Origin: Archivesica marissinica
Taxonomy: Eukaryota; Mollusca; Bivalvia; Venerida; Vesicomyidae
Direction: 5' to 3'
DNA length: 64,000 nucleotides
Assembly (NCBI GenBank): GCA_014843695.1
Contig: CM026400.1
Span: forward strand, 13,781,631-13,845,630
Shown here: one piece after another, positions 1 through 64,000 of the stretch
Layout: every line of letters starts with the position of its first letter
Numbering within the stretch: the stretch's first letter is position 1
Program-made: the position numbers and the translations under genes
Notes under the pieces: model-generated
The model's input: only the letters and a program-made list of their open reading frames with translations
What the model was told of the DNA's origin: nothing
The model's database searches: none

Positions 1-805
1 TGTGCACTTCCAATCTATTTCTAACTGATCATAATAGATCAGACAAGGTAAATTAGCGGTGAAAACTTTAAACCTACCCCAGTGTTCACTAATTTCACTA
101 TATCCGTTTTATGTCGCCATATAAATATCATTTTTTAAAGAAATTGGCAATTTTTTCTCCAAAATGACACATGCATCGTCTGCCACGCCAATATATTTAC
201 GAATAAAAATGTCATTATAGTCTCACTGCTCCGTGTTTATGCGTTCCGTCCGTTATTACACACACGGGGTCCTTATGCATAATATCGATTTTCACCGTTT
301 TTTGCCTTCAGGTCCATGTGTTGTCACAGAGGTTCTCCAACTGATATACATGGTTGTGTAAACCTAGTTATTCTCTGTTAAGCACCGTGTGATGTGTTCG
401 ATGGATGGGTCCAGTTACGGTTCTGCACCCAGAGTAATTAGGAGGGGTGACGACTTCTTATGCCCCCATGTGTTTGTCTAAGTGAAACTAAATTAGTGTT
501 TTAGATAGAGTATATAGACAATATGCTCTCCAACAAATGAATTTTGAGTGAAAATGATAAATTAAGCCTATTATTAAAGTAAGTTTTCCTTATTTATATT
601 GTTTTGTTAAAAAAACACTTGCTTACATACTAATGCTCGCGCTGTAGGCAATTTCCACAGGGATATAAATAACAAGTACTAGTGATGTATCACAAATGGT
701 ATCCACCCTCAATTGGAAAACTTTAGAACATAGACACAATCAAGACTCAATAATCATGTTTTTCAATTTTAGAAATTAACTTATTTTTTAAACTTTAATT
801 TTTTA

Positions 806-1034
806 TACAAATTTATTTTAGCTTGATTGCGAAACAAGTTATTTCAACTTATATAAATCACTCTCAAGACCTCATTCCTGATGGAATCCATCGCCACGAG
901 GGAGAGAGAAGAGGAAACGTGGAATTTAAATGCCTTGCCTAAGGGCACAATCGTAACGACTCTAGTGGGGCTCGGACTCCTTTCGCACCTGAAGCGAACG
1001 CGCATCCACTGCACTATCACGACTTCCACATAAA
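806..1034 (-). mobile_element. tRNA-derived SINE, family B
   Basis: Read on the minus strand this begins with a tRNA-like head (GATAGTGCAGTGGATGCG), followed by a box-B-like segment, the core GCCTTAGGCAAGGCATTTAAA, the segment GGATTCCATCAGGAATGAGG, and a tail with AACTTGTTTCGCAATC. The same order occurs at 39966, 40293, 42605, 52785 and around 53250. It is absent from the right arm, so it was inserted after duplication or lost there. Confidence 0.8.
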
Positions 1035-1320
1035 CTTGATTTTACAACGATTGCGAAGCAAGTTTTAACAACATATATTAATCGCTCTTGTTGGTGCGGA
1101 TGAAAGCTTAAATGTGGTCATTAGTGTGGGAGGAAACCAGAGCACTCAGTCCGGGTTCGATCCTGGGACCGGGAAGTATATGAGATGGTATGGTGGTCGC
1201 CAGATCGGATAGGTGTTTTTTCCCCGAGTATTCCGGTTTACGCTTCCATCTGCGCCAATGAGAGTGATTAATATAAGTTGTTAAAACTTGCTTCGTTGTC
1301 ATTGTAAAATGAATAAAGTT
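1035..1320. mobile_element. Two family-C SINE fragments, head to head
   Basis: 1035-1140 is the reversed 3' part of a family-C SINE (reverse complement of TTCATCCGCACCAACAAGAG). 1141-1320 is a forward copy carrying the box-B-like GGGTTCGATCCTGG, then GATGGTATGGTGGTCGCCAG, and the tail GAGTGATTAATATAAGTTG followed by TTGTAAAATGAATAAAG. It sits directly beside the family-B SINE, forming a SINE cluster found only in the left arm. Confidence 0.65.
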
Positions 1321-1495
1321 TGTAAAATGAAGTTTACAGTTAAATAAAACTTATTCACATAAATAAATTTATACACACTCTGCCATAGTTTAAGAAAATT
1401 ATGTATCAGTATGTCATGGAGAAAATTGAAATTAGTTTTTACCTTCCGATTTAAGGACAAGTTGAAGCCTGAACTATACACAATGCAGGGATCAT

Positions 1496-2036
1496 TCTAG
1501 AGGGCGATGTGGGCCAAAATTGTCGCCCTAGGGACCCTGACTTCGCCCTCTGGGGGCCCCACTTCTCCATAAAAAAAAAAAAAAAAAAAAAAAAAATGTT
1601 TTTGGTTTTTACAATTTTCAAACAAAATTGTGTCTAGTAAGATACACTGGCCCATTATAAATCACTTCTATTCAAATGTTGTATTTAATGGTGGTACTGT
1701 GCATTTTAACCCTATTTTGCAGAAGTATATTAAAGAACACCATTTAAGGAAGCGATCACGCGCTTTCTCACAAACATTCTGACATGGAGAAAATCCTTGA
1801 TTTTACAACGTTCAAAACATCACACAAGTGAATAACAATAAGTTTCAATGTTCTAACTCCTGTATCTGCAAAGTTAATGAAGATACATCGCCATCTGTTA
1901 TGCAACAAACTGAACACGGTTCGTCTACACCCGCACTCAAACCTTTTTTTTTAGGAAGAAGTGGGGCCCCAGAGGGCGAAGTTAGGGTCCCTAGGGCGAT
2001 AAATTCGCCCTACATCGCCCTCTAGAATGATCCCTG
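1496..2036. mobile_element. hAT-like MITE, composite of two opposed copies
   Basis: The element starts with CAGGGATCATTCTAGAGGGC at 1496 and ends with the inverted form ...CTAGAATGATCCCTG at 2036. The body at 1620-1780 (the GTAAGATACACTGGCCCATT region) is the standard internal part of the family; complete copies are at 41239-41522 and 49277-49611. About 135 bases at 1800-1935 have no counterpart in the right arm. A long poly-A run lies at 1569-1596. Confidence 0.75.
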
Positions 2037-2149
2037 CTAGCTTCCGATTTAATCCATCTGTTCTTGTATATTAATGTTACAACATGATGTAAATATTGAT
2101 AAATAAATTATCTTTACATCATATATCATAACTAACTTCTATTTTCACT

Positions 2150-2345
2150 TTCGTTTGCACAGATAAAAGGGTATATTTGTGTTGAGGAAACCAGATTATC
2201 CAGAATTTACCACCACCTGTCCGATTTGTAGGCCACCGTACCATGTCACATAGTTCCCGTTTCGAGGATCAAACCCGTGTTACATTTGTGAGAAGCAAGC
2301 TTGCTAACGGTTAATCACTGCGCTAATCAGACAGCCATATTTTGC
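2150..2345 (-). mobile_element. tRNA-derived SINE, family C
   Basis: Reverse orientation: the tRNA-like head (TTAGCGCAGTGATTAACCG) reads leftward from about 2335, followed by a box-B-like GGTTTGATCCTCG and the GGTACGGTGGCCTACAAATC body. The same element lies at the mirror position in the right arm (24136-24312), so it predates the arm duplication. It lies about 115 bases upstream of the HEPN start codon. Confidence 0.75.
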
Positions 2346-2456
2346 CAATGGAATCATTGATGATATGCTTGGTAGTTTCAGAGTTGGCAATCTACGGCAT
2401 TTTCTCTCTAAGTGAGCCTGCATTGTTCATATTGTACTATGTGAAGACCAAACAAG

Positions 2457-3110
2457 ATGTCGGACAACATTGAGAGCTCCTCCTACTTCCATAGGGTCAT
2501 TTCATTGGTCATTGATGTGGGAACGCAGACTTTGCGAGACAAATTCTACTCCATAGTGCCAAAAGCATATGTTCAAACATATTTCTCAGAAACGAGGATT
2601 AAGTCAGAATTTAAAAAGCTTAAGGCTAAGAAACGACTTACAAATGTACAGTTTGATAAGGTAACTGATTCCCCGGATCCAGATTCTTACGATATATCTC
2701 TGCTCATCACCTTACTATCCAATCAGCAAGTGTGTCGAATACCTGCACCTCTGAATGGATGGGCACATATTCCACCCGACCCGAATGACCACACTGTAGG
2801 AGCTGACCTACTGCGCCTGCGTGATGTAAGGAACGAGATCATAGGTCATCCGGCTAATGCTCAATTAAATGAAGCAGACTTTCAGAGGTTATGGGTAGAT
2901 ATTGAGACTGTACTGCTCAGAATCGCCGGCAGTATTAATGTGATGGAGGAAGCAAAGATTAAAGAGATGGTGCAAGATGCCAGGATCCGGATGCTGGAGC
3001 CGTTGCATGACCGAGAGAAGAAGCTGCTGCAGTGGCACAAAGAAGATACTGAGAAATACCAAGAACAGTTGACAGAAGTGCAGAACTCCTTAGATATGCT
3101 TCACATAAAG
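2457..3110 (+). CDS. DZIP3-like HEPN-domain protein, first exon (copy 1)
   Basis: The exon encodes 218 residues beginning MSDNIESSSYFHRVIS and ends at ...CATAAAG|GTATGG, a good 5' splice site in phase 0. Residues about 10-165 resemble the HEPN domain of DZIP3 (hRUL138) type: an N-terminal VIDVGTQTLR segment, DSYDISLLITLL, the NGWAHIPPDPND loop, and RNEIIGH, which fits the HEPN Rx4-6H motif. Residues about 170-218 are charged and likely coiled coil. In bivalves this domain is often the N-terminal module of large multidomain, possibly immune, proteins; the function here is inferred only. No downstream exon was found before the gap: the intron runs into a 28-bp minisatellite and unrelated repeats, and the exon-2 counterpart seen in copy 2 is missing. 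It may be an orphan exon, a truncated duplicate, or a haplotig fragment. The Met at 2457 matches copy 2. Confidence 0.75.
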
Positions 3111-3287
3111 GTATGGTTTAAATTCTCTTCATGTTGTGTAAATCCATACCAGGCACAGAATGACATAATTCTCAAGAAAAGCTGCATATTATGCCGTGTT
3201 ACTCTCTTTTTTGTATGTATACATACATGTACATATGTTAAACTATATAAAACAAAATTACCGAGGAAACGTAAGTTAAAGGAGGGA

Positions 3288-5950
3288 CACTGTTAACCTG
3301 TGATATATAGAGGAACACTGTTAACCTGTATATATCACAGGTTGACAGTGTTCCTCTATATACCACAGGTTGACAGTGTTCCTCTATATACCACAGGGTG
3401 ACAGTCCCTCTATATAGCACAGGGTGACAGTCCCTCTATATAGCACAGGGTGACAATGTTCCACTATATATCACAGGTTGACTGTGTTCCTCTATATATC
3501 ACAGGTTGACAGTCCCTCTATATAGCACAGGGTGACAATGTTCCACTATATATCACAGGTTGACTGTGTTCCTCTATATACCACAGGTTGACAGTGTTCC
3601 TCTATATACCACAGGGTGACAGTGTTCCTCTATATACCACAGGTTGACCGTGTTCCTCTATATACCACAGGTTGACAGTGTTCCTCTATATACCACAGGG
3701 TGACAGTGTTCCTCTATATACCACAGGTTAACAGTGTTCCTCTATCCATTACAGGTTAACAGTGTTCCTCTATATACCACAGGTTAACAGTGTCCCTCTA
3801 TATACCACAGGTTGACAGTGTTCCTCTATATATCACAGGTTGACAGTGTCCCTCTATATACCACATATTGACAGTGTTCCTCTATATACCACAGGTTAAC
3901 AGTGTTCCTCTATATACCACATGTTGACAGTGTTCCTCTATATACCACAGGGTGACAGTGTTCCTCTATATACCACAGGTTAACAGTGTTCCTCTATCCA
4001 TTACAGGTTTGACAGTCCCTCTATATATCACAGGTTAACAGTGTCCCTCTATATATCACAGGTTGACAGTGTCCCTCTATATACCACAGATTGACAGTGT
4101 TCCTCTATATACCACAGGTTAACAGTGTTCCTCTATATACCACAGGTTGACAGTGTTCCTCTATATACCACAGGGTGACAGTGTTCCTCTATATACCACA
4201 GGTTAACAGTGTTCCTCTATCCATTACAGGTTTGACAGTCCCTCTATATATCACAGGTTAACAGTGTCCCTCTATATATCACAGGTTGACAGTGTCCCCC
4301 TATATACCACAGGTTGACAGTGTCCCTCTATATACCACAGGTTGACAGTGTCCCTCTATATAGCACAGGTTGACAGTCCCTCTATATACCACAGGTTCAC
4401 TGTGTTCCTCTATATACCACAGGTTGACAGTGTTCCTCTATATATCACAGGTTGACTGTGTTCCTCTATATACCACAGGTTAATAGTGTCCCTCTATATA
4501 TCACAGGTTAACAGTGTTCCTCTATATACCACAGGTTGACAGTGTTCCTCTATATATCACAGGGTGACTGTGTTCCTCTATATACCACAGGTTGACTGTT
4601 CCTCTGTATATCACAGGTTAACAGTGTTCCTCTATATACCACAGGTTGACATTGTTCCTCTATATATCACAGGGTGACTGTGTTCCTCTATATACCACAG
4701 GGTGACAGTGTTCCTCTATATACCACAGGTTAACAGAGTTCCTCTAGATATCACAGGTTGACAGTGTTCCTCTATATATCACAGGTTAACAGTGTCCCTC
4801 TATATACCACAGGTTAACAGTGTCCCTCTATATACCACAGGTTGACAGTGTTCCTCTATATACCACAGGTTAACAGTGTTCCTCTATATACCACAGGTTA
4901 ACAGTGTTCCTCTATATACCACAGGTTGACAGTGTTCCTCTATATACCACAGGGTGACGGTGTTCCTCTATATACCACAGGTTAACAGTGTTCCTCTATC
5001 CATTACAGGTTTGACAGTCCCTCTATATATCACAGGTTAACAGTGTCCCTCTATATATCACAGGTTGACAGTGTCCCTCTATATACCACAGATTGACAGT
5101 GTTCCTCTATATACCACAGGTTAACAGTGTTCCTCTATATACCACAGGTTGACAGTGTTCCTCTATATACCACAGGGTGACAGTGTTCCTCTATATACCA
5201 CAGGTTAACAGTGTTCCTCTATCCATTACAGGTTTGACAGTCCCTCTATATATCACAGGTTAACAGTGTCCCTCTATATATCACAGGTTGACAGTGTCCC
5301 CCTATATACCACAGGTTGACAGTATCCCTCTATATACCACAGGTTGACAGTGTCCCTCTATATACCACAGGTTGACAGTGTTCCTCTTTATACCACAGGT
5401 TGACAGTGTTCCTCTTTATACCACAGGTTGACAGTGTTCCTCTATATAGCACAGGTTGACAGTCCCTCTATATACCACAGGTTCACTGTGTTCCTCTATA
5501 TACCACAGGTTGACAGTGTTCCTCTATATATCACAGGTTGACTGTGTTCCTCTATATACCACAGGTTAATAGTGTCCCTCTATATATCACAGGTTAACAG
5601 TGTTCCTCTATATATCACAGGGTGACTGTGTTCCTCTATATACCACAGGTTGACTGTTCCTCTGTATATCACAGGTTGACAGTGTTCCTCTATATACCAT
5701 AGGTTAACAGAGTTCCTCTATATATCACAGGTTGACAGTGTTCCTCTATATATCACAGGTTAACAGTGTCCCTCTATATACCACAGGTTGACAGTGTTCC
5801 TCTATATACCATAGGTTAACAGTGTTCCTCTATATACCACAGGTTAACAGTGTTCCTCTATATACCACAGGTTGACAGTGTTCCTCTATATACCACAGGG
5901 TGACAGTGTTCCTCTATATACCACAGGTTAACAGTGTTCCTCTATCCATT
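3288..5950 (+). repeat. 28-bp minisatellite in the HEPN intron (left arm)
   Basis: About 95 units carry the core CTCTATATACCACAG|GTTAACAGTG, with variants of 25-28 bases. Each unit has a pyrimidine-rich stretch followed by CAG|GT, that is, a 3' splice-site-like sequence in gene orientation. The first two units (about 3287-3330) are inverted relative to the rest. A higher-order period of about 1002 bases is visible: the CTCTATCCATTACAG variants at about 3991 and 4214 recur at about 4993 and 5216. The array ends abruptly in the 494-bp repeat. Confidence 0.95.
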
Positions 5951-7172
5951 ACCACCTCTATATACACAAATGTAGCTATTAATGATAATACAGTTAGTAG
6001 TGTAAAGGCTAATTTTCATTTTTTTATTGAAATTATACAAATTAGGGTACTATGGTGCCAAATGTCACCCAACATCTAGTATTATGTTTATTTGCATATT
6101 TTTTACCCTCATTATATTTTAGTTCTCTACTGTGTCGTAACAAAATGCACCACTAAAAGTTACAATGAAAAATACTAGATACCGAGGGTCGCTTAGGAAT
6201 GGAATTTTAAATGCAAATTATTCAATAATCAGTTCATATACAGTGCAAACAATATAAGCAATTATGTAACAATTTACAAATAGTAGACGAAATCAAACGT
6301 GAAATATCTGTGTGCACATTCCAAGTCCACCCATAGTGTGGCTTTAAGTATTAATTAATTAATTCTAGTACTCGTATGTTGTAGTTGTGTATACATATTA
6401 TTAAATAAATGTTGGCCTCCATCCTCCCCATCAGCCAACCCTTACCACCTCTATATACAAAAATGTAGCTATTAATGATAATACAGTTAGTAGTGTAAAG
6501 GCTAATTTTCATTTTTTTATTGATTATATAATTAGGGTACTATGATGCCAAATGTCACCCAACATCTAGTATTATGTTTATTTGCATATTTTTTACCTCC
6601 GTTATTTTTAGTTCTCTACTGTGTAGTAACAAAATGCACCACTAAAAGTTACAATGAAAAATACTAGATACCGAGGGTCGCTTAGGAATGAAATTTTAAA
6701 TGCAAATTATTCAATAATCCATATACAGTGCAAACAATATAAGCAATTATGTTACAATTTACAAATAGTAGACGAAATCAAAAGTGAATAATTGAAATAT
6801 CTGTGTGCACATTCCAAGTCCACCCATAGTGTGGCATTAAGCATTAATTAATTAATTCTAGTACTCGTATGTTGTCATTGTGTATACATATTATTAAATA
6901 AATGTTGGCCTCCATCCTCCCAATCAGCCAACCCTTACCACCTCTATATACAAAAATGTAGCTATTTGTTGTTGTGTGTGGTGTGTTTTGTTGTTGTGTG
7001 TAAAGGCTAATTTTCATTTTTTTATTGAAATTATACAAATTAGGGTACTATGATGTCAAATGTCACCCAACATCAACCACAAGTTTTGTTTATTTGCATA
7101 TTTTTTACCTCCATTATTTTTAGTTCTCTACTGTGTCGTAACAAAATGCACCACTAAAAGTTACAATGAAAA
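5951..7172. repeat. 494-bp tandem repeat, about 2.5 copies
   Basis: Units start with TACCACCTCTATATACA at about 5950, 6443 and 6937. The first two are nearly identical. The third is partial and has a TTGTTGTGTGTG-rich replacement near 6965-7000. The unit is AT-rich and has no coding potential that I recognise. It abuts the minisatellite through the shared string CCACCTCTATATACA, which resembles the minisatellite unit and may have mediated the junction. Confidence 0.9.
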
Positions 7173-7384
7173 ATCTATTTTGATACAATATGTAAACTTT
7201 TAAAATTATATTTTACTACATTTCAACATACAGATTTATACATTTTAAAATATATATATTATAATTTGCTAATAATATTTATTAAAAAGGATAAAATCAA
7301 CTATATTTTTACATTATTAAAAATATTATTAATGAGGTCTCAAGAGCTATTAATAATATGCTGTAAAACGGTCGTGGCCATCTG
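7173..7384. other. AT-rich stretch, no gene seen
   Basis: AT-rich sequence with no recognisable coding content. A short SINE-tail fragment (TTAATGAGGTCTCAAGAGCT) lies at about 7329-7360. Confidence 0.5.
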
Positions 7385-7740
7385 GCCCTAATAAAATTAA
7401 CAGTCTTTCAGATAGGACTTTAAACAGAGGTATCGTGTAGGTGCTTTACAGTGTACGTAAAAGTACGAGAGGAGACTCTGGAATGGTCTCTGTATCATTG
7501 CACTCCAAAAATCTAAAATATCTTCAGGAGCTGTCGCTCATATGGGCAACCGGAAGCGACGATAAATAAATGTAAAACACATACGGCCAGGTACTTAAAT
7601 TCAACATTTCCTCTTTTCTTTTCCTCATTTCGATGGATTCCATCAGTAATGAGGTCTAGCGAGCGATTAGTATGTTGTAAAAAATAATGGTTATACCATT
7701 AGTTTTTACAACATTTTATAGATATAACAGTAATGGAACC
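7385..7740 (+). mobile_element. SINE family D body, followed by a family-B SINE tail
   Basis: 7385-7600 matches the body of family D (TCTTTCAGATAGGACTTTAAAC, TCTGTATCATTGCACT, then AGCGACGATAAATAAATGTA) without its tRNA head. 7608-7740 carries the family-B tail (GATGGATTCCATCAGTAATG, then GCGATTAGTATGTTGTAAAA). Both are decayed. Confidence 0.6.
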
Positions 7741-8370
7741 AAATTCAACCAATGCTATCCCAATGCATAAATTACTAACTAATAAAATTATGTTACGATG
7801 AAAAATTATACAACAGTTACAGTACATTAAACAGACTCGTTCTGAATACCGACATGTCCGGATCAAACCTGTTGAGACCATTCTAATACGCGTCAAGGAA
7901 TCTTAGGCTCAAATTATAATGTTCTCTACAGATTTGATTCTATATTCGTCGTTGGATGACGGCCGCCTGCGTAAAACCCCACATTGGAGGAAACATAGGA
8001 CCGTAGCATGCACAAATTCATCCTCAGAGTATAGATCCACGGTCTAGATCAGACATGTATACCTTACAGTAGCAACATTACAACATGTGTTTTTTGTTTG
8101 GTTTCTGGACAAGTCAGCAACACATAGCCTGCAACAAAGAGTATTAATTGTGTAATCTAGGTATGGTATACATATGAAAGCATTGTTAACAAAATTCTTA
8201 GCTATAACTATGAATGTGTTAAATGGATCCTGGCTCCCACTATAAGGACAGAATTTGATGCCAACCAGATCAAATGAACTGAAAAGGAAATCTAAATACA
8301 GAAAACAATATTATTCTTTTAAATGCTGTGTGAGCAGTGTGATGTGGGTAACATCAAATTATTCAGAAGA
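7741..8370. other. No gene recognised
   Basis: Non-repetitive, AT-rich sequence of about 630 bases. Short open frames are present, but I see no recognisable domain, splice structure or repeat family. Confidence 0.4.
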
Positions 8371-8518
8371 ATGTTCCACCACACTGTATACTCTTGGCGA
8401 CTGTTCCACCACGCTGTAGACTCTTGGCGACTGTTCCACCACGCTGTAGACTCTTGGCGACTGTTCCACCACGCTGTAGACTCTTGGCGACTGTTCCACC
8501 ACGCTGTAGACTCTATTG
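8371..8518. repeat. 30-bp minisatellite, about 5 units
   Basis: The unit contains CTGTTCCACCACGCTGTAGA followed by CTCTTGGCGA, repeated almost without change. Open frames on both strands here are artefacts of a unit length divisible by three. Confidence 0.9.
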
Positions 8519-8944
8519 AAAAATCTACAGACTGCAATATAAACATCACAAACAAACGGACAAATCGACACACTAATGCATACAGGACAAACAAATAACA
8601 CAATGAATAACATATATAATTGTAAATTGTTTTACTCACATCTGCTCCGCTTCCTTAATACATACCGACAAATCTACAGACTGCAATACCATTATCACTA
8701 AAACTACGACTAAACCATCACACTACCACTAAGCCTATCGCACGACCACTAAAACTACCACCTCAAACGGCGCAACACTCGTCTTCACCATTCTCCATAC
8801 GGCTCCTTCCACTCACACAGCTGGTGTACGCATCTACCTGCTCGACTAGGTCCACCACGACTCCCAAGGAATCCCTATTCCTGCAATGAGACAGAATAGC
8901 TAATTTTCGAACACTTTCTTGAAATTGGAAGCATATATATAGAG

Positions 8945-9220
8945 GAGGATTAGCAATATGTATGAGTGGCTGGCCGAGGCGGATTTGCAATAAGTACGAG
9001 TGGGTGGCCGAGGTGGATTGGCAATAAGTACGAGTGGGTGGCCAAGGTGGACTTGCAATAAGTACGAGTGGGTGGCCAAGGTGGACTTGTAATAAGTACG
9101 AGTGGGTGGCCAAGGCGGATTTGCAATAAGTACGAGTGGGTGGCCAAGGCGGATTTGCAATAAGTACGAGTGGGTGGCCAAGGCGGATTTGCAATAAGTA
9201 CAAGTGGGTGGCCAAGGCGG
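8945..9220. repeat. 34-bp minisatellite running into the assembly gap
   Basis: About eight units containing GCAATAAGTACGAGTGGGTG and GCCAAGGCGGATT. The array is cut by the run of N at 9221, so its true length is unknown and it may be why the assembly broke here. Confidence 0.95.
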
Positions 9221-10220
9221 NNNNNNNNNNNNNNNNNNNNNNNNNNNNNNNNNNNNNNNNNNNNNNNNNNNNNNNNNNNNNNNNNNNNNNNNNNNNNNNN
9301 NNNNNNNNNNNNNNNNNNNNNNNNNNNNNNNNNNNNNNNNNNNNNNNNNNNNNNNNNNNNNNNNNNNNNNNNNNNNNNNNNNNNNNNNNNNNNNNNNNNN
9401 NNNNNNNNNNNNNNNNNNNNNNNNNNNNNNNNNNNNNNNNNNNNNNNNNNNNNNNNNNNNNNNNNNNNNNNNNNNNNNNNNNNNNNNNNNNNNNNNNNNN
9501 NNNNNNNNNNNNNNNNNNNNNNNNNNNNNNNNNNNNNNNNNNNNNNNNNNNNNNNNNNNNNNNNNNNNNNNNNNNNNNNNNNNNNNNNNNNNNNNNNNNN
9601 NNNNNNNNNNNNNNNNNNNNNNNNNNNNNNNNNNNNNNNNNNNNNNNNNNNNNNNNNNNNNNNNNNNNNNNNNNNNNNNNNNNNNNNNNNNNNNNNNNNN
9701 NNNNNNNNNNNNNNNNNNNNNNNNNNNNNNNNNNNNNNNNNNNNNNNNNNNNNNNNNNNNNNNNNNNNNNNNNNNNNNNNNNNNNNNNNNNNNNNNNNNN
9801 NNNNNNNNNNNNNNNNNNNNNNNNNNNNNNNNNNNNNNNNNNNNNNNNNNNNNNNNNNNNNNNNNNNNNNNNNNNNNNNNNNNNNNNNNNNNNNNNNNNN
9901 NNNNNNNNNNNNNNNNNNNNNNNNNNNNNNNNNNNNNNNNNNNNNNNNNNNNNNNNNNNNNNNNNNNNNNNNNNNNNNNNNNNNNNNNNNNNNNNNNNNN
10001 NNNNNNNNNNNNNNNNNNNNNNNNNNNNNNNNNNNNNNNNNNNNNNNNNNNNNNNNNNNNNNNNNNNNNNNNNNNNNNNNNNNNNNNNNNNNNNNNNNNN
10101 NNNNNNNNNNNNNNNNNNNNNNNNNNNNNNNNNNNNNNNNNNNNNNNNNNNNNNNNNNNNNNNNNNNNNNNNNNNNNNNNNNNNNNNNNNNNNNNNNNNN
10201 NNNNNNNNNNNNNNNNNNNN
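9221..10220. other. Scaffold gap, exactly 1000 N
   Basis: A run of exactly 1000 N is a nominal gap of unknown real size. The sequence left of it (34-bp units) and right of it (30-bp units) belong to different repeats, so adjacency and orientation of the two contigs are not demonstrated by the sequence itself. Confidence 1.
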
Positions 10221-10345
10221 ATAATGGGTGACCTGAAACAACTACTGTTTATAATGGGTGACCTCAAACAACTACTGTTTATAATGGGTGACCTCAAACA
10301 ACTACTGTTTATAATGGGTGACCTGAAACAACTACTGTTTATAAT
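10221..10345. repeat. 30-bp minisatellite at the right gap edge
   Basis: Four units of ATAATGGGTGACCT(G/C)AAACA plus ACTACTGTTT, beginning immediately after the gap. The left extent is unknown. Confidence 0.95.
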
Positions 10346-10527
10346 GAGTTACCCATTTGGTTAGACATTGTCTTGAGGAAGAGTTTAATGTCATCATACT
10401 GTTTATTCACCATTTGTTGTGTTTGACACATTTTGTGTAACTCAACATGCATTCCATTCAGCTTCTCCTGCATCTATCAGCAAGCAGAAATATAACAACA
10501 TTCATAGTTATACATTGTTACTTGTAT

Positions 10528-12358
10528 GTTTATATATATACAAACCAATTAATAATATACGTTGTAATGTTCATATATATATATACAAACCAATTAATGA
10601 TATACATTGTACTTGTTTATATATATACAAACCAATTAATGATATACATTGTACTTGTTTATATATACAAACCAATTAATGATATACAGTGTACTTGTTT
10701 ATATATATACAAACCAATTAATGATATACATTGTACTTGTTTATATATACAAACCAATTAATGATATACGTTGTACTTGTTTATATATATATATACCAAT
10801 TAATGATATACATTGTACTTGCTTATATATATATATACAAACCAAGTAATGATATACGTTGTACTTGTTTATATATACAAACCAATTAATGATATACATT
10901 GTACTTGTTTATATATACAAACCAATTAATGATATACGTTGTACTTGTTTATATATATACAAACCAATTAATGATATACATTGTACTTGTTTATATATAT
11001 ACAAACCAATTAATGATATACATTGTACTTGTTTATATATACAAACCAATTAATGATATACGTTGTACTTGTTTATATATATATATACCAATTAATGATA
11101 TACATTGTACTTGCTTATATATATATATACAAACCAAGTAATGATATACGTTGTACTTGTTTATATATACAAACCAATTAATGATATACATTGTACTTGT
11201 TTATATATACAAACCAATTAATGATATACGTTGTACTTGTTTATATATATACAAACCAATTAATGATATACATTGTACTTGTTTATATATATACAAACCA
11301 ATTAATGATATACATTGTACTTGTTTATATATACAAACCAATTAATGATATACGTTGTACTTGTTTATATATATATATACCAATTAATGATATACATTGT
11401 ACTTGCTTATATATATATATACAAACCAAGTAATGATATACGTTGTACTTGTTTATATATACAAACCAATTAATGGTATACATTGTACTTGTTTATATAT
11501 ATACACAATTAATGAATACATTGTACTTGGATATATATATACAAACCAATTAATGATGGTATACTTTGTACTTGTTTGGATATATATAACAAACCAATTA
11601 ATGGGATACATTGTACTTGTTTATATATATATACAAACCAATTAATGATATACATTGTACTTGTTTATATACATACAAACCAATTAATGATATACATGGT
11701 ATTGTTATATATATACATACAAACAATAATGATATACATTGTACTTGTTTATATATATACAAACCATTAATGATACATATTGTACTTGTGTTATATATAT
11801 ACAAACCAATAAGAGATACATTGTACTGTATATATATATACAAACAATTAATGATATACATTGTACTTGTATATATATATACAAACCAATTAATGATATA
11901 CGTTGTACTTGTTTATATATATACAAACCAATTAATGGTATACATTGTACTTGTTTATATATATATACAAACCAATTAATGATATACATTGTACTTGTTT
12001 ATATACATACAAACCAATTAATGATATACATTGTACTTGTTTATATATATACATACAAACCAATTAATGATATACATTGTACTTGTTTATATATATACAA
12101 ACCAATTAATGATACATATTGTACTTGTTTATATATATACAAACCAATTAATGATATACATTGTACTTGTATATATATATATACAAACCAATTAATGATA
12201 TACATTGTACTTGTATATATATATACAAACCAATTAATGATATACATTGTACTTGTATATATATATATACAAACCAATTAATGATATACATTGTACTTGT
12301 ATATATATATACAAACCAATTAATGATATACATTGTACTTGTATATATCTATATACAC
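10528..12358. repeat. AT-rich minisatellite of about 41 bp, left block
   Basis: The unit has ACAAACCAATTAATGATATA and CATTGTACTTG with a variable run of TA dinucleotides. A higher-order period of 292 bases is clear: the blocks starting at 10859 and 11151 translate identically over 64 residues, and those at 10899 and 11191 over 80. Further right (11500-11850) the units are more degenerate. The array is interrupted by a LINE at 12359-13735 and resumes after it. Confidence 0.95.
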
Positions 12359-13735
12359 CGTTAGTATTGATGAACTTCGTATGTTGTTATTATTATTTGC
12401 TGATGATACTGTTCTAATGTCTTATTCTAAAGAAGGTTTACAACGTTTGTTAAATAATCTACATATGTATTGCAACAATTGGGGCATTAGTGTAAATATT
12501 GATAAAACTGTTGTTATGGTGTTTAAAAAGGGCAACAGACCTGAACATATTGTAGTGTCATATAATAATTACAAGATAAATATTGTTACAAAATTCACAT
12601 ACCTAGGTGTAACATTATCTGCTAATGGTAGTTTTTACCAAACACAAAAAGCGCTTTCACAGCAAGCAATGAGAGCTTTGTTTTCTCTTAATTCCTTGTT
12701 TGATGTTTTATCTTTTGAATTGTCGGAAAAAGTTAAGTTATTTGACTCCATGATCGCCTCAATTCTAAACTATGGATGTGAAGTATGGGGTTTCCATAAA
12801 GCTCCTGACATCGAACGTTTGCATTTAAAATTTCTTAAACAAATATTACAAGTGCGACAGCAGACAACAAATGCAACAGTATATGACGAGTTTGGACGTG
12901 TTCCACTATCTGTAATTCGTAAGGTTAGAATAGTTAGATATTGGTATAAAATATCTAAATTGTCTTGTGTATAAATTGTATAATATGCGTGATATGAATG
13001 GTAATTATATAAATAAATGGTCAAACGATGTTAAAACACTCTTAGACAACATAGGGTTTTCCTATTTATGGAATAGTGCAGTTGTAACAAATGTACAAAT
13101 ACAGAGTGTAATAAAGTGTATACATGATCAATATCTACAGCAGTGGTTCTCAGACCTTAGAAATCTACCTAAACTTGAAACCTATTGCATGTTTAAAACA
13201 TATTTCCAACCAGAAAAGTATTTATCCTGTGTTAAAAATGTTAGTTATAGAATTAACTTGTCTAGATTTCGATGTTCTGCTCATAATTTACTCATAGAAG
13301 AAGGTCGTCATAGAAATATTGATAGAAACCAGAGAATTTGTACGATATGCAATATGAATTGTATTGAAACTGAATATCACTTTTTATTAGTATGTCCATT
13401 CTATACAGAAGTAAGAAACAACTGTTTACCACATTATTATTGTCATTGGCCTAACTTGAATAAGTTTAAGTCATTGTTACAATGTTCACAAAGTAGTATT
13501 ATAAAAAATTATCAAAATATATTTACCAAGCATCTGTTATTAGAGGGTAGTTGTCAATGAACACATTTACGTATGTATTCATTATATATTTTCAAACTAC
13601 GATACCCATTAATTTTAATTTTGTTTTCATGCTTTTCTCATGTATTATATTGTAATTGTATATTATGTACTGTCCGTCATATATGTTGTATAAGCGACGA
13701 ACAATTGTGTTTAATGCCAATAAACTCTGAAACTG
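12359..13735 (+). mobile_element. 5'-truncated LINE (non-LTR retrotransposon) in the minisatellite
   Basis: The sequence codes for the 3' half of a reverse transcriptase: the catalytic LLLFADDTVLMSY near 12385, then NNWGISVNIDKT, FTYLGVTLSANG and the thumb/connector. A one-base frameshift near 12970 moves to a second frame running to 13558, which holds a Cys/His cluster (CTICNMNCIETEYHFLLVCP). AATAAA at about 13722 precedes the 3' end. No endonuclease or N-terminal RT is present, so it is 5'-truncated and dead. Its clade is not certain. Both ends join the same AT-rich minisatellite, so it inserted into the array. Confidence 0.85.
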
Positions 13736-13992
13736 ATATACAAACTAATTAATGATATACATTGCACTTGTTTATATATATACAAACCAATTAATGATAT
13801 ACACTGTACTTGTTTATATATATACAAACCAATTAATGATATACATTGTACTTGTTTATATATATATATACAAACTAATTAATGATATACACTGTACTTG
13901 TTTATATATATATATACAAACCAATTAATGATATACACTGTACTTGTTTATATATATATATACAAACCAATTAATGATATACATTGTACGTG

Positions 13993-14028
<36 letters not shown>

Positions 14029-14297
14029 ATATAAACTAATTAATGATATACACTGTACTTGTTTATATCTATATACAAACCAATTAATGATATACATTGT
14101 ACTTGTATATATACACACACAAACTAATTAATGATATACATTGTACTTGTTTATATACAAACCAATTAATGATATACATTGTACTTGTTTATATACAAAC
14201 CAATTAATGATATACACTGTACTTGTTTATATATATATATACAAACCAATTAATAATATACATTGTACTTGTTTATATACAAACCAATTAATGATAA
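13736..14297. repeat. AT-rich minisatellite of about 41 bp, right block
   Basis: The same unit as at 10528-12358 resumes directly after the LINE, with a longer TA run near 13995-14025. It ends at about 14297. Confidence 0.95.
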
Positions 14298-14361
14298 GTT
14301 ACGGTGCTTGTTCATATATCCAGAATTCGCTGTTTGAATTGTTCTGTCCCACGCGGTTTCG

Positions 14362-14515
14362 AGTCCATATTGTAACAGTTTATTGTAACGGTTTATTGTA
14401 ACAGTTTATTGTAAAGGTTTATTGTAACGGTTTATTGTAACAGTTTATTGTAACAGTTTATTGTAATGGTTTATTGTAATGGTTTATTGTAACGGTTTAT
14501 TGTAACGGTTTACTT
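14362..14515. repeat. 13-bp minisatellite
   Basis: About twelve units of TTATTGTAACAGT, alternating AACAG, AACGG, AAAGG and AATGG. No coding content. Confidence 0.9.
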
Positions 14516-14879
14516 GCTTTGTACATTTTCATATTCTTTGGCATATTAACTACAATAACAACGGCATACTGGTGGTCTACCCGTATTGTTTACATCTCAG
14601 GCGGTGTTGTTAGAACAAATAGGCGTGATAAAAACAAATAGATGTTGCAAATTTGTTTTAATTACGTTATTTTCAAATGGATTACCACTGGACATAATTT
14701 AATTATCACCTTTGTAAGGAATCGGAGGTTTGTTAATCTGTTTACATGTTTGAATAATTAGTTTCAATACGATCTAATTAGATGTGAATGGGATTTCACA
14801 AAAGGTAACCATCATTATTTAAGGCATAACATTGATCCACTATTTTCGGCGTTACAGCAATTATTTATATTTTATTTAT
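14516..14879. other. No gene recognised
   Basis: About 360 bases of non-repetitive AT-rich sequence between an array and a SINE. Nothing recognisable on either strand. Confidence 0.4.
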
Positions 14880-15131
14880 AGTTCGGGTTTTACGCCTGCA
14901 TCAGCACCATTTCGGGCTATATCGCCGGCGGACAGTTTACCTAACAACACCTTTCCTGGGCAGGCTCCAGCGGTTAACCAGTACTTGGGTGCACCAACCT
15001 CCGTAAGAAACTGCCAATTTTTTCATATAAATGAGACACGGACTGAGCGGGGCTCGAACCCGTGACCATCAATGATAGGTTACAGTGGTATACAAGTCAG
15101 CGACCGTAACCACTCGACCACGGAGGCGGAC
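14880..15131 (-). mobile_element. tRNA-derived SINE, family A (near full length)
   Basis: On the minus strand it begins GTCCGCCTCCGTGGTCGAGT (box-A-like TGGTCGAGTGG), then the box-B-like GGGTTCGAGCCCC, then a body with GGTTGGTGCACCCAAGTACT and GGAAAGGTGTTGTTAGGTAA, ending near AAAACCCGAA. The long spacing between boxes A and B suggests a tRNA with a long variable arm (Leu or Ser type). Other copies are at 30955, 49011 and 55891. Confidence 0.85.
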
Positions 15132-15308
15132 TTACAGCAATTAATCTTGATAATTACGGGTCAAATATGAAACCAACGAGTCATTACATACAAACAAATA
15201 TGTGCTTATTTTTTCATCAATATATTTTCTTGAAGTTTGTTCAAAACATTATCCACCCCCCTCCTCCGAATACTGTTAGGTTTAGAGGGATTTCACTGTA
15301 TCTATACT

Positions 15309-17178
15309 TCTTCTTCTTCTTGTCGTTCGCGAATCACATGGACAAGCCGGCAGCAAACACGAAATGGGCCGTCCTCCTCAGATCCTCCCGGCAGCCATGT
15401 AACTTCGTCTGGAGAGAAGTATCTGTTGCCCAGGTTGTTTTCCTCAGCCCATGAAGATTGGGACACTCCTGGAGGATGTGTTCTGCAGTCTGGTCCCCTA
15501 TTTTGCAGCTGCAGGTAGTTGATGGAGCTAGTCCAAGCTTCCGACACATATGGAAGTTCAGGCGGTTATACCCTGTTCTAAGCCGGAATATCGTGACTTG
15601 CTCCTGTCTGGTGAGAAGGTGGTAGTCATCCTTCTCGACTGTTGGCTTTGATGCAGATTTGATTATGGTGCATTTCTCCTTGTAAGTCAAATCTTTGTCT
15701 GGTTGCCTCTCGGTAGAACCTTGCTTGGCAAGCTGGTCAGCGGCTTCATTGCCAGGAATGCCTATGTGTGCAGGTACCCACTGGAGGACAGTTCTTTTAG
15801 ATACGCTGACTTTTCGAAGGGCTTCCATCAGGTGGGGTTCTTTGTTGTTAGACAGGGCATCCAGAACTGAGAGCGCATCAGTCAGGAAGACAACCTGGGC
15901 ACACTCTACAGTGTTGTGTACTAGAGATGCTGCTGTTTCAAGGGCCTGTACTTCTGCCCCATAGTTGCTGCAGTGTACTCCAGTAGGTAGAGCAACTGAC
16001 TGTGTGTGTCCATCTGGGTGTCGGACATACACGCCTGCTCCTCCGTTTGCTACTGCTTTTGTGGCTGAACCATCTGTGTAGACTTGTAGCCATGCTTCTC
16101 CAGGATAACTCTTGTCGATGTGTGCTAGTGTGAGGGCACGTTTGACGTCATCATGTTGTCTATCTCTGGATGTCATGTATGGGATTGTACTGCAGATGGT
16201 AACCTTGGATTCATCGCTAGTCAACCATGGCTTGGATAGAAATGGCGTTGGAGGCAATGTCTTGGCTGGGAGATGGCTGGTGTGCTTTCGAGCAAGCTTC
16301 TTGGACTGGTGGATGAAACTGCTTCGCTTTAGACGATTCTTCGTTAGTGCCTCAACTCTCTGCTTCATCGGTTGTTCTTCCTGACATCGAAACTTCTCTG
16401 TCTGTAGAAGAATTCTTGTGTCGCGACGTTCTTGCAGTGGCTGGATGGAAGTAATTTTCTCCATGGCCTTGATTGGAGTGCTCTTCATTGCACCTGTGAT
16501 CAGCCTGAGAGCCTTGTTCTGAACCTTGTCGAGTGTCTGTTGGTTGGTCTTGGCTGATGATGTCCAGGCGGTGGATCCATATTCCAGGTGAGGCCTGACC
16601 ACACCTTGGTATATAGTCTTCAGGATGTGATCATTGGCACCCCATGTGGTGCCAGCAAGCTTCCGAAGGATTGCAAGCTTGCGCTTGGCTTTGGCCTCTG
16701 CTTTCTGGATATGTGGCTTCCATGTCTGCCGTCTGTCAAATGTCACCCCCAAGTATGTTGGCTCGTTGTCCGTCTTCAAGGCAGTTCCACCGACTTTGAT
16801 GGTTCCAGCTTTCTGTTTGGTGGAAAGTGTGAAGAGTGTGGTTGACGACTTCTCCTTATTAATAGAGATGCACCAGTCTTCTGCCCATGCTGTGAGCTTG
16901 TCTGCGGCCATCTGCATTCTGTATGTGGCAGTCGTTGCATATTCTTCAACACACCACATGACCAAGTCGTCAGCATAGAGTGCTGCTTTGATACCATGTG
17001 GCAGCTCTGCAAGCAAGTCATCGATGAAGATGAGGAACAGCGTAGGCGAGATCACTCCTCCTTGAGGAACACCATGTCGGATGAGGAATTTCTTGCTCTT
17101 CTGGTTGTCAACAAGTACTCTGGCTCTGCGATTGTGTAGGAAGGATTTGGTCCATCGGAGCACTGTATTATACAAAAT
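15309..17178 (-). mobile_element. 5'-truncated LINE with reverse transcriptase and RNase H
   Basis: On the minus strand a single open frame of about 615 codons ends at 15334. In order it has a late-RT segment (RWTKSFLHNRRARV, HGVPQGGVISPTLF), the catalytic AALYADDLVMW, PTYLGVTFD, the thumb region, an RNase H domain (YTDGSA, YGAEVQALE, LTDALSVLDAL and WVPAHIGIPGNEAADQLA, carrying the expected D-E-D-D type residues), and a final Cys/His motif near CSCKIGDQTAEHILQECP. RNase H at this place is typical of the I and related clades. It is followed by a short GAA-repeat 3' tail (CTTCTTCTTCTTCTTG on + at about 15309). The endonuclease and first half of the RT are missing: the element starts directly at the 19-bp minisatellite at 17178. 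The frame is otherwise intact, so the insertion is probably young. Confidence 0.9.
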
Positions 17179-19224
17179 CTCACCTGGATTACAAAATCTC
17201 ACCTGGATTACACAATCTCACCTGGTTTACAACATCTCACCTGGATTACACAATCTCACCTGGTTTACAAAATCTCACCTGGATTACACAATCTCACCTG
17301 GTTTACAAAATCTCACCTGGATTACACAATCTCACCTGGTTTACACAATCTCACTTGGTTTACAAAATCTCACCTGGATTACACAATCTCACCTGGTTTA
17401 CCACAATCTCACATGGTTTACACAATCTCACCTGATTTACCACAATCTCACATGGTTTACAAAATCTCACCTGGATTACACAATCTCACCTGGTTTAGAC
17501 CATCTCACCTGGATTACAAAATTTCACCTGGTTTACACAATTTCACCTGGATTACACAATATCACCTGATTTACAAAATCTCACCTGGATTACACAATTT
17601 CACCTGGATTACACAATTTCACCTGGATTACACAATATCACCTGATTTACCACAATCTCACATGGTTTACACAATATCACCTGATTTACCACAATCTCAC
17701 CTGGTTTACACAATCTCACCTGGTTTACACAATCTCATCTGGTTTACACAATATCACCTGATTTACCACAATCTCACCTGGTTTACACAATCTCACCTGG
17801 TTTACACAATATCACCTGATTTACCACAATCCCACATGGTTTACACACTCTCACCTGGTTTACACAATCTCATCTGGTTTACACAATCTCACCTGGTTTA
17901 CACAATCTCACCTGATTTACCACAATCTCACCTGATTTACCACAATCTCACATGGTTTACACAATCTCACCTGGATTACAAAATCTCACCTGGATTACAC
18001 AATTTCCCCCCAGATTACACAATTTCACCTGGATTACACAATATCACCTGATTTACCACAATCTCACATGGCTTACACAATCTCACATGGTTTACACAAT
18101 CTCATCTGGTTTACACAATATCACCTGGTTTACACAATCTCACCTGGATTACAAAATCTCACCTGGTTTACACCATCTCACCTGATTTACCACAATCTCA
18201 CATGGTTTACACAATATCACATGGTTTACACAATCTCACCTGGATTACAAAATCTCACCTGGTTTACACCATCTCACCTGATTTACCACAATCTCACATG
18301 GTTTACACAATCTCACCTGGTTTACACAATCTCACCTGGTTTACACAATATCACCTGATTTACCACAATCTCACATGGTGTACACAATCTCACCTGGTTT
18401 ACACCATCTCACCTGATTTACCACAATCTCACATGGTTTACACAATCTCACATGGATTACACAATCTCACCTGGTTTACACCATCTCACCTGATTTACCA
18501 CAATCTCACCTGATTTACCACAATCTCACATGGTTTACACAATCTCATCTGGTTTACACCATCTCACCTGATTTACCACAATCTCACATGGTTTACACAA
18601 TCTCACATGGTTTACACAATCTCACCTGGTTTACACAATCTCACCTGGATTACACAATCTCACCTGGTTTACACCATCTCACCTGATTTACCACAATCTT
18701 ACCTGGTTTACACAATCTCACCTGGTTTACACAATATCACCTGATTTACCACACTCTCACATGGTTTACACAATCTCACCTGGTTTACACAATATCACCT
18801 GATCTACCACAATCTCACATGGTTTACACAATCTCACCTGATTTATCACAATCTCACCTGGATTACACAATATCACCTGATTTACCACAATCTCACCTGG
18901 TTTACACAATATCACCTGATTTACCACACTCTCACCTGGTTTACACAATCTCACCTGGTTTACACAATATCACCTGATTTACCACAATCTCACATGGTTT
19001 ACACAATCTCACCTGGTTTACACAATATCACCTGATTTACCACAATCTCACATGGTTTACACCATCTCACCTGGTTTACACCATCTCACCTGGTTTACAT
19101 AATTTCACCTGGATTACACAATATCACCTGATTTACCACAATCTCACCTGGTTTACACAATATCACCTGATTTACCACAATCTCACATGGTTTACACAAT
19201 CTCACCTGGTTTACACAATCTCAC
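17179..19224 (-). repeat. 19-20-bp minisatellite carrying the 5' splice site of HEPN exon 2
   Basis: About 105 units. In the gene (minus) orientation the unit is GTGAGATTGTGTAAACCAG, so each unit boundary reads CCAG|GTGAGA, a consensus 5' splice site. The first unit is contiguous with the last bases of the probable exon at 19225-19359, whose end (AGATTGTGTAATCCAG) is itself almost a unit. Variants have TTTACCA or ATTACA. The far end abuts the LINE at 17178. Confidence 0.95.
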
Positions 19225-19359
19225 CTGGATTACACAATCTTGTCTGGCTATACTACTAAAGTTCTGCACAAGGTTGCTGACTTGAGACTGCAGTGAGGAG
19301 AAAGCATCATCTGATCTGGATGCATCGGTCTCATCTGTTGAACGAGGAATTTTGTTAAC
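19225..19359 (-). CDS. Probable second exon of the HEPN gene (copy 2)
   Basis: On the minus strand 135 bases (45 codons) are open in phase 0, matching the phase-0 donor of exon 1 at 23367. The acceptor is CTCTATCCATTACAG|GTTAAC and the donor is ATCCAG|GTGAGA. The peptide starts VNKIPRSTDETDASRS and includes the helical-looking FSSLQSQVSNLVQNFSSIA; I recognise no domain. It is the only non-repeat sequence between two minisatellites, whose units replicate its two splice sites. The alternative is that it is non-coding remnant sequence; matching phase and both splice sites argue for an exon. No later exon is visible to the left before the LINE. Confidence 0.6.
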
Positions 19360-22300
19360 CTGTAATGGATAGAGCAACACTGTCAACCTGTGGTATATAG
19401 AGGGACACCGTTAACCTGTGGTATAGAGAGGGACATCTGTCACCCTGTAATGGATAGAGCAATACTGTCAACCTGTGGTATATAGAGCAACACTGTCAAC
19501 CTGTGGTATATAGAGGGACACTGTCAACCTGTGATATATAGAGGGACACCGTTAACCTGTGGTATATAGAGGGACACTGTCAACCTGTGGTATATAGAGG
19601 AACACTGTCACCCTGTGGTATATAGAGGGACATCTGTCATCCTGTAATGGATAGAGCAATACTGTTAACCTGTGGTATATAGAGGAACAATGTCACCTTG
19701 TGGTATATAGAGGGACATCTGTCATCCTGTAATGGATAGAGCAATACTGTTAACCTGTGGTATATAGAGGAACACTGTCAATCTGTGGTATATAGAGGGA
19801 CACTGTCAACATGTGGTATAAAGAGGAACACTGTTAACCTGTAATGGATAGAGGAACACTGTTAACCTGTGGTATATAGAGGGACACTGTCAACCTGTGG
19901 TATAAAGAGGAACACTGTTAACCTGTAATGGATAGAGGAACACTGTTAACCTGTGGTATATAGAGGGACACTGTTAACCTGTGGTATATAGAGGAACACT
20001 GTCAACCTGTGGTATATAGAGGGACACTGTTAACCTGTGGTATATAGAGGAACACTGTCAACATGTGGTATATAGAGGGACACTGTTAACCTGTGGTATA
20101 TAGAGGAACACTGTCAACCTGTGGTATATAGAGGGACTGTCACCCTGTGCTATATAGAGGAACTGTCACCCTGTGGTATATAGAGGAACACTGTCAACCT
20201 GTGCTATATAGAGGGACACTGTCAACCTGTGGTATAAAGAGGAACACTGTTAACCTGTAATGGATAGAGGAACACTGTTAACCTGTGGTATATAGAGGGA
20301 CACTGTTAACCTGTGGTATATAGAGGAACACTGTCAACCTGTGGTATATAGAGGGACACTGTTAACCTGTGGTATATAGAGGACCACCGTCAACCTGTGG
20401 TATATAGAGGGACACTGTTAACCTGTGGTATATAGAGGAACACTGTTAACCTGTGGTATATAGAGGAACACTGTTAACCTGTGGTATATAGAGGAACACT
20501 GTCAACCTGTGATATATAGAGGAACACTGTCAACCTGTGATATATAGAGGAACACAGTCACCCTGTGGTATATAGAGGAATACTGTTAACCTGTGGTATA
20601 TAGAGGAACACTGTCACCCTGTGCTATATAGAGGAACTGTCACCCTGTGGTATATAGAGGAACACAGTCAACCTGTGATATATAGAGGAACACTGTTAAC
20701 CTGTGATATATAGAGGAACACTGTTAACCTGTGATATATAGAGGGACTGTCACCCTGTGGTATATAGAGGAACACTGTCACCCTGTGGTATATAGAGGAA
20801 CACTGTTAACCTGTGGTATATAGAGGAACACTGTCACCCTGTGGTATATAGAGGAACACTGTTAACCTGTGGTATATAGAGGAACACTGTTAACCTGTGG
20901 TATATAGAGGAACACTGTCAACCTGTGATATATAGAGGAACACTGTCAACCTGTGATATATAGAGGAACACAGTCACCCTGTGGTATATAGAGGAATACT
21001 GTTAACCTGTGGTATATAGAGGAACACTGTCAACCTGTGGTATATAGAGGAACACTGTCAACCTGTGGTATATAGAGGAACACTGTTAATCTGTGGTATA
21101 TAGAGGGACACTGTTAACCTGTGATATATAGAGGAACACTGTCAACCTGTGGTATATAGAGGAACACTGTTAACCTGTGGTATATAGAGGAACACTGTTA
21201 ACCTGTGGTATATAGAGGAACACTGTTAACCTGTGGTATATAGAGGAATACTGTTAACCTATGGTATATAGAGGGACTGTCACCCTGTGGTATATAGAGG
21301 AATACTGTTAAACTGTGGTATATAGAGGAACACTGTTAACCTGTGGTATATAGAGGAACACTGTTAACCTATGGTATATAGAGGAACACTGTCAATCTGT
21401 GGTATATAGAGGAACACTGTCAACCTGTGATATATAGAGGGACTGTCAACCTGTAGTATATAGAGGGACTGTCACCCTGTGGTATATAGAGGAACACTGT
21501 TAACCTGTGCTATATAGAGGGACTGTCAACCTGTGCTATATAGAGGGACTGTCAACCTGTGCTATATAGAGGGTCTGTCACCCTGTGCTATATAGAGGAA
21601 CACTGTTAACCTGTGCTATATAGAGGGACTGTCAACCTGTGCTATATAGAGGGACTGTCACCCTGTGGTATATAGAGGAACACTGTTAACCTGTGCTATA
21701 TAGAGGAACACTGTCAACCTGTGATATATAGAGGAACACTGTCAACCTGTGATATACAGAGGGACTGTCACCCTGTGGTATATAGAGGAATACTGTTAAC
21801 CTGTGGTATATAGAGGAACACAGTCAACCTGTGGTATATAGAGGGACTGTCACCCTGTGGTATATAGAGGAATACTGTTAACCCATGGTATATAGAGGAA
21901 CACAGTCAACCTGTGGTATATAGAGGAACACTGTCACCCTGTGGTATATAGAGGAACACTGTCACCCTGTGGTATATAGAGGAACACTGTCACCCTGTGC
22001 TATATAGAGGAACACTGTTAACCTGTGATATATAGAAGACCACTGTTAACCTGTGGTATATAGAGGAACACTGTTAACCTGTGGTATATAGAGGAACACT
22101 GTTATCCTGTGGTATATAGAGGAACACAGTCAACCTGTGATATATAGAGGAACACTGTTAACCTGTGATATATAGAGGAACACAGTCAACCTGTGATATA
22201 TAGAGGAACACTGTTAACCTGTGATATATAGAGGAACACTGTTAACCTGTGATATATAGAGGAACACTGTCACCCTGTGGTATATAGAGGAACACTGTTA

Positions 22301-23195
22301 ACCTGTGGTATATAGAGGAACACTGTCAACCTGTGATATATAGAGGAACACTGTCAACCTGTGGTATATAGAGGAACACTGTTAACCTGTGATATATAGA
22401 GGAACACTGTTAACCTGTGATATATAGAGGAACACTGTCACCCTGTGGTATATAGAGGAACACTGTTAACCTGTGATATATAGAGGAACACTGTTAACCT
22501 GTGGTATATAGAGGAACACTGTTAGCCTGTGATATATAGAGGAACACTGTTAACCTGTGATATATAGAGGAACACTGTCACCCTGTGGTATATAGAGGAA
22601 CACTGTCACCATGTGCTATATATAGGAACACTGTCACCCTGTGGTATATAGAGGGACACCGTTAACCTGTGGTATATAGAGGAACACTGTTAACCTGTGG
22701 TATATAGAGGAACACTGTCACCCTGTGGTATATAGAGGAACACTGTTAACCTGTGATATATAGAGGAACACTGTTAACCTGTAGTATATAGAGGGACTGT
22801 CACCCTGTGGTATATAGAGGAACACTGTCAACCTGTGGTATATAGAGGAACACTGTTAACCTGTGATATATAGAGGAACACTGTCACCATGTGCTATATA
22901 GAGGAACACTGTTAACCTGTGATATATAGAGGGACTGTCACCCTGTGGTATATATAGGAACACTGTCAACCTGTGGTATATAGAGGAACACTGTCACCCT
23001 GTGCTATATAGAGGAACACTGTTAACCTGTGATATATAGAGGAACACTGTCACCCTGTGCTATATAGAGGAACACTGTTAACCTGTGATATATAGAGGGA
23101 CTGTCACCCTGTGGTATATAGAGGAACACTGTCAACCTGTGGTATATACAGGTTAACAGTGTTCCTCTATATATCACAGGTTAACAGTGTCCCTC
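19360..23195 (-). repeat. 28-bp minisatellite carrying the 3' splice site of HEPN exon 2 (right arm)
   Basis: About 135 units of the same family as 3288-5950, in the mirror orientation. In gene sense each unit reads CTCTATATACCACAG|GTTAACAGTG. The last unit is the real acceptor of the exon at 19359, in the CTCTATCCATTACAG form that recurs in the array. At 23145-23195 the orientation flips for about two units, exactly as in the left arm. Confidence 0.95.
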
Positions 23196-23366
23196 CTTTA
23201 ACTTAAGTTTCCTAGGTAATTTTGTTTTAAATAGTTTAACATATGTACATGTATGTATACATACAAAAAAGAGAGTAACACGGCATAATATGCAGCTTTT
23301 CTTGAGAATTATGTCATTCTGTGCCTGGTATGGATTTACACAACATGAAGAGAATTTAAATCATAC

Positions 23367-24020
23367 CTTTAGGTGAAGCATATCTAAGGAGTTCTGCACT
23401 TCTGTCAACTGTTCTTGGTATTTCTCAGTATCGTCTTTGTGCCACTGCAGCAGCTTCTTCTCTCGGTCATGCAACGGCTCCAGCATCCGGTTCCTGGCAT
23501 CTTGCACCATCTCTTTAATCTTTGCTTCCTCCATCACATTAATACTGCCGGCGATTCTGAGCAGTACAGTCTCAATATCTACCCATAACCTCTTAAAGTC
23601 TGCTTCATTTAATTGAGCATTAGCCGGATGACCTATGATCTCGTTCCTTACCTCACGCAGGCGCAGTAGGTCAGCTCCTACCGTGTGGTCATTCGGCTCG
23701 GGTGGAATATGTGCCCATCCATTCACAGGTGCAGGTATTCGACACACTTTCTGATTGGATAGTAAGGTGATGAGCAGAGATATATCGTAAGAATCTGGAT
23801 CCGGGCAAACAGTTACCTTCTCAAACTGTACATTTGTAAGTCGTTTCTTAGCCTTAAGCTTATTAAATTCTGACTTAATCCTCGTTTCTGAGAAATATTT
23901 TTGAACATATGCTTTTGGCACTATGGAGTAAAATTTGTCTCGCAAAGTCTGCGTTCCCACATCAATGACCAATGAAATGACCCTATGGAAGTAGGAGGAG
24001 CTCTCAATGTTGTCCGACAT
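23367..24020 (-). CDS. DZIP3-like HEPN-domain protein, first exon (copy 2)
   Basis: It has the same 218-codon length, start and phase-0 donor (CTAAAG|GTATGA) as copy 1, with about a dozen amino-acid differences, most conservative (for example VQKYF for VQTYF, PEPND for PDPND, LREVRNEIIGH for LRDVRNEIIGH). The HEPN Rx4-6H motif is kept in both, no stop or frameshift is present, and changes are spread along the exon. This looks like selection after duplication, or allelic variation, rather than decay. The intron to the left is the 28-bp minisatellite and leads to the probable exon 2 at 19225-19359. Transcription converges on that of copy 1. The remaining exons are not visible, so the full domain architecture is unknown. 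Confidence 0.75.
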
Positions 24021-24135
24021 CTTGTTTGGTCTTCACATAGTACAATATGAACAATGCAGGCTCACTTAGAGAGAAAATGCCGTAGATTGCCAACTCTGAA
24101 ACTACCAAGCATATCATCAATGATTCCATTGGCAA

Positions 24136-24312
24136 AATATGGCTGTCTGATTAGCGCAGTGATTAACCGTTAGCAAGCTTGCTTCTCACAAATGTAACCC
24201 GGGTTTGATCCTCGAAACGGGAACTATGTGACATGGTACGGTGGCCTACAAATCGGACAGGTGGGGGTAAATTCTGGATAATCTGGTTTCCTCAACACAA
24301 ATATACCCTTTT
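24136..24312 (+). mobile_element. tRNA-derived SINE, family C
   Basis: Mirror copy of the element at 2150-2345: head TTAGCGCAGTGATTAACCG, box-B-like GGGTTTGATCCTCG, body GGTACGGTGGCCTACAAATC. Its presence in both arms dates it before the duplication. Confidence 0.75.
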
Positions 24313-24451
24313 ATCTGTGCAAACGAAAGTGAAAATAGAAGTTAGTTATGATATATGATGTACTTATGATGTAAAGATAATTTATTTATCAATATTTACA
24401 TCATGTTGTAACATTAATATACAAGAACAGATGGATTAAATCGGAAGCTAG

Positions 24452-24787
24452 CAGGGATCATTCTAGAGGGCGATGTGGGGCGAATTTGTCGCCCTAGGGA
24501 CCCTAACTTCGCCCTCTGGGGGCCCCACTTCTCCCTAAAAAAAATTGTCTCCATTTTCAGAATGTTTGGGAGAAGTGAGAAAGCGCATGATCGCTTCCTT
24601 AAATGGTGTTCTTTAATATACTTCTGCAAAATAGGGTTAAAATGCACAGTACCACCATTAAATACAACATTTGAATAGAAGTGATTTATAATGGGCCAGT
24701 GTATCTTACTAGACAAAATTTTGTTTGAAAATCATAAAAAACAAAAAATAATTACGTTTTTAAAAAATTGTTTAGGGAGAAGTGGTA
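24452..24787 (+). mobile_element. hAT-like MITE, rearranged copy
   Basis: Begins CAGGGATCATTCTAGAGGGC and the GCCCCACTTCTCCCT segment, then switches to the inverted order of the family body (GGGAGAAGTGAGAAAGCGCA, then AATGGGCCAGTGTATCTTAC) and ends at TTTAGGGAGAAGTGG. It is thus an internally inverted copy, sitting at the place of the 1496-2036 composite in the left arm. Confidence 0.75.
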
Positions 24788-25699
24788 TACCATTACTAGT
24801 ACTTGTTATTTATATCCCGGTGTTACTGGTTTTCGACGATGTAGTACATAACGGACTCCTATAGGTTTAGAATTGTCATACACTGCAAACAAGTTTATGT
24901 CACCAAATAAACAATATTTTACCTTTCATTCACAAAAATTTCAAAGAAAACCGATTGTTTACTTTTTGAGAAAAGTTGACAAAATAGCGGTACCTCATTC
25001 TCAGTAATCCGGAATGACGTCACATGTTTTCGCCTAACTGTGGAAATTGCCTACAGCGCGAGCATTAGTATGCAAGCAAGTATTTTTTTAACAAAACAAT
25101 ATAAATAAGGAAGACTTACTTTAATAATAGGCTTAATTTATCATTTTCACTCAAAATTCATTTGTTGGAGAGCATTTTGTCTATATACTCTATATAAAAC
25201 ACTAATTTAGTTTCACTTAGACAAACACATGGGGCATAAGAAGTCATCACCCCTCCTAATTACTCTGGGTGCAGAACCGTAACTGGACCCATCCATCGAA
25301 CACATCACACGGTGCCTAACAGAGAATAACTAGGTTTACACAACCATGTATATCAGTTGGAGAACCTCTGTGACAACAACACATGAACCTGAAGGCGAAA
25401 AACGGTGAAAATCGATATTATGCATAAGGACCATGTGTGTGTAATAACGGACGGAACGCATAAACACGGAGCAGTGAGACTATAATGACATTTTTATTCG
25501 TAAATATATTGGCGTGGCAGACGATGCATGTGTCATTTTGGAGTAAAAATTGCCAATCTCTTTAAAAAATTATATTTATATGGTGACATAAAACGGATAT
25601 AGTGAAGTTAGTGAACACTGGGGTAGGTTTAAAGTTTTCACCGCTAATTTACCTTGTCTGATCTATTATGATCAGTTAGAAATAGATTGGAAGTGCACA

Positions 25700-26461
25700 A
25701 GGTATGTTTATTTATAATTCCGGTAACTGGAGCGTGAAATATTGCGTGATCTCTCATTACTTGCTATTCCCAGTTAGGCGAAAACCTGTTCTGGGCGAAA
25801 ACTCTTCACGCCGGGATACACCTGAACTTGTTGAATAGCTTATTTTGATATAGTAACATCATTGAATATGCTATGCTAAAATGAGCTTTAACGACAAGAC
25901 CTCGAAATAACAAACACATTTATGTAGAGGTCTTATATATAGGACTATACAGTGCCACAGGTTTTGACCCTAACCTTGGGTTGATACTATATTCTGATCG
26001 GCTGGTTGAGATAAAGATTTTTCGAACATGCAAGGCACGAAACGTCCAGTGTACGAATTGACATGCGCCTGCGGCCTTGGTACAAACCGAAACTGGCTTT
26101 CCCCGTTGATATTATTACCTACGGGTAGCTCTCAATATTCATCAACATGAGACGAGGAACATTCACCAAGGTTACTGATATGCATTGAAAGACGTTAAAT
26201 AATTCGTAATTACGTACAATGATTACATATTACAAACAAAAGTGTTGGAATAAAAATGTGAGTACAGCGGAAACTTACACAAGTTTACACTGTGACATCG
26301 TCAACGATAAAAACTAGTCACCGTACTTGTTGTACTGCATACATATTTCAGCGTTTAGACTGTATCATATGGTCAAATACTTGCAGTCTCTTGGTGTATG
26401 AATAAACTCGAATAAAATATTTAACATGTATTTCTTGTGATTTGTATTCTTGTCTTAAGTG
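25700..26461. other. No gene recognised
   Basis: About 760 bases of non-repetitive sequence outside the inverted repeat. I see no domain, exon or known repeat. Confidence 0.4.
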
Positions 26462-26580
26462 ACGTTCTGTATCATTGCACTATCTTCCAAAAATCTAAAA
26501 TGACAAATCGCTCCAGGAGGCGTCGCTCAAATGGGCATACATACAGTAGCGACGATAAATAAACGTAACCAAAAATAAAT
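26462..26580 (+). mobile_element. SINE family D, 3' part
   Basis: TCTGTATCATTGCACTATCT, AGGAGGCGTCGCTCAAATGG and AGCGACGATAAATAAACGTA match the distal part of family D. The tRNA head and middle are missing. Confidence 0.65.
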
Positions 26581-27829
26581 GTGTAATTGTTTCATAACAA
26601 TCACTGTCAAGTACATATCTGCTGTTCTCTCCGAGCCGATTCTCTATTTGGGGGTTGGGTCTGGTTGGCTGGCTGGGGGTATGGTGCGTATGGCGCAGAA
26701 GCAGAGAGCTGTTACAGAATGCTTCTCTAGTTATTTTACTTTTTTCTATTTTGTTTTTTTGTCCTTTCTAATCCTGAACATTTATTTTCATCTAAAATAA
26801 TATAGTTATTACAGTACACATCGCTACGGTCATTTGGTTAACATTAATCTGGTTCATTGGGGAGGGCACTAGCTAATGTTGGTAAAACTTGTTGCCCAAC
26901 CCATTTGCTTCTAGATTGTATTCGTGCACTGTGCAAGTATAAGCATAGCAGTGCAGTTGTATCAGTTTGCTTATATATTTACCATGTTTATATTTGTAAT
27001 TGTATTGTATATAAATAAGCAATAAAATATGATTAAACTAAATCACTGTCTCCATATATATATATACCAAGAACGACATGGTGCAGAGCATGAACTCCGT
27101 CATTGGCAGAGCTAACGGCGTTGAGAAACTCTTCATGAACCTCAAACTGATTGGAAATCAGTACTTATAATTAAGCCTTCCTTAAGAAAGGAAATCGATA
27201 TTTACCTATTAATTGCCTACAAATCTCCCTGGCCCTCCTCCTCTACAACATGTAAAGTATTATTTGTACTGTTGATATATTACCGCTTCAAAATAAAATG
27301 TATCTTATCTTATCATTTACAGCAGCATCATAAACACATTGAACAGCACAACATCATCTGCAACTACCAGCACTGTTTTAGGAATAGGCGCTCCAGTGAA
27401 TCAAAACTCATCCTTAACATAAACGAGTTAGCAAAAAACCTAGACCAACGTTATTAGATTGAATCTAGAAGAGAGATTTGTCCATACGACGACACCGGAT
27501 TGGTAAATTATTGTAAATTATTATTAACGACTGCTTTTGATATCTCTCGTTCTGTAGAGGCTTAAACATGGACTAGGCCCGGACATAAGGTGACCATGAG
27601 TTCCAGGCTCTCTTGTTCAAGTCTGCAGAACATGTCCTGTATCATCTACTTCGCTGTCGTTAAAGTGAATTACTTTATTTCATCTTCTTCTTCCCGTTTA
27701 TGGACAGAAATCCATGACTGGAATGTACTTTTTCCTGTGTATGTGTGGGCAAGACGGTCACATCTCCCAAGGCTGTACAGCTAAAACGTTCCATATACAA
27801 TTAAAACTATGTACACACACTAGCTGTCT
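26581..27829. other. No gene recognised
   Basis: About 1.25 kb with only short open frames, none with recognisable domains. A short TA repeat lies near 27055-27065. No exon with matching splice sites is convincing. Confidence 0.4.
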
Positions 27830-28312
27830 ACGCTGAGTACAGATAAGGGGTTGCTACCTGTGCATGGAGGGCAGTCTTGAAGACCTCGATGTCCGATGTG
27901 TCAGTGATGCTTGCTGGCAGCTTGTTCCAGTCATGTATGGTTCTCGGGGAAGAAAGAATGCTTGTACATTATCATGTTGATGTAAGATTGGAATAGCCGT
28001 TGGGAGCCCTTTGTTCGCCGATCGTTGGATCTGACTATTGGTGCTGCATCCGGGATATCTACCAGACTGTGGTTGATTTTGAATAGCATGGTGATATGTA
28101 GTATTTTCGGCGGTCTTGCAATTGTTCCCAGCCGAGTGTGGTGACCATTGCTGTGACACATCCCGGAGTCCTGTCCTTTTAATCATTGCAGGCGAAGCGG
28201 GCTGCTCTACCTTGTCGCGGTTGTTGATGTCATCGGCTTTGCTTGGGCCCCATACTTGTGCAGGGTATTCGATGGACGGACGGACCATGGTCTTGTAGAG
28301 TGGTGGAACCTA
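27830..28312 (-). mobile_element. Decayed LINE fragment (C-terminal end of RT ORF)
   Basis: On the minus strand the reading begins LYKTMVRPSIEYPAQVWGPS, typical of the thumb/connector region of CR1/Jockey-group reverse transcriptases, and finishes with remnants of the usual IHDWNKLPASI-like C-terminus in another frame. Several frameshifts and stops are present. No catalytic domain remains. Confidence 0.7.
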
Positions 28313-28799
28313 TGCTCGGCGTAAATCCCACATATAATGACCGGTATAAAATGTTAATTGCACTTGCCGTATATTATTATTTTCGTAAGTCGTGAAAACA
28401 ACTTTCAAATCACTCTTGTTGACAGTTTAGCTGTGGCCGTGGCCGTGCTACTCCTTACAGCTAGCACAAGGGTGTCGATCGGCACCTGTTTATATGGGGA
28501 ACTGAAGACACGGGCACCTATGCACGGCTTACTTGTTATTTTTTATTTATCCACCATAACTTGCTGAATATCTTATTTTGATATAGTACATCATTGAATA
28601 AAAAAACTTATTGGTCATACTCAGAAATGGTATAGAAACTATTTTTCGGGTTAGGTGTATATTGTTTTAATTCGGATATCTACCTGAATTGCTCATACAC
28701 CGTATCAATTTCAGAGGAGATATTCTCCCAATGATTTGCTTTTTTATATTCGTCTGCTGGACCAGTCATGTGACAGTTGCATCAGCCAACTGATACACT
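28313..28799. other. No gene recognised
   Basis: About 490 bases without recognisable coding or repeat content on either strand. Confidence 0.4.
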
Positions 28800-29653
28800 C
28801 AACCACAGGGATTCGGCACGTTTGGTGGTACTAGTATATATATTTAAGTACAGGGATTCTACTCTGTAGGATGTCAGATTTCGCATCGATCAGTAAAATG
28901 GCCCTATCTGAGACAATTTTGTACAAAGCTGTCCAAATATAACGCCTATCCCGAGTCTTTATATTGTTCTTCAAATAAAACACAACTTTAAGCTGCATGC
29001 ATGTATACTTTGCAAACAATTGCCACAAACATTGGCCATAGCAGGTCACATTTCCGTACTAGGACACGGGTTCTGTCAGCAACAAAACAAATGCTGATTG
29101 GATTATGATTATTCTTCATATAAAAAACCCATCTTGTTACATTCTAATAATCCAATCAGAACGCTCGTTTCAACGCGAATTGCGCCGCTTTAGAAATTTT
29201 CAAAACAAATTGAAAATGCCTACGAAATCTCTTTTTGAAGTACATTTTTGCCGAATAAACCTACACGTTAGTGGAAACACATTTTATTGATAATGTTATT
29301 CACAGTTAAAACTCTCCCGTCGAAGATTTTTTGTTGTTGCTGACAGAACCGGTGTCCTAGTATGGAAATGTGACCTGCTATGGTCAATGTATGTGGCAAT
29401 TGTTTGCAAAGTATACATGCATGCAGCTTAAAGTTGTGTTTTATTTGAAGAACAATATAAAGACTCGGGATGAAGAACAATATAAAGACTCGGGATAGGC
29501 GTTATATTTGGACAGCTTTGTACAAAATTGTTTCAGATAGGGCCATTTTACTGATCAATGCGAAATCTGACATCCCACAGAGTAGAATCCCTGTACTTAA
29601 ATATATATATATACTAGTACCCCCAAACGTGCCGAATCCCTGTGGTTTGGAGA
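28800..29653. repeat. Foldback element, two arms of about 290-325 bp
   Basis: 28800-29085 is the reverse complement of 29326-29653, separated by about 240 bases. The outer ends share CCACAGGGATTCGGCACGTT. The right arm carries an extra tandem copy of GAAGAACAATATAAAGACTC at about 29448-29496. The loop holds CCCATCTTGTTACATTCTAA, which also occurs at about 38235, so part of it is interspersed. No transposase is seen; a non-autonomous foldback transposon is likely. Confidence 0.75.
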
Positions 29654-29806
29654 ACATCTATCTTGAGAACACTGGGTCTTTGTAATGCCGTTTTGACGTC
29701 ACTTGCATTTGATTCTACGGTATTCCATACTGTGTGAGTGTTCCTTGTTTGAAACGGAAGAAACTGCACACATAAAATGAGTATACCGAAAACTCGGAAA
29801 GAGTGC

Positions 29807-30080
29807 GTGTGTTTTACGTTTATTTATCGTCGCTACCGGTTACCCATATTAGCGACGCCTCCTGAAGAGCTTAGTTATTTTAGATTTTTGGAGGATAGTG
29901 CAATGATACAGAGAGAGACCCATTCCAGAGTCTCCTCTGGTTCTTTTACGTGCACGATGTAAAGCACCGACACGAGACCTCGGTTTAACGTCCCATCTGA
30001 AAGACTGTTCATTTTATTAGGGTCAGATGGGGAATCGAACCTGCGATACCTGGATTACCAGTCCGGCGGAAAGAGTGCCG
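29807..30080 (-). mobile_element. tRNA-derived SINE, family D (near full length)
   Basis: On the minus strand: the tRNA-like head CCGGACTGGTAATCCAGGTA, box-B-like GCAGGTTCGATTCCCC, body CTTTCAGATGGGACGTTAAA, CTCTGTATCATTGCAC, and the end GCGACGATAAATAAACG. It ends about 130 bases upstream of the MEGF9-like start codon, inside the expected promoter or 5' UTR, in antisense orientation to the gene. Confidence 0.8.
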
Positions 30081-30211
30081 TATACTGTACAGCTTTTATA
30101 TTAAATATCATGCGGAAGCCTACCATTATTATGGTTTCACGGATAAAAAATGAATAAAGGAACTGAATAAGCACAATAAGTTTATATTTGGAAAGAAACA
30201 CTTTCGCAGTC

Positions 30212-30278
30212 ATGAAATTGATGTTATTTTCCATACTCGTATGTGCTCGAATAGCAGTTTCGGCTTCCGAAACAAGTG
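30212..30278 (+). CDS. MEGF9-like exon 1: signal peptide
   Basis: The ATG opens MKLMLFSILVCARIAVSASE, a typical signal peptide (short basic start, hydrophobic core, small residues before the cut, probably after AVSA). The exon ends AGT G|GTAAGC in phase 1. Joined to the exon at 42306 the protein runs ...SASETS-DLCMKPP, placing the first Kunitz cysteine just after the signal peptide. No TATA box is obvious; the upstream 130 bases separate it from a SINE. Confidence 0.7.
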
Positions 30279-33200
30279 GTAAGCAACCGTAACGAGTCGT
30301 GCGAAGTTATCATTAGTGATCATTTATGGTTGCATTTTCGGTTTATCTACAAGTAGCAACATTCAATGATTTTATTAACAGCTATAATACATGTAAAACT
30401 ATACATTTTCTGGTAGATCTCATCAAACCATTTGCAAAAATGTATAGTTTAACTTTGTTACACCACAAATTTTGAAATTAATGGACTTGTAAATGATGAA
30501 AAATTGCAGTCAGAAAAGGCGGGTCACTGGAATTACCGGAAACCTCTTATTTACTGAAAACCACCGAAATACCGGAAACCCCTGTAAATCTTAGGCATGG
30601 TATAATAATTATTATAATTATTATAATTACTATAATGATTAAATATTATGTTTCAAATATGATTCCAGATTCGCGTGATATATATTACCGGAAAACACAT
30701 TCGTGGACTCGATTTACTGGAAAACACCTTCGCTGACTCGATGTCCGTGATTTACCGGAAAACACATGTGTGTGTACAGTATATGTATGCAAGGCGTCGT
30801 AATCGGCCAGTCATATTATAATGATTAAATAATTTGTTTCAAATATGATAAAGATATGTTGACTTTTGATGACAAATTAAAAAAAAAAAAAAAATATGAC
30901 TTACCTGTTTCGGAGACTTCAACTTATTTCGGTTACAGGTTGGTACGATTGATCCCGCCTCCATGGTTGAGTGGTTAAGGTTGCTGACTTGTATACCACT
31001 GTAACCTATCATCACTGATGGTCACGGGTTCGAGCCCCGCTCAGACCGTGTCTCATTTATATGAAAAAGTTGGCAGTTTCTTACGGAGGTTGGTGCACCC
31101 AAGTAGTGGTTAACCGCTGGAGCCTGCCCAGGAAAGGTGTTGTTAGGTAAACTGCCCGCATATATGTATAGCATTTAAGCATACATACAATTAAGCGGTT
31201 ATGCTAGCACATGTACAGTGGAACCCCTCTATCACATGTAATATAGAAATTATTTAAATACTGATTCTTTGCATACTGTATAGCATTTTATAATATATGC
31301 AAATGCAATACCACCTCATAAGAGGCTTCCAGATAATGGATTCGCGGCGTTTGCATTGCAGCTATGTTAAAATGACATACAATAGATAGATGGCATACAT
31401 ACAATTAAGCTGTTATGCTAGCACATGTACAGTGGAACCCCTCTACCACATGTAATATAGAAATTATAGAATATATATAGAAATGGTTCACTCTTGAATT
31501 TTCCTACGCTTAGCAGTAGTCGTCCTTACGTTTATTTTTCTTGTCCGTTGTCCTGGTTTTCGTCCGTGTGTTCGCGGTGCTACAATGGTTGACTGTCCGT
31601 CGGTTGATGTTTTAAACCCTGGGACCGTAGGAATGAATTGTCGGAACCTGGTGTAAAGCTTAACGCGCTGCTGTTCAGTCATCGTGATCCATTCTGTCTT
31701 TGTCACCTTAAATTGCATATGTGAGTCAGCCAGTCTGTATTCCCCAGTCCCCAGCAATGCACCACGCAAGTCTTTGTATTGACCAACAACCAGTCCTTGT
31801 AAACCGTCAACCAAGTCTGTCAGTGGTTTCGACTTCCAGTCAATCGTCTGTTTCAGTACTTGATTGATCGATTCGCAGTTGTTGTTCATCCAATGAGCGT
31901 CATCAATGATTTCGTGTCGGACGGGCTCATTAACTTTCGTCAGTAGGAGTGGTCGAAGTCGTGTCTGAAAATATCGCAGGAAAAGCAACGAGATGTCAGT
32001 GCAATGTCGCTCTAGTTCGTCACATTTTTCGACGAAACATATACTGTCGTCTGCGTCGATGATTCCGCCGTCACCGTATATCATATCCAGAATGTCATTA
32101 CGTTGTGTTATCGTCAATGCGTCGTCTGTCAGTTTGTGTTTTGCTGTAGATGTCGTGTGCATAATATGTGTGTTGATTCTGGAAATGCCGTAACTATTGC
32201 TCGTACTAGGGCGCGTTCGTCGTCACTACCGATTACTAGTTTGTCCAACGGTGAGTTGATAAGTTTCATTTTAAGGTGGTGAAAGAAGTTGCAGTAAGAT
32301 TCAAAATCGCTGTTGTCGTGTATGAATAATGGTCCGATGAAAATTGGTGGTGCTTTTGTTTTGGGTCTTATTACTGGGATTTGTTTGTAGCAGGTGACTG
32401 TAACGTGCATGTCGCATACGTTGAATGTCTTGTCTACACCCAGAATCGAATTTCCATGACAACAATGGTTACGTATATCTGAAATTTGATCGTCCGTGTA
32501 CATGATGATGAATGGTGTTTTTGCGCTTGTCCTAATTATTGATCTGACGAATGGGTGATTCTGGGTGACCATATTTTCAAGTACCAGTATTTGATCAGAT
32601 ATGTTATTGACTGCGTGTGTGTGTGTGGTCTGCTTTTAGATGTAATGTGGTTTTTTTTGTCATTAATTTGTGCAAGTCCAGTAGGTCGCGTGATTTCGTC
32701 ATATTTGTCGATCATTTTGTCATACACTTGTTTTGGTTTGTTTGTCAGTAGCATGTCCGTCATCTCGTCCATAACATATGCGGGTGTCCTAACGTATTCA
32801 CTACCTGATGTTTGAGAATTGCCATGTGGTGCTAGACCCGGGTATTTCCCTACATATTCAACAATAGCCAAATTTCTTTACAGACCTCCATCCCCTAGCC
32901 ATGTGACTTTTTTTTTGTAATTTGGATCAAGTTTCAACGAAGTATAATACCTATGGACAGCCACAATTTGTGTCTCTGAAGGTTGGGAGTCCATAGGTAC
33001 ATAATTCGTTTTCCCTTGAATACGCTTTTTTTTACAATATAGTCCCTGTTTAAAAAAAATTAGTGACAAATCACCATGGCTGTCCAAATGATAAATTGTT
33101 TTCGGGGAGGTGCCTTTCGATGCGTCCCACGTCCCACAGTCGTCAGAGAACGAACTCCTCTTACTGTGTGAACGTTTTTCTAATTTTAATAACAAGGGAC

Positions 33201-36200
33201 TGGAGAAAATGTTCTATGCCATTCGTGCTTGTTTATTATAGCTAGGGACTGGATATGTTGTTTAAATTGTATTATTGTATTGTAAAACAATTATAAACTA
33301 ATTATATTCCATATGTGATTTGTTGTATTTTAAATGAACCCTTTCTGCTGATAGCACTCCATACGCTAGCGAACAGTGACTACAATGATCATTACACATT
33401 GAGTCGGCGCTGCTATTGATATCATTGTGAAATTTAATTAACATTTATAACTAAGAGTTTGTGAAAATTGGCATGCATGTGAAATGCCTTACGCATTTTA
33501 CGTGTTTTCCGGTAAATCATTGATATAATGACATACACAAACATCTAGTATATTACAAATGTTTGTTGGTATATCCCCCTGACGAGTATGACTGGCCGAT
33601 TACGACGCATACATATACTGTACACACACATGTGTTTTTCCTATAAATCACTGACATCTCGTTACAAACATAATTTTATACAAAATGGTTTTCGGTATAT
33701 TCCCCCCCCGACGTGTTTTCCGGTAAATCACGGACATCGAGTCAGCGAAGGTGTTTTCCGGTAAATCGAGTCAATGAATGTGTGTTCCGGTAATATATAA
33801 TCTGGAATAATAATACTATCTACACCAGACAGCATCATATTTGAAACACAATATTTAATCATTATAGTAATTATAATAATTATTATACCATGCCTAAGAT
33901 ACTATTATTATCTATTATTTGTGAGGAACAGACTATTATATAATATACTGTACACACACATGTGTTTTCCGGTAAATCACGAACATCGAGTCAGCAGACT
34001 ATTAGTACTGTCCGTTCGTAACTGCGAGGCTCAGATTCTAGTCGACCAGTTTAGGTCTGTCTTCACCAAGGATGACGACGATACCCGACTACCTGACACC
34101 AACAAGAGAAGTCGGAAAGCCATTCCCACGCTCAACATTACTACGAAGGGCGTTGAGCATCTTCTCCTGGCTATCAACACTGCCAAATCCAAGGGTCCTG
34201 ACATGATCCCCAACCTGGTGTTGAAGACCTGTGCTTGCCAGCTAGCACCTGCAATAAGTACCATCTTCCAACTTTCCATTGACACCGGAAGACTCCCTAC
34301 TGACTGGAAAAACGCGTTTGTATCCCCAGTCTTTAAGAAAGGCGATGTCCACCTTGCCGAAAACTACCGACCCGTTTCCCTGACCTGTGTAACATTTAAA
34401 TTGCTAGAACACATCATCTGCAAACACATCATGGAACATCTAGAAATCAACAACATCTTAACATCATTAAACCACGGATTCCGCTCTGGTTTCTCCTGCG
34501 AAACTCAACTTGTAACAACTGTACATGACCTCCTTGCCAAGACTGACTCGGGCTCTCAGATCGACATGGCCATCCTAGATTTCAGCAAGGCATTTGATAC
34601 CGTACCACACCGAAAACTCCTACACAAACTGGAACAGTATGGCATCACAGGCAGCATACACCACTGGCTCAGGGACTTTCTCACCAACAGAAGTATGAGG
34701 GTTGTTGTTGAGGGAGAGGAATCAGAAACAGCTACTGTCGACTCCGGTGTCCCACAAGGCAAGTGCTCGGCCCACTACTATTCCTCTGCCACATTAATTA
34801 TCTCCCAGAGTCTGTCAAATCCACAGTACGTTTGTTCGCCGATGACTGCCTCCTATACCGCAACATCAAAAACAGGGAAGACCACGAAACCCTTCAAGAA
34901 GATTTACGCCAACTAGAAGCATGGGCAGATACCTGGGGAATGAGGTTTAATGCTAAAAAGTGCTACATTATGAGCATAAACCAGAAGTCCTCCAACTTCT
35001 ATCAGCTGGACAACCACATCTTACAGCAGGTCCCAGAAAACCCCTACCTTGGAGTGACGATAGCAGAAGACCTCAAATGGAGCTCACATATCACCAAGAT
35101 CACGAAGAAAGCAAACTCCACCTTGGGCTTCCTCCGCAGAAACCTAAAGCAATGCCCCGAATCTTGTCGCAGAACAGCCTACCTTTCGCTAGTACGCTCC
35201 ACATTAGAATACAGCTCTATTATATGGGACCCCTACCACCAGAAGGACACCGACAAACTTGAGAAAGTACAGAGACAGGCCGCCAGGTTCATATCAGGAG
35301 ACTACACCACCAATTCTACAGGGTGCGTCACTCGAATGCTCCATGACTTGAGGCTTCCATCCCTCCAGGACCGAAGGAAGGCGAATCGTCTGATATTCTT
35401 CTATAAGGTGGTCGAGGGGCTGGTACCAGCCCTGGCAAGCCATGACTTTTTGACAACAGTACGAAAGAACAAACGTAAAGTAACCCCCAAGACATTTAGT
35501 GGCTATAATACTGACAACATCATAGATAGACAAACTGTGAACCACTCTAGGTGTTTTGTGCCAGTGCAGTGTAGGACAAAACAATATAGACAGTCATTCT
35601 TCCCACAGACTATTATTGACTGGAATAAACTGGATGATAGTGTTGCATGCGCGAGTGCAGTCGGCAGCTTCAAAACAGCTGTCCACAAGTGGGACTAGAA
35701 GACTCCCACACTCTCTCTCTCCCGTTGCGTCTACGCTGAAAGGCCCTGCAACGTTACTAACCAGAACCAGAAGTGTTTTCCGGTAAATTTCAGTCGATCT
35801 GAATTTGGAATTAAACACCAAACAAGAGGATAATAACTAATTTTATTTCACACAAATAGTTTTTAATTAGTGCATATATATCTCATAATATAGTAAACAA
35901 ACCATTTATCACAGAACAAACACTTATTTATGTTATTATATAGTGAATTACAGGGGTTTCCGGTATTTCGGTGGTTTTCGGTAAATAAGAGGTTTCCGGT
36001 AATTCCAGTTGCCGAGAAAAGGCTTGATTTTCAATTTCTTAAAAAAGTTGACCCCAGCTTATTACTTGATCATGAAACGGTATTCTACATAGTAGTCAGT
36101 GTTATGTTCTTCTATAAACATTTCTCACCTGTTCTGTAACACTTTTATGCACACAGTACTTACAACACACTTATAAATTAATATAGTTTTAATATACCGA

Positions 36201-39200
36201 CTCGTAACCGAGTACGAATGAACGGTGTACGGTAACCGAGTACGAATGAACTGTGTACGAACAGCCATTTTGATTTTAGAAAATTGCAAATACAAGCTAA
36301 TTAATCTTCATTGAGCGCAAATGCATATTTGCATTTATTCCAAACCACAATACCGTATCTATTTATACCTCAATCGAGCTTGAGAGAAGGACACACTTTG
36401 CAATATTTTAATGTTTTTTTTACTCTGCATGAATTACGATTACGACGGCGGAAGTGGAATATTGGTAATAGTGAAGTTTGATTACTTCCCTTGTCAGGTG
36501 AGACTTGTCATGTCACTCGGATGCGAGCCAAATACACAGGATATACGTCAAATTACATTCTTGGAAGTGCCCAGAATGAAAAGAATACTGATATATCTAT
36601 CATAAAATACCAATTTCATTAGCGTATATGGCCGTTTTGGACAAATTTATGATATTTGAAATTTTCAGTTTTGAACTGTAAATATATACTGCGTAACAGC
36701 CAAATGGGCATATACGCCATATTTGGTCATATCTCCTCCCACTTATGCAAATATTTCAATCGGAAAGCCTTTGCTCTGTTCATAAGACCGTAATACACGG
36801 GACATATTTTGGGGTCAGTTTTTTATCGGAACACCGATTGCGCAATAATGCGCAGTAAAGATGCGTGGTGGTTGCTACTACAAGTATGATGTATCCACAC
36901 TGACCACAGGCACAAGACACAGAATTTGATGGTGCCATATGGTCTTATTGTAGAAAGATTCAATCAATTATATGAAATAAGCAATACCTATGAACGGGGG
37001 AGGGGAGCCAATAAAGTCAAGATCATTTACTGAAATAGACATCGTGGAAGAAATACGACTACATGATCTATCTTCCTCTAATGTCAAACCCCTCACAGGG
37101 ATGTAGACATGTTGAGCGTCAAAAAACGCATAGAAGTAAAAAGAGTATATCCCCGCAATATCAGCGAGGGTTTTCACATCTAAGATTAAGAGGATATTTG
37201 TTTGTTTCGGTTAAAAACAATATATTACAGTATATACTATACCGGTAGCTTTCTATGTTCATGAATAAAATATTAATCGATCATTCATTTAATTAAGCAA
37301 CCAAAGGCTGAAATTTGTTTTATGACAGAAAATGATGCAAGCATACGCTAAATGGTCCTTGTTATGTTTAGGCTATCAACAATCAAGTCACTGACAGCTT
37401 GAGTCTGAAAAAGTTCTCATTTGACAACATTTCAACATGCAGCGGCTAGATACCAGAATTAAAAGTGTGGTCTTCCATTGATATCATTTAACCCATTCAA
37501 CACCAAGTAACTGACATGGACTGGTCCATGATATTTTTAGATCAATAAATTAATAACAAAATTACATTTGGATCAGTTCATTTATCAAAATGGGTAAAAA
37601 AAATTCTAAAAATAGTTATATTACTTGAAAAAAGTGTAGATCCTGATGAGACGGCTCGTCACGAGCCGGCTCATCTGGATCTACACTTTTTTGTAAGCCA
37701 ATTTAGAGGTCTGTGGTGTTGAAAGAGTTAATTAGGAACGAGAGACAAGAGGTATTAAAACGCGAAAAATATATGTTTATTTTATAATGAACATTGTCTC
37801 ACAAACTTTGTATTTTAAAAGATTATTTTATGTTCAATGTTTATTATGGAAAAAAAAAATGTGTAGCCATGATGGTGTTCAAATCTGTGACCGTTTACGC
37901 ATAGGATGCTCAAGGATGTTATTGAACACTAGGGTTCATTCTAGGTCAGAATTTTTGGGAGAAGTGAGAAAGCATGTGATCGCGTCCTTAAATGGTGTTC
38001 TTTAATATACTTCTGCTGCAAAATAGGGTTAAAATGCACAGTACAACCATTAAATACAACACTTGAATAGAAGTAGTGCTATATAATGGGCCAGTGTATC
38101 TTACTAGACACAATTTGTTTTTTTTAGTGTTTTTTTTAGGGAGAAGTGGGGCCCCCAGAGGGCGAAGTCAGGGTCCCTAGGGCGACAATTTAGCCCACAT
38201 CGCCCTCTAGAATGATCCCTGATCATATAAAAAAAACCCATCTTGTTACATTCTAATAATCCAATCAGAATGTTCGTTTCAAAGCGAATTTTAGGGAAAA
38301 GTGGGGCCCCTAGAGGGCGAAGTCAGGGTCCCTAGGGCGACAATTTCGCCCTCTAGAATGATCCCTGATTCAACACATAAGATTAAACCAGTCTGAAACA
38401 GTGACGCCATGTAATTGACAGCAACTATGAAAATTGCTCACCCAAAAAATTAATTGCCATAGTATTGCAAATTTTGTATTTGATTTATAAGTTATAGATG
38501 TCCTTTTTTATGTACATGTTATCTACACATTGACATTTTGGTAGTGGTAATTTATTGAATTATTGCAATTTTCGGGAAGTCTTGAGTAATCAGGAGCGTG
38601 TACCGAGTCATTGAATGGCCAAGCAAACAATGGAATGCTGTTAACCCATTCAACACCAAGTAACTGAAATGGACTGGTCCATGATCAGTTTTTAGACCAA
38701 TAAATTAATACGAAAATTACATTTGGACCAGTTCATTTATCAAAATGGGTAATTTTGTCTAAAATAGTAATATTTCTGGCAAAAAGTGCTGATCATGAGC
38801 CGGCTCATCTGGATCTACACGTTTTGTAAGCCTATTAAGAGGTCTGTGGTGTTGAAAGGGTTAATAAACTTTAAAAAAAAATTGTTTAGACTTTCTTGTA
38901 CATGGCTAGCCGGGCTACAAGTATGTTCTGAACACTGGGCGTTTTTTGTATAATAGTTTGTAGAGATCTGTGGTGTTGAAAGGGTTAATTACAAGTTACA
39001 AACAATAAAGCAAGTTTCTCCATCTGAATCGACCTCTCCAGTGCATCCAATCACACAGTCTATGAAATACTATTCAATTTGTCAGAAGTCTATTATACAA
39101 AAAACGCCCACTGTGTTCAGAACATACTTGTAGCCCGGCTAGCCATGTACAAGAAAGTCTAAACAATTTTTTTTTAAAGTTTATTAACCCTTTCAACACC

Positions 39201-42200
39201 ACAGACCTCTTAATAGGCTTACAAAAAGTGTAGATCCAGATGAGCCGGCTCATCAGGATCTGCACTTTTTGCCAGAAATATTACTATTTTAGACAAAATT
39301 ACATGTACAAGAAAGTCTAAACAAATATTTTTTTAATTTTATTAAAAAGCACTTTTTCTTCACTTATCGGATATATTTTAATGGTGCATCACTACGGTAT
39401 CTAAGATGTGTGAGATATATACGCATAATAAAAAGCACTTTTTCTTCACTTATCGGATATATTTTAATGGTGCATCACTACGGTATCTAAGATGTGTGAG
39501 ATATATACGCATAATAAAAAGCACTTTTTCTTCACTTATCGGATATATTTTAATGGTGCATCACTACGGTATCTAAGATGTGTGAGATATATACGCATAA
39601 TAAAAAGCACTTTTTCTTCACTTATCGGATATATTTTAATGGTGCATCACTACGGTATCTAAGATGTGTGAGATATATACGCATAATAAAAAGCACTTTT
39701 TCTTCACTTATCGGATATATTTTAATGGTGCATCACTACGGTATCTAAGATGTGTGAGATATATACGCATAATAAATACATTGGAAATAAACAATGCACC
39801 GTCATTTATTTTTGTTCAAGTTCACTATTGACCTCATTAAAGTCTCTCCTTAAAGTTTACATTCCCAGGGCCCGAGGGGAGGGGTAATATTTACTTGCCA
39901 TGACCGAACAGACCAGTTTATTCTCTAACCACTCCAAACAACCTCCAAACAACTAGTTCTGCAGAAGTCATGATAGCGCCGTGGTATGCATTCCTTTCAG
40001 GTGCGAAAGGCCCAGAGATCGAGCCCCCACTAGAGCCGTTACAATTATGCCATTAGGCAAGGCATTTAAATTCCACATTGTCTCTCTCTCGTGGTGATGG
40101 ATTCCATCAGGAATGAGGTCTCGGGAGTTATTAATATAAGTTGTAATAACTTGTTTCGCAATCGAGCTAAAATAAATTTGTATAGACTAATCTTTTATGA
40201 CAATCAAGTAGATAATTTAAACTTGTAAATAACGACATTTCTAGTTATACCCATATTTTAACTTAATTAGTTTATACAAATGTAATTTATTTTTAGCTCG
40301 ATTGCGAAACAAATTTTTTAACATTAGATTAATCGCTCTGATTCCTGATGGAAATCATCCCCACGATGGAGAGATAAGACTTCAGGAAGGCAATGTGGAT
40401 TTTAGTGTCTCGCGTAAGGACACCACCACCGTGGTTCTGACGGTGCTCGAACTCACAACCTGTTTGTTACAAGGTGGACCCTGTATCCATTACACGAAGG
40501 AGGCTTCATATTGTAGATGAGCTCAATAATAATGCTGCAGATAATTCAGGGTTGTCGATTGCCTATTGCCAGGGATCATTCTAGAGGGCGATTGTGGGGT
40601 GAAATAATCTCCCTAGGGACCCTGACTTCGCTCTCTAGGGGCCCCACTTTTTCCTAAATTTTTAAAAAAAATTTATACCAAATTTTGTCCAGTAAGATAC
40701 ATTGACTCATTATAAAGCACTCCTTCTATTCAAATGTTGTATTTAATGGTCATACTGTGCATTTTAACCATATTTTCTTGAAATTTATTAAATAACACCA
40801 TTTAAGGACACGATCACACGCTTTGTCACTTTTCCCAAAAATGCTGACCTAGAATTGTAATAGGGTCGTATTTTATACTTTTATCATAACAATAGCTAAT
40901 TAACCCTTTCAACACCACAGACCTCTAAATAGGCTTACAAAAAGTGTAGATCCAGATGAGCCGGCTCATGACGAGCCGTCTCATCAGGATCTGCACTTTT
41001 TGCCAGTGATATGACTATTTTTAGACATAATTACCCATTTTGATAAATGAACTTGTCCAAATGTGATTTTCTGATTCATTTATTGGTTTATGAATATCAT
41101 GGACCAGTCCATGTGAGTTACTTGGTGTTGAATGGGTTAATGCGAGTTGAGTAGATTTCGCTCACCTGTGTTGATATTACACATTGCAGAAGGTTGACGT
41201 TAGATCCATTGTATGATATACAGAGATATTCTATATATCAGGGATCATTCTAGAGGGCGATGTGGGCGAAATTGTCGCCCTAGGGACCCTGACTTCGCCC
41301 TCTGGGGGGCCCGGGCCCCACTTCTCCCTAAAAAAAAAAAATTGTGTCTAGTAAGATACACTGGCCCATTATAAAGCACTCCTTCTATTCAAATGTTGTA
41401 TTTAATGGTTGTACGGTGCATTTTAACCCTATTTTGCAGAAGTATATTAAAGAACACCATTTAAGGAAGCGATCACGCGCTTTCTCACTTCTCCCAAAAA
41501 TTATGACCTAGAATGAACCCTGATATATACGTTTATTTGAGAATCTACACTATGATTATTATTATATACCAAACTTATATAGGGCTCTTTTCATCTAAAA
41601 ATAAAACGTTCAAAAGCGCTTTACAGCCTAAATATCACAAATATTGATAAAAACTTCCACATACAATGAGATAAAACAAGACAAAAATAGCAAACACAAT
41701 TACAATGGATTCTAAACATGCTATAAAATATTCGGATCTAAAATTATAACAATTAAAATATAGGTAATAATTAAATAAAATGTGTTCATTTGCAGTCTTA
41801 ATCCTGATTGAGCACAGACACAGTTCGATATTTATGTTCCATATGAACATTTAAAAAGGTGTGTCTTCAAAGCCTTTTTGAAAGAACACAATGTTGTTGC
41901 ACTTCTAAGATTTGATGGAAGAGAATTCCAAAGTTATACAGTTCACAGCACTGGTCGAGAGTTTGAGACAGAGTTGGCTTTGAGATTGGCAGTTAGTTGG
42001 TAGAGACGAGCCGTGAGGTGCGAGTGTTATGGAAACCATATTTTCGTAACGTTTTGTTTGTATTTGTTCTGAGGAATCATACTCCACGCTATCTACATGG
42101 AGAATAAATAAATAGTAATCTGGACCCATGGAGTTGTTGGTAATTGATAGGAGAACACCAAACCCCACCCCTGCTACAGAATGAACCCTGAATTGCGACA

Positions 42201-45200
42201 AGGCGCTAAGTTTTGTAAATTGGCGAATATGTTTGGGTCAAACTGGCTCCGTTTTTTTTCAATTTGTGACCTGTAATTGCTAAAGAGTTGCCACATATTT
42301 TACAGATTTATGCATGAAGCCACCAGACAATGGTGTTTGCATTACAATTTTGATGGCGTGGTACTACGATGCGACAGTGGAGGAGTGCCGGGAATTCATC
42401 TATGGCGGATGTGGAGGCAACGATAACAGGTTTATGTCGGAAGAAGAATGTTACTCCAAATGCAAAGGTACCATATCAGTTCAGATAACTGGCTTACAAT
42501 AAACTAGTGCTTGCAGCTTTGGGAGAATACGTTACTGGTTTAACATAAAAGATTTTCGAATGTTTTGTCTGGAAATTGTAATAAAACAACATTCTTAATG
42601 GTTTATACAAATTTATTTTAGCTCGATTGCGAAACAAGTTCTTTCAACTTATATTAATCACTCTCGAGACCTCATTCCTGAAGGAATCCATCAGCATGAA
42701 GGAGAGAGAAGAGGCAATGTGGAATTTAAATGCCTTGCCTAAGGGCACAATCGTAACGGCTCCAGCGGGGCTCGAACTCCGGACCTTTCGCACCTGAAGC
42801 GAACACGCATCCACTGCACTATCACAACTTCTTAATGGTGCCCCCAGGGGGCGAAATCAGGGTCCCAAGGGTGACTACTTCGCACATGTCACCCTCTTGA
42901 ATGAGCCCTGGATAGGGGTGGAGATGATGTTTGATGTGGGAATATTATTTTATTTTTCAGAAAAATTGATCCAGCTTCACCCTCCACAGAACGTAACTGT
43001 AGCATTCACGCAATCAAGTAGGGTATACATGTACTGGTACCCACCTGTAAACTATAAACTACACAATGAAACAGGAACCAGTACTGGTGTTAACTACACA
43101 ATGAATGGAAGCAATGCCAGCGGGACACAATTATCCCGTGTTTCTTTGCAAACCGGTGAAAAACAGAACCCGTCTCCCGATGCTAATACAGCCAGTGTGA
43201 ATGCATCTGCTAGTACGAGCACTGCTAAACCTGACATGATGGGTACCAACGGGGATGACAGTAAAGTGAACGGAGGTGGCACTGAAACTAATAAAACCCA
43301 ATCGAACAATGCTACAAACAATGGACAGGATAGTATACCAGTACCTACTGCAACAGGACCAACTGGGGAGGTTGATGGAACAAATTTGAATATATCAGAC
43401 TATGTCGGAAAAGACAAGGTTCCATTCCATTTAGCAAGATTGACTCACTATGTGATAACAGTACAGTTAGCTACAGGTAAGTTATTACAAACAAGGTAGC
43501 TTTGAAGAGAATCTATAAATAGATGTAGACTATATGGTTTGATGTGCTTGATTTCGGTGACAGAGCGGTTATGGTCGTTTACTTCAAATTAGTTTCTCCT
43601 CACCTCCTCAGGTTTGAATCCAACTGGGGGTGTCAAATTCTTTCATGTGATGCAGCTATCCAGCTTGCTTGCAGAAGATCAGTGGTTCTACCCATTTGCC
43701 CATCTGTGCATGGAAAACTGCTCTGATGGGCACACAGGTTCATCGTGCTGAAATAAAAGCTGGAGGGTCGCCATATAATCTTAAGCTGTTAGCGCGACTT
43801 TAAACCCCAAAACAAACAGATGTATTTGAATTCCTAGAAACTCGGGTTAGATGCCATGTCGGTTGTGTCGGGATTTCTAGCACTGTGGCACCATCAGAAC
43901 TGAAATATCATGCATGATTTTCTATCTGAAATACCATGCATGATTTTCCAACTGAGCTAGCATGCATGATTTTCCAACTGAAATATCATGCATGATTATT
44001 TTTTCTAACTGAAATATCATGCATGATTTTCCAACTGAAATATCATGCATGATTTTCTATCTGAAATATCATGCATGATTTCCCAACTGAACTAGCATGC
44101 ATGATTTCCCAACTGAAATATCATGCATGATTTTCTATCTGAAATATCATGCATGATTTTCTATCTGAAATACCATGCATGATTTTCCAACTGAAATATC
44201 ATGTATGATTTTCTATCTGAAATACCATGTATGATTTTCTATCTGAAATATCATGCATGATTTTCTAACTGAAATATCATGCATGATTTTCTAACTGAAA
44301 TATCATGCATGATGTTCGGTCTGAAATACCATGCATGATTTTCTATCTGAAATATCATGCATGATTTTCCATCTGAAATATCATGCATGATTTCCCCCCG
44401 AACTGAAATATCATGCATGATTTTCCAACTGAAATATCATGCATGCTTTTCTATCTGAAATATCATGCATGATTTTGATCATGCATGCTTTTCCCCTTTA
44501 AAGATAGAGTCATCTTTCCCATGTCTTAAAAACACAGTTATAGTGTACCACTTTTGAATTATATATTGATCTAAGATCGGACATAAACGTATTTTGATAT
44601 ATTTGGAACACTCGTGTCTATGTTTATAGGGTTGTTTATTGAGAATATTACGGTAGCAGAGGATGCTAGGGAAAAGGATATCACGGGTCTGCAGTCATCT
44701 ACAGAGTACCGTATCACAATCAGTGCTGTATATCTTACTAACAGCACCATTCCAGCTACATCGATTGTAGCAAAGACTACCAAAAGTCCTGCTAAAGCTA
44801 GTGAGTATGATATTATATGTTTATATATCGCCTCATCAGAATATTTACTAATACCATTAGTATATTAGGGGCCCTCCGTAGCCAAGTGGTTATTGTCGTT
44901 GACTTCAAATCGCTTGCCGGTTAACTGATTCTCAACTTTATTGGCAGCAAAAATATGTTCATGTAATGCATTTAATTCCATAGGATTATACAGCAATTCA
45001 TTGCATATACATTTGTACTAAAATGTATTAAATAAGATGATAGGAAGTCATGGTAGCGCAGTGGTAGCGCACGCGGTGGTAGCGCACGCAGTGGTAGCGC
45101 ACGCAGTGGTAGCGCACGCGGTGGTAGCGCACGCGGTGGTAGCGCACGCGGTGGTAGCGCACGCGGTGGTAGCGCACGCGGTGGTAGCGCACGCGGTGGT

Positions 45201-48200
45201 AGCGCACGCGGTGGTAGCGCACGCGGTGGTAGCGCACGCGGTGGTAGCGCACGCGGTGGTAGCGCACGCGGTGGTAGCGCACGCGGTGGTAGCGCACGCG
45301 GTGGTAGCGCACGCGGTGGTAGCGCACGCGGTGGTAGCGCACGCAGTGGTAGTGCAGTGGTAGCGCACACAGTGGTAGCGCGTGCAGTGGTAGCGCACAC
45401 AGTGGTAGCGCGCGCAGTGGTAGCGCACGCAGTGGTAGCGCACGCAGTGGTAGCGCACGCGGTGGTAGCGCACGCAGTGGTAGCGCACGCAGTGGTAGCG
45501 CACGCAGTGGTAGCGCACGCGGTGGTAGCGCACGCGGTGGTAGCGCACGCAGTGGTAGTGCATTCGTGTTTTTGGGAGAAGTGAGAAAGCGCGTGGTCTC
45601 GTTCTTAAATGGTGTTATTTAATAAGTTTCAACAAAATATGGTGAAAATGCCCAGTATGACCATTAAATACATTAGAATAGAAGGATGGCTTTATAATGG
45701 CCAGTGTATCTTACGATACATTGGTATAAACTATGAGATGATACATGAATGTATGAATATTGATATTATATTGTTATTAGTTTGCTACAAATACTGTAAA
45801 ACATCAGGTGACCAATTAGGAATTGTGTCCAATCAGTGCAGTGGTTAGCACGCTCGCTTCTCCCCAATGCAACCATGTGTTCGATCCTCAGATCGGGAAG
45901 TATGTGAGATGGTACGGTGGTCGTTAGATCGGACAGGTGTGTTTTCTCCGGGTAATCCAGTTTCCTCCCTCACGAATGACCACATTTACGCTTTCATCCG
46001 CACCAACGAGAGTGATTAATATAAATTGTTAAAACTTGTTTCGCAATCGTAAAATAAATAAAGTTTAAACTTACTTGTTTATCAATCGTTGTAAAATAAA
46101 TCAAGTTTAAACTTTAGGAATTTTGTTGAGTGTATGTTATTGTGACCTTTATTAAGAGTGTTTGCTTGATTACTAATTGTTTATGTATTTGTTCTTCATA
46201 ATGAACTAAATGGTGTCGACACGTGATTCTAGGTGGGAATGGGTTAACTCTATCTCCATTTCATTTGCAGCCAATTGCCACTGTAACGAGTTTGGAACAT
46301 TGGATGGTGCCAAGAAATGTAATCTCTCTGTAACCACTGTGCCATGGTGTGAGTGTAAGCCTGGTCACGCAGGTTTATTTTGTGAGTTCTGTGCCCATGG
46401 TTTCTACAGAACCGCACGTAGCCTGCCTTGCCATACATGTCCGTGTCGGACTTCATTTTCCACAGGATCTTGTCATTTCAGTAAGTCAATTGTTTGATGG
46501 TCTGTATGTTTGTAACAGCATCAGTAAGTCATCTGTTTGATGGTCTGTATGTTTGTAACAGTATCAGTAAGTCATCTGTTTGATGGTCTGTATGTTTGTA
46601 ACAGCATCAGTATGTCATCTGTTTGATGGCATGTATGTATGTATGTATGTATGTAACAGCATCAGTAAGTCATCTGTTTGATGGTCTGTATGTATGTAAC
46701 AGCATCAGTAAGTCATCTGTTTGATGGTCTGTATGTATGTAACAGCATCAGTATGTCATCTGTTTGATGGTCTGTATGTATGTATGTATGTATGTAACAG
46801 CATCAGTAAGTCATCTGTTTGATGGTCTGTATGTATGTAACAGCATCAGTAAGTCAATTGTTTGATGGTCTGTATGTATGTAACAGCATCAGTAAGTCAT
46901 CTGTTTGATGGTCTGTATGTATGTAACAGTATCAGTAAGTCATCTGTTTGATGGTCTGTATGTATGTATGTATGTATGTATGTATGTATGTATGTATGTA
47001 TGTATGTATGTATGTATGTATGTATGTATGTATGTATGTATGTATGTATGTATGTATGTATGTATGTATGTATGTATGTATGTATGTATGTTGTATGTAT
47101 GTATGTATGTATGTATGTAGTTGTATGTATGTATGTATGTATGTATGTATGTATTATGTATGTATGTATGTAACAGCATCAGTAAGTCATCTGTTTGATG
47201 GTCTGTATGTTTGTAACAGCATCAGTAAGTCATCTGTTTGATGGTCTGTATGTTTGTAACAGCATCAGTAAGTCATCTGTTTGATGGTCTGTATGTTTGT
47301 AACAGCATCAGTAAGTCATCTGTTTGATGGTCTGTATGTTTGTAACAGCATCAGTAAGTCATCTGTTTGATGGTCTGTATGTTTGTAACAGCATCAGTAA
47401 GTCATCTGTTTGATGGTCTGTATGTTTGTAACAGCATCAGTAAGTCATCTGTTTGATGGTCTGTATGTTTGTAACAGCATCAGTAAGTCATCTGTTTGAT
47501 GGTCTGTATGTTTGTAACAGCATCAGTAAGTCATCTGTTTGATGGTCTGTATGTTTGTAACAGCATCAGTAAGTCATCTGTTTGATGGTCTGTATGTTTG
47601 TAACAGCATCAGTAAGTCATCTGTTTGATGGTATGTATGTATGTAACAGCATCAGTATGTCATCTGTTTGATGGTCTGTATGTATGTTTGTAACAGCATC
47701 AGTAAGTCATCTGTTTGATGGTCTGTATGTATGTATGTAACAGCATCAGTAAGTCATCTGTTTGATGGTCTGTATGTATGTATGTAACAGCATCAGCAGG
47801 TCATCTGTTTGATGGTCTGTATGTATGTATGTAACAGCATCAGCAGGTCATCTGTTTGATGGTCTGTATGTATGTATGTATGTATGTAACAGCATCAGCA
47901 GGTCATCTGTTTGATAGTCTGTATGTATGTATGTAACAGCATCAGCAGGTCATCTGTTTGATGGTCTGTATGTATGTAACAGCATCAGTAAGTCATCTGT
48001 TTGATGGTCTGTATGTATGTAACAGCATCAGTATGTCATCTGTTTGATGGTCTGTATGTTTGTAACAGCATCAGTAAGTCATCTGTTTGATGGTCTGTAT
48101 GTATGTAACAGCATCAGCAAGTCATCTGTTTGATGGTCTGTATGTATGTATGTATGTATGTATGTAACAGCATCAGCAAGTCATCTGTTTGATGGTCTGT

Positions 48201-51200
48201 ATTAAGGGACGCGATCACGCGCTTTCTCCCAAAAATTCTGGCCTAGAATGAACCGTAACTAGTAGAACACTGCATAGTGGAGGATGATGTGTGAATGGTA
48301 ACTAGTAGAACACTGCATAGTGGAGGATGATGTGTGAACGGTAACTAGTAGATCACTGCATAGTGGAGGATGATGTGTGAACGGTAACTAGTAGAACACT
48401 GCATAGTGGAGGATGATGTGTGAACGGTAACTAGTAGATCACTGCATAGTGGAGGATGATGTGTGAATGGTAACTAGTAGAACACTGCATAGTGGAGGAT
48501 GAAGTGTGAACGGTAACTAGTAGAACACTGCATAGTGGAGGATGATGTGTGAACGGTAACTAGTATAACACTGCATAGTGGAGGATGATTTGTGAACGGT
48601 AACTAGTAGAACACTGCATAGTGGAGGATGATGTGTGAACGGTAACTAGTAGAACACTGCATAGTGGAGGATGATGTGTGAACGGTAACTAGTAGATCAC
48701 TGCATAGTGGAGGATGATGTGTGAATTACGGATTTAATGAGCACAAATACATGTTAACAACCTTCTTACAACTCGTGACAATCATTTTCAACCTTACTAT
48801 CACCAACAATTTATTTTGTAGTTGAGGGTTACCTACATTGTACGACTTGTCAAGAAGAATACACCGGAAATCTATGTCACCGCTGTGCTAACGGTTACTA
48901 TAGAGACTCGTCAATGCCGTCAAAATGTATCAAATGTGACGGCTGCCACAACGTAAAACCTGGGCTCATTTGTGATCCATTCATAGGTTTGTATTTTGCT
49001 ATTTGGATAGCAGTCCACCTCCGTGGTCGAGTGGTTACGGTCGCTGACTTGTATACCACTGTAACCTATCATCACTGATGGTCACGGGTTCGAGCCCCTC
49101 TCAGGCCGTCTCTCATTTATATGAAAAAGTTGGCAGTTTCTTACGGAGGTTGGTGCACCCAAGTACTGGTTAACCGCTGGAGCCTGCCCAGGAAAGGTGT
49201 TGTTAGGTAAACTGCCCGCCACCGATATAGCCCAAAATGGTGCTGATGCAGGCGTAAAACCCGAAATATAACATAACAGGGTTCATTCTAGATCAGAATT
49301 TTTGGGAAAAGTGAGAAAGCGCGTGATTGCTTCCTTAAATGGTGTTCTTTAATATACTTCTGCAAAATAGGGTTAAAATGCACAGTACAACCATTAAATA
49401 CAACATTTGAATAGAAGGAGTGCTTTATAATGGGCCATTGTATCTTACTAGACAAAATGTAGTTTGAAAATCATAAAAACCAAAAAAACTTATTTTTTTA
49501 ATTTTATTTTTAAAAAATTTTTTTTTTAGGGAGAAGTGGGGTCCCCAGAGGGCGAAGTCAGGGTCCCTAGGGCGACAATTTCGCCCACATCGCCCTCTAG
49601 AATTATCCCTGACATAACATAACTACTTGGAGGGTTTATGCAGGTTGTAATTACCTTGTGCTGACATCCCAGAAGGTATGCCGGGTTTTGGCTGTGTTAA
49701 CCCGTAACCTGCCAATCGCACCTAAAGTCGCTTATGCAAACAACGTAGAGCAAGATCAGATGATACAGAACGTGCCATCTGATCAGGCTCTTATGATGTT
49801 TGCTATTCGGATAGTGGAGCTAAAGCACTCGTCTGAATACGGATCTATGTTGTTTACACATTCCGTCCAATTTATTTGGCAGGTTAAGAGGGTTAACAAT
49901 TACATCATTGACCACATATACGCTGTCATCCCAGCCAACGAGAGTGATTAATATAAGTTGTTAAAACTTGCTTCGCAATAGTTGTAAAATAAATAAAGTA
50001 TAAAACAAACAAACAAAAAAACAATTACATCAGTGATTGTCTTTTACGTTGCTCAAAGCTATAACCGGCAATTCCATTATGTGCTGTACATTCTGTATCC
50101 AATCTTTCATGGAAGTGATCCATGGCATGGCATAGACTTTATCCTCTGTTTCTGATCTGTTGTCAGAGAAGCAATACAGACTTTATCCTATTTTTCTGGT
50201 ATATTGTTAGGAAGGCGGAAAAATTACTTTTATGTTAAATTTATTGTAAATGATCAGTGATGCAGTATATACTTTATCCTGTGATTCTGGTATGTTGCCG
50301 GTGAATCAGAATACAGTCTGTATCCTGTATAATATCTAATAAGTGGTTAGTGAAGCAGAATACAGACTTTATCCTGTATACTATCTAATAAGTGGTCAGT
50401 GAAGCAAAATACAGACTTTATCCTGTATAATATCTAATAAGTGGTCAGTGAAACAGAATACAGACTTTATCCTGTATAATATCTAATAAGTGGTTAGTGA
50501 AGCAGAATACAGACTTTATCCTGTATACTATCTATAAGTGGTCAGTGAAGCAGAATACAGACTTTATCCTGTATACTACCTAATAAGTGGTTAGTGAAAC
50601 AGAATACAGACTTTATCCTGTATACTACCTAATAAGTGGTCAGTGAAACAGAATACAGACTTTATCCTGTATACTACCTAATAAGTGGTTAGTGAAACAG
50701 AATACAGACTTTATCCTGTATACTATATAATAAGTGGTCAGTGAAACAGAATACAGACTTTATCCTGTATACTATATAATAAGTGGTCAGTGAAGCAGAA
50801 TACAGACTTTATCCTGTATACTATATAATAAGTGGTCAGTGAAACAGAATACAGACTTTATCCTGTATACTATCTAATAAGTGGTTAGTGAAACAGAATA
50901 CAGGCTTTATCCTGTATACTATCTATAAGTGGCCGGTGAATCAGAATACAGACTTTATCCTGTATACTATCTAATAAGTGGTTAGTGAAGCAGAATACAG
51001 ACTTTATCCTGTATACTATATAATAAGTGGTCAGTGAAGCAGAATACAGACTTTATCCTGTATACTATCTAATAAGTGGTTAGTGAAGCAGAATACAGAC
51101 TTTATCCTGTATACTATCTATAAGTGGTTAGTGAAACAGAATACAGGCTTTATCCTGTATACTATCTATAAGTGGCCGGTGAATCAGAATACAGACTTTA

Positions 51201-54069
51201 TCCTGTATACTATCTAATAAGTGGTCAGTGAAGCAGAATACAGACTTTATCCTGTATACTATCTATAAGTTGTCAGTGAAGCAGAATACAGACTTTATCC
51301 TGTATACTACCTAATAAGTGGTTAGTGAAACAGAATACAGACTTTATCCTGTATACTATATAATAAGTGGTCAGTGAAACAGAATACAGACTTTATCCTG
51401 TATACTATATAATAAGTGGTCAGTGAAGCAGAATACAGACTTTATCCTGTATACTATATAATAAGTGGTCAGTGAAACAGAATACAGACTTTATCCTGTA
51501 TACTATCTAATAAGTGGTTAGTGAAACAGAATACAGGCTTTATCCTGTATACTATCTATAAGTGGCCGGTGAATCAGAATACAGACTTTATCCTGTATAC
51601 TATCTAATAAGTGGTTAGTGAAGCAGAATACAGACTTTATCCTGTATACTATCTAATAAGTGGTCAGTGAAGCAGAATACAGACTTTATCCTGTATACTA
51701 TCTAATAAGTGGCCGGTGAATCAGAATACAGACTTTATCCTGTATACTATCTAATAAGTGGTCAGTGAAGCAGAATACAGACTTTATCCTGTATACTATC
51801 TATAAGTTGTCAGTGAAGCAGAATACAGACTTTATCCTGTATACTACCTAATAAGTGGTCAGTGAAACAGAATACAGACTTTATCCTGTATACTATCTAA
51901 TAAGTGGTCAGTGCAACAGAATACAGACTTTATCCTATATTTCAGGAAAGTGGTCAGTGAAGCATAATACAGACTTTATCCTATATTTCAGGAAAGTGTT
52001 TGAGTTGTCATTACAACACAACAGGAGATAAATGTGACCGCTGCCTGGATGGATTTGAAGGCGATCCCTTCAACAATGTTCCATGTACAGCCATAGGTAG
52101 TTAATTAATTGTCCATTAATGGATTGTAGATAGTTTCAAATACACGAAGCATGGAGATATTTGTACCTCTGCAGTGTTGCGCTTGTCCAGGACAGGTTCC
52201 ATTGAATTTGCCACTTGATAGCGTTGTCTTGGAATGATTGATTTTTGTGTTATTATCATATGTAACATGGCAACAGTTTCGATATTTTTTTACACTATTT
52301 AACCCATTTCATTCTGGATACATTTAAAGGCTTTTGCAAACAACATAGATCCAGATCAGCTGCAGCGTGACGCTGTGTGCTGATCAGGATCTATGTTGTT
52401 TGCTACATAGCCAAGTGTCCTAGCAAGATCATCTGAATAGCAAACAGCATAGAGCCAGATCAGACGGAACGTTACATGGCGGCTGATCTGGCTCTATGTT
52501 CTTTGCAAGTACTGTTTGAACGGTATCCAGAATGAAATGGGTTAATATCAAAATTTATAACTAATAATCTCTTGAAATTATACAGTAATGTAAAGCGGTG
52601 GGAAAATGTGTCATTTTAATCTAATTTAAACACTTTCTTCCCATTTTTCTGATAAATGTTCAAGTGGCCATATAATACGACAAATAACTATTTATTTATA
52701 GATACAGTTAAAATAATTGACGGTTTCAAGCTCTTTTTTAGTACATATATGTCAAATTCTCAAAATTGGGTCAAATTCTCAAAATTGGCTCTTTAATTGC
52801 GAAACAAGTTCTTGCAACTTATAATAATCACTCTCGAACCTCATTCATGATAGAATCCATCGCCACGAGGGAGAGAGAACGTGGAATTTATATGCCTTGC
52901 CTAAGGGCACAATCGTAATGGCGCAAACAGGGCTCAAACTCCGGACCTTTCTGAAGCGACCGCGCTGCCACTACGCTATCACGACTTCCACTGACTTTGA
53001 TTAGCTAAGTGGTAGCACACTGGCTTCTCACCAATGCAATCCGGGTTCGATCCTCGCACCACGAAATATGTGAGCTGGTACTGCGTTCTCAATAAATAAT
53101 TTTCCGTATAGATGTGTAGTGTTTCTGACAAGTGAAAGTTTAGTCCTGTTTGACGCCAAATAACGGAAGTTGTGTTTGTGCATGTGTTCGATCATACAAA
53201 TGTATTTTAGCTCGATTATGTAACAAGTCTTTACAACCGTAGTTCAATCGCTCAATTACCCTCTTCGCAGTGGTAGCGTGATCGCATCGGGTGCGAAAGG
53301 CCTGGCGTTTGAGCCCCGATGGAGCCGTTACGATTTTGCTCATAGGCAAGGCATTTAAATTCAATGTTGCCTCTTCTTTCCCTCGTGGCGATGGAATCCG
53401 TCAGGAATGAGGTTCATCAGGAATGAGGTCTCGGGAGTGATTAATATAAGAACTTGTTTCGCAATTGAGTGAAATCGCTCTAAATACTACCTCATTCCTG
53501 ATGGTATCCATCGCTACGAGGGAGAGAGACGAGGCAACGTGTAATTAAGTGTCTTGCCTAAGGACATCACCACCGTGGTTCTGATGGGTCTCAAACTCGC
53601 AACCTCTCAAAAGCCTTGTATCCACAATGGAGTCTCCATATGTGAATCCTAACTCCACAGAAGTTCCGAAGTCATTGTCGTATAAACCCTGTTTTCTATA
53701 AACGTGGCACTTTTCGTCATATGCCCACAGACTCATTTTTATCAATGTATTCACATTATTCATCTCATTGCAGCTGAAGATAAGAGATTCAAGCCTCCAC
53801 CATCAGGAATCATTGCAGCCGTCGTTGTTTCAACAATCCTTCTCCTTTCGGGAATCGTTGGCTTCATCGTTTATAAACGGATGCACAACTTTCCCAAAAG
53901 CAAACCATTCTGGACCGTGGAGTTTAAGGAGGACCATGACGACGTTAACTTTAGTTCGATTCCTGGCGAGGAGGGCGACAGACAGCACGATGATATGGCG
54001 TTTTACAAGTCGCAATCAGCGGGAAGGAGCAAGCTACCACCGTACTCTCAGTTGAGGGAAGACGTATGA
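30212..54069 (+). CDS. MEGF9-like: MEGF9-like type I membrane protein with Kunitz, FN3 and laminin-EGF domains (whole gene, eight exons)
   Basis: Exons: 30212-30278, 42306-42467, 42961-43476, 44630-44800, 46271-46480, 48822-48986, 51992-52096 and 53774-54069. All seven junctions have AG/GT sites in phase 1, and the total of 1692 bases is an exact 564 codons (563 residues plus stop). In order the protein has a signal peptide, a Kunitz domain, an FN3 domain interrupted by a low-complexity N-glycosylation-rich insert, laminin-type EGF repeats, a transmembrane helix and a tail of about 65 residues. The tail motif PFWTVEFKED...NFSS and the laminin-EGF plus TM layout resemble vertebrate MEGF9; I do not know the Kunitz and FN3 parts from vertebrate MEGF9. 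A cell-surface or matrix-adhesion role is inferred. Introns are swollen by transposons and minisatellites. The model was built by eye from splice consensus and phase; extra exons in the 12-kb first intron cannot be excluded. Confidence 0.8.
30955..31160 (+). mobile_element. tRNA-derived SINE, family A
   Basis: CGCCTCCATGGTTGAGTGGT head, box-B-like GGGTTCGAGCCCC, body up to GGTAAACTGCCCGC, lacking the last part of the family. It is inserted inside the MULE. Confidence 0.8.
31161..31475. repeat. Direct duplication within the MULE
   Basis: A segment of about 85 bases beginning CATACATACAATTAAGC and containing TGGAACCCCTCTA at about 31180-31255 is repeated with few changes at about 31396-31467. 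The bases in between are unrelated and non-coding. Confidence 0.75.
31488..33195 (-). pseudogene. MULE-type DDE transposase pseudogene
   Basis: Minus-strand fragments in order: 33195-32878; 32871-32536 (same frame, separated by one stop at about 32875); 32572-32129; and 32162-31488, in shifted frames. The first carries a basic N-terminal region (WDASKGTSPKTIYHL). The third has MYTDDQISDI, then GVDKTFN (first Asp) and IGSDDERALVRAI (second Asp), followed by the Cys/His motif ILCTRHLQQN. The last has NNNCESINQVLK (Glu). These are the hallmarks of MULE transposases, including the typical C/H motif between the second Asp and Glu. The C-terminus is basic. At least one stop and two frameshifts make it inactive, though decay is modest. 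Confidence 0.8.
33907..35947 (+). mobile_element. CR1-like LINE fragment inserted in the MULE right TIR
   Basis: Coding from about 34005 to 35698. The first frame covers the start of the RT domain (SKGPDMIPNLVLK, DWKNAFVSPVFKKGD, NYRPVSLTC, LDFSKAFDTVPH and SGVPQG). A one-base frameshift near 34760 leads to the second frame with LGPLLFLCHINYLPE, the catalytic VRLFADDCLLYR, PYLGVTIAEDLKWSSH, the thumb, and the C-terminal IIDWNKLDDSV. No endonuclease is present, so it is 5'-truncated. The layout fits the CR1/L2 part of the Jockey superfamily. MULE TIR fragments (TTTTCCGGTAAAT) lie on both sides, showing insertion into the TIR with local rearrangement. Confidence 0.85.
36007..37497. other. No gene recognised (intron 1 of the MEGF9-like gene)
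   Basis: About 1.5 kb of non-repetitive AT-rich intronic sequence. A short open frame at 36411-36605 has no recognisable domain and no flanking splice sites in phase 1. Confidence 0.4.
37498..37731. mobile_element. TTAA-flanked MITE (piggyBac-like), family 1
   Basis: It begins TTAACCCATTCAACACCA and ends with the inverse TGGTGTTGAAAGAGTTAA. Inside is a strong hairpin: AAGTGTAGATCCTGATGAG pairs with the sequence up to CTCATCTGGATCTACACTT, around GACGGCTCGTCACGAGCC. TTAA target sites and CCC-starting ends are typical of piggyBac-type elements; no transposase is present. Confidence 0.8.
37930..38221 (-). mobile_element. hAT-like MITE
   Basis: Starts AGGGTTCATTCTAGGTCAG and ends CTCTAGAATGATCCCTG, with the full family body between (TTGGGAGAAGTGAGAAAGC, GGGCCAGTGTATCTTACTAG, GGGGCCCCCAGAGGGCGAAG). 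No clear target duplication. Confidence 0.85.
38293..38369 (-). mobile_element. hAT-like MITE, terminal fragment
   Basis: Only the last part of the family remains (TTAGGGAAAAGTGGGGCCCC to CTAGAATGATCCCTG). The preceding bases (CCCATCTTGTTACATTCTAA) match the loop of the foldback element at about 29120. Confidence 0.75.
38641..38864. mobile_element. TTAA-flanked MITE, family 1
   Basis: TTAACCCATTCAACACCA at the left end, TGGTGTTGAAAGGGTTAA at the right, and an internal ATGAGCCGGCTCAT hairpin. Its right half is part of a local inverted duplication (38757-39296). Confidence 0.8.
38757..39296. repeat. Local inverted duplication including a MITE end
   Basis: 38757-38958 is nearly the reverse complement of 39092-39296, around a spacer of about 130 bases. 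The repeated segment contains the right half of a TTAA MITE plus about 95 bases of flanking sequence (CATGGCTAGCCGGGCTACAA), so flanking DNA was copied with the element. A further MITE end (GTGTTGAAAGGGTTAA) lies in the spacer. Confidence 0.8.
39344..39773. repeat. 86-bp tandem repeat, five near-identical copies
   Basis: Each unit begins AAAAAGCACTTTTTCTTCAC and ends GATATATACGCATAAT. I see no differences between copies by eye, so the expansion is recent or homogenised. Intron 1 of the MEGF9-like gene. Confidence 0.95.
39966..40178 (+). mobile_element. tRNA-derived SINE, family B
   Basis: Forward copy: head GTCATGATAGCGCCGTGG, CAGGTGCGAAAGGC, box-B-like GATCGAGCCCCCAC, body TTAGGCAAGGCATTTAAA and TGATGGATTCCATCAGGAAT, tail AACTTGTTTCGCAATCGAGC. 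Confidence 0.8.
40293..40512 (-). mobile_element. tRNA-derived SINE, family B variant
   Basis: Reverse copy with a different middle (AAGGACACCACCACCGTGGT, then GGTGCTCGAACTCACAAC), also seen at about 53560. It shares the tail (GCTCGATTGCGAAACAAAT) with family B, so a related subfamily. It forms a tail-to-tail pair with the copy at 39966. Confidence 0.75.
40570..40855 (+). mobile_element. hAT-like MITE, diverged copy
   Basis: CAGGGATCATTCTAGAGGGC start, GGGGCCCCACTTTTTCCT, then AAGATACATTGACTCATTAT, ending at TGACCTAGAATT where the terminal CCCTG is lost. Confidence 0.8.
40900..41140. mobile_element. TTAA-flanked MITE, family 1 (complete)
   Basis: TTAACCCTTTCAACACCA at the left end, GGTGTTGAATGGGTTAA at the right, and an internal hairpin with GAGCCGGCTCATGACGAGCC. 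It has the opposite internal orientation to the copy at 37498, to which it is otherwise closely similar. Confidence 0.85.
41239..41522 (+). mobile_element. hAT-like MITE (complete reference copy)
   Basis: Ends CAGGGATCATTCTAG and CTAGAATGAACCCTG are imperfect inverse complements. Flanked by ATATAT on both sides, which may be a short target duplication but is low-complexity. The 284-base length and body define the family in this window. Confidence 0.85.
41577..42205. other. Intronic sequence, possibly an old interspersed repeat
   Basis: It includes AAAAGCGCTTTACAGCC at about 41610 and, further on, AAGGTGTGTCTTCAAAGCC. The texture is of an old interspersed element, but I cannot place it and see no second copy in the window. 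No exon with phase-1 splice sites is apparent. Confidence 0.3.
42306..42467 (+). CDS. MEGF9-like exon 2: Kunitz/BPTI domain
   Basis: TTTTACAG|AT acceptor and TGCAAAG|GTACC donor, phase 1 at both ends (54 codons). All six Kunitz cysteines are present: LC, GVC, EEC, GGC, EEC and SKC. Signatures WYYDATVEEC and FIYGGCGGNDNRF are canonical. The residue after the second cysteine (P1) is Ile rather than Lys or Arg, so trypsin inhibition is unlikely; the domain may bind another protease or be structural. Confidence 0.9.
42605..42909 (-). mobile_element. SINE family B next to a hAT-like MITE remnant
   Basis: 42605-42834 is a reverse family-B SINE (GCTCGATTGCGAAACAAG tail, GCCTTGCCTAAGGGCACAAT, box-B-like GGGGCTCGAACTCC). 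42838-42909 is a degraded MITE end (GCCCCCAGGGGGCGAAATCA to GAATGAGCCCTGG). Both lie in intron 2, the MITE remnant just 50 bases before the next exon. Confidence 0.75.
42961..43476 (+). CDS. MEGF9-like exon 3: first half of FN3 plus low-complexity insert
   Basis: TTTTTCAG|AA acceptor and CTACAG|GTAAG donor, phase 1 to phase 1 (172 codons). It opens with FN3 strands A-C (PPQNVTVAF, SRVYMYWYPPVNY), then about 100 residues rich in Ser, Thr, Asn and Gly with several N-glycosylation sequons, then HYVITVQLATG. The insert sits between strands of one FN3 domain, which is completed by the next exon. Mucin-like glycosylation is inferred. Confidence 0.8.
43545..43819 (+). mobile_element. tRNA-derived SINE, family E
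   Basis: tRNA-like head GGTGACAGAGCGGTTATGGT, box-B-like GGTTTGAATCCAAC, and a 3' part ending GCGCGACTTTAAACCCCAAA then ACAAACA, as in other molluscan SINEs. A head-only relative lies at about 44874 (CCGTAGCCAAGTGGTTATTG). Intron 3. Confidence 0.65.
43905..44500. repeat. 26-bp minisatellite with a 12-bp palindrome
   Basis: About 22 units of TGAAATATCATGCATGATTT plus TCTATC or TCCAAC. Each contains the perfect palindrome ATCATGCATGAT, so the array has a self-complementary dodecamer every 26 bases. It ends about 130 bases before the exon at 44630. Confidence 0.95.
44630..44800 (+). CDS. MEGF9-like exon 4: second half of FN3
   Basis: TTTATAG|GG acceptor and AAAGCTA|GTGAGT donor, phase 1 at both ends (57 codons). 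ENITVAEDAREKDITGLQSS then TEYRITISAVYLTNS is the E-F-G part of an FN3 domain with the conserved L-x-x-x-T-x-Y core. It continues directly from ATG at the end of exon 3. Confidence 0.8.
45046..45560. repeat. 15-bp minisatellite derived from a SINE tRNA head
   Basis: About 33 units of GTGGTAGCGCACGCG or GTGGTAGCGCACGCA. The left edge reads GGAAGTCATGGTAGCGCAGT, the start of the family-B SINE (compare GAAGTCATGATAGCGC at 39966), so the A-box region of the tRNA-derived promoter has been tandemly amplified. Long open frames in all phases are artefacts of the 15-base period. Confidence 0.95.
45562..45735 (-). mobile_element. hAT-like MITE, partial
   Basis: TTTTTGGGAGAAGTGAGAAA to GCCAGTGTATCTTACGATAC is the first half of the reversed family. 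The rest is absent. It directly follows the 15-bp array. Confidence 0.75.
45832..46070 (+). mobile_element. tRNA-derived SINE, family C (near full length)
   Basis: Head GTGCAGTGGTTAGCACGCTC, box-B-like GTGTTCGATCCTCAG, body GATGGTACGGTGGTCGTTAG, and tail CGAGAGTGATTAATATAAAT then AACTTGTTTCGCAATCGTAA. Confidence 0.8.
46271..46480 (+). CDS. MEGF9-like exon 5: laminin-type EGF repeats
   Basis: TTTGCAG|CC acceptor and CATTTCA|GTAAGT donor, phase 1 to phase 1 (70 codons). NCHCNEFGTLDGAKKC, then WCECKPGHAGLFCEFCAHGF, then CHTCPC is one whole laminin-EGF repeat and the start of the next. The donor bases are the first unit of the 43-bp minisatellite that fills the next intron. Confidence 0.85.
46477..48200 (+). 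repeat. 43-bp minisatellite beginning at the exon 5 splice donor
   Basis: Units start GTAAGTCATCTGTTTGATGG and end TTTGTAACAGCATCA, so every unit junction reads TCA|GTAAGT, the same as the genuine donor at 46480. About 35 units, with TATG expansions inside; the largest is a TATG run at 46962-47172. Units with GTATGT or GCAGGT replace the donor-like core in parts of the array. Confidence 0.95.
46962..47172. repeat. (TATG)n microsatellite inside the 43-bp array
   Basis: About 50 copies of TATG with a few slips (TTGTATG, TAGTTG). It grew from the short GTATGTATGT present in normal 43-bp units. Confidence 0.98.
48202..48257 (+). mobile_element. hAT-like MITE, 3' end fragment
   Basis: AAGGGACGCGATCACGCGCT to CTGGCCTAGAATGAACCG matches the family end. 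It lies exactly between two unrelated minisatellites, replacing the end of a 43-bp unit. Confidence 0.8.
48258..48726. repeat. Second 43-bp minisatellite, 11 units
   Basis: Units with GGTAACTAGTAGAACACTGC and ATAGTGGAGGATGATGTGTG, unrelated to the preceding array. The first unit overlaps the end of the MITE fragment (GAACCGTAACTAG), so the array may have been seeded at that junction. Confidence 0.95.
48822..48986 (+). CDS. MEGF9-like exon 6: laminin-type EGF repeat
   Basis: TATTTTGTAG|TT acceptor and TTCATAG|GTTTGT donor, phase 1 to phase 1 (55 codons). CTTCQEEYTGNLCHRCANGY, then the paired cysteines CIKCDGC, fit a laminin-EGF second half followed by the start of the next repeat. The donor (GTTTGT) is weaker than others in the gene. 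Confidence 0.8.
49011..49270 (+). mobile_element. tRNA-derived SINE, family A (full length)
   Basis: GTCCACCTCCGTGGTCGAGT to GATGCAGGCGTAAAACCCGA, the most complete family-A copy here, 25 bases after exon 6 in intron 6. Box-A-like TGGTCGAGTGG and box-B-like GGGTTCGAGCCCC are intact. Confidence 0.9.
49277..49611 (-). mobile_element. hAT-like MITE (complete)
   Basis: CAGGGTTCATTCTAG start and CTAGAATTATCCCTG end, flanked by ACATAA on both sides (6-bp match). That is shorter than the 8 bp expected for hAT, so the superfamily is not certain. It inserted at the end of the family-A SINE. Confidence 0.85.
49697..49896. mobile_element. TTAA-flanked MITE, family 2
   Basis: Ends TTAACCCGTAACCTGCCAA and TTGGCAGGTTAAGAGGGTTAA are inverse. 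Inside, GAGCAAGATCAGATG pairs with CATCTGATCAGGCTC, a hairpin like that of the element at 52299, so the two are related. Confidence 0.7.
49920..50012 (+). mobile_element. SINE family C tail
   Basis: TGTCATCCCAGCCAACGAGA, GAGTGATTAATATAAGTTGT and AACTTGCTTCGCAATAGT: only the 3' end of the family remains. Confidence 0.7.
50140..51990 (+). repeat. 49-bp minisatellite ending at the exon 7 splice acceptor
   Basis: About 34 regular units from about 50290, with looser units from 50140: CAGACTTTATCCTGTATACT then ATCTAATAAGTGGTCAGTGA. The final units read CTTTATCCTATATTTCAG|GAAAGTG, which is the genuine acceptor of exon 7, and the preceding unit has the same TATATTTCAGGAAAGTGG. A stretch near 50680-50990 recurs at about 51310-51620, a higher-order duplication. 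Confidence 0.95.
51992..52096 (+). CDS. MEGF9-like exon 7: laminin-type EGF repeat
   Basis: TATTTCAG|GA acceptor and GCCATAG|GTAGTT donor, phase 1 to phase 1 (35 codons). GKCLSCHYNTTGDKCDRCLD then GFEGDPFNNVPC is the conserved core of a laminin-EGF repeat. The first seven exon bases also occur in the last minisatellite unit upstream. Confidence 0.85.
52299..52545. mobile_element. TTAA-flanked MITE with two hairpins, family 3
   Basis: Starts TTAACCCATTTCATTCTGGA and ends with the inverse TCCAGAATGAAATGGGTTAA. Two strong internal hairpins, one around GATCCAGATCAGCTGCAGCG and one around GAGCCAGATCAGACGGAACG. Intron 7. Confidence 0.85.
52785..53640. mobile_element. Cluster of four SINE copies
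   Basis: 52790-52990 family B, reverse (TTGCGAAACAAGTTCTTGCA to GCTATCACGACTTCC). 52995-53090 family-C head, forward (GTGGTAGCACACTGGCTTCT, GGGTTCGATCCTCG). 53235-53470 family B, forward (CGCAGTGGTAGCGTGATCGC, with GAGGTTCATCAGGAAT duplicated). 53471-53640 family-B variant, reverse (GGACATCACCACCGTGGTTC). All lie in intron 7, ahead of the last exon. Confidence 0.75.
53774..54069 (+). CDS. MEGF9-like exon 8: transmembrane helix and cytoplasmic tail
   Basis: CTCATTGCAG|CT acceptor, phase 1, open to the TGA at 54067-54069 (98 codons). After AEDKRFKPPPSG comes the hydrophobic IIAAVVVSTILLLSGIVGFI, then the stop-transfer YKRMHN, then KPFWTVEFKEDHDDVNFSS, which resembles the juxtamembrane tail of MEGF9. 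The remainder is polar with DDMAFYKSQ and a final PPYSQLREDV; possible phosphorylation or PDZ-type binding (C-terminal EDV) is speculation. Confidence 0.85.
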
Positions 54070-54294
54070 AATCAGCGAACATGTTTAGGAGGAAGTTTAG
54101 ATCCACGTGTTGTATTCATATTCTACCGCTATAAGGGGAAGATTTATGAATGCAGCTATGTAATTTAAGCTTACCTCCGCAAGCTAGACCTCCAAAATAG
54201 GAAGATGTATATTAAAGGCATACAAGGGAGAAGTTTAAGGCCTACGTAGGAGAAGTTTATAGTTTACAGTGCAACTCCTCAAATCCAAACCAGA
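54070..54294. other. Likely 3' UTR of the MEGF9-like gene
   Basis: Follows the stop codon. No canonical AATAAA is seen near by; ATTAAA at about 54211 is the best candidate poly-A signal. Confidence 0.35.
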
Positions 54295-54625
54295 CGATTT
54301 TCCCTGTCCTGATATTTTCCCTGTCCTAATATTTTCCCTGTCCTGATATTTTCCCTGTCCTGATATTTTCATATTTTCCCTGTCCTAATATTTTCCCTGT
54401 CCTGATATTTTCATATTTTCCCTGTCCTAATATTTTCCCTGTCCTGATATTTTTACTATCCTGATATTTTCCCTGTTGTCCTAATATTTTCCCTGTTCTG
54501 ATATTTTCCGTCCTAATATTTTCCCCTGTCCTGATATTTTCCCTGTTGTCCTAATATTTTCCCTGTTGTCCTAATATTTTCCATGTCCTGATATTTTCCC
54601 TGCTGTCCTGATATTTTTCCTTTAT
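54295..54625. repeat. Minisatellite of about 17 bp
   Basis: Irregular array of GATATTTTCCCTGTCCT and AATATTTTCCCTGTCCT, with three-base CTGTTGTCC variants. It may lie in the 3' UTR. Confidence 0.9.
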
Positions 54626-54956
54626 TCATGGAAAAGAAGTTTAGTTAATTGGATAATTGACAGTCATCGGAAACTTCATAAACATTCAAATATTGAGTGT
54701 CAAACAAAATATGATTTGTCAAAGCATTTGCCCAACTGGGCTGCCAGCAGGAAACCCATGCTTGTCCGGCAGTCATTAGCACTTGTCCCGGGCCGCACGT
54801 CAATGGATTTATCTATGCTGATGTATATACATATATTATTAGTGGTATTGCTTGGTGTAACTGAAATTTGTTCAAAGCTTCATCCACCTGCACCCCATCC
54901 CCCTAAAATACCCCTCTCAAAGCCGAACTTATCTAGTCTGTCTAGAGGGGTTTCAT
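54626..54956. other. No gene recognised
   Basis: About 330 bases downstream of the MEGF9-like gene with no recognisable coding or repeat content. Confidence 0.4.
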
Positions 54957-55200
54957 TGTACAAGGGAGATGTTTATGGTGTACAAGGGATTTTTAAGAAA
55001 TGCAAGGGATAAATTTAGCCATACAAGGGAGATGTTTATGGTGTACAAGGGATTTTTAAGAAATGCAAGGGATAAATTTAGCCATACAAGGGAGATGTTT
55101 ATGGTATACAAGGGATTTTTAATGTATACAAGAGATAAATTTAGCCATACAAGGGAGAAGTTTTAAGGTATACAAGGGAGTTTTTAAATGTATACAAGAG
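54957..55200. repeat. 63-bp tandem repeat, about four units
   Basis: Units with ACAAGGGAGATGTTTATGGT and AATGCAAGGGATAAATTTAG, degenerating rightward. ACAAGGGAGAAGTTTAAGGC at about 54222 is a single-copy relative of the unit. Confidence 0.9.
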
Positions 55201-55726
55201 ATAGTGGGAGAGGGGGATCGAACTCGAAACCCCTCAATTTACAGTCCAATATGTTAACCAATGTATTTTACAACTTTATACTAATTTTAGGATAACTCTT
55301 AAACTCTATATCAAATTTTCGAACCCACGGCCTCTGTCGGATTGCAAAACCTGTTATTTGATTTCCTCCAAAATTGCACTTTCAATGTTTATTATATTGG
55401 ATAACGCCATAATGGTTTTGCATCATGACGAAGGCAAAGGGGTTGTACATTTTCTATAGCTGTATTAATACTAGCTTACTGTGAACTGTGGCCACCGTTA
55501 CTAGATATTTCAATGTTGTATTTATAATTTTAGTTTCCTTCTTATTTTACAATGGTTGTTACTATTGTTGCTCAAATAATATTTTATTTTCGACATTTCA
55601 TAATCTTGTTTCCATGGTTTCCATTCATTTTAAAGAAAGTACAGTTGCAGAACTCCGTACTTTCGGTGCTATGCTTTTTATAATTATGCGTATAAGTAAT
55701 TGATCGAATCAACGTTTCAGCTAAAG
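55201..55726. other. No gene recognised
   Basis: Contains an isolated box-B-like GGGGGATCGAACTCGAAACC at about 55214, perhaps a SINE relic. The open frame at 55488-55703 has no recognisable domain. Confidence 0.4.
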
Positions 55727-56142
55727 AACTGTGTGTGTTTTACGTTTATTTATCGTCGCTACCGGTTGCCCATATGAGCGACGCCTCCTGAAGAGATTAG
55801 TCATTTTAGATTTTTGGAGGATAGTGCAATGATACAGAGATAGACCCATTCCAGAGTATCCTCTGGTTCTTTTACATGCACAGTGTACAGCTCAAGCCCC
55901 GCTCAGACCGTGTCTCATTTATATGAAAAAGTTGGCAGTTTCTTACGGAGGTTGGTGCACACCCAAGTACTGGTTAACCGCTGGAGCCTGCCCAGGAAAG
56001 GTGTTGTTAGGTAAACTGCCCGCCGGCGATATAGCCCAAAATGGTGCTGATGCAGGCATAAAACCCGAAAATATAACATAATAATGGTGTACAGCGCCGA
56101 CACGAGACCTCGGTTTAAGGTCCCATCTGAAAGACTGTTATC
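55727..56142 (-). mobile_element. SINE family D split by a nested family-A SINE
   Basis: Family-D parts (reverse) at 55727-55890 and 56087-56142 flank a 5'-truncated forward family-A SINE at 55891-56086. GTGTACAG is duplicated on both sides (55883-55890 and 56087-56094), an 8-base target-site duplication. The insertion order is therefore D first, then A. Confidence 0.9.
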
Positions 56143-57267
56143 CTAAAGAACATTGAATGCAATTGATAATAATAGCTTATTATGTTCATAAATGAAATAT
56201 AATTCAATCATTCACATAATCAAGGAAATTTTCTCTTTATTTTAGGCTGAAAAAGGTGGTGCTAGCCACGAGTGATAATAATAGCTTGTTATGTTCATAA
56301 ATGAAATATAATTCAATCATTCACATAAACTAATTTATGCTGGAAAATGTGTTTATGATATTACGCTAACAACCATGCGCTAAATGATGGTAGAACATCG
56401 CATTTATGCGGCGTCATAAATAACGTCGCTGTCGGCCGAGTGTCAGTGAAGTTAACATTGACGTTTATTTCAAACTGCAGTAACTGGAATTCACACATAT
56501 AAAAACAGTGAGATTGTGTTATAACAGGTTTTTCATTTCATTCGGCCTTCGTGATATATTTCTACGCATAAGAACTTCAAACTCGGGTTATTCTGCTATA
56601 TACCACGGTTGATACTTATTATTTTGATTCTAACACAACTTACTTCAATAATTTTAGGCGAGTATTTTCTTCAAACGCCGTGCATTTGGCTTTCGAAATT
56701 TCCTCCCGCGTAAGGGGTGATGACGTTATTTTTATGGAAAATATCAATCTAGTTAGTGCATAAATGAACAAAAGTTGTAACTGATCAATAATTTTATTTA
56801 TTTTGTCAAGTAAAACTGTACAGAATAGTAACTGAAACGATACTTAACAGAAAAACAAGACAGACAAGAGATTATCTGATTCTAAAAATAGCTCACTTCT
56901 GTGAATTCCCACGGTATTATTTACAAACATCGCGTGACTTTCATTCATAAAACTTTACACGCATTGTATAAATGGAATAGCCAAAACACGGTGCGCGCGC
57001 AGCATAGTTCAAGGTAGGTATATCGCAGAATAACCCGAGGTAGATTTTACTCTACAAGTATGTATGTTATTAGCTGGGTCGTGTTAGAATTTTATATAAC
57101 ATTGGAAAGCATGAAATAAGTAGGACTAGGGTAGATTAAGATCTACATTAATATTGAACAGCGTTAATGCATATATAATACATGAAATTCTTGGGCTTTT
57201 GTTTGTTCGTTCAGGATAGAACCATTTTATATTTCGTATCGTGATGTGTTGCCATTTTGGTTATAAT
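56143..57267. other. No gene recognised; possible inverted-repeat element
   Basis: About 1.1 kb, AT-rich. ACTCGGGTTATTCTGC at about 56581 is inversely repeated at about 57021 (GCAGAATAACCCGAGG), with weaker matching just inside, so an old element of about 450-500 bases may lie here. ATAATAATAGCTTRTTATG and the bases after it occur twice (about 56166 and 56275). Confidence 0.4.
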
Positions 57268-57911
57268 AGTCAAACCTGTATTAGTGGTCACCTCCATTAC
57301 GCAGCCAATCTGTATTAACCCTTTCCCTCATAGAAGCACCTCTTGACGCCATTACTAATACGACATACATTGACGATGTACTAGCCAAACCAATGTTCAT
57401 AATAAAGGCCAGAATCTCATGTAGTCCCAGTAATATCTATGGAGGTGGGATAGAGATGGCGACTACTTATCCACTGCATGATGGCTAAATGTCTGTCGTT
57501 TGTATGGAGATATAATAGTATATTAACCTAAATCTCTATGTAGTCCCAGTAATATCTATGGAGGTGGGATAGATATGGCGACTACTTATCCACTGCATGA
57601 TGGCTAAATGTCTGTCGTTTGTATGGAGATATAATAGTATATTAACCTAAATCTCTATGTAGTCCCAGTAATATCTATGGAGGTGGGATAGATATGGCGA
57701 CTACTTATCCACTGCATGATAGCTAAATGGCTGTCATATGTATGGAGATATAATAGTATATTAACCTAAATCTCTATGAAGGAAAGGGTTAAGCAGCCAG
57801 TTTCCAGATCGGTTGTTTTATTGTACATTTGACCTCTATTAAGCAGCCACCTGTGCTAAGCAGCCACTTTCTCTGACTCACTTGGTTGCCTGCTTAAGAC
57901 GGGTTTGACTG
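57268..57911. mobile_element. Inverted-repeat MITE with a nested TTAA element
   Basis: Outer ends AGTCAAACCTGTATTA and the inverse TTAAGACGGGTTTGACT. It contains repeated AGCAGCCAC motifs. Removing the inner element (57315-57792) restores a continuous CTGTATTAAGCAGCCAG reading, which marks the original target. Confidence 0.75.
57315..57792. mobile_element. TTAA-flanked element with a 120-bp internal tandem repeat
   Basis: Ends TTAACCCTTTCCCTCATAGA and the inverse TCTATGAAGGAAAGGGTTAA. Inside are three copies of a 120-bp unit (AGTCCCAGTAATATCTATGG, GGCGACTACTTATCCACTGC). It inserted precisely at a TTAA of the outer element. Confidence 0.85.
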
Positions 57912-58189
57912 TATATTATACTATAGGCAACATATAATATAACTATCTGTTATGTCGAATTCTGTCGGACCGAACAAAATGCTTCGACGTAACCAAAGGT
58001 TGACTTAACGAAATTCGATATAAACGGAGCCAGTTATATGTAAAATGAAACGGGACTTTGATCCAACTTCGAGATAACCGGAGAATTTGACATAACGGAT
58101 ACAGACTGTATAAGTGAAAAGCTTTATCCTTCTAATGTAAATGTGAAAATATGTCTTTCATTTTGTATTTTACTTTTGTATTGCATCAG
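57912..58189. other. No gene recognised
   Basis: About 280 bases with phrases such as CGACGTAACCAAAGGTTGAC and GAGATAACCGGAGAATTTGA that look like a further MITE, but I cannot define its ends. Confidence 0.35.
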
Positions 58190-58395
58190 CGTCGATGTAA
58201 TGGTATGGTATGTGAGATGATGTAACGTTATGTGAGCTGATGTAGCGGTATGCGAGCTGATATAACGGTATGTGAGATGATGTAACGGTATGTGAGACGG
58301 TATGCGAGCTGATGTAGCGGTATGCGAGCTGATGTAGCGGTATGCGAGCTGATGTAGCAGTATGCGAGCTGATGTAGTGGTATGTGAGATGATAT
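58190..58395. repeat. 20-bp minisatellite
   Basis: About ten units of GATGTAGCGGTATGCGAGCT, with GTGAGATGATGTAACGGTAT variants. Confidence 0.9.
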
Positions 58396-58560
58396 AATGA
58401 CTTATGAGACATATTTATTCACCATATATCGACATGTTTTACAATGTAACACCTTTCATTTCAGTTCATTGAAACTTGGTCACAGCTTTATTTTGGTGAA
58501 CCTTTTGTTTATTTCAATAGACAATTGTCAATAATCAGCCAATTTCCATTAAATTTCCTG

Positions 58561-58770
58561 ACTTAAATACTAGGTTACTTAAATACTAGGTTACTTAAAT
58601 ACTAGGTTACTTAAATACTAGGTTACTTAAGTTACTTAAATACTAAGTTACTTAAATACTAGGTTACTTAAATACTAGGTTACTTAAGTTACTTAAATAC
58701 TAAGTTACTTAAATACTAAGTTACTTAAATACTAAGTTACTTAAATACTAGGTTACTTAAATACTAGGCT
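58561..58770. repeat. 16-bp minisatellite
   Basis: About 12 units of TTAAATACTAGGTTAC, some with AAGTTAC, and two short TTAAGTTAC units. Confidence 0.95.
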
Positions 58771-59064
58771 ACTTGGTCTAATTCATGAAAAAACTTGTAA
58801 ACAAGTTTCAGGCCCCAAAGAGGGGGGAAACCTTATTTATTTGCTCCATCCAGTGATTAGCAGGGGTCAGAGCGCATCCCCTAGTAGCCTTGATATTGGG
58901 TTTATAAATGTGATCACTTTTATATAGTTTGGGTGGGTGGGGGGTTCTCTGGACACTTTTATATAAATTATTTCTCATTTATTATTAGTTAATTTAGCTT
59001 TAAACTTTACAGTGTTGTAGTGTCATTTCATGTGAAAAATTCACGCTTCTAGAAATACATTCCA
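58771..59064. other. No gene recognised
   Basis: About 290 bases of non-repetitive sequence between two arrays, nothing recognisable. Confidence 0.4.
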
Positions 59065-59325
59065 TGATTTGTTACGATAGCGTATTTGTTGATTTTGTAT
59101 ATTACATTTGTTGAGATGCATAGCGTATTTGTTGATTTTGTATATTACATTTGTTGAGATGCATAGCGTATTTGTTGATTTTGTATATTACATTTGTTGA
59201 GATGCATAGCGTATTTGTTGATTTTGTATATTACACTTGTTGAGATGCATAGCGTATTTGTTGATTTTGTATATTACACTTGTTGAGATGCATAGCGTAT
59301 TTGTTGATTTGGATACTTACATTTG
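59065..59325. repeat. 43-bp tandem repeat, five to six units
   Basis: Units with GTATTTGTTGATTTTGTATA and TTACATTTGTTGAGATGCAT. The last unit degenerates. Confidence 0.95.
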
Positions 59326-59414
59326 TTGAATTTGTATTCTACATTTATCTGTGTGGACTATGATGTGCCCTATGTGTTTGAGCATGAACAAAAATTGGAA
59401 CCATTGCCTTACCT

Positions 59415-62400
59415 TTATACCTTACCTCTGTGATTCCTTGCCCCATCCTCTGTGTGATTCCTCTCCTTTCCACTACAATTCCTCACCTTTCCACTCTGTC
59501 ATTCCATGCCTTTCCACTCTGTCATTCCATGCCTTTCCTCTGTGATTCACTGCCCATCCGCCTCTGTGTGATTCCTCTCCTTTCCACTATGATTCCTCGC
59601 CTTTCCACTCTGTCATTCCTTGCCTTTCCTCTGTCATTCCTTGCCTTTCCACTCTGTCATTCCTTGCCTTTCCTCTGTCATTCCTTGCCTTTCCTCTGTC
59701 ATTCCTTGCCTTTCCTCTGTCATTCCTTGCCTTTCCTCCGTCATTCCTTGCCTTTCCACTCTGTCATTCCTTGCCTTTCCTCTGTCATTCCTTGCCTTTC
59801 CTCCGTCATTCCTTGCCTTTCCACTCTGTCATTCCTTGCCTTTCCTCTGTCATTCCTTGCCTTTCCTCTGTCATTCCTTGCCTTTCCTCTGTCATTCCTT
59901 GCCTTTCCTCCGTCATTCCTTGCCTTTCCTCCGTCATTCCTTGCCTTTCCTCTGTCATTCCTTGCCTTTCCTCTGTCATTCCTTGCCTTTCCTCCGTCAT
60001 TCCTTGCCTTTCCTCTGTCATTCCTTGCCTTTCCTCTGTCATTCCTTGCCTTTCCTCCGTCATTCCTTGCCTTTCCACTCTGTCATTCCTTGCCTTTCCT
60101 CTGTCATTCCTTGCCTTTCCTCTGTCATTCCTTGCCTTTCCACTCTGTCATTCCTTGCCTTTCCTCTGTCATTCCTTGCCTTTCCTCTGTCATTCCTTGC
60201 CTTTCCTCTGTCATTCCTTGCCTTTCCTCCGTCATTCCTTGCCTTTCCACTCTGTCATTCCTTGCCTTTCCTCTGTCATTCCTTGCCTTTCCTCCGTCAT
60301 TCCTTGCCTTTCCACTCTGTCATTCCTTGCCTTTCCTCTGTCATTCCTTGCCTTTCCTCTGTCATTCCTTGCCTTTCCTCTGTCATTCCTTGCCTTTCCT
60401 CCGTCATTCCTTGCCTTTCCTCCGTCATTCCTTGCCTTTCCTCCGTCATTCCTTGCCTTTCCTCCGTCATTCCTTGCCTTTCCTCCGTCATTCCTTGCCT
60501 TTCCTCTGTCATTCCTTGCCTTTCCACTCTGTCATTCCTTGCCTTTCCTCTGTGATTCCTTGCCTTTCCACTCTGTCATTCCATGCCTTTCCTCTGTGAT
60601 TCATTGCTCATCCGCCACTATGTGATTCCTCTCCTTTCCACTACGATTCCTCGCCTTTCCACTCTGTCATTCATTGCCTTTCCTCTGTGATTCCTTGTCC
60701 CATCCTCTGTGTGATTCCTCTCCTTTCCACTATGATTCCTTGCCTTTCCTCTGTGATTCCTTGCCTTTCCACTCTGTCATTCCATGCCTTTCCTCTGTGA
60801 TTCATTGCTCATCCGCCACTATGTGATTCCTCTCCTTTCCACTATGATTCCTTGCCTTTCCTCTATGATTCCATGCCTTTCTGCTGTGATTCCTCTCCTT
60901 TCCACTATGATTCCTTGCCTTTCCACTATGATTCCTTGCCTTTCCTCTGTGATTCCTTGCCTTTCTGTGTGATTCCTCTCCTTTCCACTATGATTCCTTG
61001 CCTTTCCTCTGTGATTCCTTGCCTTTCCACTCTGTCATTCCATGCCTTTCCACTCTGTCATTCCTTGCCTTTCCTCTGTGATTCCTTGCCTTTCCACTCT
61101 GTCATTCCATGCCTTTCCTCTGTGATTCATTGCTCATCCGCCACTATGTGATTCCTCTCCTTTCCACTACGATTCCTCGCCTTTCCACTCTGTCATTCAT
61201 TGCCTTTCCTCTGTGATTCCTTGTCCCATCCTCTGTGTGATTCCTCTCCTTTCCACTATGATTCCTTGCCTTTCCTCTGTGATTCCTTGCCTTTCCACTC
61301 TGTCATTCCATGCCTTTCCTCTGTGATTCATTGCTCATCCGCCACTATGTGATTCCTCTCCTTTCCACTATGATTCCTTGCCTTTCCTCTATGATTCCAT
61401 GCCTTTCTGCTGTGATTCCTCTCCTTTCCACTATGATTCCTTGCCTTTCCACTATGATTCCTTGCCTTTCCTCTGTGATTCCTTGCCTTTCTGTGTGATT
61501 CCTCTCCTTTCCACTATGATTCCTTGCCTTTCTGCTGTGATTCCTTGCCCCATCCTCTGTGTGATTTCTTGCCTTTCCACTATGATTCCTTGCCTTTCCA
61601 CTATGATTCCTTGCCTTTCTGCTGTGATTCCTTGCCCCATCCTCTGTGTGATTCCTCTCCTTTCCACTATGATTCCTTGCCTTTCCACTATGATTCCATG
61701 CCTTTCTGCTGTGATTCCTTGCCCCATCCTCTGTGTGATTCCTCTCCTTTCCACTATGATTCCTTGCCTTTCCACTATGATTCCTTGCCTTTCTGTGTGA
61801 TTCCTTGCCCCATCCTCTGTGTGATTCCTTGCCTTTCTCTGTGATTCCTTGCCTTTCCTCTGTGATTCCTTGCCCATCCTCTGTGTGATTCCTCTCCTTT
61901 CCACTATGATTCCTTGCCTTTCCACTATGATTCCTTGCCTTTCTGTATGATTCCTTGCCTTTCCACTATGATTCCTTGCCTTTCTGCTGTGATTCCTTGC
62001 CCCATCCTCTGTGTGATTCCTCTCCTTTCCACTATGATTCCTTGCCTTTCCACTATGATTCCATGCCTTTCTGTGTGATTCCTCTCCTTTCCACTATGAT
62101 TCCTTGCCTTTCCACTATGATTCCATGCCTTTCTGTGTGATTCCTTGCCTTTCCACTATGATTCCTTGCCTTTCCACTATGATTCCATGCCTTTCTGTGT
62201 GATTCCTCTCCTTTCCACTATGATTCCTTGCCTTTCCACTATGATTCCATGCCTTTCTGTGTGATTCCTCTCCTTTCCACTATGATTCCTTGCCTTTCCA
62301 CTATGATTCCATGCCTTTCTGTGTGATTCCTTGCCTTTCCACTATGATTCCTTGCCTTTCTGCTGTGATTCCTTGCCCCATCCTCTGTGTGATTCCTCTC

Positions 62401-64000
62401 CTTTCCACTATGATTCCTTGCCTTTCTGTATGATTCCTTGCCTTTCCACTATGATTCCTTGCCTTTCTGTATGATTCCTTGCCTTTCTGCTGTGATTCCT
62501 TGTCCCATCCTCTGTGTGATTCCTCTCCTTTCCACTATGATTCCTTGCCTTTCTGTATGATTCCTTGCCTTTCTGCTGTGATTCCTTGCCTTTCCACTAT
62601 GATTCCTTGCCTTTCCACTATGATTCCATGCCTTTCTGTGTGATTCCTCTCCTTTCCACTATGATTCCTTGCCTTTCCACTATGATTCCATGCCTTTCTG
62701 TGTGATTCCTTGCCTTTCCACTATGATTCCTTGCCTTTCTGTATGATTCCTTGCCTTTCCACTATGATTCCTTGCCTTTCTGTATGATTCCTTGCCTTTC
62801 CACTATGATTCCTTGCCTTTCCACTATGATTCCATGCCTTTCTGTGTGATTCCTTGCCTTTCCACTATGATTCCTTGCCTTTCTGTATGATTCCTTGCCT
62901 TTCCGCTATGATTCCTTGCCTTTCCACTATGATTCCTTGCCTTTCTGTATGATTCCTTGCCTTTCCGCTATGATTCCTTGCCTTTCCGCTATGATTCCTT
63001 GCCTTTCCGCTATGATTCCTTGCCTTTCCGCTATGATTCCTTGCCTTTCCTCTATGATTCCTTGCCTTTCTGCTGTGATTCCTTGTCCCATCCTCTGTGT
63101 GATTCCTCTCCTTTCCGCTATGATTCCATGCCTTTCCACTCTGTGATTCCTTGCCTTTCTGTGTGATTCCTCTCCTTTCCACTATGATTCCTTGCCTTTC
63201 TGTATGATTCCTTGCCTTTCCACTATGATTCCTTGCCTTTCTATGATTCCTGCCTTTCTGTGTGATTCCTTGCCTTTCCACTATGATTCCTTGCCTTTCT
63301 GTATGATTCCTTGCCTTTCCGCTATGATTCCTTGCCTTTCCACTATGATTCCTTGCCTTTCTGCTGTGATTCCTTGCCCATCCTCTGTGATTCCTCTCCT
63401 TTCCGCTATGATTCCATGCCTTTCCACTCTGTGATTCCTTGCCTTTCCACTATGATTCCTTGCCTTTCCATCTGTGATTCCTTGCCTTTCTGTGTGATTC
63501 CTCTCCTTTCCGCTATGATTCCATGCCTTTCCACTCTGTGATTCCTTGCCTTTCTGTGTGATTCCTCTCCTTTCCACTATGATTCCTTGCCTTTCCACTC
63601 TGTGATTCCTTGCCTTTCTGTGTGATTCCTCTCCTTTCCACTATGATTCCATGCCTTTCCACTCTGTGATTCCTTGCCTTTCTGTGTGATTCCTCTCCTT
63701 TCCACTATGATTCCATGCCTTTCCACTCTGTGATTCCTTGCCTTTCTGTGTGATTCCTCTCCTTTCCACTATGATTCCATGCCTTTCCACTCTGTGATTC
63801 CTTGCCTTTCTGTGTGATTCCTCTCCTTTCCACTATGATTCCTTGCCTTTCTGCTGTGATTCCTTGCCCCATCCTCTGTGTGATTCCTCTCCTTTCCACT
63901 ATGATTCCTTGCCTTTCTGTATGATTCCATGCCTTTCTGTGTGATTCCTCTCCTTTCCACTATGATTCCTTGCCTTTCCACTCTGTCATTCCATACCTTT
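59415..64000. repeat. 4.6-kb minisatellite running off the right edge
   Basis: Units of about 17-22 bases around TGATTCCTTGCCTTTCC, in two zones. 59600-60570 is dominated by TGTCATTCCTTGCCTTTCC with CTCTG or ACTCTG linkers; 60570-64000 by CACTATGATTCCTTGCC and CTGTGTGATTCC. A 526-base higher-order repeat is clear: the sequence from 60784 recurs from 61310. Open frames up to 389 codons here are products of the array, not genes. Confidence 0.97.

Follow-up and report, generated by a model that had tools for sequence, protein, structure and literature searches.

The window analysed here, a stretch of 64,000 nucleotides, harbors a gene on the minus strand with its second exon set between two large tandem-repeat arrays. 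The following features were assigned:

23367..24020, minus strand: exon 1 (654 nt, 218 codons) with the HEPN_DZIP3 domain, donor AAG|GTATGA, phase 0; from Pfam, sequence and homologs
23143..23195, no strand assigned: short stub in inverted orientation, some two 28-bp units long, where the 28-bp array ends toward exon 1; from TRF and opposite-strand blastn rows
19360..23195, minus strand: array of 28-bp units GTTAACAGTGTTCCTCTATATACCACAG that resemble an acceptor (pyrimidines, CAG|G), the last being the real acceptor
19225..19359, minus strand: exon 2, 45 codons, phase 0-0; from its frame, alignments of predicted proteins and 97.8% identity in two other copies
17171..19224, minus strand: array of 19/20-bp units GTGAGATTGTGTAAACCAG that resemble a donor (CAG|GTGAGA, in some units weakened), the repeat extending 16 nt into exon 2
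15302..17160, minus strand: insertion just past the 19-bp array, with the 8-base repeat ATACAGTG at both flanks and an ORF at 15334-17202
10353..10473, minus strand: exon 3, acceptor GATAG|ATGCAG, donor ATGG|GTAACT, phase 1 at its end
10221..10352, minus strand: third array, 30 bp, beginning at the exon-3 donor and interrupted by the assembly gap 9221-10220
2457..5945, plus strand: another exon 1 in inverted orientation (2457-3110), then a 28-bp array (3282-5945); exon 2 is missing

The domain in exon 1 corresponds to PF18738 (E 6.6e-21), and frame 0 is the sole open frame of the 135 nt of exon 2. Exon 3 matches the tail of the Mercenaria protein in tblastn searches (E 0.017 in the window, 4e-4 in a second copy of the gene described below); its acceptor GATAG|ATGCAG is lost in the second copy, in which ATGCAG|GAG presumably takes this role. 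An exon 4 was not found in the window or in the 20 kb preceding it. The insertion, which by eye appears from its ORF and a motif to be of the LINE type, occupies a site that is empty in the second copy. Since tandem repeats called by TRF cover 25,159 of the 64,000 bases of the window, an array beside an exon is unremarkable in this region. The remarkable feature is that the arrays are built of exon 2's own borders. Folding of the RNA around exon 2 gave a z-score of 0.96, with 87 of 100 shuffled sequences folding at least as well, and special RNA folding was thus dismissed.

Arrays composed of the borders of exon 2

On the acceptor side, TRF reports 136.2 copies of 28 bp at 19369-23152, in agreement with the approximately 135 units of the preliminary description. 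These comprise 137 junctions including the real one, of which 131 keep the AG. Seven junctions, the real one among them and none more than 895 nt from exon 2, show the CCATTACAG form of the real acceptor; the view of the real acceptor as a unit variant inside the array is borne out. Each of the two other copies contains its exact 23-mer three times, the window copy a single time. Furthermore, in a likeness absent from the preliminary description, the unit shares 13 of 16 positions with the start of exon 2 in the window (binomial p 1.5e-5) and 12 of 16 in the second copy (p 1.3e-4), while the best of 741 control 16-mers matched 10 bases. Motifs resembling branch points (yTnAy) upstream of the acceptors were counted without a control and carry no evidential weight.

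On the donor side, 107.5 copies of 19 bp at 17171-19240 (TRF) contain 107 junctions including the real one. Of these, 57 carry the real donor's 9-mer CAG|GTGAGA (118 in the second copy, the real donor included in both numbers). The last 16 bases of exon 2 precede eight junctions exactly, again including the real one, in a count made with a longer exon prefix that yields 108 junctions. The units on this side had been put at about 105, with some 16 bases of the exon end, and both estimates hold. On both sides the unit thus spans the exon-intron border, and the authentic border lies at the end of the array in the window copy as well as in two further copies of exon 2. These are two of the features by which the minisatellites termed “mirages” are recognised, besides unstable length, allelic or somatic, and undisturbed splicing. 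Unit columns conserved below 0.9 fall within the donor core, which makes up 9 of the 19 positions, in two of five cases in the window and in three of six in each other copy (column table, judged by eye); they are not concentrated there, and selection against decoys was rejected.

Both sides are as rich in decoys as first proposed. Usable acceptors number 131 in the window and 467 in the second copy, usable donors 102 and 256, and the innermost pair alone reads through. Splicing to any outer acceptor would run into a stop before exon 2 ends (130/130 in the window, 466/466 in the second copy), and outer donors would lead to a stop inside the extension in 100 of 101 and 254 of 255 cases, the remaining one (+19) stopping in exon 3. 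The other donors are displaced by 19 or 20 nt, and alternative donors would change the frame in the manner anticipated, by multiples of 19-20 bases. The AG|GT core, characteristic of dual-specific or recursive sites, is kept in 80 of the 107 donor-side junctions and in 93 of the 131 usable acceptor-side units in the window; in the second copy it is present in 191/289 and 403/467 units, respectively.

Copies of the gene and conservation of exon 2

The second copy, located 11 Mb away, shows the same two-array design with 485 acceptor-side and 289 donor-side junctions, the real ones included. The joins between its exons 1-4 are in phase, and its exon-3 donor is likewise the start of a third array. 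Three of its seven exon borders are no more than 20 bp away from where an array ends, a limit set after inspecting the data, and at least three were obtained in 34 of 100,000 random placements. Between the window and the second copy, the arrays are about 86-90% alike, the exons 97.7-97.8% and the other flanks 94.9-97.6%. Array lengths are unequal among the three copies (137/107, 485/289 and 392/155 junctions), in which loci and alleles are inseparable and of which the third is interrupted by gaps. The exon 2 at C15:25.253 Mb, between two gaps, may belong to the other haplotype. Within the same genome, the inverted copy at 2457-5945 combines exon 1 and the 28-bp array without exon 2 and is read as a truncated duplicate.

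Whole-genome searches placed the 28-bp repeat, among the matches listed, only in copies of this gene and on contig C1693, and the 19-bp repeat at 85% or more, among the matches listed, only in this gene. Five other places with arrays resembling the 19-bp repeat were chosen for similarity to this query and inspected for their repeats; their main units are 10-21 bp long and two are donor-like (CCAGGTAATA, ATAGGTGAGA). A genome-wide search for donor-like tandem repeats, defined as CAGGTGAG three times with short gaps, gave 5,009 matches versus 4,318 in a control read backward. As matches cluster by array, there is no clear excess, and a genome-wide accumulation of such repeats was rejected.

Predicted proteins of Mercenaria and Ruditapes, which are gene predictions with one marked partial, cross the joins of exons 1/2 and 2/3 without gaps. 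Exon 2 is therefore very likely genuine, as the preliminary description had supposed, and conserved, and is not derived from the arrays. It starts with V-N here and with V-D in the three relatives reaching exon 2. Among relative ORFs, P0005-P0007 stop 1-4 residues past the residue V at the exon-1 border and P0003 stops at the border itself. The ends of P0005-P0007 look like a reading that ran on into an intron, a hint of an older intron at this position. When an un-expanded border was sought with the Mercenaria protein in the whole genome, exon 2 was found at this gene's three places only, and a two-strand tblastn of 20 loci with 1.5 kb per side recovered it only in the gene's own copies. Distant HEPN paralogs (20 of 24 rows, 32-38% identity) showed no exon 2 in the 1.5 kb covered on each side and were discarded as a source of such a border.

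Origin of the arrays and choice of splice sites

The arrays are probably mirage-type minisatellites seeded by the borders of exon 2, nearly neutral and tolerated since the innermost sites win. Exon 2 would have been an old coding exon before the arrays grew, and each of its two intron-exon borders would have been tandemly duplicated into such a minisatellite: the 28-bp unit would consist of the 3′ end of intron 1 and about 16 bases resembling the exon start, the 19-bp unit of about 16 exon-end bases and the donor. The array interiors may then have lengthened by slippage or unequal exchange. A correct message would require the innermost acceptor-donor pair, most likely picked through proximity and exon definition; the arrays would therefore exit with the introns and be close to neutral. 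In favour of border-seeding are the border-like units on both sides, the gapless joins to the relatives' predicted proteins, the confinement of the two repeats, among the matches listed, to this gene and C1693, the unequal array lengths at two loci whose arrays occupy identical borders, the clustering of exon borders near array ends in the second copy, and the reading through of the innermost pair alone. The reading assumes that the 57 of 107 donors equal to the real one over nine bases are silent. It is weakened by the recovery of exon 2 from this gene's own copies only, by the status of the relatives' proteins as gene predictions and by the lack of a clear genome-wide excess of donor-like repeats. 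The acceptor-side likeness of 12-13 of 16 bases speaks against border-seeding, as it could also arise from an array overwriting the border instead of growing from it.

Such overwriting is the core of another explanation, in which intronic satellites invaded and replaced the original borders and exon 2 took its splice sites from the repeats. The imperfect match on the acceptor side, the real acceptor as one among many unit variants and the V-N start as against V-D in the relatives would suit it; however, the joins are gapless against the relatives, 16 bases of the exon recur exactly in the donor-side unit, and neither repeat has close copies off this gene except on C1693 among the matches listed, so that replacement appears unlikely. 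It is quite improbable that array lengths or copies are misassembled or that the window copy is a pseudogene: the design is present at two loci 11 Mb apart with the insertion site filled in one and empty in the other, exons 1-3 are open in both copies and exons 1-4 are in phase in the second, although the assembly gap at 9221-10220, the absence of exon 4 from the window and the preceding 20 kb, the protein change in 13 of 15 differing exon-1 codons and the location of the exon 2 at C15:25.253 Mb between gaps, possibly as another haplotype, could be taken as signs of artefact or decay.

There is little probability that the paired arrays act as a splice-choice device, whether by use of outer units that is set by array length and tunes the intact HEPN protein per copy, or by stepwise removal of the introns through AG|GT units. 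In a functional device of unproductive splicing, outer sites would lead to a stop and to decay or a short HEPN-only protein, with array length setting the dose. All outer sites would indeed give stops, 57 of 107 donors (real included) equal or exceed the real donor's score in a donor table, 103 of 131 acceptors are no poorer in pyrimidines than the real acceptor, and array lengths differ among copies. Stops are, however, expected from any intron sequence, and the variable columns are not concentrated in the donor core (by eye), which leaves this function improbable as well. Recursive splicing, in which AG|GT units serve alternately as acceptor and donor and introns are removed in whole-unit steps, would draw on the frequent AG|GT cores and on the human UBC array of tandem dual-specific AGGT sites, reported to be spliced in this way (PMC10809524). 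It is highly improbable here, as by eye the pyrimidine tract of the donor-side units is poor and GTTAAC/GTTGAC of the acceptor-side units is a poor donor. The UBC sites, tandem AG|GT units like the present ones, delimit coding ubiquitin units, whereas the units of the bivalve gene lie within introns, out of frame.

The preferred reading, border-seeded minisatellites, has its closest parallel in the “mirage” minisatellites of amphioxus, described in PMC3087553 and PMC3902484 for Adh3, globins, troponin C and PGBD5 and reported there without disturbance of splicing. They likewise consist of tandem repeats across an intron-exon border with many AG/GT units, and either border can be affected (PMC3087553, PMC3902484). 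In the cases described in these two papers, they comprise 2-7 units and affect different borders in different exons; the bivalve exon 2 differs in its 107-485 junctions and in the involvement of both its borders. At the human IFI6 (6-16) gene, two downstream units of a donor minisatellite are reported to be used as donors. The IFI6 array starts at the exon end. Its units serve as donors there, while in the bivalve array the motif would allow such use, and so far as described the IFI6 array concerns the donor side alone. Arrays at one border are thus known, contrary to the earlier impression of a case without precedent; neither the two-sided form at a single exon nor a bivalve case was found in a literature search with the original Adh3 and 6-16 papers outside its reach. 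Intron gain from duplicated AG/GT sites (Rogers, cited in PMC3087553) shares border duplication as the presumed starting event but differs in that the bivalve locus has no visible new intron.

With this locus, minisatellites of the mirage type, known from lancelets, are extended to a bivalve, in a two-sided form and on a hundred-fold scale. With 57 and 118 donors identical to the real one over nine bases and more than 100 competing acceptor-like units, accurate splicing, if true, is not explicable by motif strength. If splicing is accurate, the locus would serve as an experiment of nature on proximity and exon definition, and also on how large border duplications may grow before the gene is harmed.

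Layout of the locus and coding status of exon 2

The two arrays were found by TRF at the positions that the preliminary description had assigned to them, on either side of exon 2 of the HEPN_DZIP3 gene.

Exons and arrays in the window and on contig C15
Window 24020-23367, minus strand: exon 1
Window 23143-23195: short inverted stub at the 28-bp array (TRF)
Window 19369-23152: 28-bp array, 136.2 copies (TRF)
Window 19359-19225, minus strand: exon 2
Window 17171-19240: 19-bp array, 107.5 copies (TRF)
Window 10473-10353, minus strand: exon 3
C15:25244806-25244153, 25230274-25230140, 25216255-25216132, 25214420-25214280: exons 1-4 of the second copy, in phase when joined

On the minus strand, exon 1 is followed by the 28-bp array, exon 2, the 19-bp array, an insertion, AT-rich repeats, exon 3, a 30-bp array and an assembly gap. 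Tandem repeats comprise 25,159 of the 64,000 window bases in 36 blocks (TRF). The insertion (15302-17160; LINE-type by eye, flanked by ATACAGTG) adjoins the outer end of the 19-bp array, and the second copy shows an empty site there. A 21-bp CT-rich array of 214 copies with strong strand skew (59420-64000) reaches the window end. Pieces of the region upstream of exon 1 (24021-24700) are repeated many times in the vicinity, in either orientation, and may belong to a short transposable element.

Exon 2 is very likely genuine. Exon 1 encodes PF18738 HEPN_DZIP3 (Pfam, E 6.6e-21), and a protein search with the joined exon 1+2 protein matched three Mercenaria mercenaria proteins, two covering 99% of it at 56-58% identity and the remaining one 83%, stopping at the exon-1 border. 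A Ruditapes philippinarum protein was added at 54% over 100% with a four-sequence alignment as query. Among these gene predictions, P0001 (partial) and P0004 align gap-free across both the exon 1/2 and the exon 2/3 join, and P0002 across the exon 1/2 join. A search with the Mercenaria tail located exon 3 both in the window (E 0.017) and in the second copy (E 4e-4), and one with the Ruditapes protein located exon 4 in the second copy alone. The remainder of the Ruditapes protein appears Death-like; Pfam reported no such domain at E 0.1. In exon 1 (window 23367-24020 vs C15:25244153-25244806), 13 of 15 differing codons alter the amino acid, which suggests relaxed or diversifying selection.

Array units and the borders of exon 2

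Judged by their sequence, the array units are evidently exon 2's own borders. With the real junctions counted, CAG|GTGAGA occurs on the donor side in 57 of 107 junctions in the window copy, 118 of 289 in the second and 58 of 155 in the third exon-2 copy, and AG|GT in 80, 191 and 103, respectively; the exact final 16 exon bases precede 8, 8 and 7. On the acceptor side, AG is intact in 131/137, 467/485 and 376/392 junctions. The consensus unit there matches the exon 2 start at 13 of 16 positions in the window and 12 of 16 in the second copy (maximum of 741 control 16-mers: 10).

Copies of the locus and further arrays

The second complete copy (C15:25.214-25.245 Mb) carries 485 and 289 junctions. 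The third exon 2 (392 and 155 junctions, a gap on either side) may represent the other haplotype; its compared sequence is 94.9% alike over 14.2 kb, with exon 2 identical. Contig C1693 (11,270 bp) consists of the 28-bp repeat throughout. Between window and second copy, exons 1 and 2 are 97.7-97.8% identical and the start of intron 1 97.6%; identity is 94.9-96.6% in other flanks and about 86-90% in the arrays (longest alignments). The first two to three and the last 19-bp units and the last 28-bp unit are common to both. Within window 1-3110, an inverted exon 1 is identical to that at C15:25.244 Mb, the preceding 2.4 kb being 99.9% alike; it may be a recent duplication or a misplaced haplotype.

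In the second copy, an array end is found no more than 20 bp away from three of the seven exon borders, and at least three were reached in 34 of 100,000 random placements, with the limit chosen post hoc and placements allowed to overlap exons. The exon-3 donor marks the start of the 30-bp array in both copies (window 10221-10352, C15:25214834-25216115). Of 40 matched units, 31 contain GAG|GTCACC, judged by eye to be a weak donor, and no exon sequence was visible in the array on inspection. Elsewhere in the genome, long arrays with donor-like units also occur at two loci chosen by likeness to the 19-bp repeat (L050, 1-1680; L052, 960-2614). C18:57969556-57970428, on a large contig, holds a COX1 fragment that can be read with the invertebrate mitochondrial code, probably a nuclear mitochondrial insert.

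Reading frames and array growth

Of the usable acceptors (131 in the window, 467 in the second copy), the innermost alone leaves exon 2 open; likewise, of the usable donors (102 and 256), all but the innermost fail to read through exon 3. At the +19 donor the frame is open at first and meets a stop in exon 3, and the remaining 100 and 254 donors stop earlier. Exons of up to 250 nt would result from 18 (window) and 17 (second copy) acceptor-donor pairs. The many decoy sites would spoil the message if used.

Reports on amphioxus describe mirages, tandem repeats spanning exon-intron borders at either border, with splicing said to be undisturbed (PMC3087553; PMC3902484). Two downstream units are reported to be used in the IFI6 donor minisatellite (PMC4526556; PMC2572611), and dual-specific AGGT arrays to be spliced in UBC (PMC10809524). 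Our literature search found no two-sided or bivalve case; most subscription papers, including the Adh3/6-16 originals, lay outside its coverage, and an earlier two-sided report is therefore possible.

A less likely possibility is that the arrays act as a working splice-choice device. Most likely, they have grown neutrally, which would be tolerated through choice of the innermost splice sites. On its sequence, the locus would be a very large two-sided mirage around a conserved exon in a bivalve HEPN gene.
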